Positions 1-64,000 of a stretch of DNA of 64,000 nucleotides are shown here, piece by piece; positions within the stretch are counted from its first letter, which is position 1, and every line of letters starts with the position of its first letter. The position numbers and the translations under genes are program-made. Under the pieces are notes generated by a model that did no database searches, had not been told where the DNA came from, and saw only the letters and a list, made by a program, of their open reading frames with translations. The DNA lies in contig NZ_CP013650.1 in NCBI RefSeq assembly GCF_001466725.1, positions 3,100,001 to 3,164,000 of the forward strand, read 5' to 3'. The stretch is from Lacimicrobium alkaliphilum. Lineage in GTDB: Bacteria; Pseudomonadota; Gammaproteobacteria; Enterobacterales; Alteromonadaceae.

Positions 1-240
1 AATGCAACAACACCCACCATCGCTGTCAGATTGGCCGATCTTGTCGGATTCAAATCCGACCTACAACCATGGACATAAAATCCGACCTACGACCATGGAC
101 ATACATTCCGACCTGCCACAACGCACCAACCTGTAGGTCGGACTTTAGTCCGACAAGTGCAACAACGCCCACCATCGCTGTTGGATTGGCTGATCTTGTC
201 GGATTGAAATCCGACCTACGACAATGGACATACATTCCGG
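1..240. repeat. Palindromic GTCGGA/TCCGAC repeat cluster
   Basis: No gene is supported here. The stretch consists of copies of a short palindrome built on GTCGGAyTnAArTCCGACCTAC, in both orientations, separated by 'ccatggacat' spacers. A longer unit of about 155 bases starting 'tgcaacaac(a/g)cccaccatcgctgt' occurs twice (near 3 and 158). The same family recurs at 11744-12240, 25404-25471 and 40982-41003. Open frames across it are by-products of the repeat. Confidence 0.85.
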
Positions 241-241
241 C

Positions 242-1318
242 CTACAATAATGGGCGCCACCAGTTTTCATTATTCAGGTACCAATGCAGGGTCTTTTTGA
301 TGCCCGATTCAAAGGATTCTGCAGGTTGGTAACCTAACTCTGCATTGGTCTTGGTGGCATCGATGGCATAACGGCGATCATGGCCTGGTCTGTCATCGAC
401 AAAGGTAATCAGCGAGGCGCTGTTTTGCTTGATGGCAGATTCGGCTGACGCAAAACGCTGCGCCAGAGAACTGTCTTCGGCGAAGGCCTTGTCCATCAGG
501 GCACAAACTAGCTTAACGATATCAATATTGGCCCATTCATTGTGGCCACCAATATTATAGTTCTCCCCTACCCGGCCTTTTTGCAGTACCAGCTCAATAC
601 CGCGGGCGTGATCTTCTACATATAACCAGTCACGAATTTGCTGACCATCGCCATAAACCGGCAAAGGCTTGTTCTGCAGGATATTGGTGATAATCAGCGG
701 AATCAACTTCTCCGGGAAGTGATAAGGGCCGTAGTTATTGGAACAATTACTGGTTGTCACCTGCAGCCCGTAGGTATGGTGGTAAGCCCTGACCAGATGA
801 TCACTGGCGGCCTTACTGGCCGAATAAGGTGAGTTGGGCGCATAGGCTGTATCTTCGGTAAATGCCGGATCGTCGGCTGACAGCGTACCGTACACTTCAT
901 CGGTGCTGACATGATGAAAGCGGTGTTCTTTTGATGCTTGCCCCCTGGCTTTTGGCTCATCAAGCCATTTCTTTTTTGCCGCTTTAAGCAGGCTGTAGGT
1001 GCCGATAATATTGGTTTCAATAAAGGCATCGGGGCCGGTAATGGAACGATCCACATGAGATTCGGCGGCAAAATGCACTAAGGTATCGACCTGATGCTGT
1101 TCAATCAGTTCCTCAACCAGGCTGGTGTCGCAGATGTCCCCTTTGACAAAGGTAAACCCAGGGTGCTGTGCCACCGTGTTCAGGCTGGCCTGATTACCGG
1201 CGTAAGTCAGTGCGTCCAGCACAATCACTTTATCCTCAGGGTGTTTTGCCAGCCAGTAATGTACAAAGTTGGCTCCGATAAAACCGGCACCGCCGGTGAC
1301 TAACAGATTCTTGTTCAT
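242..1318 (-). CDS. rfbB: dTDP-glucose 4,6-dehydratase
   Basis: Second enzyme of dTDP-L-rhamnose synthesis; it converts dTDP-glucose to dTDP-4-keto-6-deoxyglucose in the cytosol. The 358-residue protein has the extended-SDR NAD-binding motif TGGAGFIG at residues 8-15, the TDEVYG active-site segment and the YSASK catalytic Tyr/Lys motif. Length matches the family. It is the last of four rhamnose genes read on the minus strand (rfbA, rfbC, rfbD, rfbB), about 90 bases after rfbD, and its stop lies directly against the repeat cluster at 1-240. Assignment is secure; the rhamnose presumably goes into the polysaccharide exported by the neighbouring Kps-like system. Confidence 0.96.
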   Translation of the reverse strand: MNKNLLVTGGAGFIGANFVHYWLAKHPEDKVIVLDALTYAGNQASLNTVAQHPGFTFVKGDICDTSLVEELIEQHQVDTLVHFAAESHVDRSITGPDAFIETNIIGTYSLLKAAKKKWLDEPKARGQASKEHRFHHVSTDEVYGTLSADDPAFTEDTAYAPNSPYSASKAASDHLVRAYHHTYGLQVTTSNCSNNYGPYHFPEKLIPLIITNILQNKPLPVYGDGQQIRDWLYVEDHARGIELVLQKGRVGENYNIGGHNEWANIDIVKLVCALMDKAFAEDSSLAQRFASAESAIKQNSASLITFVDDRPGHDRRYAIDATKTNAELGYQPAESFESGIKKTLHWYLNNENWWRPLL

Positions 1319-1411
1319 CGCAAAATTCTTCTCTTTTTGAAACGGGCTAGGTGTTTTTCTGATCGGCCTGCAATTGCGCTAATACCGGGAGCAAAGCATG
1401 TCGCCAGTGCT

Positions 1412-2236
1412 TCAGCTGCAACCCTTAAATGCACCTTTCAGAGTACTCTTGTCCAGCACGCTATAATGAGGGCGCTTCGCTGGTGTAGGATAGGCGGTGG
1501 TAGGAATAGGGTTAACAGGAATAGCCTGATTCAACAGGCCGGACTGCAACGCCAGGTCCTGAATTGCCACTGCAAAATCATACCAGCTTGCCACACCTGC
1601 ATCGGTGTAGTGATGCACCCCGCACACTTTGTCTCTGGCGGCCTGCAAACAGCAGGCGGCCAGACCGGTTACCGACGTAGGTGTGCCCACCTGGTCATCG
1701 ATCACATTCAATTCTGGCTTTTCTTTCATCAGCCTGAGCATGGTTTTGACAAAGTTATTGCCATGGCGGGAATACACCCAACTGGTGCGAACAATACAAC
1801 TGCTCTTGGCCCAGTGTTCAAGTATGGCCTTCTCCCCGGCTGCCTTACTGGCACCGTATACCCCCTGAGGGTTATGGGGATCATCCACTTTATAGGGTGA
1901 GCCCTTGTCACCGGCAAACACATAGTCGGTCGATACATGCACCAGATGGCATTTATTTGTCTTTGCAAAACGGGCAAGATTTTCCACGCTATGATGGTTT
2001 AGCTGATAAGCCTGCTGTGACTCCTGCTCTGCCAAATCCACTGCCGTGTAAGCCGAGGCGTTGATAATGGCAGCAGGTGAGAAACGACTGAGTACATCGG
2101 CCATAGCATTATAGTCACTGAGGTTGACCTGCTCCCTGCCGAGGAATCCCACTATTGCGGAATCGGCTAAACCAGCGAGCTCTTTTGCCAGTTGGCCGTT
2201 TCGGCCAATCACCAGAATTTTATCGTTCATCTTCAT
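1412..2236 (-). CDS. rfbD: dTDP-4-dehydrorhamnose reductase
   Basis: Last step of dTDP-L-rhamnose synthesis: NAD(P)H-dependent reduction of dTDP-4-keto-L-rhamnose. The 274-residue SDR protein has the nucleotide-binding motif IGRNGQLA near the N-terminus, the STDYVFAG segment and the YGASKAAGE catalytic motif. Its ATG overlaps the stop of rfbC by one base (TGATG), so the two are probably translationally coupled. A second in-frame ATG two codons later is an equally possible start. Confidence 0.95.
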   Translation of the reverse strand: MKMNDKILVIGRNGQLAKELAGLADSAIVGFLGREQVNLSDYNAMADVLSRFSPAAIINASAYTAVDLAEQESQQAYQLNHHSVENLARFAKTNKCHLVHVSTDYVFAGDKGSPYKVDDPHNPQGVYGASKAAGEKAILEHWAKSSCIVRTSWVYSRHGNNFVKTMLRLMKEKPELNVIDDQVGTPTSVTGLAACCLQAARDKVCGVHHYTDAGVASWYDFAVAIQDLALQSGLLNQAIPVNPIPTTAYPTPAKRPHYSVLDKSTLKGAFKGCS

Positions 2237-2781
2237 CAGAATGTGGGTGCATCGGTAAAAGGCAAACCCTTATCATCTTTTTCTGACAACGACGGCGGTT
2301 GCCCATTGACCAGCGGCCAGTCAATATTCAGAAGTGGGTCATCGTAGCGAATACTGACCTCTGACTGAGGGTGATAGTAATCGGTACATTTATAAACGAA
2401 CTCTGCGGTCACCGATGTGACATAGAAGCCGTGGGCAAAACCAGCAGGAACCCATAGTTGACGATGATTCTCAGCCGACAGGAGCGTGCCAAACCATTGA
2501 CCAAACGTCGCTGAGTCTTTGCGCATATCGACAGCAACATCATAAACCTCACCCTGTACCACTCTGACCAGCTTCCCCTGGGTTTTCTCTTGCTGATAAT
2601 GTAAACCGCGCAGGATCCCCTGCCGGGATTTACTGTGATTATCCTGCACAAAGTCTACATCGGCACAATGCTGTCTGAACCAGTCGTCACGATAGGTTTC
2701 GAGAAAAAAACCGCGTTCGTCACCATATACTTTCGGTTGAATAAGTTTTACATCGGCAATTGGAGTGTCTATTACTTGCAT
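2236..2781 (-). CDS. rfbC: dTDP-4-dehydrorhamnose 3,5-epimerase
   Basis: Cupin-fold epimerase that isomerises dTDP-4-keto-6-deoxyglucose at C3 and C5, the third step of the rhamnose pathway. The 181-residue protein shows the family's RGLHYQ segment with the catalytic His, the VPAGFAHGF strand and the KCTDYYHPQSE segment with the conserved Tyr. It starts six bases after the rfbA stop and overlaps rfbD, so the four genes form one transcription unit. Confidence 0.96.
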   Translation of the reverse strand: MQVIDTPIADVKLIQPKVYGDERGFFLETYRDDWFRQHCADVDFVQDNHSKSRQGILRGLHYQQEKTQGKLVRVVQGEVYDVAVDMRKDSATFGQWFGTLLSAENHRQLWVPAGFAHGFYVTSVTAEFVYKCTDYYHPQSEVSIRYDDPLLNIDWPLVNGQPPSLSEKDDKGLPFTDAPTF

Positions 2782-2787
2782 GATTGA

Positions 2788-3672
2788 CTACTTCACCTTG
2801 TCGTGGAGAATTTGCATCAGATAATCACCATAGCCGCTTTTGACCAGCGGCCGCGCCAGTTGCTCCAGTTCAGTCGCAGTGATATACCCCTTGCGGTAGG
2901 CGATTTCCTCAGGGCACGCTATTTTCAGCCCCTGGCGTTTTTCTATGGCGGCAATAAAATTGGATGCATCCAGCAGGCTGTCCATGGTACCGGTATCCAG
3001 CCACGCGGAGCCTCGGCCCATTAATTCAACCCTGAGTCTGGCCTGTTGCAGATAAAGAAGATTCAGATCAGTGATTTCCAGCTCGCCGCGTTTTGAGGGC
3101 TTAACCTGTTTGGCCAGTTCCACCACATTATTGTCATAGAAATACAGCCCAGTTACCGCGTAGCGGGATTTAGGCTTAACCGGCTTCTCTTCTATAGACA
3201 GAGCGTTCCAGTTATCATCAAACTCGACAACACCATAGCGCTCCGGGTCATTGACGTGATAGCCGAATACCGTCGCCCCTTCGGTCTGCTTTGATGCATT
3301 CATCAGCGCAACCTGCAGATCATGGCCGTAATAGATATTGTCACCCAGTACCAGGGTACAGTGATCATTGCCGATAAAATCTTCACCCAGAATAAAGGCC
3401 TGAGCCAGACCATCGGGTGATGGCTGAACGATGTAACTGAAGTTAATCCCCCAGTGACTGCCGTCTCCCAGTAAGGCCTGGAATCTGGGTAAGTCGTCCA
3501 CCGTGGAGATAATCAGTATATCCCGGATACCAGCCAGCATCAGAGTGGAGATGGGATAGTAAATCATTGGCTTGTCGTAGACCGGCATCAGTTGCTTGCT
3601 GATAACCTGAGTCAATGGATGAAGCCTGGTACCGGAACCTCCGGCCAGCACAATACCTTTTCTTTTACTCAT
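2788..3672 (-). CDS. rfbA: Glucose-1-phosphate thymidylyltransferase
   Basis: First enzyme of the rhamnose pathway; makes dTDP-glucose from glucose-1-phosphate and dTTP. The nucleotidyltransferase signature [11 protein letters not shown] and the [11 protein letters not shown] motif are near the N-terminus. I place the start at the ATG at 3672 (protein begins [12 protein letters not shown]), which gives 294 residues and matches typical RmlA. The frame stays open upstream with an ATG at 3699 and a TTG at 3708, so the start is uncertain by up to 12 codons; the 3699 ATG has AAGGAT only two bases before it. The gene begins just after the KpsE-like gene's stop. Confidence 0.95.
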
Positions 3673-3713
3673 AAGGGCCTGCTTTACTGTCTGTGTCATA
3701 TCCTTCAACAGAG

Positions 3714-5180
3714 TTATTGAAGCTCGTTCACTGTGGCGCGAATGATACTGCCGATCCCGAAGATCATCAGGATCACCGCTAAAAACAGCGAAAGATTGTA
3801 TAGGATACTGGGGTATTTTGCTTCTTCCGGCAGGGTCGGTGACTCGACCACAACCAGATACTTAAGCTGACGATAGGCTTCTATCCGGGATTTCTCCAGC
3901 GAAACCTGTGAGCTGGCCAGGGCTTCTACTGCAAATTCCAGGTCCATCCTCAGATTACCGAAGTTTGCCAGTATTTCATTGACCCCCATTTCACCAGATA
4001 CATCAGTCAGTTCTATATCCTGTGTCAGCCTCTGACGTTCATCAATAAGTTGCTGTCTGAGACTGTCCAGTTGTTCTTTTAACTGCATCACCATTGGCGC
4101 ACTCTCGCTCATGCTGGAGCGCAGCGCTCTTAGCTCGGCCTGCTTATTGGCTATCTGAGCTTCAAGACCATAGGCTATTTGCTGTAGTGCCATTCCTTCA
4201 GCTTCAGGATCAAGCAAATTATACTTACGCTGGAAGGCCAGGATTTCAGACTTTGCTTTTTGCAACCTTTCCTCGACCATAGCATGTTCATTCTGGACAA
4301 ATGCAAGTTGTGCCTTGGCCAGATCATGACCGACCTTATTGATGTACCATTCTGCTCGATCAACAATGGTTTCGGTCAGCGTTTTGGCAAATTCCGGAGT
4401 ATATCCCTGCACCCTGACGGTAATGATCTTTGAGTTCTGGTCAACCTCCACAACCACCCGCTTCTTAAAGTAATCAAGTTTATCTTCCCGGCTGGCAGAA
4501 GCTGACAGCCGGCTGAATATATCGTATTCATCACTGTTGTAATGGGCGAAAATATCCAGCTCCTGCTGCAGGTATTCAACTAAGTCGGTTGAATAGATAA
4601 AGGCTTCAACAAGAGATGTATCGGAACTGCCGCTGCCGCCGGTAAAACCGGAAAGCATTGCCATGGCAGGTTCCAGCGTCGCCATACCGTTAGGTTGCTG
4701 CACAATCAGCTGTGCCTGGCTCTCAAACCTGTCACTAGCCCAGATCACTTGATAAAAAGCGAACAACAGAAACGGCATCAGCACACAAATGCTGATCGGC
4801 TTTTTCAGCCAGCTAACAAGTCGCTCGGTGAAGGTTGGGACCTGAGCCTGTGCCGGTTCACTGACCTCCTGCGCTGACTCCATCGCGTCACTGACAGTCT
4901 CAGGCGCGTCGGCTTCCTTTGATGAACTGCGCATGACCTCGGGGTTAGATTTTTTCAGCTCGCGATTAAGGCTGGCAATTTTTTGCTGCGCCTCCTTTGA
5001 ATCGGGATTAAGTACTCTGGCACGCTGGAAAACCCGCAATGCCAGAGCAGGATCGGTATATTCCAGTTTCTCTGCCTTGGCCATCAGGATATCGTGATTC
5101 AGCCAGTCTCCCGCTGCCAGCTTTTCCTGTTTGTAGGCTTTTAATCTGGCTTCAAGTTCATGCTGGGCATGTTGTGTCAT
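3714..5180 (-). CDS. kpsE: Capsule export inner-membrane protein (KpsE/CtrB/BexC-like)
   Basis: Polysaccharide co-polymerase-type protein of ABC-transporter-dependent capsule export, linking the KpsMT transporter to the outer-membrane channel. The 488-residue protein has two membrane segments (about residues 132-150 and 458-480) bracketing a long periplasmic coiled-coil region, as expected. Unusual is a cytosolic N-terminal extension of about 125 residues, containing one TPR-like helical pair (around '[17 protein letters not shown]') and an acidic linker before the first membrane segment. It lies three bases after kpsT and just before rfbA. Family assignment is by architecture; the exact orthologue name is less certain. 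Confidence 0.8.
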
Positions 5181-5182
5181 GG

Positions 5183-5833
5183 TTATAATGCCTGATAATG
5201 CTTAATGCCTTCTTCAAGGTCATTGTAAAAAGTTAAATCGCCCTTGCTCAACACAATGGCACTGTCGCAGAACTGCCTGAGTTCCTTCATATCGTGGCTG
5301 ACCATGATCACATTGGCCTTCTCACTGCGCTCAAACAAGGCTTTTTTTGCCTTGCGACGAAAAGATGCATCACCTACTGATGTCACTTCGTCAATCAGAT
5401 AAACCTCGAAATCTATGGCAATGGAACAGGCAAAGGCCAGCCGCGGGCGCATGCCGCTAGAGTAAGTTTTAACCGGCAGATCATAGTGCTGGCCAAGCTC
5501 GGCGAATTCCTTGACCCGATCTTCGTAGGCGCCAAGATCGGCAACGCCGTTAATCCTGCCAATAAAACGGGTATTCTCTCTGCCCGTCATCTGCTGGTGG
5601 ATCCCGGTAGATAATGCCACCGGCCATGAAATACTGAGATCGGTGGTTATTTTACCTTTGTTTGGATATTCGCTACCGGCAATCAAACGAAATAAGGTCG
5701 ATTTACCGGCACCGTTAGCACCGAGTATGGCGATATTGTGGCCTCCGGGGATCTCAAAGTTCAGATTCCGGAAAATATACTGATGCCCAAGCGCCGAATG
5801 GTAGTACTTGGTAATATTTTCAAGCAGAATCAT
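5183..5833 (-). CDS. kpsT: Capsular polysaccharide ABC transporter ATP-binding protein
   Basis: ATPase that powers export of a lipid-linked capsule or O-polysaccharide through the KpsM permease. The 216-residue protein has Walker A GANGAGKST (about residue 38), an SSGMRPRLAF signature region, Walker B VYLIDEV and the switch His in MVSHDM. The short form, without a C-terminal carbohydrate-binding domain, fits the KpsT/CtrD group rather than Wzt. The start overlaps the end of kpsM by four bases (ATGA). Confidence 0.92.
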   Translation of the reverse strand: MILLENITKYYHSALGHQYIFRNLNFEIPGGHNIAILGANGAGKSTLFRLIAGSEYPNKGKITTDLSISWPVALSTGIHQQMTGRENTRFIGRINGVADLGAYEDRVKEFAELGQHYDLPVKTYSSGMRPRLAFACSIAIDFEVYLIDEVTSVGDASFRRKAKKALFERSEKANVIMVSHDMKELRQFCDSAIVLSKGDLTFYNDLEEGIKHYQAL

Positions 5834-6615
5834 CTACTTATCGCCTGTTTCCAGAACCCCTGATAACAGACCAACGCGAGAAACAGGGCGATAAGGCTGG
5901 AAATCAACAGGTAGCTGACGCTCACACCCTCTTGCCCGTAGGAAGGATAAGCAGCAAATCTCGCCAGCTCAATGGCATGCAGAATAGGATTCCAGTTCAA
6001 CAAGTACCAGTATTCCTCGGGAAAGTCCTTGAGTGAGAAAAAAACTCCGGAAATAAAGAACATTGGCCGCGTTAGCAGCATCTGAATTTTTTCCACTTCA
6101 GGAATATACAACGCGGCAAGACCGAACAGAAATCCCACAGACAGCGCAAATAACCATAATGATAAGAAATACAGCAGAATGCTCAGAGGGTCAGCAAGCT
6201 GGGTTTCCATGCCGATAAAATACAGTATCAACGCAATACCCATCACCACAAACAGTTTAACGATAAACTCAAACATGCCCGCTGCGATAACCGCGCTGAT
6301 AGGCTGAACCTGACGAAAAGCGAACAGCGCTTTATTCTTTTTAATTGCAGAGGCTCCGGCAGACAACGTCTGCAGAAAGCTCTGGATCAGAATCATGCCA
6401 AAGGCGATAAAGATAAAGGTCGGTATTGTATGGGTTTCACCACTGTCGAGCCGGCCTCTGATAAACGCCAGCACGAAAATAAACACCACCGGCTGCACGA
6501 CAGCCCAGCTGATACCAAACTTATCGTTAAAACCCACACGTATTTCACGGGCGAAAAGGGCAAAAATGACATCCCGCCAGATTTCCCATTTATTTCGCTT
6601 TAATACCGTGGTCAT
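5830..6615 (-). CDS. kpsM: Capsular polysaccharide ABC transporter permease
   Basis: ABC-2 type membrane subunit of the polysaccharide exporter. The 261 residues contain about six hydrophobic segments, and the N-terminal region 'REIRVGFNDKFGISWAVVQP' is typical of KpsM/Wzm proteins. It overlaps kpsT by four bases and begins about 20 bases after the stop of the outer-membrane exporter gene, so export genes and rhamnose genes form one long minus-strand operon. Confidence 0.92.
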   Translation of the reverse strand: MTTVLKRNKWEIWRDVIFALFAREIRVGFNDKFGISWAVVQPVVFIFVLAFIRGRLDSGETHTIPTFIFIAFGMILIQSFLQTLSAGASAIKKNKALFAFRQVQPISAVIAAGMFEFIVKLFVVMGIALILYFIGMETQLADPLSILLYFLSLWLFALSVGFLFGLAALYIPEVEKIQMLLTRPMFFISGVFFSLKDFPEEYWYLLNWNPILHAIELARFAAYPSYGQEGVSVSYLLISSLIALFLALVCYQGFWKQAISR

Positions 6616-6635
6616 ATCAGCAGGCCCGCTCCGGA

Positions 6636-8411
6636 TTAATTCGAGTCTAGAGCGACATTCGCTGCCAGCGCAACCTGATAAATGATTTGCGTGATATCTT
6701 TGATACTCTGGATCAGCTTGGTATCAACTCTGGGCAAGACCATAATCTGATCTCCTGGCCGAATCTGTGCTTCAGAAGCACTGGAAAACCAGTGGCTGCT
6801 ACCGCCGGTTTCGAAGAAAGTCGTCAGGCCATTAGCATGGATCACTGCGATTCTCTCATCGTCGGCCCGTTCACTGTAACCACCAGCCCACGCAACATAA
6901 TCAGTCAGCCTGGCTTCAGAGTTGTAAACCACCGCCTGAGGCATCAGCACTTCACCGGAAACCTGAACCAGATCGGTTTTCAGCGGTATGACAATTTCAT
7001 CGCCTTGCTCCAGACGTATATTGGCAATCCTGCCCTGTTCGGAGAGCACCACTTTACCCAGCGGCTCAACCTGCTTTGCCCGCTCGACAAAGCGCATAAC
7101 CAGATCGGCCTCCTGAGCACGAATACGGGCTTCACCATCAGAGGATGCCGGAGCAGTAAACACGCTTCTTTCAAGCCGCCTGAGAGACTCGTCCAGCAAT
7201 TCCCGTTGTTTGGCTTTCACACTTTCCCGTTTGATATAAATAGAGTCTATATCCGCGTGCTCTGCATCCACTTCAATATGAGGCAACAGATCCAGCAACC
7301 GGGCATCTTTTTTTACGGTATAGAAAGAAGGACCAATGTAGCTGCCGGATACTTTAACGCTGATCACCTGAGGCTGCAGATCGTCATTAAACAGCACCAC
7401 ATCCCCATCATAAATATCGAAGTCTTCAAATTCTGAAAACGGAACATAGACAGAAACCGGCCCATCAGGACGGTTACCGGTAATCGCCACATGGCTGGTT
7501 TTTGCCAGAGGTCTGGAGAAATAGGTAAGATCTGAGCCTCTGGAGCGCTGTTCTGTTAACTCGAAACGGTAAGGGTAACGGGCGGCACCTTCGACTGTTA
7601 CCATGGGTCCCTGCTCGTTTACCAATATCACATCACCATCTTTGAAAGAAAAGGGTGGTAACCGGCCTTCACGCATAAACTCGTACAGGTCATATTCCTG
7701 CACACTTTGATTGTTACGCAGCACGCTAATCTTTCGGTAGCTGCCACGCACCGGATCGACGCCACCTGCACGTTTAAGAAAATAGAGAATAGAATCTGTC
7801 GGTAACCCTGCATATTGCCCCGGCCGTATTACCGGCCCGGCCACAAACACGCTGACAGGGGTCGCCGTTAGCAGATTGACATAGGCATTGACATTATTGG
7901 TATAGACCGAGCGAATTTTCGTCTTAACAACCTGATTAACTTCAGTGGCAGGCACGTCCATTACCTGTACGGGCCCAATCTGCGGAATAAAGATATTGCC
8001 CTGGTTATCTACCGTCAGTACTTCTGCCAGCTCGACTGTGCCCCAAAGCTGCACAGAAATCTTATCACCCGGCGCAACCCGATAAGCCGGATTAAAACCA
8101 TCGCTACGTTCTGCTTCAAAACTGCCATCAAAAAGATTGGCACCAAAAGGACGTATGTTCTGACTTGCACCAGATTCGCCATTCCTGCCCGGCGTTACGC
8201 CCTCAGAGCCCGGAGATCTCTTAAAGCGACTTTCACTCTGAATATATCGGGACACATCGACTTTCTGAGCATCAGCCGCCTGCCGGGCCTGCTGAATTTG
8301 CTGCATCTCTTCAAGGCTTTGGGCCTCGACCTTATGACCGGATAACAGACCAGCCAGAATCAGGGTATAGCAAAAGAATGTATGGAGCTGATTGAGAAGT
8401 GATTTAACCAT
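6636..8411 (-). CDS. kpsD: Outer-membrane polysaccharide export protein (Wza/KpsD-like)
   Basis: Periplasmic/outer-membrane exporter that completes the capsule export path. The 591-residue protein has an N-terminal signal sequence (hydrophobic stretch ending near VEAQS), a Poly_export domain around residues 105-195 ('AYRVAPGDKISVQLWGTVEL'), then several SLBB-like repeats to the C-terminus. The lack of a lipobox Cys at the signal end is closer to KpsD than to Wza. It overlaps the stop of the preceding small lipoprotein gene by eight bases, suggesting translational coupling. kpsC/kpsS homologues, expected for a true group-2 capsule, are not in the window. Confidence 0.87.
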   Translation of the reverse strand: MVKSLLNQLHTFFCYTLILAGLLSGHKVEAQSLEEMQQIQQARQAADAQKVDVSRYIQSESRFKRSPGSEGVTPGRNGESGASQNIRPFGANLFDGSFEAERSDGFNPAYRVAPGDKISVQLWGTVELAEVLTVDNQGNIFIPQIGPVQVMDVPATEVNQVVKTKIRSVYTNNVNAYVNLLTATPVSVFVAGPVIRPGQYAGLPTDSILYFLKRAGGVDPVRGSYRKISVLRNNQSVQEYDLYEFMREGRLPPFSFKDGDVILVNEQGPMVTVEGAARYPYRFELTEQRSRGSDLTYFSRPLAKTSHVAITGNRPDGPVSVYVPFSEFEDFDIYDGDVVLFNDDLQPQVISVKVSGSYIGPSFYTVKKDARLLDLLPHIEVDAEHADIDSIYIKRESVKAKQRELLDESLRRLERSVFTAPASSDGEARIRAQEADLVMRFVERAKQVEPLGKVVLSEQGRIANIRLEQGDEIVIPLKTDLVQVSGEVLMPQAVVYNSEARLTDYVAWAGGYSERADDERIAVIHANGLTTFFETGGSSHWFSSASEAQIRPGDQIMVLPRVDTKLIQSIKDITQIIYQVALAANVALDSN

Positions 8412-8787
8412 TTTCAGGGCTTCCCTCTCGATACGTCGCTATAACCGGCCTGGTAAAGTGCCATCGCTCATCATGCTTATTTTTACACATAGCAGTGCCT
8501 TTATCCGACTCTTCATCAGCTGTCTTCCAGTTTAATTTACGGCAAGGTGTTCCTATAGCAGAGAAGTATTTCTTCCCCACAGAGACGACACGATCTCCGA
8601 CACTGACGTCTGTGCCATCCGGGACAATTAAGATTTTTGTGGCAACTGAGTGAGGTACAGCTTCGTAAGCAGCAGCAGGATTACCAAGCACCAGGCGAGT
8701 GCTGGCAACAGGTTGGTTAACTTTGTTGGCACACCCCACAACCAGTAATGTGAGCAGGGCTGCACATAAATTCTTATCAATATGCAT
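8404..8787 (-). CDS. Small lipoprotein of the capsule export operon
   Basis: Hypothetical 127-residue protein. The N-terminus has a lipoprotein signal with lipobox LVVGC (Cys19), so it should be lipidated. The rest is soluble, contains two further Cys, and matches no family I recognise. It is the first gene of the minus-strand export operon and overlaps the kpsD-like gene by eight bases. An accessory role for the exporter channel is plausible from position, but this is inference. Confidence 0.7.
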   Translation of the reverse strand: MHIDKNLCAALLTLLVVGCANKVNQPVASTRLVLGNPAAAYEAVPHSVATKILIVPDGTDVSVGDRVVSVGKKYFSAIGTPCRKLNWKTADEESDKGTAMCKNKHDERWHFTRPVIATYREGSPENG

Positions 8788-8913
8788 CGGAATCAGCTTA
8801 TTCTTATTGTTTGCTTGCGCGCCGGAGCCGTGAGCTCCAATGCCGGGCAGTATACATCACAGCGACAAAGATAAAAACGCGTGAAATATAGTCAGCTAAA
8901 GAGGTTCGGATGT

Positions 8914-9993
8914 TCAGGAGACCTGTATGTCTGACTTTCCGAACCGTCTTAGCCTGCGCAGTATGATCCAGATATTCTGAATAACATAACTGTAAATCAC
9001 CAGCAGTAGCAGAAATGCCCAGAACATAATGTATTCAGGAACGTTAAGCATTTCACCGGCAATACCCACCAGTGCATACATACTTCCCAGCAACAGGATG
9101 GCAACCAGTGACTTGTTGGAAGACAGGCCTGCACGAATAAAAATATTGTGCAAATGTTGTCTGTCTGGTTTTAACACGGATTGTCCTTTACGGGCCCTGC
9201 GATACATAATGGCTGCCATATCCATTAGCGGAAGGCCAATTAGCCAGACTGCTGTAATGGGGCGCATTGCGGGTTGAGTACCCTGAGTATATTCCACCAG
9301 CAACCAGACTATGGTCAGGCCGATAAACATACTGCCTGAATCCCCCATAAAGATCTTATTACCTTTAAAACCCTTTATACTGAGATTAAATGCCAGAAAT
9401 GGAACTAATGCAGAAATGACCAGTACCGGACCCATTATGGCTGCGCCATTTTGAGATACCAGCAGCAGAAATACCACACTCAGCAAAACAACAAGGCTCA
9501 TCCCTCCGGCCAGACCATCGATACCATCAATCATATTGAACGCATTGATCACGCCGACAACACAAACCAGAGTCAGAAAATATCCGGCCAGCCCCAGATT
9601 AATCTCTCCGAAACCTATTAAATCGCCGAGCGAGGTCAGGTAATTCTGTGCGCTCCAGGCCATAATCGCAGCAACACCGAACTGAAAGGCAAGGCGCCCT
9701 TTGGCACTCAGATCAAATCTGTCATCCAGCATGCCTAACGTCACGACAACAGCAGCAGCAGTAAAATACTGTGGATCATTCTTCAGCCAATAGTCAGTCA
9801 CAAAACTGGCAACCAATATGGCTACAAACATCGCTAATCCGCCAGTCAGCGGAACAATACCTTTATGATTTTTACGATAGTCAGGCTGGTCAACCAGCCC
9901 CCATTGATGGGCGACAGGAGTCATGACAACCAGGAGCAGCAATGCCACAAAAAACGCGGTGAAAATGGGCATAAATTGAAGATGGGTAAACAC
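8914..9993 (-). CDS. wecA: Undecaprenyl-phosphate sugar-1-phosphate transferase (WecA family)
   Basis: Polytopic membrane enzyme of the MraY/WecA family that starts glycan synthesis by moving a sugar-1-phosphate (usually GlcNAc-1-P) from UDP-sugar to undecaprenyl phosphate. The 359-residue protein shows about ten or eleven membrane segments and the family's catalytic motifs: DDRFDLSAKGR, NAFNMIDGIDGLAGG, MGDSGSMF and the RQHLHN loop. It has its own upstream region of about 400 bases and likely its own promoter, and sits upstream of the export operon. The family is certain; the exact sugar is inferred. Confidence 0.88.
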   Translation of the reverse strand: MFTHLQFMPIFTAFFVALLLLVVMTPVAHQWGLVDQPDYRKNHKGIVPLTGGLAMFVAILVASFVTDYWLKNDPQYFTAAAVVVTLGMLDDRFDLSAKGRLAFQFGVAAIMAWSAQNYLTSLGDLIGFGEINLGLAGYFLTLVCVVGVINAFNMIDGIDGLAGGMSLVVLLSVVFLLLVSQNGAAIMGPVLVISALVPFLAFNLSIKGFKGNKIFMGDSGSMFIGLTIVWLLVEYTQGTQPAMRPITAVWLIGLPLMDMAAIMYRRARKGQSVLKPDRQHLHNIFIRAGLSSNKSLVAILLLGSMYALVGIAGEMLNVPEYIMFWAFLLLLVIYSYVIQNIWIILRRLRRFGKSDIQVS

Positions 9994-10399
9994 GAACTAT
10001 AAAATCCTTTTTTTTGTGCGTAAGAACAACTCTACACCAAAGGGTGGCCACAGTAAGCAGGATTTCAGCCAACAAAATAAAAATGCAGATATTAACTGCA
10101 TTCTGTTCCGACAAACAATCGGGTACTCTGTGATCCGGTTTGCAATGTTTCGCATATCAGTTGGTGAACCAATCCTTGAACGAGAAGTCGACAGGGCTTT
10201 TCCTGACGGGGCTGAATAGTATCAAAATAACGACCAATCCCGCCAGAGCTAATAATTTATTTAATTGATTCAAATTGTTGTTATAAGTTAACGCCAACAG
10301 CCTGTAAGTGTTGCAGAATACGGGCCAAAAGCCAACCGGGCCGCTCAAATCAATAAATACGGGAGTATGCACATATATATGAAAAACCGATAAAAATCA
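9994..10399. other. Gap without a supported gene
   Basis: About 400 bases between wecA and the pyruvyl transferase gene. One minus-strand frame (10157-10372, GTG start, 71 codons) ends in a hydrophobic stretch followed by basic residues, but it lacks a ribosome-binding site and has no recognisable homology. The gap probably holds the wecA promoter and upstream region; I could not place a convincing promoter. Confidence 0.5.
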
Positions 10400-11569
10400 T
10401 TATCCTTGAGCGCTTTCAGCAATCTGTGCGATTTTACTGAATGACTCCCGGACCTTTTTTTTATGCTCGGCGATGACTTCGTCATAGCTATCATGAGCAG
10501 CCAGTCTCTCTGTTGCGGTAGCAGCAATTTTAACAAAACCTACCGACCCCTGAAGATATTCCGGAGCCCAGGTTTTACTGTAAGCATCGACTTTGCGAAC
10601 CTGCTTATTGACACCAATGAAGGGGTTGCCATAAGACATTGAGACAATCACACCGTGTAAACTGGTACCAATAAACAAGCTTGAATGTGCCAGTGCCGCA
10701 GTTATTTGATCGATGGTATCGCATGGCAATACATGAACCGGAAAATCTGCGTTGGTTTTCAGCCATTCGACTGTCTTGTCATCATCGTGCCCCGGGCAGT
10801 TACCAATTGATAACAAGCCCACCGCCAGACCATGTTGACGATGTATTTTTCTCAATTGGGCCAGAACAACAGATAACTTTCCCTTACTTTTCTGATAACC
10901 AAATTGCACACAGACATAATCTTGATCAAGAGGCTTTTTGAGACTCGCTTTGGGGTAGATATCACTGATTACAGCAACCGAGTCCGGTACCAGTTCCGCT
11001 TCCACAGCAAAATTGTTCTTAATTACACGGCGGGTTTCTGTCTCCCGCACACTGATATAATGAGCTTTTTTGAGACTCGGCATGACTTCCTTTCGCTGCC
11101 TGGCTTGCTTTGGTACACCACCTCCAACAGCGTGATACACCAATTTCATACGCTCCAGCATAGCCGGAGCAGACGGCATAAAGGGAAAAGACACTGCATT
11201 TTTGCCAAACAACCATTTGGTCAATTTTTCCAGCCGCTCTCCATTGCATTTCTCATAAACCCAGTGATAAAAAGGGTGTAAGAAACTGACAAGCCTGGAC
11301 CAGTTGGCATTCAGCACCTGCCCTCCTGCCACCAACAGCAGCGACCCTTTGGGAATACTTTGATAATCAAGCAGCTTTTTATAACTTTCCGTTGGCATGG
11401 CGCCACAGCTCGTTAAGTCCGATTTAATAGTAGCGATATTGTGAAATTCATAGTCTCCAAGTTTGCCGAGCTCATGTTTGGCAACAATAGGGAAAAGCAG
11501 GTCGCCATAATTGAATCTGTCAGACGCGCTGAGTATATAGATATGTTTTTTTGCCGCTGTTTGCTTCAT
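10400..11569 (-). CDS. Polysaccharide pyruvyl transferase family protein
   Basis: Probably adds a pyruvate ketal to a sugar of the exported polysaccharide, using phosphoenolpyruvate. The 389-residue protein has the family's N-terminal 'SASDRFNYGDLLFPIVAKHEL' region (glycine-Asp motif), the central VAGGQVLN and HAVGGGVP segments, a 'SVRETETRRVI' segment and the C-terminal 'FIGTSLHGVIVSMSYGNPFIGV' with the conserved His. These features place it with CsaB/WcaK/AmsJ-type enzymes. It stands alone at the edge of the polysaccharide locus, next to the tandem repeat array. The acceptor sugar cannot be told. Confidence 0.85.
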   Translation of the reverse strand: MKQTAAKKHIYILSASDRFNYGDLLFPIVAKHELGKLGDYEFHNIATIKSDLTSCGAMPTESYKKLLDYQSIPKGSLLLVAGGQVLNANWSRLVSFLHPFYHWVYEKCNGERLEKLTKWLFGKNAVSFPFMPSAPAMLERMKLVYHAVGGGVPKQARQRKEVMPSLKKAHYISVRETETRRVIKNNFAVEAELVPDSVAVISDIYPKASLKKPLDQDYVCVQFGYQKSKGKLSVVLAQLRKIHRQHGLAVGLLSIGNCPGHDDDKTVEWLKTNADFPVHVLPCDTIDQITAALAHSSLFIGTSLHGVIVSMSYGNPFIGVNKQVRKVDAYSKTWAPEYLQGSVGFVKIAATATERLAAHDSYDEVIAEHKKKVRESFSKIAQIAESAQG

Positions 11570-11743
11570 AACCGATATCGTTCACTTCATTTTTTATTTT
11601 CCCAACGCGTTCGCCTGCAATCTTCAGCAAGCTCCCCGCAAAGACCGCGCGGGAAAATAACATGACAGTGAATTAAACGGTAGTAAAAGCGTTCCAGCAG
11701 AGACCTTATAGGATTGATCGATCTTTGTCAGAGTAACACTCTT

Positions 11744-12240
11744 GTCGGACTAAAGTCCGACCTACAGCACTCCCAACCTCATAGGTCGGAATTTATTCCG
11801 ACAATTGTAATATCACCCAACATCGCTGTCGGACTGAAGTCCGACCTACAACACTCCCACCCTCGTAGGTCGGAATTTATTCCGACATTTGTAATATCAC
11901 CCAACATCGCTGTCGGACTGAAGTCCGACCTACAACACTCCCACCCTCGTAGGTCGGAATTTATTCAGACAATTGTGAGGACATATGACAGATTGGTGGA
12001 GTGGTTGACGTTTGTCGGATTGAAATCCGACCTACAACACTCCCAACCTCGTAGGATGGAATTTATTCCGACAATTGTGAGGGTATATGAAAGATTGGTG
12101 GAGTGGTTGACCTTTGTCGGATTGAAATCCGACCTACAACACTCCCAACCTCGTAGGATGGAATTTATTCAGACAATTGTGAGGACATATGAAAGATTGG
12201 TGGAGTGGTTGACCTTTGTCGGACTGAAGTCCGACCTACA
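11744..12240. repeat. Tandem array of palindromic 84/102-bp units
   Basis: Five full units and one partial unit start at 11744, 11828, 11912, 12014, 12116 and 12218. The first two units are 84 bases and the next three 102 bases. Each unit holds two palindromes, GTCGGACTnAAGTCCGAC and GTCGGAATTTATTCCGAC, about 25 bases apart. The 102-base form carries an extra segment containing 'gatTGGTGGAGTGGTTGA'. The array ends six bases before the stop of the DUF2802 gene. A plus-strand open frame across it simply reflects unit lengths divisible by three. Confidence 0.93.
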
Positions 12241-12245
12241 AAGCT

Positions 12246-12644
12246 TCAGCCCTTACCATGAATACTGAACAGCAGTTCCGCTTCGGCACGGGGTAATTCG
12301 CATTCCTGCATCACCTCTTCGACGCTGGCGCCCCGCTGGAGCAGTTTTACCGCGCCCGTGTAGAGCTTGCTGTCGGGCTCCATTTCTTCCAGTTCCTGCT
12401 GTTTTTGCTGCAACTGAACCAGTTGTGCTTCCAGGGCTTTGACTTTTTTACCCACACCGATACTGCCGGTACGCAGTTCGTGTATGGCTTCCTGCAGTAT
12501 CGCCAGCTGTTGTTGCTGTTCCTGCAATTGCGCAGACAAGGCCGAAAACCCGGCTCGTTGGGATTGCTGACGCCAGGCAAGCAGCACGATACCAAGGCCA
12601 AGCACTACGAATAAGGCAATCAGGGAAATTTCAATAAGCGTCAT
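12246..12644 (-). CDS. DUF2802 family protein
   Basis: 132-residue protein with one N-terminal membrane segment (residues 5-25), a Gln-rich coiled coil (about 30-90) and a C-terminal helical segment ('AVKLLQRGASVEEVMQECEL') typical of DUF2802. Genes of this family regularly follow cheW in the chemotaxis clusters of polar-flagellated gammaproteobacteria, as here; a role at the cell pole or chemotaxis array is inferred from that context. It begins about 110 bases after the cheW stop; the gap contains a GCGGTGC/GCACCGC hairpin without a T tract. Confidence 0.8.
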   Translation of the reverse strand: MTLIEISLIALFVVLGLGIVLLAWRQQSQRAGFSALSAQLQEQQQQLAILQEAIHELRTGSIGVGKKVKALEAQLVQLQQKQQELEEMEPDSKLYTGAVKLLQRGASVEEVMQECELPRAEAELLFSIHGKG

Positions 12645-12754
12645 AGATGGGTCACAGACAAGGGTTCGGACGGACTTGACAACAATGCATTAACGCCCAA
12701 AGCGGTGCCGGTAAAGCACCGCCTGGCGGCACGCTGAGAATTAATGCACAGGCA

Positions 12755-13246
12755 TCAGAGGCTGGTAATCTCATCCCATTCTTCGTCGGTCAACAGTTTA
12801 TTCAGATCCACCAGAATCAAAAGCTGCCCTTCGCGATTACACACGCCCTGAATAAACTTGGCGCTTTCTTCGGTGCCTACATTTGGCGCGCTGTCGATTT
12901 CAGAGGACTTGAGATAAACCACTTCGGCCACACTGTCCACCAGAATGCCCACCACCTGTTGCTCCGACTCGATGATGACAATACGTGAATTGTCTGTCAC
13001 TTCGCTGGTGTCCAGGCCAAAACGGGAACGGGTGTCAATCACCGTCACCACGTTGCCACGCAGGTTGATTATCCCCAGTACATAGTCGGGGGCACCCGGT
13101 ACCGGGGCGATCTCGGAGTAACGCAGCACTTCCTGAACCTGCATTACATTAATACCGTAGGTTTCCTCTCCGAGCTTGAAGGTCACCCACTGCAGGACTT
13201 CGTCTGCGTCTGTTGCAACATTGCTGCTGGTTCTGTCGTCACTCAT
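12755..13246 (-). CDS. cheW: Chemotaxis coupling protein CheW
   Basis: Adaptor that links chemoreceptors to the CheA kinase. The 163-residue protein is a single CheW domain ('LQWVTFKLGEETYGINVMQVQEVLRYSEI', then 'VLGIINLRGNVVTVIDTR'). The start overlaps the stop of parP by four bases (ATGA). An acidic leader of about 20 residues precedes the domain. Confidence 0.95.
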   Translation of the reverse strand: MSDDRTSSNVATDADEVLQWVTFKLGEETYGINVMQVQEVLRYSEIAPVPGAPDYVLGIINLRGNVVTVIDTRSRFGLDTSEVTDNSRIVIIESEQQVVGILVDSVAEVVYLKSSEIDSAPNVGTEESAKFIQGVCNREGQLLILVDLNKLLTDEEWDEITSL

Positions 13247-14034
13247 AAGACTGGCTCCCGGGCATCGTCTTCATCATTACTGTTCAGGCCCTGCTCCAGC
13301 ATTTTCACCAATTGAGAAGCATCGATAAGGGCACACATTTTTTCTTTCACCAGGCCAGCCAGCCAGGGACGTTTACCATGGTGTTCACGCCATTTCACGT
13401 CATCCTGTTCCAGCTTGACCGTATTCACCAGTGATTCGCAGGATAATCCCCAACCACTGTCACCTAACATAATAAGATATTGATAATTTAAGGATTCTGC
13501 CAGTGTTTCATCGTATTTTTCTGGCATTACCCATTGTGCAGTGTCCACCACATTGAGTTTTTCATCCCGGTGGAGCATCACGCCGTTAAACCATTTGGGC
13601 TTGCCGAGCAGTGCCGAAGTCTTCTCCAGCTTGTGAATACCACCCAGTTCAGTCAGCGGTACCGCCAGCGTCAGCCCGGCCACTTTAAAAAATAAGGCCT
13701 GAAAACTGCCCTGGCGAAACTCCGCCTGTTCCTGTTGTGTCGGCATCGCAACGGATTTCTGTTGGACTTTTTCTGCCAGGCTGGTTTGCGTGACGGAACC
13801 GGTCTCACTAACCGGCGGCGCAACAGGTGCCGGTTTTGGCGGTTCAGGGGCTGGCGCAACTGGCACCTCGACTCTGGCCTGTTCCTCTGCCCTGACCTGC
13901 TCTTCAATTTTCGCCTGCTCCAGAAGCCTGGCAACGGATTGTTTCTGCACCGCTTCGATAACAGGATCATCGGTCAGCAGCGCTGAAAGATAATCTTCCA
14001 TCACTCCTTCGTTGGCAAACTGGCCTTTACTCAT
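13243..14034 (-). CDS. parP: CheW-domain protein, ParP-like array-localisation factor
   Basis: 263-residue protein with a Pro/Gln/Glu-rich N-terminal half (about residues 40-110) and a C-terminal CheW-like domain (about 110-250). In vibrios the protein in this position, ParP, binds ParC and CheA and holds the chemotaxis array at the flagellated pole. Gene order (cheB, parA/parC, this gene, cheW) matches that arrangement. It overlaps parC and cheW by four bases each, so the three are translationally coupled. ParP identity is inferred from architecture and context; a generic CheW annotation is also defensible. Confidence 0.82.
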   Translation of the reverse strand: MSKGQFANEGVMEDYLSALLTDDPVIEAVQKQSVARLLEQAKIEEQVRAEEQARVEVPVAPAPEPPKPAPVAPPVSETGSVTQTSLAEKVQQKSVAMPTQQEQAEFRQGSFQALFFKVAGLTLAVPLTELGGIHKLEKTSALLGKPKWFNGVMLHRDEKLNVVDTAQWVMPEKYDETLAESLNYQYLIMLGDSGWGLSCESLVNTVKLEQDDVKWREHHGKRPWLAGLVKEKMCALIDASQLVKMLEQGLNSNDEDDAREPVL

Positions 14035-14816
14035 GCGTGCCCTCCCAGGGATTGCAGATGTTTCAGCAGGCTGGCATAGGCATACACGCCCCGGCTTTTG
14101 GGACAGAACACCGGTGGTGGGCTTTGGGCCTGACTGGCGTCACGAAAACGGGTATCCACCGGCACCACACCGCTCCATACCCTGTCGCCATAAGTACGGC
14201 GCAGTGCCTGATAAGACTCCATTGCGGCATTGGTACGTTTATCAAACATAGTGGGAATAATAGTGTACTGATACTCGTGGGTTCGTGATTTGCGCATGAT
14301 TTCGAGGGTATGCATCATTCTGTCCAGGCCTTTGAGAGCCAGGAATTCTGTCTGTACCGGCACCAGTATGCGTTCACAGGCGGCCAGAGCGTTGACCATC
14401 AGCACGCCCAGCACCGGCGGGCAATCAATCAGGGCATAGTCAAAATCCTTGTCTACGGCCTGCAGTGCCTTCTGCAGAATCAGCCCCATACCGCCCTGGT
14501 TACCCATGCTTCGATCCAGCGTGGCCAGCGCCATGGTTGCAGGCAGCAGGAACAGTGAGTCGAGTTTGGTCGGGCACAGGCAATCAAGCACGGTATCCTG
14601 ATTGAGTGATTTTCCGGCCATAAATACATCGTAAACACTGCTGGACAGCTCTTCCGAATCGACACCAAAATAATAGCTCAGTGAAGCATGGGGATCCGTA
14701 TCCACCAGCACCACCCGCTTCCCCTGCAGCGCCAGTAGCGCCCCCAGGGTAACTGTGGTTGTGGTTTTACCTACCCCACCTTTTTGATTGGCAACGGTCC
14801 AGACGATCACTGACAA
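14031..14816 (-). CDS. parC: ParA-family ATPase, ParC-like chemotaxis positioning protein
   Basis: 261-residue deviant-Walker ATPase with the motif KGGVGKTTTTVTL at residues 12-24 and VDTDPHASLSYYFG. Proteins of this family in chemotaxis operons recruit and segregate the chemoreceptor array at the pole. It overlaps parP by four bases. Between it and cheB lies a 265-base MITE-like element, so transcription from cheB must pass through a hairpin-rich repeat, or parC may have its own promoter there. Confidence 0.88.
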   Translation of the reverse strand: MSVIVWTVANQKGGVGKTTTTVTLGALLALQGKRVVLVDTDPHASLSYYFGVDSEELSSSVYDVFMAGKSLNQDTVLDCLCPTKLDSLFLLPATMALATLDRSMGNQGGMGLILQKALQAVDKDFDYALIDCPPVLGVLMVNALAACERILVPVQTEFLALKGLDRMMHTLEIMRKSRTHEYQYTIIPTMFDKRTNAAMESYQALRRTYGDRVWSGVVPVDTRFRDASQAQSPPPVFCPKSRGVYAYASLLKHLQSLGGHA

Positions 14817-14828
14817 ACCTTATATACT

Positions 14829-15093
14829 AGGGCGTATTGACCTTTTTTGTATGAATTTTGTTCAAGACCAAAGCCTTCTGATCGCGACGCCGGGTTGCAG
14901 GCCTAGTGGGCTAAGTCAAAATCCGGCAACAAAGAGCAGAAGGCGTTGGGTTGAACCCTTCGGGCAGCGTCTGTAGCGCATTTATACTGCGTTATCGCTC
15001 ATTCATGTAGAGCAACTACACCACATTTACTCTGCCTTGTCTAAATGCGCTACAAACTGCTGCAAAAACATACACAAAAGGTCAACACGCCCT
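14829..15093. mobile_element. MITE-like element, copy 1 (265 bp)
   Basis: Non-coding element with imperfect terminal inverted repeats of about 24 bases (22 match) beginning AGGGCGT(A/G)TTGACC. Inside is a second inverted repeat, TGTAGCGCATTTA / TAAATGCGCTACA, about 75 bases apart. A second copy of the same length lies inverted at 37848-38112. The flanking bases show at most a 'TA' duplication. No transposase is present, so it would have moved with a transposase encoded elsewhere. Confidence 0.85.
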
Positions 15094-15104
15094 ACCGTAC
15101 GGGA

Positions 15105-16193
15105 CTAGCCGCGCACTGACATTTCCGTTTTGATATTGGCGGCAATATCACCAAGGGGCATGGATTGTGACGAAATACCGGCAGCGGCGACTGCCTGAGG
15201 CATGCCATAAACCACACAGGTTTTCTCATCCTGTGCCCATATCGTTGCGCCGCGGGATTTCAGTGAACGGGCTCCTTCGCGACCGTCGGCGCCCATGCCG
15301 GTCAGGATCACCGCCAGCGCATCGCCGCCGTATATACGCGCCAGCGACGCAAAGCTCAGATCCACACTGGGTTTGTAGGTGATATTACTCTGGTCTTTGT
15401 CATCCACGATACGAATACGTGGTGCCCGGCTGCTGCCTTCAAACAACATCTGTTTACCGCCCGGCGCCAGATAGGCCCATCCTGCCTTAGCCGTTTCGCC
15501 GTTTTCAGCTTCCTTGACATTGATCTGACAAAGATTATTCATTCTTGCAGCAAAGGCGCTGGTGAAGGTACCTGGCATATGCTGAATCAGGAAGATCGGA
15601 TACGGAAAACTTGCCGGCAACGCCGTCAGCACGGTTTGCAGTGCAACGGGGCCACCCGTGGAAGCCCCTATAGCCAGAACCCCATAGCGTTTACCTGAAC
15701 CGCTCTTAAGCGGCGCGGAAGCCGGGGCAGCTTGTGGTGCAGTGGTACTTGTGGTGCGAAGTGCAGGTCTTGGAGCTGCCGGACGGGTAAAAATACGACG
15801 GCGCGCCAGCGCCTTGACCCGCTGTTGCAACAGCGAAATCGCTTCTGTCCGCTCGCGGGCAATGTCTTCAAATTTCTTCGGTAAAAAATCCAGCGCCCCG
15901 GCATCCAGAGCATTCAGGGTGGCTTCGGCACCATCATGAGTCAGGGAGGAAAACATCAGGATCGGCACAGGTTTTTGCGCCATGATTTTTTTCACTGCGG
16001 TAATGCCGTCCATCACCGGCATTTCCACGTCCATGGTGATCACATCGGGGCTCAGTTTGGCGGCCATATCTATGGCTTCCTGACCATTTCTGGCCTGGCC
16101 CACTACTGTCAGGCCGGGATCCTGCTCCAGAAAGTCCGCCACCCTTTTACGGAAAAAAGTCGAATCATCGACCACCAGCACTTTATACTGCAT
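15105..16193 (-). CDS. cheB: Chemotaxis protein-glutamate methylesterase CheB
   Basis: Removes methyl groups from (and deamidates) chemoreceptors for adaptation. The 362 residues hold a receiver domain (phospho-acceptor Asp55 in [10 protein letters not shown]), an Ala/Pro-rich linker, and the methylesterase domain with the catalytic triad segments [11 protein letters not shown] (Ser), IQHMPGTF (His) and [11 protein letters not shown] (Asp). It begins at the end of cheA (shared base 16193), consistent with coupling. No cheR is present in the window. Confidence 0.96.
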
Positions 16194-18412
16194 CAGTTCA
16201 CTGCTTTTCTTAAGTCTTTCATACCTTTACGGGCATAGCGTTTGAGCAGGCTGGGGATATCCAGAATAAGCGCAATGCCGCCATCACTGGTGATGGTCGC
16301 ACCGGCCATGCCCGGTGTTCCCTGCAGCAAAGCATCAAGAGGCTTGATCACCACTTCTTCCTGGCCGATCAGAGAGTCCACCACAAAGCCAAATTGCTGG
16401 GTACCAATCTGCACCACCACGACATGGCCTTTGCCACGGTCAACATCCGGCTTACCCGGCCCGCGGTGCAACCACTCTTTGAGATAAAACAGCGGAATGG
16501 CTTTATTTCGCACGATCATGGTCAAATGACCATCAACGGTGTTGGTGCGATCCAGATCCACATTAATGATCTCGCTGACCGCCGCCAGCGGCAGAGCAAA
16601 GGTTTGCTCGCCCACCACCACCATCAAGGTTGGCAGAATGGCCAGAGTCAGCGGTACTTTAATTTCCAGCTTGGTACCCACACCCAGTTGCGAATCAATG
16701 TGTACTGTACCGTTGAGCTGATTAATCTTGGTCTTGACCACATCCATGCCAACACCACGACCTGAAATATCTGAAATCTCAGTTTTGGTGGAAAAGCCCG
16801 GTGCAAAAATCAGGTTAAAGGCTTCTACGTCTGACATGCGCGCGGCGGCATCGGCGTCCAGCACGCCGCGACTGATGGCGATGTCTTTAAGCTTGTTGGG
16901 ATCCATGCCTTTACCATCATCTTCGATGGTCAGCAAAATATGATCCCCTTCCTGCGATGCCGACAGGGTCACCGAACCGGTGCGCGGCTTACCTTCAGCC
17001 TCCCGTTCATCAGGCATTTCAATGCCGTGGTCGACAGAATTACGCACCAGATGCACCAGCGGATCGGCCAGCGCCTCAACCAGGTTTTTATCCAGGTCGG
17101 TATCTTCACCCACCAGTTTCAGATTAATTTCTTTTTTCAGGCTGCGGGCCAGATCCCTGACCACCCGCGGAAAACGGCCAAACACTTTTTTGATTGGCTG
17201 CATGCGGGTTTTCATCACCGCACCCTGCAGGTCGCCAGTGACCACATCCAGATTGGCAATCGCCTTGGACATGCTCTCATCCGCAATATTAATGCCCAGA
17301 CTGAGTAACCGGTTGCGCACCAGTACCAGCTCGCCCACCATGTTCATGATTTCATCAAGGCGCTTGGTATCCACCCGTACGGTGGTTTCAGCCGGCGGCG
17401 GAGCGGGTTTTTTCTCTTCCTTTTTAGCCACAGCAGGCGCTGGTGCGGCCTTAGGGGCCGGAGCCGGTGCTTTCGCAGCAGCCGGAGATGGCGCAGGAGC
17501 AGGCGCCGGTGCTTTAGCGGCTTTTTCTTCAGCGGCTTTCGCTGCAGCTTTTTCCTCTGCAGAGGGACCCTTACCGGATCCATGCAACTGGTCCAGCAGC
17601 GCTTCAAATTCATCGTCGGTGATTTCATCATCACCCTTGTCATCACTGCCCTGATTACCCGCAGTCTGGCTTACATTATCCTCATCCGGGGCTTTAAATT
17701 TGCCCTCACCATGGAGTTGATCCAGCAGCGCTTCAAATTCATCATCGGTGATATCGTCATCATCACCTGAGGCGGCCTGAGCCGGTTTTGGCGCAGCGGC
17801 AGTCTCGGCTTTTGACGTCCCGGCATCCTGTTTCGAAGGGCCGGCACCGGGGCCATGCAGCTCATCCAGCAGCTTATCAAATTCATCTTCGGTAATTTCG
17901 TCAATATCACCGCCAGCGGAGGCATCAGCAGTGTCATCCTGCGTGGCGCTTTTATCTGCCGCGGGCTCAGCCTCAGGAGCAGATGACACCACCGGCACTT
18001 CCACCGGCGCTTCGTCTTCTGACTGGGGTTTGCTTAATCTATGCAGGGCTTCGAGCAGTTCGGGAGCCGCAGGCGTGAGTTCTTCACGGGCCTTGACGCT
18101 GGCAAACATATCGTTAATGCAGTCCAGAGACTGCAGGATCACATCCATCAGCTCAGAGGATACTTCCCGTTGACCATTGCGCAGGGTGTCGAACACATTC
18201 TCGGCACCATGGCAGGCATCCACCAGAGGTGTCAGCGACAGGAACCCGGCGCCACCTTTGACGGTATGAAAGCCGCGAAAAATCGCGTTCAGCAGGTCGG
18301 CGTCTTCGGGATTGTTCTCCAGATCGACAAGCTGTTCCTGAAGTTGCTCCAGGATCTCTCCGGCTTCCACCAGAAAGTCTTGCAGGATATCCTCGTCAAC
18401 GTCAAACGACAT
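16193..18412 (-). CDS. cheA: Chemotaxis histidine kinase CheA
   Basis: Kinase that phosphorylates CheY and CheB. The 739 residues contain an N-terminal Hpt domain (phospho-His49 in [14 protein letters not shown]), a long acidic/Ala-Pro-rich linker (about 130-345), then dimerisation, HATPase (HSVDHGIE, '[11 protein letters not shown]', GRGVGMDVV) and CheW-like domains. The linker holds three copies of an acidic motif, (D/E)IT(D/E)DEF(E/D)xLLD(Q/E)LHG, at about residues 171, 219 and 262. No P2-like CheY-binding domain is evident. The repeated motif is a candidate docking site for ParP; that is inference. Confidence 0.95.
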
Positions 18413-18423
18413 GCGTCAGCTCC

Positions 18424-19164
18424 TTAAAACCCTAAGCTTGAAAGTAGATCATCTACGTCATCCTGACCCGATACCACATCATCCCGACTGTCAGCATCAA
18501 TTATCGGTCCTTCAGCCACTTCCTTATCGGACTTTTTGTCAGATTTATTAGAATTTTCATCAACTTCCGGCTCACCAAATACGGTCAGCATATGCACCAG
18601 GTTGTCTTCGACCTCTTTGACCAGCTCGATGACCCGGCGAATAACCTGCCCGGTAAGGTCCTGGTAGCCCTGGGCCATCAGCACTTCCGTGAGCAGCTCA
18701 TTGAGCTTCGCCGATTCAACACTGGCGTCTTCGAGAATGCGGTCAAGATCATGGCACAGGGTTTTAAACTCACCCAGCTCTATTTGCCGGGTCATCAGCT
18801 TTTTCCACTCGGGCAGAATACCGGTAATCTTGGCATTCAGCTGCTCGGCGATGGGCATGCTGGTTTCCACCGCATCCATGGTCCGGTTGGCAGCTTCCTC
18901 GGTGGTCTCAATCACATAATTGAGACGGGTCTGAGCGTCAGGAATATCCTCATTAGCGAGATTGGCGATACGCGCATCAAGCTGGAAATTGTTCAGAGAA
19001 TCATGCAGTTGCCGGGTCAGTTTGCCCACTTCCGCAAACAGCTCCACAGAATCATGTTCAGTAACACTGTCGAGCAATTCACCGGCGGCCTCGTTGTCTC
19101 CGGCTTCAAGCAGTTCAACCAGGCGGCGGGCATCTTCTAATGAAATCGGCGCTTTGTCTGTCAT
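18424..19164 (-). CDS. cheZ: Protein phosphatase CheZ
   Basis: Dephosphorylates CheY-P to end the tumbling/reversal signal. The 246-residue protein is mostly helical, with the conserved segment 'EVLMAQGYQDLTGQVIRRV', which contains the catalytic Gln (QDLTGQ), and a C-terminal CheY-binding tail ('DDVDDLLSSLGF'). It lies between cheY and cheA. Confidence 0.95.
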   Translation of the reverse strand: MTDKAPISLEDARRLVELLEAGDNEAAGELLDSVTEHDSVELFAEVGKLTRQLHDSLNNFQLDARIANLANEDIPDAQTRLNYVIETTEEAANRTMDAVETSMPIAEQLNAKITGILPEWKKLMTRQIELGEFKTLCHDLDRILEDASVESAKLNELLTEVLMAQGYQDLTGQVIRRVIELVKEVEDNLVHMLTVFGEPEVDENSNKSDKKSDKEVAEGPIIDADSRDDVVSGQDDVDDLLSSLGF

Positions 19165-19200
19165 TCAGGTGTTCCCTCTTTGTTCAGGATCCACCCGGGA

Positions 19201-19584
19201 TTACCCAAGGCGCTCAAAAATCTTATCCAGCTTTTCCTTCAGCGTAGCGGCGGTAAAGGGTTTAACCACGTAGCCGTTGACGCCAGCCTGAGCGGCAGCA
19301 ACAATCTGCTCCTTCTTGGCTTCAGCGGTCACCATCAGCACCGGCAGGTGTTTGAGGCTGTCATCGGATCGGATGGCCCTGAGCAGGTCAATCCCCTGCA
19401 TCCCCGGCATGTTCCAGTCGGTAATGACAAAGTCGAAATCCCCTTGCTGCAACATGGGCAGGGCGGTATTACCGTCATCGGCCTCCTGCACATTGGTGAA
19501 GCCAAGATCCTTAAGTAAGTTCTTGATTATACGTCTCATTGTTGAAAAATCGTCAACAACGAGAATTTTCATATTTTTATCCAA
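19201..19584 (-). CDS. cheY: Chemotaxis response regulator CheY
   Basis: Single receiver domain of 127 residues; when phosphorylated it binds the flagellar switch. The acidic pair is DD11-12, the phospho-acceptor Asp56 lies in [12 protein letters not shown], and the switch Thr and the Lys lie in MVTAEAKKE and VVKPF. It sits between fliA and cheZ, the usual order in polar-flagellated gammaproteobacteria. Confidence 0.97.
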
Positions 19585-19630
19585 AACTGCCTCCAGTGAG
19601 GATTCAACTAACTGTTATTCTTATTGAAAA

Positions 19631-20356
19631 TCATGCAACACGCCAGGATTGCATCCTGGTTTTCAGCCTGAGCATAGCCTGACTGTGTATCTGGCTGATC
19701 CTCGATTCGCTTACTTCCAGCACTTCACCAATTTCCCTCAGGTTGAGTTCTTCATCGTAATACAACGACAATACGATGGCCTCCCGTTCCGGCAAAGTAG
19801 TAATAGCATGGGCCAGTGCTTTTTGAAACGATCCCTGTAACAAATCGTCATAAGGCGCATCGGTGCCACGACTCTGCTCTGTGGTGATCACATCTTCTGT
19901 GATACCCAAATCTTCGATACCCACCATGCGCCCGGCATTCACTTCATTGAGCATCTGATGGTATTCCTCCATGCTCACCTGCAGTTTCTCTGCCACTTCA
20001 TTGTCTCTGGCGTCACGACCAGTGTCTTTTTCCACCTGCGAGATGGCTTCGGCAATGGCGCGGCTGTTTTTGTGCACCGACCTGGGTGTCCAGTCACCTT
20101 TGCGGATCTCATCCAGCATAGAGCCGCGGATACGGATACCGGCAAAGGTTTCAAAACTGGCACCTTTGGAACCGTCAAAGTTTCTCGACGCTTCCAACAA
20201 GCCAATCATGCCAGCCTGAATCAAATCGTCAACTAAAACACTTGCAGGGAGTCTTGCCATCAAATGATGAGCAATGCGCTTAACCAGTGAAGCATGTTGT
20301 TCTACAAGCTTACTTTTATCATCAAGTTGCTGATAGGCAGCGGCTTTATTATTCAC
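19631..20356 (-). CDS. fliA: RNA polymerase sigma factor for flagellar operon (sigma-28)
   Basis: Directs transcription of late flagellar and chemotaxis genes. The 241-residue protein has sigma regions 2 ('VKRIAHHLMARLPASVLVDDLIQAGMIGLLEA'), 3 and 4 ('LNLREIGEVLEVSESRISQIHSQAM'). The start overlaps the stop of flhG by four bases, so translation is probably coupled. The anti-sigma gene flgM is not in the window. Confidence 0.97.
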   Translation of the reverse strand: MNNKAAAYQQLDDKSKLVEQHASLVKRIAHHLMARLPASVLVDDLIQAGMIGLLEASRNFDGSKGASFETFAGIRIRGSMLDEIRKGDWTPRSVHKNSRAIAEAISQVEKDTGRDARDNEVAEKLQVSMEEYHQMLNEVNAGRMVGIEDLGITEDVITTEQSRGTDAPYDDLLQGSFQKALAHAITTLPEREAIVLSLYYDEELNLREIGEVLEVSESRISQIHSQAMLRLKTRMQSWRVA

Positions 20357-21225
20357 ACTTTATCTCTCTGCACCTCAGTCCCTTGATCAACTAATTGCTC
20401 CAGGAAAAACTCCAGATGTCCGCCTGGTTGCGCCGGAACAGGCCATTTAAGCGCCTGTTTGGCTAAATTGTTTATGGCTATCGCGGCTGGTGAGCCCGGG
20501 AAGACTTCAACAATGGCTTTTTGCTTACGCACCGCCTTGCGGATGTTTTCATCGAAGGGTACCGTTGCCACCAGCTCAAGCGCCACATCCAGAAATCGGT
20601 TTGTGACCTTGGACAGCTTAGCAAAGAGTTCCTGTCCTTCACGTAAATTACGCACCATATTCGCCACTATTTTAAAGCGAAACACACCGTGGTCCCGGTT
20701 AAGGATTTTGATCAGGGCATAGGCATCGGTCAGGGAAGTCGGTTCGTCACACACCACCACCATTATATCCTGGGCGGCCCGTGAAAAACTCAGCACCATA
20801 TCGGAGATACCTGCGGCGGTATCCACAATCAGTACATCAATTTTACTCTGTAATTCGCTGAAGGCACGGATCAAACCGGCATGCTCGGTGGGAGTCAGTT
20901 CTGTCATCGACTGAGTGCCGGATGTAGCCGGAGCGATTTTAATTCCCGCAGGCCCTTCTACCAACACATCTTCAAGCAAACATTCACCGGACAGTACGTG
21001 GGACAGGTTTTTCTCCACCCGCAGCCCCAACATCACGTCGATATTGGCCAGCCCGAGGTCGGCATCAAGAACCATCACCCGCTTGCCTTGTCTGGCCATG
21101 GCGATGGCGGTGTTGAGGGTGATATTGGTTTTACCTACCCCACCTTTGCCGCCTGTCACAGCGATAACTTTAATTAAATTGGGTTGGTTCATTCGTCTTA
21201 AGCTACTCGCTTGATCCTCAATCAT
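20353..21225 (-). CDS. flhG: Flagellar number regulator FlhG/FleN (MinD-like ATPase)
   Basis: Limits flagellar number at the pole, acting against FlhF and on the FlrA/FleQ regulator. The 290-residue protein has the deviant Walker A VTGGKGGVGKTN, a Walker A' region 'VLDADLGLANIDVML' and the switch motif VDTAAGI. The N-terminal 'DQASSLRRMNQP' segment contains the DQAxxLR motif known in this family to activate FlhF. It overlaps flhF and fliA by four bases each. Confidence 0.95.
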   Translation of the reverse strand: MIEDQASSLRRMNQPNLIKVIAVTGGKGGVGKTNITLNTAIAMARQGKRVMVLDADLGLANIDVMLGLRVEKNLSHVLSGECLLEDVLVEGPAGIKIAPATSGTQSMTELTPTEHAGLIRAFSELQSKIDVLIVDTAAGISDMVLSFSRAAQDIMVVVCDEPTSLTDAYALIKILNRDHGVFRFKIVANMVRNLREGQELFAKLSKVTNRFLDVALELVATVPFDENIRKAVRKQKAIVEVFPGSPAAIAINNLAKQALKWPVPAQPGGHLEFFLEQLVDQGTEVQRDKV

Positions 21226-22565
21226 AATGATACTGCTGAGTTTGCAACCTGCTGAGTTCTCGTGGGTACTGAAGCATACTGCTTATAGAGCCGGGCTGCA
21301 CATGAAATCAGATATTTTCCGTCAGCAACCTTAATATCCTCCGGCACTTTCTGTCCATCGGTCAGATATCCTACGGGCAGTTTATGCTCAACCGCCAGAC
21401 TGATGGCTTCGCCGAGACTGTAACACTCATCCAGTTTGGTGAAAATACAGCCCTGTAAAGAAATCTGCCTGTAAGTCTTCAGTGTATGCTCCATTACCTG
21501 ATGCTGCGCATTGGCTGCCAAAACCAGATAATGTTTGATATTAGCACAAGATGACTCGCTCAAGGTATCTAACTGTTTGATTAATCTGGCGTCTCTTTGC
21601 CCGAAACCGGCCGTATCAACGAGCACCAGGCCCTTGTTACGGAACTGATAGAGCAGATCAGACAGCTCTTCGGCGTTGCTGGCTTTTTTCACATTACAGC
21701 CAATTATTTTGCCGTAAGTGGCCAGTTGCTCATAGGCGGCGATGCGATAGCTGTCGGTAGTGATCAGTGCCACCTGCTGGTGCCCGTGCTGACGTGCGTA
21801 TTGCGCAGCCAGTTTGGCTATGGTGGTGGTTTTGCCGGTGCCTGTTGGCCCCACCAGTGCTACCACACCACCCTGTGTCAAAATTTCGTTATTACTGGTA
21901 TGCAGTCTGTTCATCAGCAACTTAAGCAGAAACTTCCAGGCATCCCGTTGTTCGCAATTAGGCGGCGCATAAGACACCACCTGCTCGGCCAGCGATGATG
22001 TGATGCCTAAGCGCTGTAACTGATCGATAAGATAGCTGTGCAGGGGGCGGGACTGCTGGCGTTCCTGTTTGAGCAGGCCGGATACCTGAAATTCCAGTAC
22101 ATTGCGTAGTGACTGTAACTCCTGACGAATATCATCCATACCCTTATCGTCATGCTGTTTGGGGGCAACAGCTGGCGATACGGTTGTGGCTTGCGCCACT
22201 TTCTGCGGCTGAGCCTGCGCAGAAGCGCTCTCGGCCTGTTTATTCTGCTTTTCCAGCAACGCGCGCAGGCTGTCGGGACCGGAATCACCGATAATTTCGC
22301 TGAGGCTGGGGGTAGCCTGGGCTTTTGCCGTTCTGGCCGAAGCGGGCTGCTGTCGGCCTCGTAATGGCGCCACGTTAGCGCCGGGCGCGGGGCTGCTCTG
22401 ACGTTCACCGGCTTTTTTTACCGGCTCTTTGTCATACGCGGCCACAATTTCGATACCTTCGGCGACTTTTTTATTCGACATGATCACCGCATCGCCGCCC
22501 AGTTCCTCTTTGACCTGGTTTAAGGCGTCACGCATATCCTTACCGTAGAAACGTCTGATTTTCAC
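21222..22565 (-). CDS. flhF: Flagellar biosynthesis GTPase FlhF
   Basis: SRP-type GTPase that marks the cell pole for flagellum assembly. The 447-residue protein has a short N-terminal basic region ('MKIRRFYGKDMRDALNQV'), a Pro/Ala/Gln-rich B linker (about 65-145), and the NG domain with Walker A VGPTGTGKTTTIAKLA, DTAGFGQRD and the TKLDE motif. The presence of flhF plus flhG indicates polar flagellation. The start lies about 35 bases after the flhA stop. Confidence 0.96.
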   Translation of the reverse strand: MKIRRFYGKDMRDALNQVKEELGGDAVIMSNKKVAEGIEIVAAYDKEPVKKAGERQSSPAPGANVAPLRGRQQPASARTAKAQATPSLSEIIGDSGPDSLRALLEKQNKQAESASAQAQPQKVAQATTVSPAVAPKQHDDKGMDDIRQELQSLRNVLEFQVSGLLKQERQQSRPLHSYLIDQLQRLGITSSLAEQVVSYAPPNCEQRDAWKFLLKLLMNRLHTSNNEILTQGGVVALVGPTGTGKTTTIAKLAAQYARQHGHQQVALITTDSYRIAAYEQLATYGKIIGCNVKKASNAEELSDLLYQFRNKGLVLVDTAGFGQRDARLIKQLDTLSESSCANIKHYLVLAANAQHQVMEHTLKTYRQISLQGCIFTKLDECYSLGEAISLAVEHKLPVGYLTDGQKVPEDIKVADGKYLISCAARLYKQYASVPTRTQQVANSAVSL

Positions 22566-22601
22566 TTTTTACCCCCTTGTCAGCCGCAACAACAACTGAA
22601 T

Positions 22602-24701
22602 TTATTGGCCAACGGCGCTGACAATCTTAATTTGTTTATCATCAGGAATTTCCTGATAAGACAACACATGTAAACCGCTTATAGCGTGTTTCAGGAAGCG
22701 CGACAGTACTGGTCTGAGCATGCCTGACGTTAGCAACACGGAGGGCTCACCGGCCAGTTCCTGCTGCTGCGAGGCTTCACTTAAGGATTGCTGCAATTTC
22801 TCGGCCAGCCCCGGCTCAATACCGGCACCCTCACCGCCGCCTGCCTGCAGAGACTGATGCAACATCTGTTCCAGCTCAGGCGCCAGAGTAATCACAGGGA
22901 TCTCATGACCGCCACCATTGACTTCCTGAACGATCAGACGCTTCAGCGCAATACGCACAGCTGACACCAGCACGTCGGGATCTTGACTCTTAGGACCGTA
23001 TTCGCACAGGGTCTGAATGATGGTGCGCAGATCGCGGATAGGAACACCTTCATACAGCAAAGTCTGCAGCACTTTGACCACGGTACTCATGGGCAGAATA
23101 TCCGGGATCAGGCCTTCCACCAGCTTAGGATTACTTTTGCCCAGCATATCCAGCAGTTGCTGCACTTCTTCATAGCCCAGCAACTGATAGGCATTGTTGG
23201 TCAGCAGCTGGCTCAGGTGTGTGGCTACCACCGTAGCCGCGTCCACTACGGTGTAGCCCAATGTCTGCGCATGTTCACGCTGTTCGGGTTTTATCCACAC
23301 GGCATCCAGACCGAAAGCCGGATCTTTGGTGGCCTTGCCATCGAGCTTGCCAAATACCTGGCCGGGATTGATGGCCAGTTCACTGTCATGGCTGATGTCC
23401 GCCTCACCGATAGTGACGCCGAGCATGGCGATGGTGTAGGTATTGGGGTTCAGATCCAGGTTGTCACGAATATGCACCGGCGGCACCAGAAAACCCAGTT
23501 CCTGGGACAGTTTTTTACGCACCCCTTTGATACGGGCCAGCAACTCACCACCCTGACTTTTATCCACCAGCGGGATCAGCCGGTAACCCACTTCCAGACC
23601 GATGGTATCCACATGCTGCACATCGTCCCAGCCCAGCTCTTTGATTTCTGTGGTGTGCGTTGCCTGTTCTTTTTGCACCTCAGACAATTGAGTCTGGGTC
23701 TGCTCGCGGCTTTCTTTCCACATGCCGTAATAGGCATAGCCGCCTACTATGGCGGCCAGCCCCAGAAAAGCCACATGGGGCATGCCCGGTACAATACCCA
23801 TCACAAACAGCACGCCGGTGGCGATAAACAGGGCTCTTCTGTTACCCAACTGAGTGGTCAGCTCAGCGCCGATTTCCTGATCTTCGTTTTCACGGGTAAC
23901 GATAATGGCCGTAGCCACCGACAGCAGCAATGAAGGGATCTGCGCCACAAGACCGTCACCTATGGTCAGCAGGGTATAGATTTGTACCGCTTCGCCAAAG
24001 CTCAGATCATACTGGATAATACCGATAAACAGACCACCGACGATATTGATGATCATAATGATCAGTCCGGCAACGGCATCCCCTTTAACAAATTTTGACG
24101 CACCGTCCATGGAGCCATAGAAATCCGCTTCTGAGGTAATTTCCTGACGCCGGGCGCGGGCCTGATCCTGGTCAATGTAACCGGCGTTAAGATCGGCATC
24201 GATGGCCATCTGCTTGCCTGGCATAGCATCAAGAGTAAAGCGGGCACTTACTTCGGATATCCTGCCTGCACCTGCGGTCACCACCTTAAAGTTGATGATT
24301 ACCAGTATGGCGAACACCACAATACCCACCGCATAGTTACCGCCGATCACCACTTCACCGAAGGCCTCGATCACTTTACCGGCCGCATCACCACCTTCAT
24401 GACCATGCAGCAACACCACCCGGGTACTGGCCACGTTCAGGGCCAGCCTGAGTACCGTGGCGATCAGAAGGACCAACGGAAATGCACCGAATTCCACTGG
24501 CTTCTGGGTAAATACCGCCACCAGAATGACGACCAGCGACAGGGCGATATTAAAACTGAACAGGATATCCAGCAGAAATGGCGGCAATGGCAGGATCACC
24601 ATAGCCATAATGGCGAGCAACAGCGTAGGCGCGCCGAGGCCCGTGGTCAGCTGCTTAACGCGGTTTTTATCGAAACGATTGAGGTAAGTGCTGAGTTCCA
24701 T
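22602..24701 (-). CDS. flhA: Flagellar biosynthesis protein FlhA
   Basis: Largest membrane component of the flagellar type III export gate. I place the start at the ATG at 24701 (protein begins MELSTYLNRF), giving 699 residues, the usual size. The frame is open another 55 codons upstream, but that part runs through an intergenic repeat found also near 40.6 and 40.8 kb, so it is not coding. The N-terminal half holds about eight membrane segments and the FHIPEP signature region ('LDAMPGKQMAIDADLNAG'); the C-terminal half is the cytosolic substrate-docking domain. A sigma-54-type promoter sits just upstream. Confidence 0.95.
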   Translation of the reverse strand: MELSTYLNRFDKNRVKQLTTGLGAPTLLLAIMAMVILPLPPFLLDILFSFNIALSLVVILVAVFTQKPVEFGAFPLVLLIATVLRLALNVASTRVVLLHGHEGGDAAGKVIEAFGEVVIGGNYAVGIVVFAILVIINFKVVTAGAGRISEVSARFTLDAMPGKQMAIDADLNAGYIDQDQARARRQEITSEADFYGSMDGASKFVKGDAVAGLIIMIINIVGGLFIGIIQYDLSFGEAVQIYTLLTIGDGLVAQIPSLLLSVATAIIVTRENEDQEIGAELTTQLGNRRALFIATGVLFVMGIVPGMPHVAFLGLAAIVGGYAYYGMWKESREQTQTQLSEVQKEQATHTTEIKELGWDDVQHVDTIGLEVGYRLIPLVDKSQGGELLARIKGVRKKLSQELGFLVPPVHIRDNLDLNPNTYTIAMLGVTIGEADISHDSELAINPGQVFGKLDGKATKDPAFGLDAVWIKPEQREHAQTLGYTVVDAATVVATHLSQLLTNNAYQLLGYEEVQQLLDMLGKSNPKLVEGLIPDILPMSTVVKVLQTLLYEGVPIRDLRTIIQTLCEYGPKSQDPDVLVSAVRIALKRLIVQEVNGGGHEIPVITLAPELEQMLHQSLQAGGGEGAGIEPGLAEKLQQSLSEASQQQELAGEPSVLLTSGMLRPVLSRFLKHAISGLHVLSYQEIPDDKQIKIVSAVGQ

Positions 24702-24737
24702 TTTCCAACAACGAAAATTTGACAACTGCAGGGGTGT

Positions 24738-24753
24738 AGCAACAATCAGGCCA
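24738..24753 (-). promoter_or_regulatory. Sigma-54-type promoter before flhA
   Basis: On the minus strand the sequence TGGCCTGATTGTTGCT has GG and GC separated by exactly ten bases, the -24/-12 spacing of RpoN promoters, and lies about 37 bases before the flhA start. In polar-flagellated relatives flhA is transcribed by sigma-54 with an FlrC/FlrA-type activator, so the site makes sense. Confidence 0.65.
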
Positions 24754-24762
24754 GAGGGAGAT

Positions 24763-25108
24763 GAGTTATGAATGCTGAGTGATAAGTGATGAATTAAAAG
24801 CCAAACCCTCAAAGCGTTAAGGCGCTGGGTTCCCGCCAACAACATGCGGGAACGACTGTCGGTCATGCCCGAGTGTCGTTATCGGGCATCCAGCACCCTG
24901 TGTAAAAAAGACAAAAAACCACAGAGGCACAGAGAGCACAGAGGTACTAAGGGGTTAATACCCTCTGCCCCTCTGCGACCTTTGCGCCTCTGCGTGATCT
25001 ACAGGATTTTTTATTCTCTCGCAGCCTGTAGCCCGTATAAAGCGAAGCGGAATACGGGAAGCCGCCCGGGTATCCCCGCAATCCGCTTTGCTCCTTGCAG
25101 GCTACAAA
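24763..25108. repeat. Cluster of four interspersed repeat families
   Basis: Non-coding. In order: a run of ATGAATGCTGA-like words (about 24767-24795, also at 38937); a hairpin unit with GGTTCCCGCCAACAACATGC (about 24818-24893, with copies near 40.58 and 40.82 kb); facing 'cacagaggcacagag' and 'cctctgcgacctttgcgcc' tracts (24917-25000); and an inverted pair TGTAGCCCGTATAAAGCGAAGCGGAATACGGG ... GCAATCCGC...GCAGGCTACA, shown here in part (25026-25107, also near 31.6 and 40.7 kb). All are common intergenic repeats in this genome. Confidence 0.8.
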
Positions 25109-25216
25109 ATACAAACTTTTTAGGATAAGCATCCCAATATGCACAGTAAATGGTCTGATCAGCGGGTAAATCATAGGCTATTCCAGATAAGTATTAGATA
25201 AAATGACCTACAACCC

Positions 25217-25245
25217 TTGACCAGCGGCGCCCTTCGCGATACAAC
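25217..25245 (+). promoter_or_regulatory. Predicted leu operon promoter
   Basis: TTGACC, a 17-base spacer and TACAAC fit a sigma-70 promoter. Transcription would start near 25252, about 25 bases before the leader-peptide ATG at 25277. This also argues against the in-frame ATG at 25247 as the leader start. Confidence 0.6.
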
Positions 25246-25276
25246 TATGCCAACGAAAGAAACCATTACAGAATCC

Positions 25277-25336
25277 ATGACAAATAACCTGTTCCTGCTA
25301 CTACTCCTTCTTATGGCAACCAGATTGCACGGGTAG
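25277..25336 (+). CDS. leuL: leu operon leader peptide
   Basis: A 19-residue frame reading MTNNLFLLLLLLMATRLHG. Eight of its 19 residues are Leu, six of them consecutive and using varied codons (CTG, CTA, CTA, CTC, CTT, CTT). It precedes a rho-independent terminator and the leuABCD genes, the arrangement of a translation-sensing leucine attenuator. An in-frame ATG ten codons upstream (25247) is less likely because it coincides with the predicted promoter/start site. Confidence 0.88.
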   Translation: MTNNLFLLLLLLMATRLHG

Positions 25337-25391
25337 TTGTGGCCAACAGGCTGAAGATTTACCAAAACCCGTGCACAGCACGGGTTTTTTT
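25326..25391 (+). promoter_or_regulatory. leu attenuator: antiterminator and terminator
   Basis: Three mutually exclusive pairing segments can be read. TGCACGGGT (25326-25334) can pair perfectly with ACCCGTGCA (25367-25375), forming an antiterminator. ACCCGTGC (25367-25374) can instead pair with GCACGGGT (25378-25385), followed by six T (25386-25391), a rho-independent terminator. The first segment overlaps the end and stop of the leader peptide. A ribosome finishing the leader would cover it and allow termination; a ribosome stalled at the Leu run would free it and allow read-through. Confidence 0.88.
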
Positions 25392-25403
25392 ATGTCCAGG
25401 GAT

Positions 25404-25471
25404 GTAGGTCGGGCTTTAGCCCGACGGGATGGCGGGGAATGTGACCTTTGTCGGAATAAAGTCCGACCTAC
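25404..25471. repeat. Two palindromes of the GTAGGTCGG family
   Basis: GTAGGTCGGGCTTTAGCCCGAC (in part; 25404-25425) and GTCGGAATAAAGTCCGACCTAC (in part; 25450-25471) lie between the leu attenuator and leuA, so they are part of the leu mRNA 5' region. They belong to the same family as the arrays at 1-240 and 11744-12240. Confidence 0.8.
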
Positions 25472-25532
25472 AACGAATCAGAGCATCGGGAAGTTCAGCC
25501 TTCAGGCTGATTAAGCAAGCAGAGGAAAGACC

Positions 25533-27085
25533 ATGTCAGACAGAGTGAAGATATTCGATACCACCTTAAGAGACGGCGAACAGGCCCTGCCTGCCAGTTT
25601 AAGCGTAAAGGAAAAACTGCAGATCGCGCTGGCGCTGGAACGACTTGGAGTGGATATTATCGAAGCCGGTTTTCCGGTTTCTTCACCCGGTGACTTCAAA
25701 TCCGTGCAAACCATCGCCCGGGAGATTAAAAACTCGGTGGTGTGCGGTCTGTCCCGTGCCGTCGCCGCAGATATTGATGCCTGCGGTGAATCTTTAAAAG
25801 TGGCAGAACGCTTTCGTATCCATACCTTTATTGCCACCTCCGAGATCCATGTAGGCGCCAAGCTGCGCAAGTCTCAGGAGGAAGTGCTGGAGATGGCGGT
25901 AAAAGCGGTCAAACATGCCAGGCGCTATACCGACGATGTGGAGTTTTCCTGCGAAGATGCCGGACGCACCGATATCGATTATCTGTGCCGTATGGTAGAG
26001 GCGGCGATTAAAGCCGGGGCCAGCACAGTGAATATCCCCGACACCGTGGGCTATACCATCCCCACTGAGTTCGGTCAGATTATTCATACCCTGTTTAACC
26101 GCGTACCCAATATCGATCAGGCGGTGATTTCGGTACACTGCCACAATGATCTCGGCCTGGCGGTGGCTAACTCACTGGCGGCCGTGCAAAACGGTGCCCG
26201 TCAGGTGGAATGCACCATCAACGGTATCGGCGAGCGGGCCGGTAACTGCTCGCTGGAAGAAATTGCCATGGTGCTTAAGACCCGCGAGAACCTGCTGGGT
26301 TTGAATACGGGCATCAACAGCCAGGAAATTTCCCGCACCTCCAGACTGGTCAGCCAGATCTGTAATATGCCGGTGCAGGCCAACAAGGCCATTGTCGGCG
26401 CCAATGCCTTCAGTCACTCCTCGGGCATTCATCAGGACGGCGTGCTTAAGTCCATGAATACCTACGAGATCATGACGCCGGAAAGCGTGGGCATCAGTAA
26501 AAACAATCTTAACCTGACCTCCCGTTCCGGTCGCCACGTGATCAAACATCGCATGCATGAGCTGGGCTACAAAGATGAAGATTATGATCTGGATACCCTT
26601 TACAACGCCTTTTTGCGGCTGGCCGATAAAAAGGGGCAGGTGTTTGATTATGATCTCGAAGCGCTGGTGTTTTTCGATCAGCAAAAACAGCAGCAGGCAG
26701 AGTACGAACTGCTGTACCTGCATGCCAATGCCGGTAAGGGCATGATCCCCAGCGCCACAGTAAAATGCGCATGGGCGAGCGTGAAGGCACCGCATCGGCC
26801 ATCGGCAACGGCCCGGTGGATGCCGCCTTTAATGCCATTATTGAGGTTACCGGCAATGAAGATATCGATATTGTCGATTTTAAACTCGACTCCAAAGGTG
26901 AAGGGGCTGACGCCCTGGCCCAGGTCAGCGTAGTGGCCGAATACAAAGGCCGTCGTTTCAACGGTATCGGGCTGGCCACGGACATTGTGGAAGCAGGGGT
27001 TAAGGCCCTGATTTATGTACTGAATAACACCTGTCTGGCGGATCAGATAGATGAGAAAAAACAACAGAAAATAGCAGGGGTATAA
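25533..27085 (+). pseudogene. leuA: 2-isopropylmalate synthase, frameshifted
   Basis: First committed enzyme of leucine synthesis: acetyl-CoA plus 2-ketoisovalerate to 2-isopropylmalate. Residues 1-410 are a normal N-terminal catalytic and linker region ([31 protein letters not shown]). Near 26762-26775 the frame changes: the expected '[13 protein letters not shown]' needs one more A in GTAAAATGCGC. The C-terminal regulatory domain continues intact in another frame from about 26765 to 27085. Adding one base restores 517 residues, the normal length. As it stands the upstream frame would run to 26933 and end in 57 unrelated residues. Good Shine-Dalgarno (GAGGAAAG) before the ATG. True mutation or a homopolymer sequencing error cannot be told apart here. 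Confidence 0.92.
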
Positions 27086-28182
<1,097 letters not shown>

Positions 28183-28183
<1 letters not shown>

Positions 28184-29582
28184 TGGGTAAGACCCTATAT
28201 GAAAAAATCTGGGATGATCATCTGGTGGCCAAAGCCGGTACCGATAACCTGATTTATATTGATCGCCATCTTATCCACGAAGTGACCTCCCCTCAGGCCT
28301 TTGCCGGACTGGAGGAAAAGGGTCGCAAACTGCGCCGTCCTGACCGTACCTTCGCGACGATGGATCACAGTATCTCCACACGTTCGCTGGCACTGGATGC
28401 GTGCGGGCCCACCAATCAGTTGCAGTTGATGACCCTGAAACAAAACTGCGACAAATACGGCGTGGAGCTGTTTCCTGTGGGCCATCAGAAACAGGGCATT
28501 ATCCATGTGATTGGCCCGGAACTGGGGCTGATTCTGCCCGGCATGACGGTGGTCTGTGGTGATTCACATACCGCCACTCATGGTGCCTTTGGCGCGCTGG
28601 CGTTTGGCATTGGCACCTCAGAAGTGGAGCATGTTTTTGCCACTCAGACCCTCAAACAGGGCAAGGCCAAAACCATGCTGGTTGAAGTGGATGGCACCCT
28701 GCCCCTGGGTGTGACCGCCAAAGACATCATTCTTGCCATCATCGGTGAAATCGGCCATGCCGGTGCCACCGGCCATGTCATCGAATATGCCGGCAGTGCC
28801 ATTGAGGCGCTTTCCATGGAAGAGCGCATGACCATCTGTAATATGAGTATCGAAGCCGGTGCCAAGGCCGGGCTGATTGCCCCCGATGACACCACGTTCG
28901 CTTACTTAAAAGACAAAGAGCGTGCGCCTCAGGGCCAGGACTGGGAGCAGGCAATGGCGTACTGGCTGCAACTGAAATCAGACAGCGATGCCAGCTTTGA
29001 TACTGTGGTGACACTCAGTGCCGCAGCTATCAGGCCGCAGGTGACCTGGGGCACTAACCCGGGCAGGTTATCGGTGTCGATGAAGCCATCCCCGAACCTG
29101 CCAGTTTCACTGACGCGGTGGCCCGCACCTCGGCTGAAAAAGCCCTTAAATATATGGATCTGACTCCGGGCCAGAGGCTCTGTGATGTGAATATCAGCCA
29201 TGTGTTTATTGGTTCGTGCACCAACAGCCGTATCGAAGATTTACGCGCGGCGGCCAAAATCGCCGCCACAGGCAAAGTGGCCAATGGCGTGACCGCCATT
29301 GTGGTACCGGGTTCGGCTCAGGTTAAACAACAGGCCGAGTCTGAACAGCTGGATAAAATCTTTACTGAGGCCGGTTTTGAGTGGCGTTTACCGGGCTGTT
29401 CCATGTGCTTAGGCATGAACGACGATATCCTGCAGCCAGGAGATCGCTGCGCCTCCACCAGTAATCGTAACTTTGAGGGTCGCCAGGGCCGCGGTGCCCG
29501 CACCCACCTGGTGAGCCCGGCCATGGCCGCCGCCGCCGCGATCAAAGGTCATTTTGTGGATGTCAGGGAGTTTGAACAATGA
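28183..29582 (+). pseudogene. leuC: 3-isopropylmalate dehydratase large subunit, frameshifted
   Basis: Aconitase-family subunit that isomerises 2- to 3-isopropylmalate with LeuD. The N-terminal 285 or so residues are normal ([23 protein letters not shown]). At about 29064 a base is missing: CCCGGGCAGG where CCCGGGCCAGG would give [11 protein letters not shown]. The rest, with the Fe-S ligands in [14 protein letters not shown] and GCSMCLGMN, continues in another frame to 29582. One added base gives 466 residues, the family norm. As read, the first frame stops at 29163 before any C-terminal Fe-S cysteine. It overlaps leuB and leuD by a few bases. Confidence 0.92.
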
Positions 29583-30178
29583 GTGGTATCGAAATTTTGC
29601 GCGGCAGAGCCGCACCGCTGGACAGGGCCAATGTGGATACAGATCAGATTATTCCCAAACAGTTTCTGACCTCAGTAAGCCGCAAGGGCTTCGGCAAGCA
29701 TCTGTTTCATGACTGGCGCTATCTGGACCTGCATGAGCAGGAACTGAACCCGGATTTTGAACTGAACAGACCCGAGCATCAGGGCGCCAGTGTGTTGCTG
29801 GCGCGGCAAAATTTTGGTTGCGGCAGCAGCCGCGAGCATGCTCCCTGGGCGCTGACCGACTATGGATTTAAAGTAGTGATTGCCACCAGTTTTGCCGATA
29901 TTTTCTATGGCAACTGCATGAACAATCAACTGTTGCCGATTCAGCTTAATAATGAGCAAATGGATCAGTTGTTCTCGGCGGTAGCAGAGAACCCTGAGGT
30001 GGAACTCGAAATCGATTTACCGGCCCAACAGGTGCGTTTGCAAGGCTATCAGTTTGATTTTGAGGTCGCCGCTCACCACAAGCATAAATTGCTCAAAGGT
30101 CTTGATGCCATAGGTGAGACCCTGGAACTGGGCGAGAGAATAGACAGCTACGAACAGGAAATTCCCGCCTGGCGTTGA
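29579..30178 (+). CDS. leuD: 3-isopropylmalate dehydratase small subunit
   Basis: Small partner of LeuC in isopropylmalate isomerase. The complete 199-residue protein shows [11 protein letters not shown], the [15 protein letters not shown] substrate-binding loop and '[13 protein letters not shown]'. The ATG overlaps the leuC stop (ATGA). A hairpin CCTGTTTTGC/GCAAAGCAGG (30219-30246) without a clear T tract follows. Confidence 0.96.
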
Positions 30179-30268
30179 TCTGCCTTAACTAAAACCGTTT
30201 TACCACCTTGATCCCGAGCCTGTTTTGCCCAATAGTGCAAAGCAGGTTCGCAGTGTTGAGTATTCTGA

Positions 30269-31486
30269 ATGTTAAAAACATTTCCCATTGATCAGGTCAA
30301 ATCCGGCATGTTTGTTCACCAGGTGACCAAACAAACCGCCACACTTAAGATCAAAACCCGTGGTCTGATAAAATCCCAGTCGCAAGTGCAACAGCTCAAA
30401 GCCAAAGGGATTCAGGAAGTTGAAGTGGATTTGTCCCGCAGTGTGCTTGAAGAGCCATTAGAGATAGAAGGGGAACCGGAATCACCCCAAACCAATGAAA
30501 CTGAGGATATAACCGATAGCGCAGGTAAGCATAAGCGCTCTGATGGCGAAAGGTTAGGTGAGGCCAGTGTGCTTTATGATAAAGCCAAAACAATACAGTC
30601 CCGGTTTATCAAAAAGGTGAGAAATGGTCGCCCAAGCGCAGTCAAAGAGCTTGAGGATCTCAGCGCCGATATTATTGATTCGGTATTTGACGATCCCAAT
30701 GCCATGTGTTGCCTGACACTGATCAAAGAGAACAATAAGTACCTGCTCGAACATTCTTTAAACTGCGCCATTCTGATGGCGGTATTTGCCCGGCACCTGG
30801 GTTTTGATAAGGAACTGATAGACAGTCTGAGTCTGGCCGGTCTGATGATGGATCTGGGCATGAATAGCGTTCCTGCAGATATCCTGAATAAAAAAGGCAA
30901 ACTGGACAATCAGGAACTTCAGATTATTCATGGTCATGTTGATGTGGCCACAGAGATCCTCGACGCTGCCGAGATTGATAACCCGGTGATCAGAGAGGTG
31001 GTGACTTATCATCATGAACGGCTTGACGGAACTGGCTACCCCAGCGGTTTATCTGGCGATGAGCTGTCGGTATATGCCCGTATGGCGGCCATCGTTGACA
31101 GCTATGATGCCATGACCTCGCCACGCCCCTGGCGTAAGGCGTATTCGCCCACTCAGGCTCTGAAGCAGATGCTCGGCTCCAGCCAGGGAAAACTGGATCA
31201 GTCCCTGGTGCATCAGTTTATCCGCTGTATCGGCGTGCATCCGGTGGGCTCTCTGGTAAAACTCAAAAGCGGCAAACTGGCCATCGTCACCCGCGCTAAT
31301 AAAGAAGACCCCTTAAGCCCCACTGTAATGACATTTTACTCGGTACGCTCCGGACATTATAACGAGATCAAACAACTGGATCTGAGTAAGGTGCAGGATG
31401 AAATCGAATCCAGCGTACGCCCGGAAGAATTTAAAATTAACCTGACCAAATTCTTTAAAGAAGTGTTTTTGCAGCAGGTTAAATAA
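30269..31486 (+). CDS. DUF3391 and HD-GYP domain protein, degenerate HD motif
   Basis: Probable cyclic-di-GMP signalling protein of 405 residues. An N-terminal DUF3391 domain (about residues 1-60), a linker, then an HD-GYP domain (about 150-320). The GYP part is intact (HHERLDGTGYP at 248-258), as is His162 (EHSLNC). The HD pair that normally reads LHDIGK is here LMMDLGM (192-198): the metal-binding His is Met194 and the Lys is Met198. Phosphodiesterase activity may therefore be lost or altered; a c-di-GMP receptor role is possible. It stands alone on the plus strand after leuD. Confidence 0.88.
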   Translation: MLKTFPIDQVKSGMFVHQVTKQTATLKIKTRGLIKSQSQVQQLKAKGIQEVEVDLSRSVLEEPLEIEGEPESPQTNETEDITDSAGKHKRSDGERLGEASVLYDKAKTIQSRFIKKVRNGRPSAVKELEDLSADIIDSVFDDPNAMCCLTLIKENNKYLLEHSLNCAILMAVFARHLGFDKELIDSLSLAGLMMDLGMNSVPADILNKKGKLDNQELQIIHGHVDVATEILDAAEIDNPVIREVVTYHHERLDGTGYPSGLSGDELSVYARMAAIVDSYDAMTSPRPWRKAYSPTQALKQMLGSSQGKLDQSLVHQFIRCIGVHPVGSLVKLKSGKLAIVTRANKEDPLSPTVMTFYSVRSGHYNEIKQLDLSKVQDEIESSVRPEEFKINLTKFFKEVFLQQVK

Positions 31487-31612
31487 AGCTGGCGGTTAGG
31501 AGTAAGAAGTGAGGTGAGAGAGGTGCAGAGCACAATTTATTGGGCCAGCAGCGTCAGACACACTTCTGTTTGTCGAATAAATTCCATCCTTCAGTTCGCG
31601 AAACAATACAAC

Positions 31613-31681
31613 CCGCAATCCGCTTCGCTCCTTGCAGGCTACGCCACCTTGTAGCCTGGATGCAGCGCAGCGGAATCCGGG
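31613..31681. repeat. Inverted pair of GTAGCC...CGGAATCCGGG repeats
   Basis: Two opposing copies of the 'gtagcctggatgcagcgcagcggaatccggg' family (copy one inverted at 31613-31642, copy two at 31651-31681) form a large hairpin between the convergent HD-GYP and exeB genes. Other copies are at 25026-25107, 38968-39000 and in 40.43-40.74 kb. Confidence 0.8.
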
Positions 31682-31699
31682 TATTGAAGACTTGCACCT

Positions 31700-32752
31700 C
31701 TACCAGTCTGTTAATGCGCGCATACTGAATTCCTGGCCTTTGTAAGCCAGGATCACATGCTGAGACTGGATGCTGACAATACGCAGATTATTATCCAACC
31801 AGTCTCCCTCTTTAAGCTCCTGCCCGTTCACTCTGACCCACCGATCGGCAGCATCGGAGGCGAACATATGGGCCGAGAACGACAAGGAGGGCAACTCTGC
31901 CAGCACCCAGGACGGTAACTGATCTACCCGTACGACTTCCTGAGGCTGTTCTACCTCAGGTTCAGGAGCAGTGTTAGCGGTATGATCCAGCGCCGAAACA
32001 GCCTGGCGGAACTTATCCAGCAGTTCGGGGGAAATATCCTCGGCAGCGGGACTGAGATCCTCGGCCCTTACCAGTTCGCCCTCTTCGTCATCCTGCGTAT
32101 TAGCCTGCCGATCGGGTGAGCGGCTATTTTGCTGTTCAGAACCCCCGCTCTGCGCCAACTTCCGCGCGGCCGGATTATTCTCAGTACCTTGATGCCTGTC
32201 AGCAGAGCCATCAGCCAGTAAAGAGGTATCCACATTGACCGGTGTCGGCTGAACATTGGAGCCACCTGCAGATTCAGCCGCTGGTGTGGAGACCACCTCT
32301 GCCGGCGGCTCGCTTTTAAATAATGCCAGCCAGAGCGGATAATTGGCGATATTCCAGCCCAGCGCCAGTCCACCGATAAATACCAGTGCCGCCATCGCCA
32401 CCTTGCGGGAATAATAATGCCAGTTATCTGGCAGTGACTGCACCGAGGGTAAAAACAGGCTGCGGTGAAACTGATCGGAGAGCTGATTATCCACCTGATT
32501 ACGGCTGCTATCCTGCATTAACAGCGATTTTGTTGGTGAGTGGGCCACCTGCTCGTCGGCGTCTTCGGCCAGCTCCACCGTCTGGGCAGGATCGATCTCG
32601 ACTTCCAGCACCCCCATTTCCCTTAAGCCCTCGATCATGGCACTACTGGTCACCAGGCCTGATTTGCGGATCTTAATGGGGCCGTTTTGTGCAGTAACCT
32701 GCACAATCACCATGCCCGGCTGCAATGCATCAATGGAAAGATTTTTATGCAT
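31700..32752 (-). CDS. exeB: GspB/ExeB-like protein with an N-terminal DUF3391-like domain
   Basis: Partner of ExeA in type II secretion; the pair inserts the secretin multimer through peptidoglycan. From the ATG at 32752 (overlapping the exeA stop by eight bases) the protein has 350 residues. A membrane segment lies at about 118-140, followed by a long Pro/Ser/Asp-rich periplasmic linker and the C-terminal GspB domain ('LPSFSAH'-type region, here 'PSLSFSAHMF...RWVRVNGQELKEGDWL'). Unusually, the cytosolic residues 1-57 closely resemble the DUF3391 domain of the HD-GYP protein next door (SIDALQPGMVIVQVT versus PIDQVKSGMFVHQVT). An alternative start 12 codons upstream is possible. Confidence 0.85.
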   Translation of the reverse strand: MHKNLSIDALQPGMVIVQVTAQNGPIKIRKSGLVTSSAMIEGLREMGVLEVEIDPAQTVELAEDADEQVAHSPTKSLLMQDSSRNQVDNQLSDQFHRSLFLPSVQSLPDNWHYYSRKVAMAALVFIGGLALGWNIANYPLWLALFKSEPPAEVVSTPAAESAGGSNVQPTPVNVDTSLLADGSADRHQGTENNPAARKLAQSGGSEQQNSRSPDRQANTQDDEEGELVRAEDLSPAAEDISPELLDKFRQAVSALDHTANTAPEPEVEQPQEVVRVDQLPSWVLAELPSLSFSAHMFASDAADRWVRVNGQELKEGDWLDNNLRIVSIQSQHVILAYKGQEFSMRALTDW

Positions 32753-33656
32753 ACCAGACTCCGGCGAGATAGCCCAGTAACATGCCACTTAGCAATAACG
32801 CAGTCAGCATCAGTGTCCACTGTTTGCCCTGGCGCTGACGTACCACGTCCTCACCGAGGATCTGGCCCGCTGCCACCATAAATAAATAACGGTGCACCGT
32901 CAGTTGCTGTTTGGTAAAGGCCAGAGTCAGGGCGCGGTCACAAAGCAGATTAATCACCCTGGGAATGCCGCCGGTGATCTGATAAATCGCACCCAGCGCC
33001 GAAGCTTTGAACAGCCCTTTGTCACCCCCTGCCACCTGTAAACGGTGCGCCACATACTCTTTGACTTCCTGAGCATTTAAGGGCAACAGATGGTAACGGG
33101 CCGTAATACGCTGAGCGAGCTGACGCAATTCATTACGTTTGAGTAATTGCTGCAATTCCGGCTGGCCGATTAACACCACCTTAAGCAACTTTTCCCTGTT
33201 GGTTTCCAGATTGGTCAACAGGCGCAACTGCTCCAGCACTTCCGGCATCAGGTGCTGGGCTTCATCGATAATCAGGATGGTATTGATGCCGCGACGATGG
33301 TTCTCGGCCAGATGCTTGAGGATTAAATCGGTGTAGTGCTTGAGGCTGGCCTGGTTATCTTTGTAGGTGATACCCAGCTCATCACAGATGGTTTCCAGCA
33401 GCTCCAGCGCCGACAGCGTTGGATTCAGGATCATCGCCACCTGGGTGTTCTGCGGCAATTGTTGCATCAGCTTGCGTGATACTGTGGTTTTCCCCGTGCC
33501 CACCTCGCCGGTCAGCATCACAAAGCCACCGCTTTCCCGCAAGCCAAACGTCAGGTGGGCCAGGGCTTCTTTGTGCCTGGGGCTGAGATATAAATAGTCC
33601 GGATTTGGCGCAATGGAAAAAGGATTGTCCGCCAGACCGAAATAGTTCAGATACAT
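32745..33656 (-). CDS. exeA: ExeA-like AAA ATPase
   Basis: Inner-membrane ATPase that works with ExeB in assembly of the type II secretion secretin. The 303-residue protein begins with the family hallmark '[21 protein letters not shown]', Walker [10 protein letters not shown], Walker [10 protein letters not shown], and ends in a single membrane segment (about 280-298). It lacks the C-terminal peptidoglycan-binding domain of longer ExeA proteins. The core gsp operon is not in the window. Confidence 0.88.
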
Positions 33657-33776
33657 AAAACCTGTGACGCCGGGAAAAAGTCGTCAGCTAAGTTAACGAT
33701 TTGCCCCGATCAAGTCAAAGCAAGGTTGCCGATAATTTGGCATAATGTGCCCCACTTTCACCATAGCAGGGTCCTT

Positions 33777-35003
33777 ATGCAAGTTTACCTGGTCGGCGGC
33801 GCAGTCAGAGACAAGTTACTCAACCACCCTGTTTATGAACGGGACTATGTGGTGGTGGGCGCGACAGTGCAACAGATGCTGGACAAAGGCTTTCGCCAGG
33901 TGGGTAAGGACTTCCCGGTGTTTTTGCATCCTGAAACCGGCGAGGAATATGCCCTGGCCCGCACCGAACGTAAATCAGGACAGGGCTATACCGGTTTTAT
34001 TTGTGATGCCAGTGCCGGGGTCACGCTGGAGGAGGATCTGAAACGCCGGGATCTGACCATCAATGCCATGGCCGAGGACGCTGCGGGTAAGTTGATCGAC
34101 CCTTATAATGGCCAGCAGGATTTGAAGGCACGACAGCTGCGCCACGTTTCCGATGCCTTTACCGAAGATCCACTGCGGGTATTGCGGGTGGCGCGCTTTG
34201 CGGCCCGCTATCATCAATACGGCTTTAAGGTTGCTGCTGAGACACTGACACTGATGCGCGATATTGCTGCATCCTCTGAGCTGGCGGCGCTGTCGCCCGA
34301 AAGAGTATGGAAAGAAACCAGTCGCGCCTTAATGGAGCCCCATCCGCAGGTGTTTTTTGCTGTACTGCGCGAAGCCGGTGCCATGCATGACTGGTTTAGC
34401 GAGCTCGATGCCCTCTGGGGAGTGCCTAATCCGGCCAGATGGCATCCGGAAATTGACAGTGGCGTGCATACCATGATGGTGCTGGAGCAGTCAGTGAAGC
34501 TGTCTGACAAGCTCAGTGTGCGTTATGCAGCGCTGGTGCACGATCTCGGCAAAGGCTTAACGCCGCCACAGCAGTGGCCTTCTCACCGTGGCCATGAGAA
34601 ATCCGGCCTGAAGGCCATCAAAACCTTCAGCGACAGACTCAAAGTGCCTAATGATTGTCGCGATCTGGCGCTGTTGGTGGGTGAATTTCACACCCATGTA
34701 CATAAAGCGCTGGATCTTAAACCCTCAACGGTACTTAAAGTCCTTAATCACTGTGATGCCTGGCGCAAACCAGAGCGCTTTGAGGATCTGCTGATTGCCT
34801 GTACCGCCGATGCCCGTGGCAGAACCGGCTTTGAACAAATCCCTTATCTCCAGGCTGACTATTTTCGTCGGGCCCTTAAGGCAGCAAGCGCCGTGGATGT
34901 ACAGCAGATCATTGCCGAAGGCCATCAGGGCAAAGCCATCCGTGACAAGCTGGAGCAGGCCAGAATCGCGGCTATCAGCAACGTTAAAGCTGAGCAAGGC
35001 TGA
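33777..35003 (+). CDS. cca: CCA-adding tRNA nucleotidyltransferase
   Basis: Adds or repairs the 3' CCA of tRNAs. I choose the ATG at 33777 ([15 protein letters not shown]), because the family starts exactly there; the frame is open 17 codons upstream. The 408-residue protein has the class II nucleotidyltransferase head (GGAVRD, 'ERDYVVVG'), '[10 protein letters not shown]', the '[15 protein letters not shown]' region, and a C-terminal HD domain (VHDLGKG, HRGHE), as in E. coli Cca. Confidence 0.95.
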
Positions 35004-35019
35004 GCACCGAACGATTAAA

Positions 35020-37260
35020 TCAGGCCATCTCCTGACGTAACTGGTCCTTAATCGGCAAACGCCGGATTCGCACACCACTGGCGGCAAAAATCCCATTGGT
35101 CAGGGCCGGAGCCACTGGCGGCAGTGCCATTTCCCCCACCCCAACCGGCGTGTCACCGTAAGGAACAATATGCACCTCAAAGTCTGTTGGCACCATCGCC
35201 ATTTTCAGCAAGGGGTAGTCATGGAAATTACTCTGCACCACCTTACCCTGCTGCTGGGTGATTTGCAGATTCAGCGCCGTGCTCAGACCGTCAATGGTGC
35301 CGCCCTGTACCTGCGCCTCCACACCGGCCGGATTCACCACCAGCCCACAGTCTATGGCCGCCACAATCCGCTCGATGCGCAGATCGCCCAGATCAGACAC
35401 TGACACTTCAATGGCATGGGCGGCATAGCCACCAAAGGTAAAATGACTGGCCAGTCCCACTCCCCTGCCTTTGGGCCTGGCTTTGTCATAACCGATAGCG
35501 GTGGCGACTTTTTTTAACACCGCCGCCTGGCGCCCGGGATTGTATACCGGCCCGCCGTGATTGCTGTATTCAATTTCTCTGTAATCGCCGAGCATGGCCA
35601 GCTGTAATGCCAGCGGACTCTGCTTGTTCAGATGGGCCAGTTCATCAATAAAACTCTGTATCACAAAGGCATTGACGCAGTGCCCGGGAGCCCGCCATGA
35701 GCCGCGGGGCAATCCGCAACGGGCGGAGTGGTATTCGGCCTCAAAATTACCGATCAGGTTAGCCGGGAAATCATCGGGGTACAGCTCTGATGTCCAGTAC
35801 TCAGATTCATCCAGATTAGGCCGCCGGTAATACTTACTGGCACTGGCCAGACGATGACGCCAGGCTGTGACCTTGCCTTTGTCATCCATTGCACCATGCA
35901 GCTCATGCAGGCCGCTGGGGCGATAGAAGTCATGGCGAAGGTCGTCTTCCCGGCTCCAGACAAGTTGTACAGGCAGCTTACTTTGTTTAGAAATCAGACA
36001 GGCCTCATACACATAATCCACCGATAAACGCCGTCCAAAACCGCCGCCTAAACGGGGAAAACGAATATGTATATGCTCACGATCCACACCGGTGGCGGCA
36101 TGGGCGGCTCTTGATGCGCCCGATGGCATCTGGGTCGGCACACTGATATCCACTCTGTTGTCCTGCACATGGGCAAAGCAGTTTTGCGGCTCCAGCGGCG
36201 CATGGGACACAAAAGGCACAAAGTAGCGGGCACTGTGCGTGGAACCGGCACCTTGCATGGCCGTCTCCACATCGCCATCACTGCGGATAATCTGGCCTTT
36301 TTGCTGCAACAGGCCCTCCAGTTGCTGTTCAAACTCAGCACTGCTGTCATCTCCAAATGGCCCTTTCGACCAGTTCAGCTTCAGCGCCTTGCGGCCCTGC
36401 ATCGCCGCCCAGGTGGAATCTGCGATCACCGCCACAGCCGCTGCCTGCACCGTATAAGGTTCGCCCGGGGCCGGGCCTTCGATGGTCAGGGTTCTGATCA
36501 CCCCCGGTACTTTCAGGGTCTGGCTGTCATCCATACTCACCAGCTTGCCATCGGCATAGGGGCAACGGGCCATCACCGCGTATTTCATCCCCGGCACTTT
36601 CTCATCCAGCCCGTATTTAGCCTGCCCGGTAACAATGTCCCGGCCATCCACGACCTTGCAGGGCGTACCAATGATGTGGAAATCCGCCGGGTTTTTCAGC
36701 TTTGGTGCCTGTTCTGGCACCTCCAGCGATGCGGCCAGTGGCGCCAGGCTGGCATAACTCAGGCGTTTGTCGTTATGGATGACCCAGCCTTTTTCGGTCT
36801 GACATTCCTGTGCTGGTACCTGCCAGTGAGCCGCAGCGGCCTGTACCAGCATTTGCCTGGCGGTAGCGCCCACTTCACGCAGAAACTGCCAGTTGCGGCT
36901 CACAGCTGTGCTGCCACCCACACCCTGACCACCGTATTTCCAGGTATATCCATCATTGGTTTTGACGATGCCCAAGGGCATCTGATTAACGCTCACCTGT
37001 TGCCAGTCGGCGTCCAGCTCTTCGGCAATCAGCATAGGTAATGCGGTTTTCACACCCTGACCCATTTCAGGCTGACTGCTACCGATCCAGATGCTGCCAT
37101 CGGCATCGATACGAATAAAAAAGCCCAGAGTACGATCCTGTTCCGGGCTGCTTTGCTCAGAGGCCAACACCTGCACTGGTACACCCAGCAAAAAACCACC
37201 TGAGGCGGTGGCGGCGCCAATCAGAAAATGCCGCCGGCTGATATTATCAATCTGATTCAT
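35020..37260 (-). CDS. iorB: Molybdenum-hydroxylase large subunit (isoquinoline 1-oxidoreductase beta-like)
   Basis: Large subunit of a xanthine-oxidase-family molybdoenzyme, exported by the Tat system. The 746-residue protein starts with a twin-arginine signal ([12 protein letters not shown]) and hydrophobic stretch. Two Mo-binding regions follow, including '[20 protein letters not shown]' and the C-terminal [15 protein letters not shown] with the conserved catalytic Glu. It overlaps the small-subunit gene by 14 bases. The substrate cannot be told; aldehydes or N-heterocycles are typical. Confidence 0.87.
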
Positions 37261-37741
37261 ACCTGCTCTCCTTCTCCTGCATCAGCTGTGCTGCCCGGTG
37301 CACGGCTTTACGGATGCGGACATAGGTACCACAGCGACACAGATTGGTCAGTTGCGCATCGATTTGCTCATCGCTGGGTTGTGGGATGCGCTTAAGCAGA
37401 TCCACTGTGGCCAGGATCTGACCAGCCTGGCAATAACCACACTGAGGCACATCCTGTTCCAGCCAGGCTTGCTGTACCGGGTGCAACGTCTCGCCCTCTG
37501 CCAGCCCCTCAATGGTAACAATACTGGCCCCTTTTATGCTGGCCACCGGCGTCATACAGGCGCGCTGCGCCCGGCCATTAACATGCACAGTGCAGGCACC
37601 GCAATGACCGGCTCCGCAGCCAAATTTGGTGCCGGTAAACTGCAGGTGATCACGCAAGACCCATAGCAGTGGTGTCTCGGGATCCTGTTCAAAGGTCACG
37701 GGTTGACCATTGACCTCAAATGGGATTGCTGATGTTGTCAT
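37247..37741 (-). CDS. iorA: [2Fe-2S] small subunit of the molybdenum hydroxylase
   Basis: Electron-transfer subunit paired with the large subunit downstream. The ATG at 37741 has AAGGA eight bases before it and gives 164 residues beginning [12 protein letters not shown]; a longer frame upstream is unlikely. Two Fe-S clusters are visible: the plant-type set [12 protein letters not shown] with a later Cys (QRACM), and the second set [10 protein letters not shown] with NLCRCGTY. The subunit lacks a signal, so co-translocation with the Tat-tagged partner is expected. The 265-bp MITE-like copy 2 lies about 107 bases upstream. Confidence 0.9.
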
Positions 37742-37847
37742 GCCGCGTTCCTTATTCAGCGGGTTCTTTTTATGCAATAACCCTATACCCGCTGCCACAA
37801 ACTGCCTCATGAATGTGACCAACCGACTAAATTCAGGGTTAAAACTC

Positions 37848-38112
37848 AGGGCGTGTTGGTCTTTGGTGTATATTTTTGCAGCAGTTTGTAGCGCATTTAG
37901 ACAAGGCAGAGTGAATGTGTTGTAGTTGCTCTACATGAGTGAGCGATAACGCCGTATAAATGCGCTACAGACGCTGCCCGGAGGGTTCAATCCAAAGCCT
38001 TCTGCTCTTTGTTGCCGGATTTTGACTTAGCCCACTAGGCCTGCAACCCGGCGTCGCGATCAGAAGGCTCTGGTATTGAACAAAATTTATACACCAAAGG
38101 CCAGCACGCCCT
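37848..38112. mobile_element. MITE-like element, copy 2 (265 bp, inverted)
   Basis: Inverted copy of the element at 14829-15093, with the same length and most bases identical. Terminal inverted repeats begin AGGGCGTG(T/C)TGG(T/C)CTTTGG and match at 22 of about 24 bases. The inner TGTAGCGCATTTA inverted repeat is also kept. It lies between the divergent iorA and TauE-family genes and may have displaced or supplied promoter sequence. No obvious target duplication. Confidence 0.85.
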
Positions 38113-38203
38113 GGGGCATGTAAGCAAAGGTTTCAGAAACCGGTGTTTTTATATGGCATGATCAGCAGGAACTGATCTTTCTTTATAAATCATACGGGTG
38201 GCG

Positions 38204-38926
38204 ATGGAATATCTGTGGTTAGGTTTTGCGGTATGGCTGGGCTTTACCGCTCAGGCAGTGACGGGTTTTGGCAGCATGGTCATTGCCGTATCGCTGGGCA
38301 GTCTGATGTTCAGCATTCCGGCGCTGCTGCCGATTCTGGTGCCGCTGAATATCTTTATGACCGGCGGTATGGCCTGGCAACTGCGCCGACAGGTGGACTG
38401 GTCATTGCTCATCAGGATGATCCTGCCGCTGATGGTGCTGGGAATGGGCACCGGCATCTGGCTGCTGGACAGCCTGCCTCAGACCTGGCTTAAAACCGGC
38501 TTTGCCCTGCTGGTGTTGTGGTTTTCCGGTCGTGAGTTGCTCAAGCTCTATCGTCGCCAACAGATCAGGGCCCGCTCAGACTGGTGGCAGCGGTTGTGGA
38601 TGTTCTGTGCCGGTATTGCCCAGGGCCTGTATGGCTCAGGCGGCCCATTACTGGTGTATGGCATCAGCAGCCGGCAACTGGACAAAGCCACCTTTCGCGC
38701 CACCCTGGTCAGTGTCTGGTTTGTGCTCAACAGCCTGTATTCTGTGGTGATGCTGTTTCAGGGTCGGGTTCAGCCGGTGGCCATAACCATACTGGCCTGC
38801 CTGCCGATTCTGTATCTGGCGGTAAAAGTGGGCGACTGGCTGCACCACAGAGTGGATGAACGCCAGTTTAAACTGGGGATCTGCCTGCTGCTGATCTTCT
38901 CTGCCCTGGCGATGCTGGTGGGGTGA
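38204..38926 (+). CDS. TauE/SafE-family membrane permease
   Basis: Predicted sulfite/organosulfonate-type exporter (TSUP family), though substrates vary widely. The protein of about 240 residues has about eight membrane segments and the family's N-terminal 'AQAVTGFGSMVIAVSLG' motif and mid-protein GLYGSGGPLLVY repeat. The ATG at 38204 is taken; an in-frame GTG six bases earlier is the alternative, and neither has a strong ribosome-binding site. Confidence 0.85.
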   Translation: MEYLWLGFAVWLGFTAQAVTGFGSMVIAVSLGSLMFSIPALLPILVPLNIFMTGGMAWQLRRQVDWSLLIRMILPLMVLGMGTGIWLLDSLPQTWLKTGFALLVLWFSGRELLKLYRRQQIRARSDWWQRLWMFCAGIAQGLYGSGGPLLVYGISSRQLDKATFRATLVSVWFVLNSLYSVVMLFQGRVQPVAITILACLPILYLAVKVGDWLHHRVDERQFKLGICLLLIFSALAMLVG

Positions 38927-38931
38927 GGGGG

Positions 38932-39035
38932 AATTATGAATGCTGAATGCTGAATGATGAATTACCGCGTAGCCCGGATGGAGCGAAGCGGAATCCGGGT
39001 AAATCCAACCTGGTCGAATAAATTCGACCCTACCG
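38932..39035. repeat. Mixed intergenic repeats
   Basis: Contains the ATGAATGCTGAATGCTGA run (38934-38962), one copy of the GTAGCCCGGATGGAGCGAAG family (38969-39000) and a small palindrome, GGTCGAATAAATTCGACC (39012-39029). Confidence 0.75.
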
Positions 39036-39100
39036 TTAGGGATTAGTCTGTTCATCCTTTATAATCGCGGCCAGATTTTTGGTGAATGGGCGGGATAACG

Positions 39101-40345
39101 ATGTTTGATGAATTGGATTTGGATGATGCGCTGGTCAGTGCCTGTCAGGAAATGGGCTATAGCAAACCCACCAGCATTCAGCAACTGGTGATCCCACCAG
39201 CCATGGACGCCAAAGACATTCTTGCCTGTGCCCCCACCGGCACCGGCAAAACCGCCGCCTTTTTGTTACCGGCGGCGCAGTTTCTGCTCGACTACCCGCG
39301 CCGACAGCCTGGTGGCGTGCGGGTACTGATCCTTGCTCCTACCCGTGAACTGGCCTTGCAGGTACATCAGCAGGCCCTGTCGCTTTGCCGCTTTACTTCG
39401 TTAAAATGTGGTGTGATCACCGGCGGTATCAACTATGGCACCGACAGGGAAACCCTTGAAGAGACACCGGATATTCTGGTGGCCACGCCAGGACGCCTGT
39501 TCGAGCATATCGAAAAAGAGTCTTTTGATTGCCGCGAGATTGAAATCCTTATCCTGGATGAAGCCGATCGTATGCTGGATATGGGTTTCAGTGCCATTGT
39601 TAATCAGATCGCTGCCGAGGCCAGATGGCGCAAACAAACCTTTTTATTTTCCGCCACCCTCGAAGGAACCGGTATTGCCCGTTTTGCCAGCGACATCCTC
39701 AAGGATCCGGTGGAAGTTTCCGCCACCCCTTCACGGCGTGAGCACGCCAAGATCCTGCAGTGGCTGCATTTCGCCGATGATGCCCAGCATAAGTTTGCCT
39801 TATTGACCCATCTTCTTCACGAGGATATCGAAAAGGCCATCGTGTTTGTAAAAACACGTGACCGGCTGATGGAGCTCAAAGCCAGGCTGGACTCCGAGAA
39901 ACTGGATTGCTGTTACCTGCAGGGAGATATGCCCCAGGACAAGCGTAATCTGGCGATGGGGCGGTTTCGCAATGGCGAGGTAAATATTCTGCTGGCCACA
40001 GATGTGGCCGCCAGGGGCATCGATGTGGCCGATATCAGTCATGTGATTAACTACGATATGCCGCGCACCGCCGATGTGTATGTACACCGTATCGGCCGCA
40101 CCGGCCGCGCTGGCAAAAAGGGCACAGCCATCTCACTGGTGGAGGCTCATGATTATCTGATCGTGCCGAAAATTGAGCGCTATACAGAGCAAAAACTTAA
40201 AGCCAGAGTGATCGAGGGTTTAAGACCCAAACATAAAGCCCCGACCCTGCCGCCGAAGAAAAAGAAAGTTAAAACCGGCAGCAAAAGCAAAAAAGCCGCA
40301 GCCAAAGGCAAGAAAGTACGGAAAAGCAAAGGCAAAAGCAGCTGA
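39101..40345 (+). CDS. srmB: DEAD-box RNA helicase SrmB-like
   Basis: ATP-dependent RNA helicase of the SrmB group, assisting assembly of the 50S ribosomal subunit. From the ATG at 39101 the protein has 414 residues: Q motif, Walker A APTGTGKTAA, PTRELALQ, DEADRMLDMGF, SAT, and the C-terminal helicase motifs (ATDVAARGIDV, HRIGRTGRAG). The last 40 residues are Lys-rich, probably for RNA binding. A TTG/GTG start five codons earlier is possible. Confidence 0.92.
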   Translation: MFDELDLDDALVSACQEMGYSKPTSIQQLVIPPAMDAKDILACAPTGTGKTAAFLLPAAQFLLDYPRRQPGGVRVLILAPTRELALQVHQQALSLCRFTSLKCGVITGGINYGTDRETLEETPDILVATPGRLFEHIEKESFDCREIEILILDEADRMLDMGFSAIVNQIAAEARWRKQTFLFSATLEGTGIARFASDILKDPVEVSATPSRREHAKILQWLHFADDAQHKFALLTHLLHEDIEKAIVFVKTRDRLMELKARLDSEKLDCCYLQGDMPQDKRNLAMGRFRNGEVNILLATDVAARGIDVADISHVINYDMPRTADVYVHRIGRTGRAGKKGTAISLVEAHDYLIVPKIERYTEQKLKARVIEGLRPKHKAPTLPPKKKKVKTGSKSKKAAAKGKKVRKSKGKSS

Positions 40346-40369
40346 TTGCCACAAAGCACACGAGAATTT

Positions 40370-40892
40370 CACCACAGAGTCACAGAGGTCACGGAGAAGG
40401 GCAATGCTACTGCTCTGAAACCCAGGCGCCAGTGTATCCCCGCAATCCGCTTCGCTCCTTGCAGGCTACAGAATCTGAAACCATCGACCTGCAACAGCCT
40501 CAGGAATGACTTGCTCAGGTTCTCTCTGCGTCCTTTGCGACTCTGCGTGACATTTAGAATTGTTTAATGATCTCGCAGAGGCGCAAAGGCGCTGGGTTCC
40601 CGCCAACAACATGCGGGAACGACTGTCGGTTATGCCCGCATGCTGTTATCGGCCTGTAGCCCGTATAAAGCGAAGCGGAATACGGGAAGCCGCCCGGATA
40701 TCCCCGCAACCCGCTTCGCCCTTGCAGGCTACAGAATCTGAAACCTCTGTGTTCTCTCTGCGATCTTTGCGCCCCTGCGCGACCTTTAGAATTGTTTAAT
40801 GATCTCGCAGAGGCGCAAAGGCGCTGGGTTCCCGCCAACAACATGCGGGAACGGCTGTCGGTCATGCCCGAATGCTGTTATCGGGCATCCAG
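40370..40892. repeat. Dense composite repeat region
   Basis: No gene supported in 40346-41075. Three repeat families alternate: 'cacagag' tracts with their inverted partners ('ctctgcg...ctttgcgcc'), GTAGCCCGTATAAAGCG / GCAGGCTACA hairpins, and the CGCTGGGTTCCCGCCAAC hairpin unit. A composite block is duplicated with a period of about 232 bases ('tttagaattgtttaatgat' at 40553 and 40785). Frames here translate to the same peptide as the false N-terminal extension of flhA, confirming they are repeat by-products. Confidence 0.85.
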
Positions 40893-40981
40893 TGACTTTT
40901 GCAAAAGGCGAAAAATGTCTTTTAGTCTTTGTGATAAATGCTTTGGTCACTGAGCGCTGGGCGCATCACCTTGCATAAATT

Positions 40982-41003
40982 GTTGGACTAAAGTCCAACC
41001 TAC
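40982..41003. repeat. Single GTTGGACTAAAGTCCAAC palindrome
   Basis: One diverged copy of the GTCGGACTnAAGTCCGACCTAC family about 70 bases before rdgB, with compensating changes (GTTGG/CCAAC) that keep the palindrome perfect. Confidence 0.75.
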
Positions 41004-41075
41004 AACTCCGGCAACAATGACGCGGTGGCATAAACAACGTAAAATGCCGGCAAATTCCAACGGGCAGACAACACA

Positions 41076-41669
41076 ATGCAAAAATGGGTCATGGCCACAG
41101 GCAACGCCGGCAAAGTAAAAGAACTCTCAGCCATGCTGACGCCACTACAGGTGGATATTCGCGTACAAAGTGAGTTTGATGTGCCGGAAGTACCTGAAAC
41201 CGGCACGACTTTTGTGGAAAATGCCATTATCAAGGCCCGTCATGCAGCGCGCATTACCGGCTTACCTGCCATTGCCGATGATTCGGGACTGGCAGTGGAT
41301 GCCCTTGGCGGTGCACCGGGCATCTACTCCTCCCGCTATGCCGGTGAGAACGCCACTGATTCAGACAATATCAACAAACTGCTCGGTGCCCTTGAAGGCC
41401 AGTCTAATCGCCAGGCCCGCTTTATCTGTGTACTGGTATGGATGCGCCATGGCGATGATCCGACGCCGGTTATCGCCCAGGGCCAATGGCAGGGGCAAAT
41501 CACAGAGCAACCCTCAGGTGGCGGCGGCTTTGGCTATGATCCGGTATTCCGGGTAGCATCACATCAGTGCACCGCGGCAGAACTTGAAGCGAACCTGAAG
41601 AACCAGCTCAGTCACAGAGCACAGGCACTGCAGCAATTGCTACCTCAGCTGGAAGCGGCTCTTGGCTGA
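41076..41669 (+). CDS. rdgB: XTP/dITP diphosphatase (RdgB/HAM1 family)
   Basis: House-cleaning pyrophosphatase that removes non-canonical purine nucleotides before they enter DNA. The 197-residue protein starts [16 protein letters not shown] ([12 protein letters not shown]), has '[24 protein letters not shown]' (in part) and [11 protein letters not shown]. Its end overlaps the hemW start by eight bases. Confidence 0.96.
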
Positions 41670-42819
41670 ATCGGCTTTGCAACATCCACCGCTGGCGCTG
41701 TACATCCATATTCCCTGGTGCGTACAAAAGTGCCCCTATTGCGACTTTAACTCCCATGGTCAGAAAACCGCTCTGCCGGAAACGGAATATATCAGCCATC
41801 TGCTCGATGATTTAGCCACCGATGCAAAGCTTGTGGCTGACCGTGAAGTCAGTTCAATTTTCTTTGGCGGCGGTACGCCCAGTCTGTTCAGTGCGCCGGG
41901 CATTGAGCGGATTCTGAATGGTGTGCGTGAGCGGGTTAACCTCAGTGCTGATGCTGAGATTACCCTTGAGGCCAACCCGGGCACGGTTGAAAGCGAAAAA
42001 TTTGCGGCGTTTCATCAGGCCGGAGTCAACCGCATCTCTATAGGCGTTCAGAGCTTTCAGCAGGATAAACTTATGGCTTTGGGGCGTATTCATAACGCCG
42101 AACAGGCCAGCCGGGCAGCCGGCTATGCCCATAATGCCGGGCTCAGCAGTTTTAATCTGGATCTGATGCATGGTCTGCCGGACCAGTCTGTGGATGATGC
42201 CCTGTCCGACCTGCGTCGCGGCATTGAACAGTTGCCGCCTCATCTTTCCTGGTACCAGCTGACCATCGAACCCAATACCCTGTTTGCCTCTAAACCTCCT
42301 GTTTTGCCCGATGACGATATCCTCTGGGATATCCAGCAAAGGGGGCACCAACTGCTGGAACAGGCCGGATACCGGCAGTATGAAATCTCGGCCTATAGCC
42401 AGCCCGGGCACCAGTGTCAGCACAATCTGAACTACTGGCGTTTTGGCGATTATCTTGGGATTGGCTGTGGGGCCCATGGCAAAATCACCGATGCAGGCGC
42501 GGATCAGATCCTTCGCACCGTCAAGGTCAAACACCCCAAGGGCTATATGGATCTGAGCAAACCCTACCTGTATCAGAGCCAGGAGGTGGCAAGAGAAGAC
42601 CGGCCCTTTGAGTTTTTTATGAATCGCCTGAGGTTGTTAGAGCCCTGCCCTAAACAGGATTACGGGCGCTATACCGGCCTGGCACTGAGCGAATTTGGAC
42701 TTGCCGGTAAACTGGCCAGCGCCATCGATGCCGGGCTTATCGATGAAACACCTCAAAGCTGGCAATTAACAGAATCGGGGAAACGGTATCTGAACAGCTT
42801 GCTGGAGAAACTGGTTTAA
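41662..42819 (+). CDS. hemW: Radical SAM haem chaperone HemW
   Basis: Haem-inserting chaperone of the HemN-like radical SAM family (formerly called an oxygen-independent coproporphyrinogen oxidase). The 385-residue protein has the CxxxCxxC cluster in [16 protein letters not shown] and the [11 protein letters not shown]-binding segment. The start is a TTG overlapping the rdgB stop; GGAAG lies six bases before it and the protein alignment to family members ([13 protein letters not shown]) supports it. rdgB-hemW is a conserved pair. Confidence 0.93.
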
Positions 42820-42879
42820 TTTCACTGTACTGCTTTATTGGTCTGTGCTTGAATCTGCATTGTCGCACAAGGGAAAAAC

Positions 42880-44013
42880 ATGCAGGAAAAACTGGAACAC
42901 CGCTCATTTTTGTTATTGCTGCTGCTGATCACAGGGCTGTTTGCTTATCTGCTCAAGCCTTTCTTTGGCGCCCTGTTCTGGTCCTGTGTGATTGCCATCA
43001 TGTTCTATCCCCTGCACCATTATCTGACAGAGCGTTGGGGCGGGCGGCGAAATCTGGCAGCCCTTACAACCCTGGTTATCTGCGCCATCATGGTGATCGT
43101 GCCCACCCTGTTTGTGGCCGCCTCATTTTTTCAGGAAGGCGCGAAAATCTACCAGAAACTGCAGGACGGCGATCTCGATCCCGGTGCCTACGTGGAACAG
43201 CTCAAAACAGCCTTTCCGGCGGTGCAGGACTTTCTCGGTCGTTTCGGTATCGACCTTGAAAACTTTAAAAGCCTGCTGGCCGACAGCGCCGTCTCTTCCA
43301 GCCGCTGGATAGCAGAGAACGCCGTGCAGCTCGGTCAGGGCACCATGACCCTGTTCCTGAATATAGGTTTGCTACTGTACGTCACCTTCTTTTTTCTGCG
43401 TGATGGTCCGAAACTGGTGATGCTGCTGGTGCGGGCATTGCCAATGGGTGATGAACGGGAACATCAGTTGTTTGATAAGTTCTCTGAAGTCACCCGGGCC
43501 ACCGTTAAAGGCAATCTGGTGGTGGCTATTGTTCAGGGTACCCTGGGCGGAATAATATTCTGGATACTGGATATCCCGGGGCCGATACTCTGGGGCGTGG
43601 TGATGACAGTCCTGTCGCTGATCCCTGTGGTGGGCGCCGGTCTTATCTGGGCACCGGTGGCGATCTATCTGTTTGCCATCGGTGAGTGGGTAGACGGAGC
43701 CATACTCACTGCTTTCGGCGCCGTTGTTATCGGGCTGGTAGACAATATCCTGCGGCCCATTCTGGTCGGCCGTGACACCAAGCTGCCGGACTATGTGGTG
43801 CTGCTCTCGACGCTTGGCGGATTCAGCTTATTCGGGATTAATGGTTTTGTTATCGGCCCGCTGATCGCGGCGCTGTTCCTGACCTTCTGGGAAATCTTTA
43901 TCCGTGAGTTCAACCCGGGGTTCGATCCCTCAGACCTCAGCGGTGAAGCAGAACTGGAAGAATGGCAGGATCAGCAGGAACAGGCCAGCGAGTCTTCAGA
44001 CAGGGCTAAATAG
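42880..44013 (+). CDS. AI-2E family transporter (PerM/YdiK-like)
   Basis: Polytopic membrane protein of 377 residues in the AI-2E transporter (formerly UPF0118) family. About eight membrane segments, a cytosolic/periplasmic loop around residues 90-150, and the C-terminal 'DNILRPILVGRDTKLPDYVVLLSTLGGFSLFGINGFVIGPL' signature region (in part). Substrate is unknown; some members are Na+/H+ antiporters, others proposed autoinducer exporters. It follows hemW by 60 bases and precedes the exchanger gene by 23 bases. Confidence 0.88.
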   Translation: MQEKLEHRSFLLLLLLITGLFAYLLKPFFGALFWSCVIAIMFYPLHHYLTERWGGRRNLAALTTLVICAIMVIVPTLFVAASFFQEGAKIYQKLQDGDLDPGAYVEQLKTAFPAVQDFLGRFGIDLENFKSLLADSAVSSSRWIAENAVQLGQGTMTLFLNIGLLLYVTFFFLRDGPKLVMLLVRALPMGDEREHQLFDKFSEVTRATVKGNLVVAIVQGTLGGIIFWILDIPGPILWGVVMTVLSLIPVVGAGLIWAPVAIYLFAIGEWVDGAILTAFGAVVIGLVDNILRPILVGRDTKLPDYVVLLSTLGGFSLFGINGFVIGPLIAALFLTFWEIFIREFNPGFDPSDLSGEAELEEWQDQQEQASESSDRAK

Positions 44014-44036
44014 CAGTCGCGCAAGGAATAATCTCT

Positions 44037-45008
44037 ATGTTGTTCGCCTTTATCGCTATCATTGCTGGCCTGATGCTACTGCTCTGGAGCGCCGGGCGCT
44101 TCGTGGATGGTGCTGCCAAAACCGCCAGCCACTTTGGCATGCCGCCATTATTGATTGGCATGATCGTTGTCGGGTTTGGTACCTCGGCCCCGGAAATGCT
44201 GGTGTCTGCCCTGGCCGCCTCGCAAGGCAACGCCGGTATCGCTCTGGGTAATGCCTACGGCTCTAATATTACTAATATCGCCCTGATTCTGGGACTGACA
44301 GCGGTGATCAGCCCTATCGCCGTGCATTCACAGGTACTGCGCAAAGAATTGCCATTGCTGATATTGGTGACGGCAGTGGCAGCATGGCAACTTTGGGACG
44401 GTCAGATCAGCCGGGTTGATGCTCTGATACTAATCGCGTTATTTACCCTGCTGATGATCTGGACTGTACGCCAGGGCATGCAACAGCGCCAGGATACGCT
44501 GGCTGCAGAAGTGGAACAGGAGTTAACCACGGGCACAGAGTCTGTACAAAAATCTCTTCTGTGGCTGAGTGTGGGGCTGGTGTTGTTAATCATCAGTTCG
44601 CGCATCCTGGTATGGGGTGCAGTAGAAGTGGCAACCCTGCTCGGTATCAGTGATCTGATGATTGGCCTGACCATTGTGGCAGTGGGTACCTCGCTGCCGG
44701 AACTGGCCTCATCCCTGATTGCGGCCCGCAAGGGTGAACATGATATTGCACTGGGGAATATTATTGGCTCCAACCTGTTTAATACTCTGGCAGTAGTTGG
44801 CATTGCGGGTCTGATTCAGCCACTGTCAGCAGGCCCGGAGGTATTCAACCGCGATATGCTGGTAATGGCGGCGCTCACCATGTCACTGTTCATATTGGGC
44901 TATGGATTCGGCAAAACAGGGCGGATTAACCGTTTCGAAGGCGGGCTGTTATTGCTCAGCTATGCCGGCTACACCGCCTACCTGATCGCCGAAGTCATTG
45001 CGGCCTGA
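44037..45008 (+). CDS. yrbG: Na+/Ca2+ exchanger-family protein (YrbG-like)
   Basis: Inner-membrane cation/calcium antiporter of 323 residues. Two homologous halves carry the alpha-repeat motifs: VGFGTSAPEMLVSA with GNAYGSNITNIAL, and VGTSLPELASSL with GNIIGSNLFNTLA. About ten membrane segments. It sits 23 bases after the AI-2E-type gene, likely in one operon, and converges on an MCP gene across a short hairpin repeat. Confidence 0.88.
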   Translation: MLFAFIAIIAGLMLLLWSAGRFVDGAAKTASHFGMPPLLIGMIVVGFGTSAPEMLVSALAASQGNAGIALGNAYGSNITNIALILGLTAVISPIAVHSQVLRKELPLLILVTAVAAWQLWDGQISRVDALILIALFTLLMIWTVRQGMQQRQDTLAAEVEQELTTGTESVQKSLLWLSVGLVLLIISSRILVWGAVEVATLLGISDLMIGLTIVAVGTSLPELASSLIAARKGEHDIALGNIIGSNLFNTLAVVGIAGLIQPLSAGPEVFNRDMLVMAALTMSLFILGYGFGKTGRINRFEGGLLLLSYAGYTAYLIAEVIAA

Positions 45009-45011
45009 TTT

Positions 45012-45079
45012 ATACCAATCCGCATAGATAATTGCACTCTCGGAGCGAGTCAGAAGGGCTTATCTATGCGAATTGGTAT
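45012..45079. repeat. 68-bp inverted-repeat element
   Basis: ATACCAATCCGCATAGATA (45012-) and its inverted partner TATCTATGCGAATTGGTAT (-45079) flank a 28-base core that has its own ACTC/GAGT hairpin. One end coincides with the first base of the MCP stop codon. It could act as a bidirectional terminator between convergent genes or be a tiny MITE-like repeat. Confidence 0.75.
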
Positions 45080-46287
45080 CACAAAAAGCGCTGCAGTTGT
45101 TTTTGGGTAGTCTGCGTCTCTACGGTCAGCTCCCGGATATCCGCTTCCACCTGCTGCATATCGGTGCGGATTTCAGCGCCCAGATCAGAAATTCTCGCCA
45201 CTGAGGCATGGGCCTGATCATAGGTGTGTTTGAGGGCATGTACCGACTCACCGATGGCGACCAGCCTCTGATTATCGGCCTGCAGTTGCTGCACCATGTC
45301 TTCAAACCTTGCACTGGTGCTGGCGATATCCTGCTGGGCCTTCCCGGCCATTTCCGTCAGTTTTACCGATTCCTGCTGCGTATCCTGCACCAGGGTTTCC
45401 ATCTGGTTGATAAAGTTGCTGATCTGCCCGGTGGCCTGATTCACTTTAACGGATAAGGTACGCACTTCGTCAGCCACCACCGCAAAGCCACGTCCTGCTT
45501 CGCCGGCTCTGGCAGCTTCAATAGCCGCATTTAATGCCAGCAAATTGGTCTGATCGGAAAAATCCTGCACCATTTTTAAGATATCGCGAATGCTGGAGGC
45601 ATTATCCTTCAGGCCGCCGACAGTCTGATCGAACGCCCGCAGCAGTTCGTCAATATCGCCAATATCCCTGGATAAGGACGATAACTGCCGGGTTGAGGCG
45701 GTGGCGGCGCTGAGATTCTCATCAGTGGACTGTGCCACCTCATCGGTCTTGCTGACAATGGCCTGAATCTCATCATTCACCTGCTGACTGGAGGCGAAGA
45801 TCTCGTCGCTGATACTGTCCTGATCGGCGGCATTGGCAGAGGTATTATTGATTTTTCCCAGTACTGCTTGATTCTTTTCGCTGGCCAGGCGGGCGTGCTC
45901 GCTGATGTCTTTGAGCAATACGGACAGGTTACTGACAAAGGTATTGTAACCCCCGGATAACTGTCTGAATTCATCATAGGTAAAGGCCGGTAACCGGCCT
46001 TTGAGATCGCCCTGCTTGTGATTGATTTCATCCAGATTGCGGACCATGGCCCTGACCGGACGAACAATAAGATAAGTGAGGTAAAACAGGGTAAACAGGA
46101 ACGCCATGACACTGACAATGGCCAGGCTGAATAACAGAGTCGGGGATTCTGTCCAGGATGCATCAGAAAATGCCAGCCACAGGGTTAATACCTGAAACAG
46201 GAAAAGAAACGTTACATTGCCAACGATCTTGCGGGTTAGTGTGGCAAAGAAGGTTTTCTCAACAAAAAGATAAAGATCCCTGAACAT
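45079..46287 (-). CDS. Methyl-accepting chemotaxis protein
   Basis: Chemoreceptor-type signalling protein of 402 residues from the ATG at 46287, which has GGAG a suitable distance upstream; an 18-codon upstream extension is unlikely. Two membrane segments near the N-terminus (about 25-45 and 55-78) are separated by only a few residues, so there is almost no periplasmic sensor domain. A HAMP-like segment follows ('[24 protein letters not shown]') and then the MCP coiled coil with the conserved hairpin tip ('[29 protein letters not shown]', in part). The signal may be sensed within the membrane. Confidence 0.9.
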
Positions 46288-46407
46288 AGTTTCTCCCGCG
46301 CAACGGACACCGACTGTAGGGTAAACATAGTACCTCAACACCGTACAATTAAAACATGATGTAAATCATGTAATAGCCATTCCATTAACGGCCTGAAACC
46401 GATTTTC

Positions 46408-47181
46408 TTAAGATTTGCCGGTTACGATCAGGTTATAAGCCTTCAGTTCAGGAACACGTTCGCGCAAGGCTTCTTCAATACCGTCGAGACGCTGGATTTC
46501 ATTGCAGAACCACTCAGCTTTTTTACGCAGCGTGTCGGCCTGGGGGGCAATACGACGCTCTATCTCCGCGCCCATAGTCTCCAGGCGGGTGGATAAATCT
46601 TCCATCTTACGTTCCAGGTTGGTATCGCCTTCCGAGGCCAGCCCGCCAATAGCCGTCAGAATGCCGCCCACTGAGGTACCCAGCGCCTGCTCGATTTCCT
46701 GCTCCAGCTCTGGATCCATCAACTCATCGACATTTTCCAGACTGCGGGGACCAATATAATAGTTACTGCTGGCACGGATAAATTTAGTTTTAACTTTGGT
46801 TCGCACTTTCCACAGGGCATCCTGCAGACGCTGATAGCTGTCATGTTCACTGCCCACCAGACCCACATACACGTGGTCGATAGTACCAATAGCCAGATCT
46901 ACCCCTTCGCTGGCCAGCAGTATGACCTTGGGAACGGCATAACGCAGACCCTCTGCCAGTTCTTTCAGATGCTGCTGTGCCTGCTCATCCAGGGTGATCC
47001 ATTCGCCGTGCACAATTAACTGTTCGGTACCGTTGATCTGATACAAGGTACGGGTGTCTTCTGTGACGCGAATATGCCGGTCGTTGACCACCAGACCAAA
47101 TTGCAGGTCGGCCTCGCACATAAACGCAGACTGCACCGGCAGTGCCAACAACAATAACGAACAGACCAGGGCTCTCAACAT
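46408..47181 (-). CDS. DUF2884 (YggN-like) periplasmic protein
   Basis: Exported protein of 257 residues with an N-terminal signal ending near VQSAFMC. The body fits the DUF2884/YggN family, of unknown function: an N-terminal beta-rich domain ('VNDRHIRVTEDTRTLYQINGTEQLIVHG', in part) and a C-terminal helical part. Monocistronic between the MCP and a PAS protein gene. Assignment is from overall pattern. Confidence 0.7.
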   Translation of the reverse strand: MLRALVCSLLLLALPVQSAFMCEADLQFGLVVNDRHIRVTEDTRTLYQINGTEQLIVHGEWITLDEQAQQHLKELAEGLRYAVPKVILLASEGVDLAIGTIDHVYVGLVGSEHDSYQRLQDALWKVRTKVKTKFIRASSNYYIGPRSLENVDELMDPELEQEIEQALGTSVGGILTAIGGLASEGDTNLERKMEDLSTRLETMGAEIERRIAPQADTLRKKAEWFCNEIQRLDGIEEALRERVPELKAYNLIVTGKS

Positions 47182-47343
47182 ACACTCTCTGACAGATACG
47201 ATAACAAATTATACTCCCTTAACGGGCTGATCATGGGAATAATATAAATAAGGTTTTTATTCTATCTGACAGTATTGTGCTACGCCGCAAACGGATGACA
47301 AAGGCATGCCAGACCAGTGCAGTAAAAAACAGGTTACACTGCA

Positions 47344-47862
47344 TCAGTCATTAACGCGATTGGCTGGTACCGTCTTTTCGGCCACTTTTTCATTCAGTTC
47401 ACTGAGGATAACCTGGGTGGACTCCAGTACCTTCTTTCCCACCGCCACATCGGTAACGTCGTAGATCATCATGCAGATATTCTCAACCTTGCCGGTAGTG
47501 CTGACCAGGGGTGACAGGGTAATGTTCTGGTACATATAATCTTCAGTACCGGTAATGGGCCGGTAGTTGGGAAACCTGAGTAAAAAGGGGCGCTGTTCCC
47601 AGATAATAAAGGCCCGGTTTTTCAGTTCAAACACCGGCCTGGCTTTATTACGGAACCAGGCCTCATTAACCTCCGGAAAAAGCGCAAACAGCGACTTGCC
47701 CCTTACCTGACTGGGCAACAAACCGGAGTGGCTTTCCATAAAACCGTTCCAGAGGTTAATTTCAAACTCGCGGTTTAATACCACCAACCCCACATCAACG
47801 GTTTGCAGCATGTCCATCATCCAGTGAAACTCTGTTAAATCGTTCAGTGCTTCATCGGTCAT
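47344..47862 (-). CDS. PAS domain protein
   Basis: Small signalling protein of 172 residues: one PAS domain (about 15-145, 'LQTVDVGLVVLNREFEINLWNGFMESHSG') and a short C-terminal helix. It has no output domain. It begins two bases after the stop of the REC-CheX-type gene, so the two are surely co-expressed; it probably modulates the same pathway. Confidence 0.82.
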   Translation of the reverse strand: MTDEALNDLTEFHWMMDMLQTVDVGLVVLNREFEINLWNGFMESHSGLLPSQVRGKSLFALFPEVNEAWFRNKARPVFELKNRAFIIWEQRPFLLRFPNYRPITGTEDYMYQNITLSPLVSTTGKVENICMMIYDVTDVAVGKKVLESTQVILSELNEKVAEKTVPANRVND

Positions 47863-47864
47863 GC

Positions 47865-48860
47865 TCAGTCCTCCAGCAGATGAGAAAGTTTGTTATTCAT
47901 GGTCTCCATGGACTCCTCGGTAACCAGCAACACCAGATCGCAATGCACCTGGTAACCTTCCAGACCATAACTCAGCTCAATGGCCAGGGTACGGCGCCAA
48001 CGGGTTTTATTGATATTAATCAGCTCGGTGATATTGCGATGTTGCCCCAGTACCTCCGGATGCCCCTGGCTGAAATGCATATCCAGTTGGCTGGCCAGGC
48101 CATTCAGGCAAGTACCTATGAGGATATTGGCCGCATCCATCAGCAACTCAAGCTGCATCTGATCATCCACTTCCTCGGAGATATTGAGAATTTTCGCCAC
48201 ATCATTAAAGCTGGAGTCACTGAGAATAAACAGTGCCTCACCACAGATCCCGGGCCCCACAAAACCCTGACAGATACCAGACACGGTGTCTTTGTCTTCA
48301 ATATCCTGCAACATCATATGCAGTTCTGAGGCTTCGATAAGATTAACATTGGGAATGGGCAGCTTAACGAATACGTTGAGGATCCGGGCCAGGTGATCCC
48401 CGGCCTGCCCCATGGCGATATTGGTGATTTCCTGATAAATATCCCTGATTTCAGGATCCAGGCTGGCCAGTTCGGGTTTGTCTTGTTCCTGCTGGTTCTG
48501 GGTGATCCGGTGTTTCACCAGCAATTTTTCAAAAGTGGCAGGTTTGATCGGTTTTTCAATAAAATCCAGCGCCCCGAGCCGCTTGACCCGTTCATGGGCT
48601 TCGGGCTGAATATCACCGGAGATCACAATCACTGTGGTTTTCAGCCCCTGTGCCTGAATAGTTTCCAGCACCTGATAACCATCCATCACCGGCATATTCA
48701 GATCCAGCAGCAGCAACTGGCCCTTACCTTCCTTAAGCGCGGCAATGGCTTCCTCACCGTGCTTGGCGAAATGAACGGCCACCTCCCAGTCTTCGGGCAG
48801 ACATTTGGCCACCTGCTTACGCGCTACCAGGGAATCATCGCAGATTAAGACTGAATACAT
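47865..48860 (-). CDS. Response regulator with CheC/CheX-like domain
   Basis: 331 residues: an N-terminal receiver domain (phospho-acceptor Asp53 in LLLDLNMPVMDG) followed by a CheC/CheX-type phosphatase-like domain (about 150-320) with the helix 'DEAANI'-like segment 'LMDAANILIGTCLNGLASQLD', where Asn corresponds to the family's catalytic residue. It may dephosphorylate CheY or another regulator. Forms an operon with the PAS protein downstream. Confidence 0.85.
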   Translation of the reverse strand: MYSVLICDDSLVARKQVAKCLPEDWEVAVHFAKHGEEAIAALKEGKGQLLLLDLNMPVMDGYQVLETIQAQGLKTTVIVISGDIQPEAHERVKRLGALDFIEKPIKPATFEKLLVKHRITQNQQEQDKPELASLDPEIRDIYQEITNIAMGQAGDHLARILNVFVKLPIPNVNLIEASELHMMLQDIEDKDTVSGICQGFVGPGICGEALFILSDSSFNDVAKILNISEEVDDQMQLELLMDAANILIGTCLNGLASQLDMHFSQGHPEVLGQHRNITELININKTRWRRTLAIELSYGLEGYQVHCDLVLLVTEESMETMNNKLSHLLED

Positions 48861-48920
48861 ACTTGGGCAGGCCTGTTATTAGTGACGCCATCTTTGCCTT
48901 ATCGGCAAAACCACATACTT

Positions 48921-48972
48921 ATTAAATACGCTATAAACTACTGTGAAAGGCACAGAAAAAGTCAACACGCAC
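48921..48972. mobile_element. Decayed end of the 265-bp MITE-like element
   Basis: TTAAATACGCTATAAACTACTG and GTCAACACGC (in part) align to the terminal 55 or so bases of the elements at 14829-15093 and 37848-38112 with several mismatches. Only one end is recognisable, so this is a remnant. Confidence 0.55.
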
Positions 48973-49120
48973 TCACTATTGATAGCAAGAAATATCCCAT
49001 TTACCAATGACTACAGGCAAATAAAACAACCTGAGGACCCGCACTGACCATCCGCTCATGGCTGGAATCTGAGGCAAAACATCGCCATACTGCACACAGG
49101 CACCTTAATTGAGTAACACT

Positions 49121-50071
49121 ATGATAAGAAAACTGTTTTTCTGCCTGGGCCTGGCCAGCCTGAGCCCACTGGCGTTTGCCACCGGCAGTTCGCTGGTCGC
49201 CACAGGCGGCATAACCAGCTTTGAAGGCACCGCAGGCGGGGGCATCACGCCCTGGGCCATGATCGCAGGCTACGGCTCCAAAGAAGAAATTCAGGGTACC
49301 GCTGCCCTGCAACAACTGGATCTCGGTGAATACCAGTTACGCACTTTTGGTGCTGCCGTGGGCATCTACGACAGAGTGGAATTATCGGTGCAGCGCCAGA
49401 ACCTCAAGGTCGAATCCGGTATTGTCAGCAATGTGTTTAATCTGCTGACAGAGGGCGCTATCAATACGGCGCCGGGCACCGATATTGAACAGGATATTAT
49501 CGGCCTGAAGGTAAAGGTTTTCGGTGATGCCATCTTCGACCAGAACAGCCCCTGGCCGCAGGTTTCAGTCGGTGCTCAGTACAAGAAAAACCGTGATTTT
49601 GATACCTCCCTGGCCCTTTCTGATGGGTCAGTGCCACTGCCGGACACCGGCGTTCCTATGTTACTGGGCGCGACAGAAGACTCCGGTACCGACTATTACG
49701 TTTCTGCCAGTAAGCTCTGGCTGGGCGCTGCCTGGGGTAACAATCTGCTGGCCAATGTGACTGCCAGAATGACCAAAGCCAATACCTTTGGGCTGCTCGG
49801 CTTCGGGTCGGCCAGCGATGATGACTATGAACTGGAATGGGAAGGTTCACTGGCCATTTTACCCTCCCCTTCAACTGCCGTAGGCGTTGAATGGCGTACC
49901 CAGACAAATCGCCTGGGCGGGCTGGCCGAAGAGAAAACCGCCATGGATCTGTTTATTGCCTATTTTCCCAACAAGCATTGGTCGCTGACAGCGGCTTATG
50001 TGGATCTCGGTCACCTCCCTTTTGACCAAAAGGCCAGTGGCCTGTATCTGTCTGCAACGGTGAATTTATGA
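49121..50071 (+). CDS. DUF3034 family outer-membrane-type protein
   Basis: Exported protein of about 316 residues with a signal sequence (MIRKLFFCLGLASLSPLAFA) and a body rich in alternating beta strands ending in an aromatic/hydrophobic C-terminus (LSATVNL), fitting a beta-barrel. The sequence pattern ('GGITSFEGTAGGGITPWAMIAGY') is that of DUF3034, function unknown. Overlaps the truncated-haemoglobin gene by four bases, a pairing I know from related genera. A TTG four codons upstream is an alternative start. Confidence 0.82.
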   Translation: MIRKLFFCLGLASLSPLAFATGSSLVATGGITSFEGTAGGGITPWAMIAGYGSKEEIQGTAALQQLDLGEYQLRTFGAAVGIYDRVELSVQRQNLKVESGIVSNVFNLLTEGAINTAPGTDIEQDIIGLKVKVFGDAIFDQNSPWPQVSVGAQYKKNRDFDTSLALSDGSVPLPDTGVPMLLGATEDSGTDYYVSASKLWLGAAWGNNLLANVTARMTKANTFGLLGFGSASDDDYELEWEGSLAILPSPSTAVGVEWRTQTNRLGGLAEEKTAMDLFIAYFPNKHWSLTAAYVDLGHLPFDQKASGLYLSATVNL

Positions 50072-50496
50072 GATACCTTGTTCCCTCTATGACGCTGGTT
50101 TTATTGTTACTGACAGGTTGTGCCAGCAATTCAAAACCAGACCTGTACGAAGAAATTGGCGGTTCAGCGACCTTGTCCAAGGTGTTTGGCCTGGCCATCA
50201 ACCGCATCTATAACGATCCGATGCTCGGCCCCCACTTTGAGGGGGTACCTAAGTCTCACCTGCGTAAAATGCTCACCGAACAAACCTGCGCCCTGATTGG
50301 CGGGCCCTGCGAGTACACCGGCAAGGATATGCGCGAATCCCATCAGGAAAGAAATGTTACCGAAGCCGAGTTTTATGCGCTGGTTGAGCATGTACAACAG
50401 GCCATGCGCCTGATTGGTCTGACCTACCAGCAGGAAAACCGTATTCTGGCGGCACTGGCGCCATTAAAAGAGGATATTATCTATCAGGCGCAGTAA
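50068..50496 (+). CDS. Group 1 truncated haemoglobin lipoprotein
   Basis: Small haem protein of 142 residues, unusual in carrying a lipoprotein signal (lipobox LLTGC, Cys18), so it should be anchored in the periplasm. The globin part begins LYEEIGGSATLSKVFG, with the group 1 pattern 'FEGVPKSHLRKMLTEQTCALIGGPCEYTGKDM' (in part) and the proximal His in MRESHQERNVT. Overlap with the DUF3034 gene suggests a joint function, perhaps O2/NO handling at the envelope; that is inference. Confidence 0.88.
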   Translation: MRYLVPSMTLVLLLLTGCASNSKPDLYEEIGGSATLSKVFGLAINRIYNDPMLGPHFEGVPKSHLRKMLTEQTCALIGGPCEYTGKDMRESHQERNVTEAEFYALVEHVQQAMRLIGLTYQQENRILAALAPLKEDIIYQAQ

Positions 50497-50518
50497 TTAT
50501 GGATTGTTGCGCGCAATG

Positions 50519-50546
50519 GCCTGCCTGAATGTGGCAGGTTCATTTA
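50519..50546. terminator. Terminator-like hairpin between convergent genes
   Basis: CCTGCC (50520-50525) and GGCAGG (50533-50538) form a stem with a seven-base loop, followed by TTCATTT. It lies between the globin stop and the receiver-protein stop. Confidence 0.5.
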
Positions 50547-50924
50547 AGCCAGCAATTCTCTGAGTTGGGCCGCAGAAAAAGGTTTTGACAGCAGACCCGC
50601 TATCCTGAGCCCATTTTCATCTGCTGAGCGGCGGGCGGATTCCAGCACCTCGTGCTCAACACCGCTGGTAAGAATGATATCGGCGCTGCAATCCTGCTCT
50701 GCCAATCTCGCCAGTACCTGATTGCCATCCATCTCCGGCATGATCAAATCCAGCGCAATCACATCCGGAAGCCACTCTTCGAGTGCCTGAAAAAAGGCCT
50801 GATGTTCAGTGGTGAATTTCGCTTCCATACCTATAAAACGAGCGATATGCGCGATGGTTTCTGCGGTGAGAGGATCATCATCCAGAATCAGCAACCGCCC
50901 CTTTATCCTTGTCGCCCCTTTCAT
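50544..50924 (-). CDS. Single-domain response regulator
   Basis: 126 residues, only a receiver domain, with acidic residues DDD15-17, phospho-acceptor Asp59 (IALDLIMPEMDG) and a final KPF segment. It has no output domain, so it probably works by phosphotransfer or protein binding. It is divergent from the Hpt/response-regulator pair about 390 bases away and may belong to the same pathway. Confidence 0.88.
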   Translation of the reverse strand: MKGATRIKGRLLILDDDPLTAETIAHIARFIGMEAKFTTEHQAFFQALEEWLPDVIALDLIMPEMDGNQVLARLAEQDCSADIILTSGVEHEVLESARRSADENGLRIAGLLSKPFSAAQLRELLA

Positions 50925-51312
50925 GACCTTACTCGCGTTGAACGCCTGGTAGTTTCAGAGCAAACCTCTGGTGTGCTGTAACACATAACCAACTCCCCAG
51001 ATTTTGTCTGTGCCTCTGCTGACAAAAACGACAAAGGCGAATGGATCCAACTACAAGAGTTGGTCAAAAAAACCTGTCTGTCAAAAATGCCCTTAAGTTA
51101 CAGGTATAAATACTAAAACCTATGTTGTCGGCATCACAACGTACAGACTGTTTATCCGACTATAGTCAGAGGGTAGAGACAAAAAGATGTGCTATTTCAA
51201 TGACGGATAACGATATCACACAACTGAACCGTACGACTGAATGCTGTGACTACCTTTTAATTACAGTTAACATGAACGGATTCCCCTGTTTCTGAGCCTT
51301 TAGGGGGTTCAT
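50925..51312. other. Divergent upstream region
   Basis: About 390 bases between the receiver gene (minus) and the Hpt gene (plus). No gene or recognisable RNA is seen; a 'AGGGGG' Shine-Dalgarno-like tract precedes the Hpt start. Presumably both promoters lie here, but I cannot place them with confidence. Confidence 0.4.
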
Positions 51313-51687
51313 ATGTCAATTAACCTGGCCAAGATTAGCGACTTTGTGGGCGAGCTTACAGAGCAGGAACTCATACAGTTAGTCGAAAGCTTTGAAAGCA
51401 CACTGATAGCCCGCCGCGGTGAGCTACAGGTTGCCCGCGGAGAACGTGATTATTGCCGCATCGTGCGATTAACTCACAACCTGAAAAGTAATGCATTATA
51501 CTTTGGCGCAGAAGAACTACATGAGACCTGTCAGGCAGGCGAGAGACTTTTTAGTTCATCCGGCTTTACTGAAATACAGCTCTCAGATTGGTTCGATGAG
51601 TTTGAGGCGGCTTGTGATGATGTACTACAGTGCATAGAGCAAGTGTTGAAGGACAAACACCATGATCAAGAAACACGAGAGCGATGA
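51313..51687 (+). CDS. Hpt domain phosphotransfer protein
   Basis: 124-residue four-helix Hpt protein; phosphorylated His55 is in RLTHNLKSNALYFGA. It overlaps the next gene by 26 bases. A free-standing Hpt next to response regulators, without a kinase, indicates a multistep relay fed by a hybrid kinase elsewhere. Confidence 0.88.
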   Translation: MSINLAKISDFVGELTEQELIQLVESFESTLIARRGELQVARGERDYCRIVRLTHNLKSNALYFGAEELHETCQAGERLFSSSGFTEIQLSDWFDEFEAACDDVLQCIEQVLKDKHHDQETRER

Positions 51688-52885
51688 AATTCATGTATTT
51701 TTCTACACCACCGATCGTAAGGACGACGAACTACTTATTCATACCCTGCAGGATTCCAAGCTAAAGGTAAAAGTCAGCAACTCTAAACTGGCGCTGGTAG
51801 AATGCCTGAAACAAGAGTTTGGCAAGATCATACTGATTTCTCAGGACGATATTAACGACTCCCTTTCCCTCTACTATCAGTGTCTCGCGCTGGTACCAGA
51901 CAACCAGCTATATGACCATGCGCTGCTCGTGACATGCTCGCGCCAGGACGAAAAACAAGCTTTTGACTACTTTCTCAGCCGCGCCATCGATGATTATCTG
52001 TTGTCTCGGCCCCTGTACGAAGTGCATCGCCCGGTTACCGTCTGCTATCAACAGCTGGAAAAGTTAGGGGTATATCTCAACCATTCAGCCCCTTTACCCC
52101 AGATACAGCCAGGACAGTCACTGCCTGAAGATAAAGGAGAGTTGCTGAAGGTGGGTGTAGAACGCAAGAATCGCCTGAAACTTGAGTTTGATACGCTGTT
52201 AAAAGAGTTTGATAAGACCATATCTGATACCGAAACGTCGCTCCAGCAGAACAAGCTGGACGACAACCTTTTGCTGCACCTGCACGAACAGCTCTCCAGC
52301 CTGAAACATAATAATTTCCGGCCCAGACTGATTCGTTTACAACACTCCGCGCTGGATTTGCTCGATGCTTTGCTGCATAAATTCGCCCCTGACAAGCCGG
52401 CTGAAGCACCAGAACAGATTGATACTGAGGAGGACGCCCATTCAGAAACGTTGCCACTGGAGGTTGATTTACCCACAGCAGAAGATGAACACGCTGATGA
52501 GCACCGGCAGGCAGCCAAAGTATTGTTGGTGGAAGATGACAATGTTAGCGCCATGATGAGCAGCAAGCTATTGAAAAACCTTGGGTTTGATGTTCACTGG
52601 ACAAGCCTGGGGCGCCGGGCGCTGGCCTATCTACAGACCAATCAATACGCGCTGATCCTTATGGATATCAACCTTCCGGATACTGACGGCCTGATGGTTG
52701 CCGACCAGCTCAGCCATATGCAGTGCATAAACAGCAATACGCCTGTGGCCATTCTGACCGGCAACAAGCACAAAAATCTGGTTCAGAGAGCGGCGAAGAC
52801 CGGCGCCAAACACTATATCGTCAAGCCATTACACATCGACACCATGATAAAGCTTTGTCAGAAGTATCAGATTAAAATTGATTAA
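51662..52885 (+). CDS. Response regulator with pseudo-receiver, coiled coil and receiver
   Basis: 407 residues. The N-terminal 130 residues look like a degenerate receiver ('HVFFYTTDRKDDELLIHTLQDSKLKVKV'), the middle (about 160-240) is coiled coil, and the C-terminal 120 residues are a full receiver domain (VLLVEDDNVSAMM; phospho-acceptor in LMDINLPDTDG; KPL at the end). No DNA-binding output. It overlaps the Hpt gene by 26 bases in a different frame, so the two are coupled. Likely partner of the Hpt protein. Confidence 0.85.
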   Translation: MIKKHESDEIHVFFYTTDRKDDELLIHTLQDSKLKVKVSNSKLALVECLKQEFGKIILISQDDINDSLSLYYQCLALVPDNQLYDHALLVTCSRQDEKQAFDYFLSRAIDDYLLSRPLYEVHRPVTVCYQQLEKLGVYLNHSAPLPQIQPGQSLPEDKGELLKVGVERKNRLKLEFDTLLKEFDKTISDTETSLQQNKLDDNLLLHLHEQLSSLKHNNFRPRLIRLQHSALDLLDALLHKFAPDKPAEAPEQIDTEEDAHSETLPLEVDLPTAEDEHADEHRQAAKVLLVEDDNVSAMMSSKLLKNLGFDVHWTSLGRRALAYLQTNQYALILMDINLPDTDGLMVADQLSHMQCINSNTPVAILTGNKHKNLVQRAAKTGAKHYIVKPLHIDTMIKLCQKYQIKID

Positions 52886-52908
52886 GAAAAAGGGGCCTGT
52901 CCGGCCCC
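52884..52908 (-). terminator. Rho-independent terminator, minus strand
   Basis: Read on the minus strand: GGGGCC, loop GGACA, GGCCCC, then TTTTTCTT. It would end transcription of the minus-strand gene at 53166-53495 and overlaps the end of the response-regulator gene on the other strand. Confidence 0.65.
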
Positions 52909-53165
52909 ATAATCAGGGAAACAATACATGTAAGTAAATTCATGTATTGGTACCAGACCACCTTGCCAGGCGGAGTGGTATAAGGTTGGTTCACGAAGCC
53001 AACATCAACAATTATAAAGAGATACTGTTACCTGAATATGTCAGTGTGACGAACACCGGGAAAAGGGTGACCAGCGGCAACGGCGCTGTTACCAGCTGAG
53101 AAGGGAATCATGGCGGCAAAAGCCACAATGCCAGTGCCGCGACTTACCAGTACAGAGCAGAAAGC

Positions 53166-53495
53166 TCAGATAATACTGCCCTGGTGCAGGGTAATGAAGT
53201 ACTTGCTATCGGCCTTGCTGTAATCAATTTTATATTCTTTACCGTTCAGGGTCTGAATAAACAACAGAATTTTTTCTTCACCAAAGAAGTCACTCAAGGT
53301 CACGTCGATAAGCTCCATGTCCATCATCTTGGCCTCGCGCTTATTCTCCGGCAACTTACCTTCATATTGCTTTATACCTTTATAGGTAACCAGAATGGCC
53401 GGCATGTCGTCACCGTTAAGCACTAACAGATCAAACTTACGCAGCTTATGAATAATGGTGTTTCTGCCACTTAGCAGGAAAGGCTTCTCGGTCAT
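53166..53495 (-). CDS. Hypothetical 109-residue protein
   Basis: Small soluble protein with no signal or membrane segment. N-terminal 'FLLSGRNTIIHKLRKFDLLVLNGDDMPAILVTYKGIKQYEG' and a C-terminal beta-rich part ('LFIQTLNGKEYKIDYSKADSKYFITL'). I do not recognise the family. It stands alone, with a good terminator downstream at 52884-52908. The region between (52909-53165) contains a small inverted repeat AATACATG/CATGTATT but no gene. Confidence 0.6.
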   Translation of the reverse strand: MTEKPFLLSGRNTIIHKLRKFDLLVLNGDDMPAILVTYKGIKQYEGKLPENKREAKMMDMELIDVTLSDFFGEEKILLFIQTLNGKEYKIDYSKADSKYFITLHQGSII

Positions 53496-53627
53496 CTTAA
53501 TCCCCGTTGCAACAGGCTAATGCCCCTTGGGCTAGTTGTTATTGTAAACAGAAAGATACCAGAGTTTTTCTGTTATACCAACAGATTACCTATTCACCGT
53601 TACAGTAGCCTGGCCTGAGTGCGACCC

Positions 53628-54440
53628 TTATATCCACTCGATAACAGACTGATGCAGGTTACTCAGTACCATCTCACAGCTTTCTGTTTCTCCTGGCTGG
53701 AAGGTACAGCTGTTGGCCTTATTCAGCTCAATCCCCTGTAACAGACGATCGATGTGGAACACCAGCGTATTGGCCGCGCCCTTTGGCCGGGCCAGATCAA
53801 ACTCGAGCAGATCGGCCTTGTAACAGGGCTCAGAGGCCTCCTGATTATTGGCGCAGTCTACTCCCCCAAGATGAAACGCCCAGCTGTCAGACACTGAGCT
53901 CAGTTCGATACGGGCAAACTTGTGCCCCGAATGCACCGACCAGAACATACTGGACAGGTTCAGCGGTGAAGGTTGCGTGAGCGGATTCTGATTGCCTGAA
54001 TTTACCGGCACGCCCAGCGCAAACTGCAAGCGCTCTATATCGCCCAGATCCACTTCTTTACTAAAACGTATCTGATGATTACCCGGCATTTCACCGCCAC
54101 GCCAACAATCTTTTTGCTCAATGGAAACCAGCACCAGATCGTCGGTCTGCCATTTGCTGTTCTCCAGCTTCAGTGATTGCCCATTCTGGTCCCGAAAATC
54201 ACTCAGATAAAACTTCGAATGCTCCAGATACCAGCCACCACCGCTCATACCCAGCGCGGTGCCACAGGGCACCGGATGACCATCGTATCTGAGTTCTACG
54301 TTAAGACGGGGGGGCGAGGAAGCGAAAAAACTACAGCCTGACAAGGTCAGTAAACCAATCAGCCAGGCCACCAGTAACCTTGAGGTCCGGCCATGTAAAC
54401 TTTGCAACAGTGCTGTAGGTAACTTGAAGGGTTTTATCAT
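53628..54440 (-). CDS. MbnP-like lipoprotein (four-Cys metallo-mystery-pair family)
   Basis: 270 residues with a lipoprotein signal (lipobox LTLSGC, Cys36). The body has the pattern of the MbnP / 'metallo-mystery pair' four-Cys family: GHPVPCGT near the start, 'LSSMFWSVHSGHKFARIEL', 'FHLGGVDC' and paired late Cys. Such proteins bind copper and normally have a neighbouring di-haem cytochrome peroxidase-like partner (MbnH). No partner gene is visible on either side. Family call is by motif pattern. Confidence 0.75.
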   Translation of the reverse strand: MIKPFKLPTALLQSLHGRTSRLLVAWLIGLLTLSGCSFFASSPPRLNVELRYDGHPVPCGTALGMSGGGWYLEHSKFYLSDFRDQNGQSLKLENSKWQTDDLVLVSIEQKDCWRGGEMPGNHQIRFSKEVDLGDIERLQFALGVPVNSGNQNPLTQPSPLNLSSMFWSVHSGHKFARIELSSVSDSWAFHLGGVDCANNQEASEPCYKADLLEFDLARPKGAANTLVFHIDRLLQGIELNKANSCTFQPGETESCEMVLSNLHQSVIEWI

Positions 54441-54694
54441 TATCAGTTTATACAGAGCCAGGGCGCAACCACTAAACCCCTATGATGCGTGTTTGATACC
54501 ATGCCCGTCAAGATGCATTAACCTATTGGCAGCATCAATAAATCCGAATCACACACTCTGTTACAAAACTGCCCGCCACAGGCAGGCTAGCACTGTTGGA
54601 ACTGGCAAAGATCGGCCGATTATAGTAACCTCGCCTGCCATTTTGTGAGCAAAAATCCGTTCTGACCACTCTGACCTTACAAGGAGCGTATCTT

Positions 54695-56104
54695 ATGAAT
54701 AAAGGCCTGTTAATCGGCGCCGCAGTGGTAGTGGCTGCACTCGCCATTTCCCCTAAATACATCGGCACAGAAGTCGAAAAAAGTCTGCAGCACAATGCTG
54801 TTCAAATCAGCCAGTTGCCCGGCTACCAGTTGGAAGTCACCACGCTGGAGCAAAGCTGGTTTAATACCCGCGCCACACTGACCCTTGCAATGGATATAAC
54901 CGAAATGGGAGCTGGTGAAGCAGAAACCGCACTCGAATTGCCGGAAATTACTATTGATCTGGATATCAATCATGGCCCCTTGCTGTTCAGCGGATTAGGT
55001 GCGGTGGGTGTGGCTGACTGGACCGCCACAGTTGATGGCCAGGAACTCAGAGAACACCTGAGCTGGCCCGCAGAAACCCCCTTTTACCGTATTCAGGGTG
55101 TAACGGGGTTATCCGGTAACAGCAGCTTTCAGGATATGTTCAGCGCCTTTGAAGGCAAACAAACCGAACTATTGTCATCAATGAGCTTCAGCGGCTATGT
55201 TGGCAGCGGCGAGATTACCGGCGATGAAATTCGCTATTACGGCGCCGCCGACTCGCTGACCCTGCAAAGCGAGAAGCTGAATATCACCAGCCAGCAACTG
55301 GCGGTTAATCTGCAAGCCGAGGCCGATTTTGCCAGCATGCTGCGGGGTGAGTTTTATGACAGCGACACCCTATTCAGCCTCGAAAAACTCAATATCACTA
55401 ATAGCCAGTCTGCCCAACCCATTATCCTGGACGGCCTGAAGTTCCGTGCTCAGAGTCAGGTTAACCATGAAGAAGAAACGGGCAATATCGCGCTGGATTA
55501 TCGTCTGGCGACCCTGACAATGCCGGAGTTTAATGCCAGTGATTTGCAACTGGCCATGGATGTCAGCCAGATCAGCCTGGATTTTCTGAAAGCTTACCAG
55601 GAGTTTATCCGCAATCTGGCTGCCACAGATCCACAGCAGTTAGAACAGGCCACTCAGGCGTTTATGCTGGATAACCTGTTGATGGTGCTGACACCGGAGC
55701 CGGAACTGAATATCACCAGCCTTAAGGGCACCCTGCCCCAGGGCGATTTTAACGGTTATCTGAACAGTAAACTGGTGAATATCGACAGCCTGCCAAAGAA
55801 TATGGCCGACAAAGGCTTCTGGATAAAGCACACACTGGCCGATGCCCAGGTGCAGATGGACAAAGAAGTCGCCGAATGGCTCGCGGCCCGGCAGATGCTC
55901 AACCAGTTGAAAACCTCTGTGCCGCCACAACAGTGGGATCAGGCGCAAATGGAACAGCTGGCCAGACAGCAGGCGCCGGTGATGCTGGAAAACCTGTCAA
56001 AACAAGGCATGCTCAGCCAGACCGAAGAGGGGTATCAGGCAGTATTCAGCCTTAAAGACGGCGAAGCCAATCTGAACGGCACCGCCATTCCTCTGCCCAT
56101 GTAA
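54695..56104 (+). CDS. DUF945 (YdgA-like) protein
   Basis: 469-residue protein with an N-terminal signal anchor (MNKGLLIGAAVVVAALAIS) and a long periplasmic beta/helix body. The start pattern 'YIGTEVEKSLQHNAVQISQLPGYQLEVTTLEQSWFNTRATL' (in part) is typical of DUF945/YdgA, function unknown. AAGGAG precedes the ATG. A strong terminator follows at 56111-56137. Confidence 0.85.
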   Translation: MNKGLLIGAAVVVAALAISPKYIGTEVEKSLQHNAVQISQLPGYQLEVTTLEQSWFNTRATLTLAMDITEMGAGEAETALELPEITIDLDINHGPLLFSGLGAVGVADWTATVDGQELREHLSWPAETPFYRIQGVTGLSGNSSFQDMFSAFEGKQTELLSSMSFSGYVGSGEITGDEIRYYGAADSLTLQSEKLNITSQQLAVNLQAEADFASMLRGEFYDSDTLFSLEKLNITNSQSAQPIILDGLKFRAQSQVNHEEETGNIALDYRLATLTMPEFNASDLQLAMDVSQISLDFLKAYQEFIRNLAATDPQQLEQATQAFMLDNLLMVLTPEPELNITSLKGTLPQGDFNGYLNSKLVNIDSLPKNMADKGFWIKHTLADAQVQMDKEVAEWLAARQMLNQLKTSVPPQQWDQAQMEQLARQQAPVMLENLSKQGMLSQTEEGYQAVFSLKDGEANLNGTAIPLPM

Positions 56105-56110
56105 TCAGAT

Positions 56111-56137
56111 AAAGGTGCCGGCACCACCGGCACCTTT
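56111..56137 (+). terminator. Rho-independent terminator after the DUF945 gene
   Basis: AAAGGTGCCGG, loop CACCA, CCGGCACCTTT: an eleven-pair stem counting the A/T end. It separates the chromosome gene from the tRNA. Confidence 0.75.
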
Positions 56138-56216
56138 ATACCTGCGCGCAGCCCGGACCCAGAGCAAAAAAACGTTTAAATATTCGCCTTTTGATCGGCC
56201 CGCAGCAGGCAAAGTG

Positions 56217-56245
56217 ATGACATCACAAAAAAAACTGCTTATACT
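56217..56245 (+). promoter_or_regulatory. Predicted promoter of tRNA-Ile2
   Basis: ATGACA, a 17-base spacer and TATACT, each five of six to the sigma-70 consensus. The start point would be about 40 bases before the tRNA. Confidence 0.6.
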
Positions 56246-56292
56246 GCGCACCGCTTTGCAGCCATCTGGCGGCAACATATCACATCAAAAAT

Positions 56293-56369
56293 GGCCCTTT
56301 AGCTCAGTTGGTTAGAGCACCCGACTCATAATCGGTAGGTCCCCAGTTCAAGTCTGGGAGGGGCCACCA
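56293..56369 (+). tRNA. ileX: tRNA-Ile2 (anticodon CAT, read as lysidine-AT)
   Basis: A 77-base cloverleaf with encoded CCA: acceptor GGCCCTT/AGGGGCC, D-arm GCTC/GAGC, anticodon loop CTCATAA, T-arm CCCAG/CTGGG. The CAT anticodon together with the GGCCC acceptor end and GACTCATAATC anticodon arm matches the minor isoleucine tRNA (lysidine-modified) rather than Met tRNAs. Sequence character changes right after its 3' end, so it is probably the insertion site of the island that follows. Confidence 0.9.
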
Positions 56370-56426
56370 TCTTTAAAGGCTTCAAGCCGATAGCACTCAC
56401 TAACAAAAATTCAAAATCCTTATTTT

Positions 56427-56467
56427 TGTAGCAGGTTTGTAGCTCTGACTCTGTCTACATTTTGCTA
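56427..56467. other. Possible recombination arm sites next to the tRNA
   Basis: TGTAGC occurs twice (56427-56432, 56438-56443) and is followed by inverted TCTAC/GCTAC words up to 56467. Short repeats like these next to a tRNA 3' end often serve as integrase arm or excisionase sites. I saw no second copy of the tRNA 3' end in the window. Confidence 0.3.
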
Positions 56468-56534
56468 CCGACTATAATCAGGTAAGAAAATCCGTTACGC
56501 TGTGCACAGTTAACCTCTTAATGACTGGGCAATT

Positions 56535-58106
56535 ATGGATGAAATAAGAATTGAGGGATTGCGTTCCCTTCGTGATACTGGCTTGGTAAGCCTAAAACCA
56601 ATAACTATTCTGGTCGGCAACAACAGTTCGGGAAAAAGTACTTTCCTCAGAGCGTTTCCTTTACTTAGACAAAGTGTAGAGAAAAAAACAAGGGGACCTA
56701 TTCTTTGGAATGGATCTTACACTGACTTTGAATCTTTCGATACTTCACTTCACAAGAGTGACAACGAGGATAACAATAAAGACGCCAGAGAAATCTGCTT
56801 TACCTTCAAAATCCCAGCAAGAGACTTCAGGAGGGGTTACTACACTAATCAAAGATATCCATCTTATGAGAAGCCTATAGAGATAGATGCAAAAATATTT
56901 ATAAGACCTGCTAAAGACAAAAAAACCTGTTATACACACATATATGACATGAGTGTATTGGATCACAAGTTTAGCTTCACTTTAGATGAAGATGGAGTTA
57001 TAACTGACGTATCATCCTCAAAAATAACTTGGCCCCTAAAAAAGGCTCAACTGAAATATCAACAAAGTATTGCAGATAGCTTGTTGCCGGTACTTGCGAC
57101 CCCCAGAACTGGTATTTACTTTTCCGAATTAGGCGAAAATGATATTGTCCAAAACCTGTTTACCATTATCTCAGACAAAATCAAACTAGAGAGCGGTAGT
57201 TCTAGTGATACAAAATGTAGAAAGTTTACTCGTGTTTTGGTCGAGAACTATGGAGACTCCAACCATAAATTAAAGTTAATGAAACTCTTCAACTCTACTG
57301 CCAAGTGGACTAATCGAGTGCAAGAATGGAGTATTCATGATGAGGAATTTCAATACCTTTCATCTCTAATAGATCTCGTATACATATTGCGACAGTCATT
57401 TTATTTAAATCAGAAGATCAGTGAGGAGCTACGTGGAGTAAGGTATGTAGCACCGATAAGGGCGTCTACTGCAAGATACTATAGATATCAAGATTTGAGC
57501 GTCGATGAATTAGACCACTTAGGCGAAAATATAGGAATGTTCCTCTCAAACATTCCAAAAAGGTGGAAGAAAACTCTTGACGAATGGACTAGCAAGAAAT
57601 TTAATTTTGTAATAGACGATACAATGTCTATGAGCCATGTCGCAATCGGTATAAGGCATAGTGATTCTAGACACACTGACAATGTTGCCGACATGGGATT
57701 TGGCTACTCACAAATTCTCCCAATAATAATTCAGCTTTGGGCAGTTAGCTCTGGATATGAAAAAAGTAGAGAAAGCAGAGGGAATAAGAGTATTATTTTT
57801 GCGATCGAGCAGCCAGAGTTGCATCTACATCCGCTTATGCAAGCTAACTTATCTGTTGCCTTTTCTGAATCTGTAAAACTCGCTAGAGAAAACAAAATAG
57901 ATCTAAGGATAATTCTAGAAACTCACAGTCCCTCCCTGATTTCAAAGTTAGGAGATTTGATTGCCACTAATGAGTTCGATAATAGTGATTGCTCTGTAAT
58001 TCTATTTGAAAAGCAATCAGGTAGTCGGGAAACTCAGTTGAAATATTCATATTTTAATAACGACGGCGAGCTTAAAGACTGGCCGGTAGGCTTTTTCCAT
58101 TATTAA
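56535..58106 (+). CDS. AAA/ABC-type ATPase, first gene of a two-gene putative defence module
   Basis: 523-residue SMC/ABC-like ATPase of the OLD/AAA15-AAA21 group. Walker A GNNSSGKST at residues 28-36 follows 'FRSLRDTGLVSLKPITILV'-like start (residues 8-27). The C-terminal half has the Walker B/D-loop IEQPELHLHP (about 424-433) with Glu in place of the first Asp, and the switch His in LETHSPSL (464). The end, DGELKDWPVGFF, is like the tail of DUF3696-type ATPases. The gene is clearly more AT-rich than the chromosome upstream. It is one base from the TOPRIM-like gene. ATPase-plus-TOPRIM pairs such as PARIS (AriA/AriB) are anti-phage systems; defence function here is inference. Confidence 0.85.
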   Translation: MDEIRIEGLRSLRDTGLVSLKPITILVGNNSSGKSTFLRAFPLLRQSVEKKTRGPILWNGSYTDFESFDTSLHKSDNEDNNKDAREICFTFKIPARDFRRGYYTNQRYPSYEKPIEIDAKIFIRPAKDKKTCYTHIYDMSVLDHKFSFTLDEDGVITDVSSSKITWPLKKAQLKYQQSIADSLLPVLATPRTGIYFSELGENDIVQNLFTIISDKIKLESGSSSDTKCRKFTRVLVENYGDSNHKLKLMKLFNSTAKWTNRVQEWSIHDEEFQYLSSLIDLVYILRQSFYLNQKISEELRGVRYVAPIRASTARYYRYQDLSVDELDHLGENIGMFLSNIPKRWKKTLDEWTSKKFNFVIDDTMSMSHVAIGIRHSDSRHTDNVADMGFGYSQILPIIIQLWAVSSGYEKSRESRGNKSIIFAIEQPELHLHPLMQANLSVAFSESVKLARENKIDLRIILETHSPSLISKLGDLIATNEFDNSDCSVILFEKQSGSRETQLKYSYFNNDGELKDWPVGFFHY

Positions 58107-58107
58107 T

Positions 58108-59208
58108 ATGATTATTGAAATTGATAGCAGCGCTGTTGGCGCGCTCGAATCCAGCAAATCCAACACAAAACAGATGGTGGAGCTTTTCTCTGACGTTTTC
58201 ACTTCTATAGGCAGGGGTAATAATCTTTTTAGGATAAAAAAAGGTGATCTTTTAAAACTCTCAAAAGACTATAGACTTAGTGAGTTCCATAGAAATATAG
58301 CTAAAATTGAATCCAACCAAGCCACTTTTAGGGCAGCATTAGATGATGCCTTCGACTTTAAAGTTAAAATATATCATTCTGATTTCGAGGCTAATTTAAA
58401 GGAAAATGACATTAACATAGATGTGAAAAACTATAGTGATCTAAAACAAAACTATGAAATTAGCTTCCTCGATAAACCAATTGTTGTTTTCGAAAATCTC
58501 ACTGACAATAAGATATATTCTAAAATAGCTGAATGGTTTATATCTAGTGTAGCTCACTTTAGAGGGTACAAAGTAAACTATGATGCATATCCAGGAGGAG
58601 GTGATAGCACACACTCAGTATGCAAGGAATTACTAGAAGAAGGGCGCATTGTATTTTCTCTAGTTGATAGTGACAAAAAGTACCCTGACGATCAAGTTGG
58701 AAAAACGGCGAAAGATACAATAGACGTATTTAAAAATGTAGGTTTTGATAATGCAGTATTAGTTGTAGGCGTCCATGAGGTGGAAAACTTAATCCCTCAC
58801 AGCGTTCTTGAAAAAATTGCAAGGAATGAGCAGAAACCATTAATAGATTTTCTTAAAGCTGCATCTCAACTTTGTGATATGGCGCCTAAGTTCTACGATT
58901 TGAAGAGCAGTTTCAGTTTCAATACTATTTTTGAAGACCAGCATAGTAATTTTTCTGGATATTGGAGACCTATCTTTGAAAATTGGAATGTTGATTACGA
59001 GACTGAGTTCCGGGAGTCTATTGATTTAGGAAAAAAGAAGCTTAATGGTAGAGTTTTGAATAAACTCAGCTCTATGCTCCCTCACGCCATCGAATCATTT
59101 TCGGTGCTTGAACCATGCAATTGTCCTCCGTATGTAGAAGATGAATGGAAAAAAATAGGCAATTTTTTGTTGGCGTGCGGTATAAGCTCTCAGCCGATTA
59201 GAATTTAG
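58108..59208 (+). CDS. TOPRIM-like protein, second gene of the putative defence module
   Basis: 366 residues, unrecognised as a whole. Residues 124-240 follow the TOPRIM pattern of OLD/DUF4435-type nucleases: a strand ending in Glu129 (IVVFENLTDNKIY), the acidic pair Asp187/Asp189 (FSLVDSDKK) and a later 'HEVENLIP' (223-230). The N-terminal 120 residues and the C-terminal 130 residues match nothing I know. The ATG begins one base after the ATPase stop, so translation is coupled. Strongly AT-rich. Most likely effector nuclease of the pair; the exact family needs a profile search. Confidence 0.72.
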   Translation: MIIEIDSSAVGALESSKSNTKQMVELFSDVFTSIGRGNNLFRIKKGDLLKLSKDYRLSEFHRNIAKIESNQATFRAALDDAFDFKVKIYHSDFEANLKENDINIDVKNYSDLKQNYEISFLDKPIVVFENLTDNKIYSKIAEWFISSVAHFRGYKVNYDAYPGGGDSTHSVCKELLEEGRIVFSLVDSDKKYPDDQVGKTAKDTIDVFKNVGFDNAVLVVGVHEVENLIPHSVLEKIARNEQKPLIDFLKAASQLCDMAPKFYDLKSSFSFNTIFEDQHSNFSGYWRPIFENWNVDYETEFRESIDLGKKKLNGRVLNKLSSMLPHAIESFSVLEPCNCPPYVEDEWKKIGNFLLACGISSQPIRI

Positions 59209-59232
59209 TACAGTTATTTACAGAACTCCAAG

Positions 59233-60879
59233 TTAAAGCAAAGCGGGCCTGGACATCTGTACCTGCCATTGGTGTATACGGGTGATAAATTCCTTACCGG
59301 CGTGGATCACGCCTTTTAGCTTGTAGGCTATGGTGCCGTCAAACCAACTGGTTTTAATATCGCCGGTGTCCCGGTCATAGCCAAACTCAAAAAAGGGCCG
59401 TATACGCTGTTCACGGCGTTTACAGAATACACCGCCCATAGCCTGAGTATAACGGCACCATTTAGACTCATCAGCGGCCTTTCTGGCCTCTTCCAGCTCT
59501 GGAAATAGCTTCGATGCATTTTGCTTCATCCGGCGCAGTTCCCGCCATACAGTAACCGAAACCCCGCCAATCTGCTGAAACTGGCGAATGCCCCAGCACG
59601 AAGCCCAGGCTTCTACCCGCTGTGCGGCCTGTATGGGATCTTCCCCATAAACACCGGAATCCAGATTCTGACCATCAATATTTTTAGATACATACTTAGC
59701 CAGGTAGCCCGTGGCAGAACCTTTGTCAGGATCGATACGTTTAAAATCGCAGCGGTTTTCCTGTGCTCCGTCCTCATCACCATCTTCTTGCAGCGCATAA
59801 TGGAAAATCACTTCTTCAATCTCAGCCAACTGTTCAGGCAAAGCAAATAGCAAAATATGCCAGTGAGGCGTACCGTCATGCTGTGGCTCCGCCACTCTGA
59901 AACCGTAGGGCTGAATTGCACGCCTATGCAGCTCTGCCCGAATTCTGGCCCAAAGGTCACATAAATATTGCTGGGCCTGATAAGGCGTGGTCCGTTGCCA
60001 TTTAGGGTTAGGCTGGCCGGATTTACTAAATGCAGCATGATATTTCGACGGGCAGGTAATGGTGACAAACAATCCCTTATGGCCCATTTCCTCAGAGAGG
60101 TTTTCAAAGCCCCTCATACGGGTCATCAGTTCATTTTTACGATTTACCGGATTAGAGACATTCAGATCTGACAATTCTTGCAGGTTGTAGCTCTGGCCCA
60201 GTTCATTGGTGGCCTCAATAGCACTAAGCAACCGCTCAGCCCTGAGTTTTTGCTGCCGTCTGTGGCTAACCGTTAAATCACTGGCATAAATCCCCTTAAA
60301 CCGGTTTACCAGATTCAGGTTCAGACAAACCTCTTCCTGCGCTCTTGTATACAGCTTACGGAGTTTTCGTAGCCACCACTGCTGATCCTGCATCCTACGA
60401 ATACACCCGTATACGGTGATTTTGCCGTTTTGCGGTTCGGGGGGCCGAAGCCCTTTCCCGTATACGTAGCTTGCAAGCTCTTGGTATACGGGTTCCAGAA
60501 TTTCGCGCTCCTTTGACGTATCGCCGTATACGGAGCCTGTACCGGGGCTTCGTAGCGCCGTAGTACGGCATTTGTCGGCAAACATCTTGGCTACGCTGCG
60601 CAGACTGTGTTCGTCCATATCAAACTCACGAATGAGTTCTTCAGGCAGGATTTCCAAAAGCGCTGTAGTTTTTTCTCTGAGAAATCGATTTTTCTCTGGT
60701 CTGCTCGGCTGTTCACCGTAGAGCTCCAACAGTCGCTTTTGCAGTTTATAAGGGAATGGCTCCAACTGCTTTGCAACGTAGGCTCGATCATGAATATCAA
60801 TAACGCTGGCAAATTGTTCAATGGCCTGGCATTGCTCGCTCAGCACCTCATTCAATCTGTTATCCTGGAACCCATTCAT
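59233..60879 (-). CDS. Phage-type replication endonuclease (HUH, gene A-like)
   Basis: 548-residue rolling-circle replication initiator of the P2 gpA/phage replication endonuclease family. HUH motif at 339-341 (TPHWHILLF) and a Tyr motif GYLAKYVSKN (Tyr392, Tyr396) with the spacing of a two-tyrosine nickase. It is shorter than P2 A (about 760). Base composition is near the chromosome average, unlike the genes on either side. It overlaps the small ORF upstream by four bases and converges on the TOPRIM-like gene with only 24 bases between. Points to a phage satellite or prophage-derived island. Confidence 0.85.
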   Translation of the reverse strand: MNGFQDNRLNEVLSEQCQAIEQFASVIDIHDRAYVAKQLEPFPYKLQKRLLELYGEQPSRPEKNRFLREKTTALLEILPEELIREFDMDEHSLRSVAKMFADKCRTTALRSPGTGSVYGDTSKEREILEPVYQELASYVYGKGLRPPEPQNGKITVYGCIRRMQDQQWWLRKLRKLYTRAQEEVCLNLNLVNRFKGIYASDLTVSHRRQQKLRAERLLSAIEATNELGQSYNLQELSDLNVSNPVNRKNELMTRMRGFENLSEEMGHKGLFVTITCPSKYHAAFSKSGQPNPKWQRTTPYQAQQYLCDLWARIRAELHRRAIQPYGFRVAEPQHDGTPHWHILLFALPEQLAEIEEVIFHYALQEDGDEDGAQENRCDFKRIDPDKGSATGYLAKYVSKNIDGQNLDSGVYGEDPIQAAQRVEAWASCWGIRQFQQIGGVSVTVWRELRRMKQNASKLFPELEEARKAADESKWCRYTQAMGGVFCKRREQRIRPFFEFGYDRDTGDIKTSWFDGTIAYKLKGVIHAGKEFITRIHQWQVQMSRPALL

Positions 60880-61151
60880 GACCGGGTCTCACATCTGGCA
60901 ACATACTCCAGGCCATAATCGCTTAGCACAAAGCGGGACCATCGAATTCCAGCGTAGAACTCCTCTTTTACATCAACCAATCCCCAACGAATCAGAGTAT
61001 AAAGAGAAGGCTTTGGATTACTCTGTGGTGGCTCTGAGGAACAGTTTATTTTGCCGAAACAACATCCCGGCTGAGTGCATAGCTCAACCCAGTTACCCTG
61101 ATTTAACCAGAAGATAAGATCTCTGACTTTTCGACATGGATTTTCCATCAT
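60876..61151 (-). CDS. Small protein between AlpA and Rep
   Basis: 91 residues with four Cys in the first 40 residues ('CRKVRDLIF...CTQPGCCFG...CS') and a C-terminal half that looks like a winged-helix end ('LIRWGLVDVKEEFYAGIRWSRFVLSDYGLEYV'). Overlaps both neighbours by four bases (ATGA on each side), so it is a real coupled gene. Function unknown; possibly a DNA-binding replication or control protein. Confidence 0.65.
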   Translation of the reverse strand: MMENPCRKVRDLIFWLNQGNWVELCTQPGCCFGKINCSSEPPQSNPKPSLYTLIRWGLVDVKEEFYAGIRWSRFVLSDYGLEYVARCETRS

Positions 61152-61378
61152 GCTACCTCCCCCGGATCCATCAGGTGCGATTGGCGATAGAAACTATCCA
61201 GCCAGGCATCCAAATCTTCTTTAAGGTATCTGATCGCCCTACCCACTTTGATAAATCGTGGTGCGGGAGTACGGCTATCCCGGTTTCCTTCCATACGCGC
61301 CTGGCGCAGAAAAGACCGGCTCATGCTGATATAGGCCGAAGCCTCAATTTCTGTAAATGCTCTTTTTTGTGTGTTCAT
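61148..61378 (-). CDS. AlpA-family/MerR-like helix-turn-helix regulator
   Basis: 76-residue DNA-binding protein. The pattern 'FTEIEASAYISMSRSFLRQAR...PRFIKVGRAIRYLKEDLDAWLDSF' is that of AlpA/excisionase-type (HTH_17) proteins, which in P4-like satellites and Gram-negative PICIs switch on excision and replication. AGGAG lies ten bases before the ATG. First gene of the alpA-orf-rep operon; the TTTCGCTT cluster at 61483-61640 sits upstream. Confidence 0.85.
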   Translation of the reverse strand: MNTQKRAFTEIEASAYISMSRSFLRQARMEGNRDSRTPAPRFIKVGRAIRYLKEDLDAWLDSFYRQSHLMDPGEVA

Positions 61379-61482
61379 ACTACTTTGACTCCTGTGTTAA
61401 TACTGATGCTGTCAATGAACGACGGAGTACAGACTAGAAGCGTTTGAACAAGAAAAATAGACCTCCAAAATCAGCCGAAAAA

Positions 61483-61640
61483 AAGCGAAAGTTTCGCTTA
61501 AAAAGCGCGCCAGATAAGGCTTTGGGGTAACGGGAAAGCAAGAAAATATTTCGCTTCTAAATTTCGCTTAGAAGCTGATGGATAAAGGGCTGGAGAGAAT
61601 CACAAAGTTTTCGCTTAACTTTTCGCTTCCGGAAGCGAAA
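61483..61640. repeat. Cluster of seven TTTCGCTT motifs
   Basis: TTTCGCTT occurs forward at 61492, 61549, 61562, 61609 and 61621, and inverted (AAGCGAAA) at 61483 and 61633. Two pairs form palindromes (AAGCGAAAGTTTCGCTT; TTTCGCTTCCGGAAGCGAAA). The cluster lies between the AlpA-type operon (minus) and the next minus-strand gene, in a gap of about 410 bases with no convincing gene. It could be an iteron-type origin or operator set for an island regulator. Confidence 0.75.
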
Positions 61641-61791
61641 AAAGGCAATCGGATGGCGAAATTTTGTACACCGCGGCTGGTAGAGGTACTGGATTGTTCA
61701 TTCTCCGCTCAATATAGCGGAAGTTTGTGCATGGACATTATTCTGAGTCTTGAGTCATACTTTGAGCTCAGTTTTTAGCGATAGTAAACGA

Positions 61792-62301
61792 CTAGAGGAC
61801 TGAATCATTCTGTTCGATTTCATCAAGTATATGTAAGACTTCCTCTGCAAATACATCAATAGCAACATTCATAGTCCAGCTCCCCTTGCTGAACTCTTTA
61901 CCTTTGAATTGAGTACAGATCTTGTCAGTGTGTTCAGTTAGAACTTTAGGGTAAACATTCTTTGAAACGGAGTCAGCGTGTATTATTTTGTCACAAACCT
62001 GCTTTAAAGTAGCTGGGCGTTCACGTAATTCTTCGTCATAGTATAACCACGAGCTTTGAGCCAAAGGTTCGTCTGAGTAAGGGATTCGTTTCTGATATAG
62101 GTTTGTTCGCAATGCAATTGCTAACTGAAGAACATGACTAGAGACTACATTCTGAAGAACAAGGCTAGTGCTCTCTGAGATTGTCCATTCAGATAAACCA
62201 AAGGAGAAACTGCTGGTAGATAAATCAAGGCCATGACAAATAAGGCACAACCTTCTGATTTCATCAAAATCCTGGCGATGTTTTCCTAATATCTCTTTCA
62301 T
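61792..62301 (-). CDS. Hypothetical 169-residue island protein
   Basis: Soluble, mostly helical protein with no family I recognise. Features: 'LQLAIALRTNLYQKRIPY' and 'TLKQVCDKIIHADSV', an arrangement seen in some HEPN-like proteins, but not enough for a call. AT-rich like the genes after it. It lies between the TTTCGCTT cluster and the BRCT gene on the minus strand. Confidence 0.6.
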   Translation of the reverse strand: MKEILGKHRQDFDEIRRLCLICHGLDLSTSSFSFGLSEWTISESTSLVLQNVVSSHVLQLAIALRTNLYQKRIPYSDEPLAQSSWLYYDEELRERPATLKQVCDKIIHADSVSKNVYPKVLTEHTDKICTQFKGKEFSKGSWTMNVAIDVFAEEVLHILDEIEQNDSVL

Positions 62302-62394
62302 AATAAGCTGTCAGCCTTGGCGCATGCCTATAAAATTCAATGAATGGGTACTACCAAGCAATAGAAAAAGTGATTTACTTAGCCGTTGAGGCTT

Positions 62395-62769
62395 TTAACT
62401 ATTTTGTGCAGGCACCTCACCAGTTTCAACAAAGTGAATGAATTGTTCCTCCCTTAGAAACTGCACTCCTTGAGCTTCTGCCTTCTCTATTTTCTTCGGG
62501 CCTGCATTCTCACCGCCAACAAGATAGTCTAGTTTTTGGGTCACCGAGGCTACTACCTTAAATCTATTATCATTTGCCAGATCAGTTAGTTCGTTTTTCT
62601 TGCTCACACCAAAACCAGTGAAACACACCTGGAGCCGGTTATCCTTTGCCTTTTTAGTGCGCATCGAGTAAATCATCTTCCACGCTTCAGCATCGGTCAA
62701 AGCAGCTATTTTTTCAGAGCTTAAATCGGACTTCGACTTTAGTATCATCGTTGGTTTTTCACTGGCCAT
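62395..62769 (-). CDS. BRCT-domain protein
   Basis: 124 residues from the ATG at 62769 (MASEKPT), which has AGAGGAT eight bases upstream; a longer frame to 62841 is less likely. The C-terminal 80 residues are a BRCT domain like that of NAD-dependent DNA ligases: 'LQVCFTGFGVSKKNELTDLA', 'VTQKLDYLVGGENAGPKKIEKAEAQGVQFLREEQF' (in part). BRCT domains bind protein partners or nicked/phosphorylated DNA ends. A free-standing BRCT protein in a mobile island is uncommon. No catalytic domain. Confidence 0.82.
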   Translation of the reverse strand: MASEKPTMILKSKSDLSSEKIAALTDAEAWKMIYSMRTKKAKDNRLQVCFTGFGVSKKNELTDLANDNRFKVVASVTQKLDYLVGGENAGPKKIEKAEAQGVQFLREEQFIHFVETGEVPAQNS

Positions 62770-62889
62770 ACGTTCATCCTCTTCCTGCCCGCAGTTCTTC
62801 GTAATGCATCCCTGCAGATTCATAACATTAATTAGCAACACTTTTGGCGAATTTATCTTTCTATTAAGTAAAGCGTCAATAGCTGCATA

Positions 62890-64000
62890 TCAGGTTTTCT
62901 CTTGGATATTTTTATCTTGTATCCTTTCGTAAATCTCTTGGTCGTATGACCTCACAACTAGCGCATGATGCGGAGACTCTTGCCCTATTATAAAAAGCAC
63001 CTCTTCCATAGCATTACCTAGTTTTTGAAGTACCTCTTTGTGAGGCCCGCCTTCACGGCGCATTTCCAAACACTCTAAAATTATTGCTCTTTGCTCAACT
63101 CCCTTTAACCCTCGAACGATATTCACCAATTCACAAACTGGACTATCAGCAAGTTTTTCAATACCATCTGGCAACACCACACCATCTGCAATTTCAGTTA
63201 GTATAGAAACTAAATTTTTATTATTTTTCTCACCTACTCTATCTCGGCATTTTTCGTAGAAAACATCATCAAGCGACACCCCGTTATATTTCTTTGGAAC
63301 ATCAAAATCTCTTTGCTCTCTTGAATGATTAAAGTACTCATCTATCAAGTGGTCAGCCTCCTTATTTCTTTCGAAATACCGCATTGCGGCGATAGAAGCT
63401 TGCAAATCATATGGCAGATTATATGGGATAGCGGCGAGTGATGTTTGGTAAACAGTATCTAGGGCCTCATCGACACTGATGTCGAATTCAGAATGAAGAT
63501 TTCTCAATGCTTTTTTTTGAGCTACAAGATATTCATGTTTACTTATCTCTTGTTTACGTTTCATAATCGCTTCTTGCAACTTGTCTCGCTCGAAGTAGCC
63601 TTGCAGGACTCCTTGGAGTACTGGTTTGTCGATATCACCAAAAAATTCATAACCAAGACTACTGAGAAGATTTTCATACTTTTTGTATTGAGTTTTTTCC
63701 TCACTCCCATTCTCGCCAAGATTGCCAAATAGTCTGCTCATCGAATTAACACCATACCTTTCAATGAACTGGATAGAAGGAATATTCTCAGGGTCGTGGT
63801 GATGGTGAATTTCAGACCATGTGAAGAGCACTAGCGACTGATAGATCTCTTGTTCCACAGTTTCATTAAAATTAAAGTCGAAACCTTCAAGCTCAGTCGC
63901 CATTCTCTTGATTCTAAACAATGTCCTCAGATTATTTATTTTAAGAGATATAGCGTGATTTTTTACCAAACCTTCGATACGATCTCCATCAAAGGCAATA
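62890..64000 (-). CDS. Hypothetical protein, 5' end outside the window
   Basis: The frame is open to the window edge; at least 369 residues are visible and the true start lies beyond base 64000. The visible part is helical, AT-rich, and begins 'DRIEGLVKNHAISLKINNLRTL', followed by 'HHHHDPENIPS' and a Lys/Glu-rich middle. The 'NLRTLFRIKRMATELE' region resembles the segment after the ATPase domain in KAP-type P-loop NTPases, but no P-loop is in view, so this is only a suggestion. Confidence 0.6.
   Translation of the reverse strand, partial: IAFDGDRIEGLVKNHAISLKINNLRTLFRIKRMATELEGFDFNFNETVEQEIYQSLVLFTWSEIHHHHDPENIPSIQFIERYGVNSMSRLFGNLGENGSEEKTQYKKYENLLSSLGYEFFGDIDKPVLQGVLQGYFERDKLQEAIMKRKQEISKHEYLVAQKKALRNLHSEFDISVDEALDTVYQTSLAAIPYNLPYDLQASIAAMRYFERNKEADHLIDEYFNHSREQRDFDVPKKYNGVSLDDVFYEKCRDRVGEKNNKNLVSILTEIADGVVLPDGIEKLADSPVCELVNIVRGLKGVEQRAIILECLEMRREGGPHKEVLQKLGNAMEEVLFIIGQESPHHALVVRSYDQEIYERIQDKNIQEKT

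Follow-up and report, generated by a model that had tools for sequence, protein, structure and literature searches.

Two AT-rich genes lie immediately downstream of a tRNA gene in Lacimicrobium alkaliphilum, and their predicted products resemble the ATPase and the TOPRIM-type nuclease of known anti-phage systems. The locus raises the question of whether this pair is an immune module and, if so, whether it is a variant of PARIS or a separate type. In the following, the window is the whole stretch of 64,000 nucleotides that was analysed, and L010 denotes the extended locus that continues past its end.

The gene pair and its carrier element

Both open reading frames proposed by the initial annotation are present, with base 58107 as the only spacer between the stop of the ATPase gene and the start of the nuclease gene, and their GC content of 37.0%, compared with 50.3% for the window, agrees with their description as AT-rich. 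The pair begins 166 bases after the end of the tRNA gene noted earlier as tRNA-Ile2. ARAGORN calls this gene tRNA-Met with the anticodon CAT, and we take it to be of the Ile2 type. The following features were identified:

56293..56369, + strand: tRNA gene with anticodon CAT (ARAGORN), the integration site
56324..56370, + strand: left att-like repeat, 3' part of the tRNA gene; 46 of 47 bases recur at 68093-68139
56535..58106, + strand: ATPase gene, 523 aa, OLD/ABC-type ATPase with a DUF3696-like tail
58108..59208, + strand: nuclease gene, 366 aa, N-terminal alpha/beta domain (about 1-120) and predicted TOPRIM region (about 121-360)
59233..60879, - strand: GPA-type rolling-circle replication protein, 548 aa (PF05840, 1.3e-86; phrog_91, 1.5e-161)
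61148..61378, - strand: small helix-turn-helix/excisionase-like protein, 76 aa (HTH_17, 9.4e-5, below cut-off; phrog_66, 2.7e-5)
62395..62841, - strand: BRCT-domain protein, 148 aa (PF00533, 4.8e-8; phrog_2561, 1.5e-30)
62890..64000, - strand: KAP-type NTPase, 578 aa, extending past the window end (L010 7390-9126; PF07693, 2e-7)
L010 11177-12412, outside the window: tyrosine integrase adjoining the right repeat (PF00589, 1.9e-32)

The right repeat lies beyond the window, 11.8 kb downstream (68093-68139 in extended window coordinates, L010 12593-12639). Together with the integrase, the 46/47-base repeat bears out the mobile setting proposed for the pair. PARIS had been noted to occur on P4-like satellites, which are marked by P4-type replication and capsid-control genes. 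A P4-like nature of the present carrier is not supported; when ten proteins were scanned against PHROGs, the families recovered were those of integrases, GPA-type replication proteins and excisionase-like proteins, none of them P4-type. None of these ten proteins (eight of them other element genes, with small ORFs partly covered) matched phage structural genes in the PHROG collection. The stand-alone BRCT protein is akin to the C-terminus of LigA and gives a weak match to the PADLOC model PDC-S48 (2.4e-6), and a 213-aa protein with a PEP-CTERM motif (9.3e-6), encoded beside the integrase at L010 10374-11015, is an odd piece of cargo.

A sister element in genome G057 (L026 8481-16380) encodes counterparts of the window element's integrase (75% identity) and GPA replication protein (47% identity), and it carries its own, strongly diverged pair directly after the integrase gene, with an ATPase 33% and a nuclease 18% identical to the window pair. 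In genome G272 (L152, reverse strand 2172-9403), the gene and the CAT tRNA known from the window recur and are followed by four other genes, one of which starts like a GHKL ATPase by eye, and then by a related replication gene. These two cases suggest a cargo slot between the tRNA and the replication gene. In a search for empty sites, the neighbouring gene was found in 11 of 39 family genomes, and a CAT tRNA was present in the fetched flank of three of these 11, the window's own locus included. Genome G1069 shows no nearby replication gene in the 18.5 kb examined and is a candidate for an empty site.

Lineages of the two proteins

The ATPase contains the Walker A motif GNNSSGKST and the motif IEQPELHLHP, both as originally reported, together with ETHS. 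An alignment of 12 members shows no variation at G28, N30, G33, K34, S35, Q46, S392-Q393, I424-P433 and E462-S465. It scores above the Pfam cut-offs for AAA_15 (95.1 bits) and AAA_21 (67.7 bits), and below the cut-off of 22 bits for DUF3696 (18.7 bits). The top PADLOC models are NsnB (3.9e-44), PDC-M55A (5.3e-32) and AriA (8e-28), the last being a model of about the length of AAA_15. The NsnB match is split into two stretches, the better one covering 66-332 of 345, as compared with 4.9e-103 over 1-344 for the NsnB of a true Menshen locus.

In a tree of 42 ATPase sequences, the 22 whose partner is of the kind seen here make up a single clade (96/88; 98% of 200 bootstrap trees), which joins seven relatives with other partners, including the true-Menshen NsnB (100/99), while nine PARIS sequences (AriA or AriA parts) form a separate clade (99/93). 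Forcing the 22 ATPases and AriA into one group was rejected by the AU test (p-AU 0.0056). This tree omits the OLD rows L033, L034 and L035, the PLD row L079, the T rows L040 and L064, and the fused AriAB rows L121, L122, L124 and L125, and it adds five two-gene AriA rows. In the first ATPase tree, the TOPRIM-pair rows likewise formed one clade, and neither PARIS nor OLD did; both trees carry long-branch warnings, several of their rows being long branches.

Searches with the second protein in Pfam and NCBIfam (limit E 1) and in PHROG (limit E 0.1) gave no match, and neither did a BFVD fold search at E up to 0.001; a single-protein scan of the genome contigs returned zero relatives. Using tblastn, nothing was found in phage and plasmid collections either, although both contain such pairs, a sign that the nuclease evolves too quickly to be caught in this way. 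In searches of solved structures, the single sequence yielded names at chance level only and the profile yielded a designed inhibitor and a chloroplast subunit. The predicted structure has the TOPRIM fold that had been expected, with model residues of about 120-360 aligning with OLD TOPRIM structures. The TOPRIM region includes E129, D133, D187, D189, E226, D264, K266 and the motif HEVENLIP; the previously listed E129, D187, D189 and HEVENLIP are all in place. No substitution of E129, D187, D189 or E226 occurs in a set of 30 family members or in a second, partly overlapping set of 39. With its modelled fold, glutamate and Asp-x-Asp metal site, the protein is predicted to belong to the TOPRIM superfamily. 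The initial annotation had found nothing familiar in either terminal third, which holds for the N-terminal one but not for the C-terminal one, located inside the region aligned with OLD TOPRIMs. The N-terminal 120 residues probably serve in docking on the ATPase or in substrate choice, which is a guess.

By hhalign, a profile of the TOPRIM part of 62 relatives matched a profile of 13 DUF4435 proteins over 90 columns (94.7%, pairwise E 6e-8), and the Glu, the Asp-x-Asp and the EN motif of the two line up. The profile comparison with eight OLD TOPRIMs also gave a match, albeit a weaker one (33.8%, E 4e-4). Reversed controls were at or below 0.2%, and these E-values are pairwise rather than database E-values. 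Because the 42-row tree groups protein 1 with Menshen kin, the AU test keeps it apart from PARIS and the TOPRIM profile is nearest DUF4435, the pair appears from its sequences to be a mosaic of a Menshen/DUF3696-type ATPase and an AriB-type TOPRIM.

PARIS shares with the pair an ATPase and a TOPRIM nuclease encoded by two neighbouring genes, occurrence on mobile elements and, by profile, the kind of TOPRIM core. It is defined by an AAA_15 (32 bits) or AAA_21 (27 bits) ATPase with an adjacent DUF4435 protein of at least 27 bits, and both genes and both active sites are described as necessary for its function (PMC9122126); AriB is reported to cleave tRNA (PMC12409363). The window ATPase exceeds both ATPase thresholds, whereas direct search of protein 2 and 30 relatives for DUF4435 gave no match at E up to 1. 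The pair could be a divergent PARIS, namely AriA and AriB with an added N-terminal domain, given the split genes, the DUF4435-like core and matches of the PADLOC AriB model to two relatives among 30 (limit E 0.1) and to one among 39 (limit E 0.001), the best being that of L015 at 1.9e-6. We consider this distinctly unlikely: besides the missing DUF4435 match and the additional N-terminal domain of about 120 residues, the ATPase belongs to a different lineage, each group forming one clade of its own, and phmmer with protein 1 listed two OLD rows but no AriA row at E up to 10. Between the two options left by the initial annotation, a PARIS variant or a separate type, the separate type fits better.

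Menshen consists of three genes, including one for the DUF262 protein NsnA, along with NsnB and NsnC (PMC10952713). The ATPase of the pair is nearest to the NsnB model and groups with NsnB and its kin, but there is no NsnA/DUF262 gene among the neighbours scanned, the pair being flanked by the tRNA and the GPA replication gene, and protein 2 has no PADLOC NsnC match at E up to 1. A separate NsnC family search of 185 genomes gave zero matches, controls included, and is hence uninformative; other NsnC models do match the true Menshen locus. OLD and Gabija share the TOPRIM fold and OLD-type ATPase with the pair, so the OLD-family kinship suggested earlier is right in a wide sense. In OLD classes 1-3, including Gabija, ATPase and TOPRIM are described as parts of one chain, with GajB or retron components in classes 2 and 3 (PMC10568477), whereas the pair consists of two separate ORFs and therefore falls outside that class definition. 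No GajB helicase was seen among the neighbours scanned.

Among defence-system models, those of the PADLOC candidate system PDC-M55 are matched by both proteins, and it is possible that the pair is a member or a longer subtype of it. Protein 2 matches its nuclease model, PDC-M55B, at 6.6e-8, the only other PADLOC match within a limit of E 1 being a weak one to GajA. Of 30 relatives, 24 match PDC-M55B when E may reach 0.1; of 39, 20 do so with a limit of 0.001, the strongest at 2.7e-39. This assignment is compatible with the reading that we prefer, a module distinct from PARIS, because the name implies no mechanism. However, both matches are partial: in the nuclease only the TOPRIM core is covered (model positions 139-259 of 315), and the ATPase model is matched in its latter half only (174-400 of 421). 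The window proteins are longer than the models, whose lengths of 421 and 315 better suit the short pair of viral locus L078 (403 and 313 aa), and the L078 ATPase groups on a long branch with other DUF3696 kin, outside the 22-row clade.

Linkage of the two genes and their spread

The partnership of the two genes was seen from either side. A search via the nuclease led to seven genome contigs and one viral contig, and the ATPase gene lies immediately upstream in all eight. The ATPase occurs at E up to 1e-60 in five of 394 genomes of the order, including that of the window, and in each of the other four the nuclease adjoins it. An ATPase profile search revealed 44 viral loci, and all 34 of those whose ATPase is a near relative (profile E no higher than 1.9e-94) have the nuclease as the next gene, at spacings from a 101-base overlap (longest ORF reading) to a 16-base gap. 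These 34 loci represent 30 clusters at 95% identity and 14 at 50%; one of them (L065) is the contig of L009, which is part of profiles A2 and A5, and the identical 34 were recovered by a profile from alignment A1 alone, built before any locus was fetched. The predicted TOPRIM fold and this linkage (8/8, 4/4, 34/34) uphold the coupled ATPase-TOPRIM logic proposed at the outset.

The pair is present on a filamentous phage and on plasmids. ATPase matches were found in 33 plasmid records, three of which were examined and all contain the pair, and in 16 phage records, of which three were examined: Pseudomonas phage 62-2 carries the pair, P2-EC5 has a different second gene with a weak PD-(D/E)XK match (0.08), and Vibrio phage L9-1, of the P2 type, carries a full Menshen-like locus (L020 2616-6686) with matches to NsnA, NsnB and NsnC. 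Several chromosomal loci have no mobile character, and in three cyanobacterial genomes (L003, L005 and L006) the pair is found between the same neighbour genes, as though resident; both observations count against the reading as an immune module.

This resident appearance, the position of the pair next to the replication gene of its element and the precedent of Cran1 would fit a toxin-antitoxin-like or housekeeping nucleic-acid module that acts in repair, replication or element maintenance and has no part in phage defence. Such a role seems unlikely in view of the patchy distribution within the order, the 44 loci on viral contigs, the carriage by a filamentous phage and by plasmids, and the presence of ATPase kin in known or candidate defence systems.

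A predicted immune module

We consider it likely that the pair is a two-gene immune module with the working mode of PARIS and OLD, distinct from PARIS, although its defence role is predicted. What the computation shows is an intact OLD/ABC-type ATPase and a predicted TOPRIM partner whose acidic residues are invariant, both encoded by very tightly linked genes on a mobile carrier. In such a module, the ATPase would be a scaffold that forms a complex with the TOPRIM protein and keeps it inactive, and it would also sense a phage-made trigger; the trigger of PARIS is Ocr-type proteins. ATP binding or hydrolysis would then free or rearrange the nuclease. The freed nuclease might cut RNA, perhaps tRNA by analogy with AriB, or else DNA, which is what OLD and GajA cut, and as a result the infected cell would stop growing.

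ATPase-TOPRIM pairs are a repeated design in bacterial immunity, and this one shows two halves from different known systems, a one-to-one partnership across distant bacteria and phages, and a tRNA-borne element. If the pair is defensive, the choice of trigger and the choice of target could each be traced by experiment to one of the halves, and a swap-free comparison with PARIS and Menshen would separate the sensor lineage from the effector lineage. A family profile could also catch pairs that Pfam, NCBIfam and PHROG scans leave unnamed. In the literature searched, outside which lie the key surveys of OLD ABC ATPases and Menshen, no paper was found that names PDC-M55, links DUF3696 with phage defence or deals with split or PARIS-like OLD systems; an earlier description of this pair type is possible. 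A BREX survey states that the description of such operons predates that of PARIS and that other nucleases can also partner OLD ATPases (PMC12839542).

A broader reading, quite possible and held tentatively, is that the pair represents a split-OLD immune type of its own, common to phages, plasmids and several bacterial phyla, which would combine a Menshen/DUF3696-lineage ATPase with an AriB-lineage TOPRIM bearing a new N-terminal specificity or docking domain, and whose ATPase lineage would swap effectors (TOPRIM here; PIN-, PLD- and PD-(D/E)XK-like in kin). If so, the ATPase would serve as a general sensor of phages to which different nucleases can be coupled. The ten viral loci outside the 34 are mixed: L072 has broken pieces of the pair only, L075 stops at a contig end, L078 has the shorter TOPRIM partner, and seven (L073, L074, L076, L077, L079, L080 and L081) have other partners, hinting at exchangeable effectors beside remote ATPase kin. 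The partners in L074 and L077 look PIN-like by eye (Pfam PIN at only 0.043 for L074, no match for L077), and those in L076, L079, L080 and L081 look PLD-like by eye, with no Pfam match in the two scanned; the partner in L073 is unassigned. Including L019, remote kin of the ATPase are found beside PIN-, PLD- and PD-(D/E)XK-like partners, as judged by eye or from weak matches.
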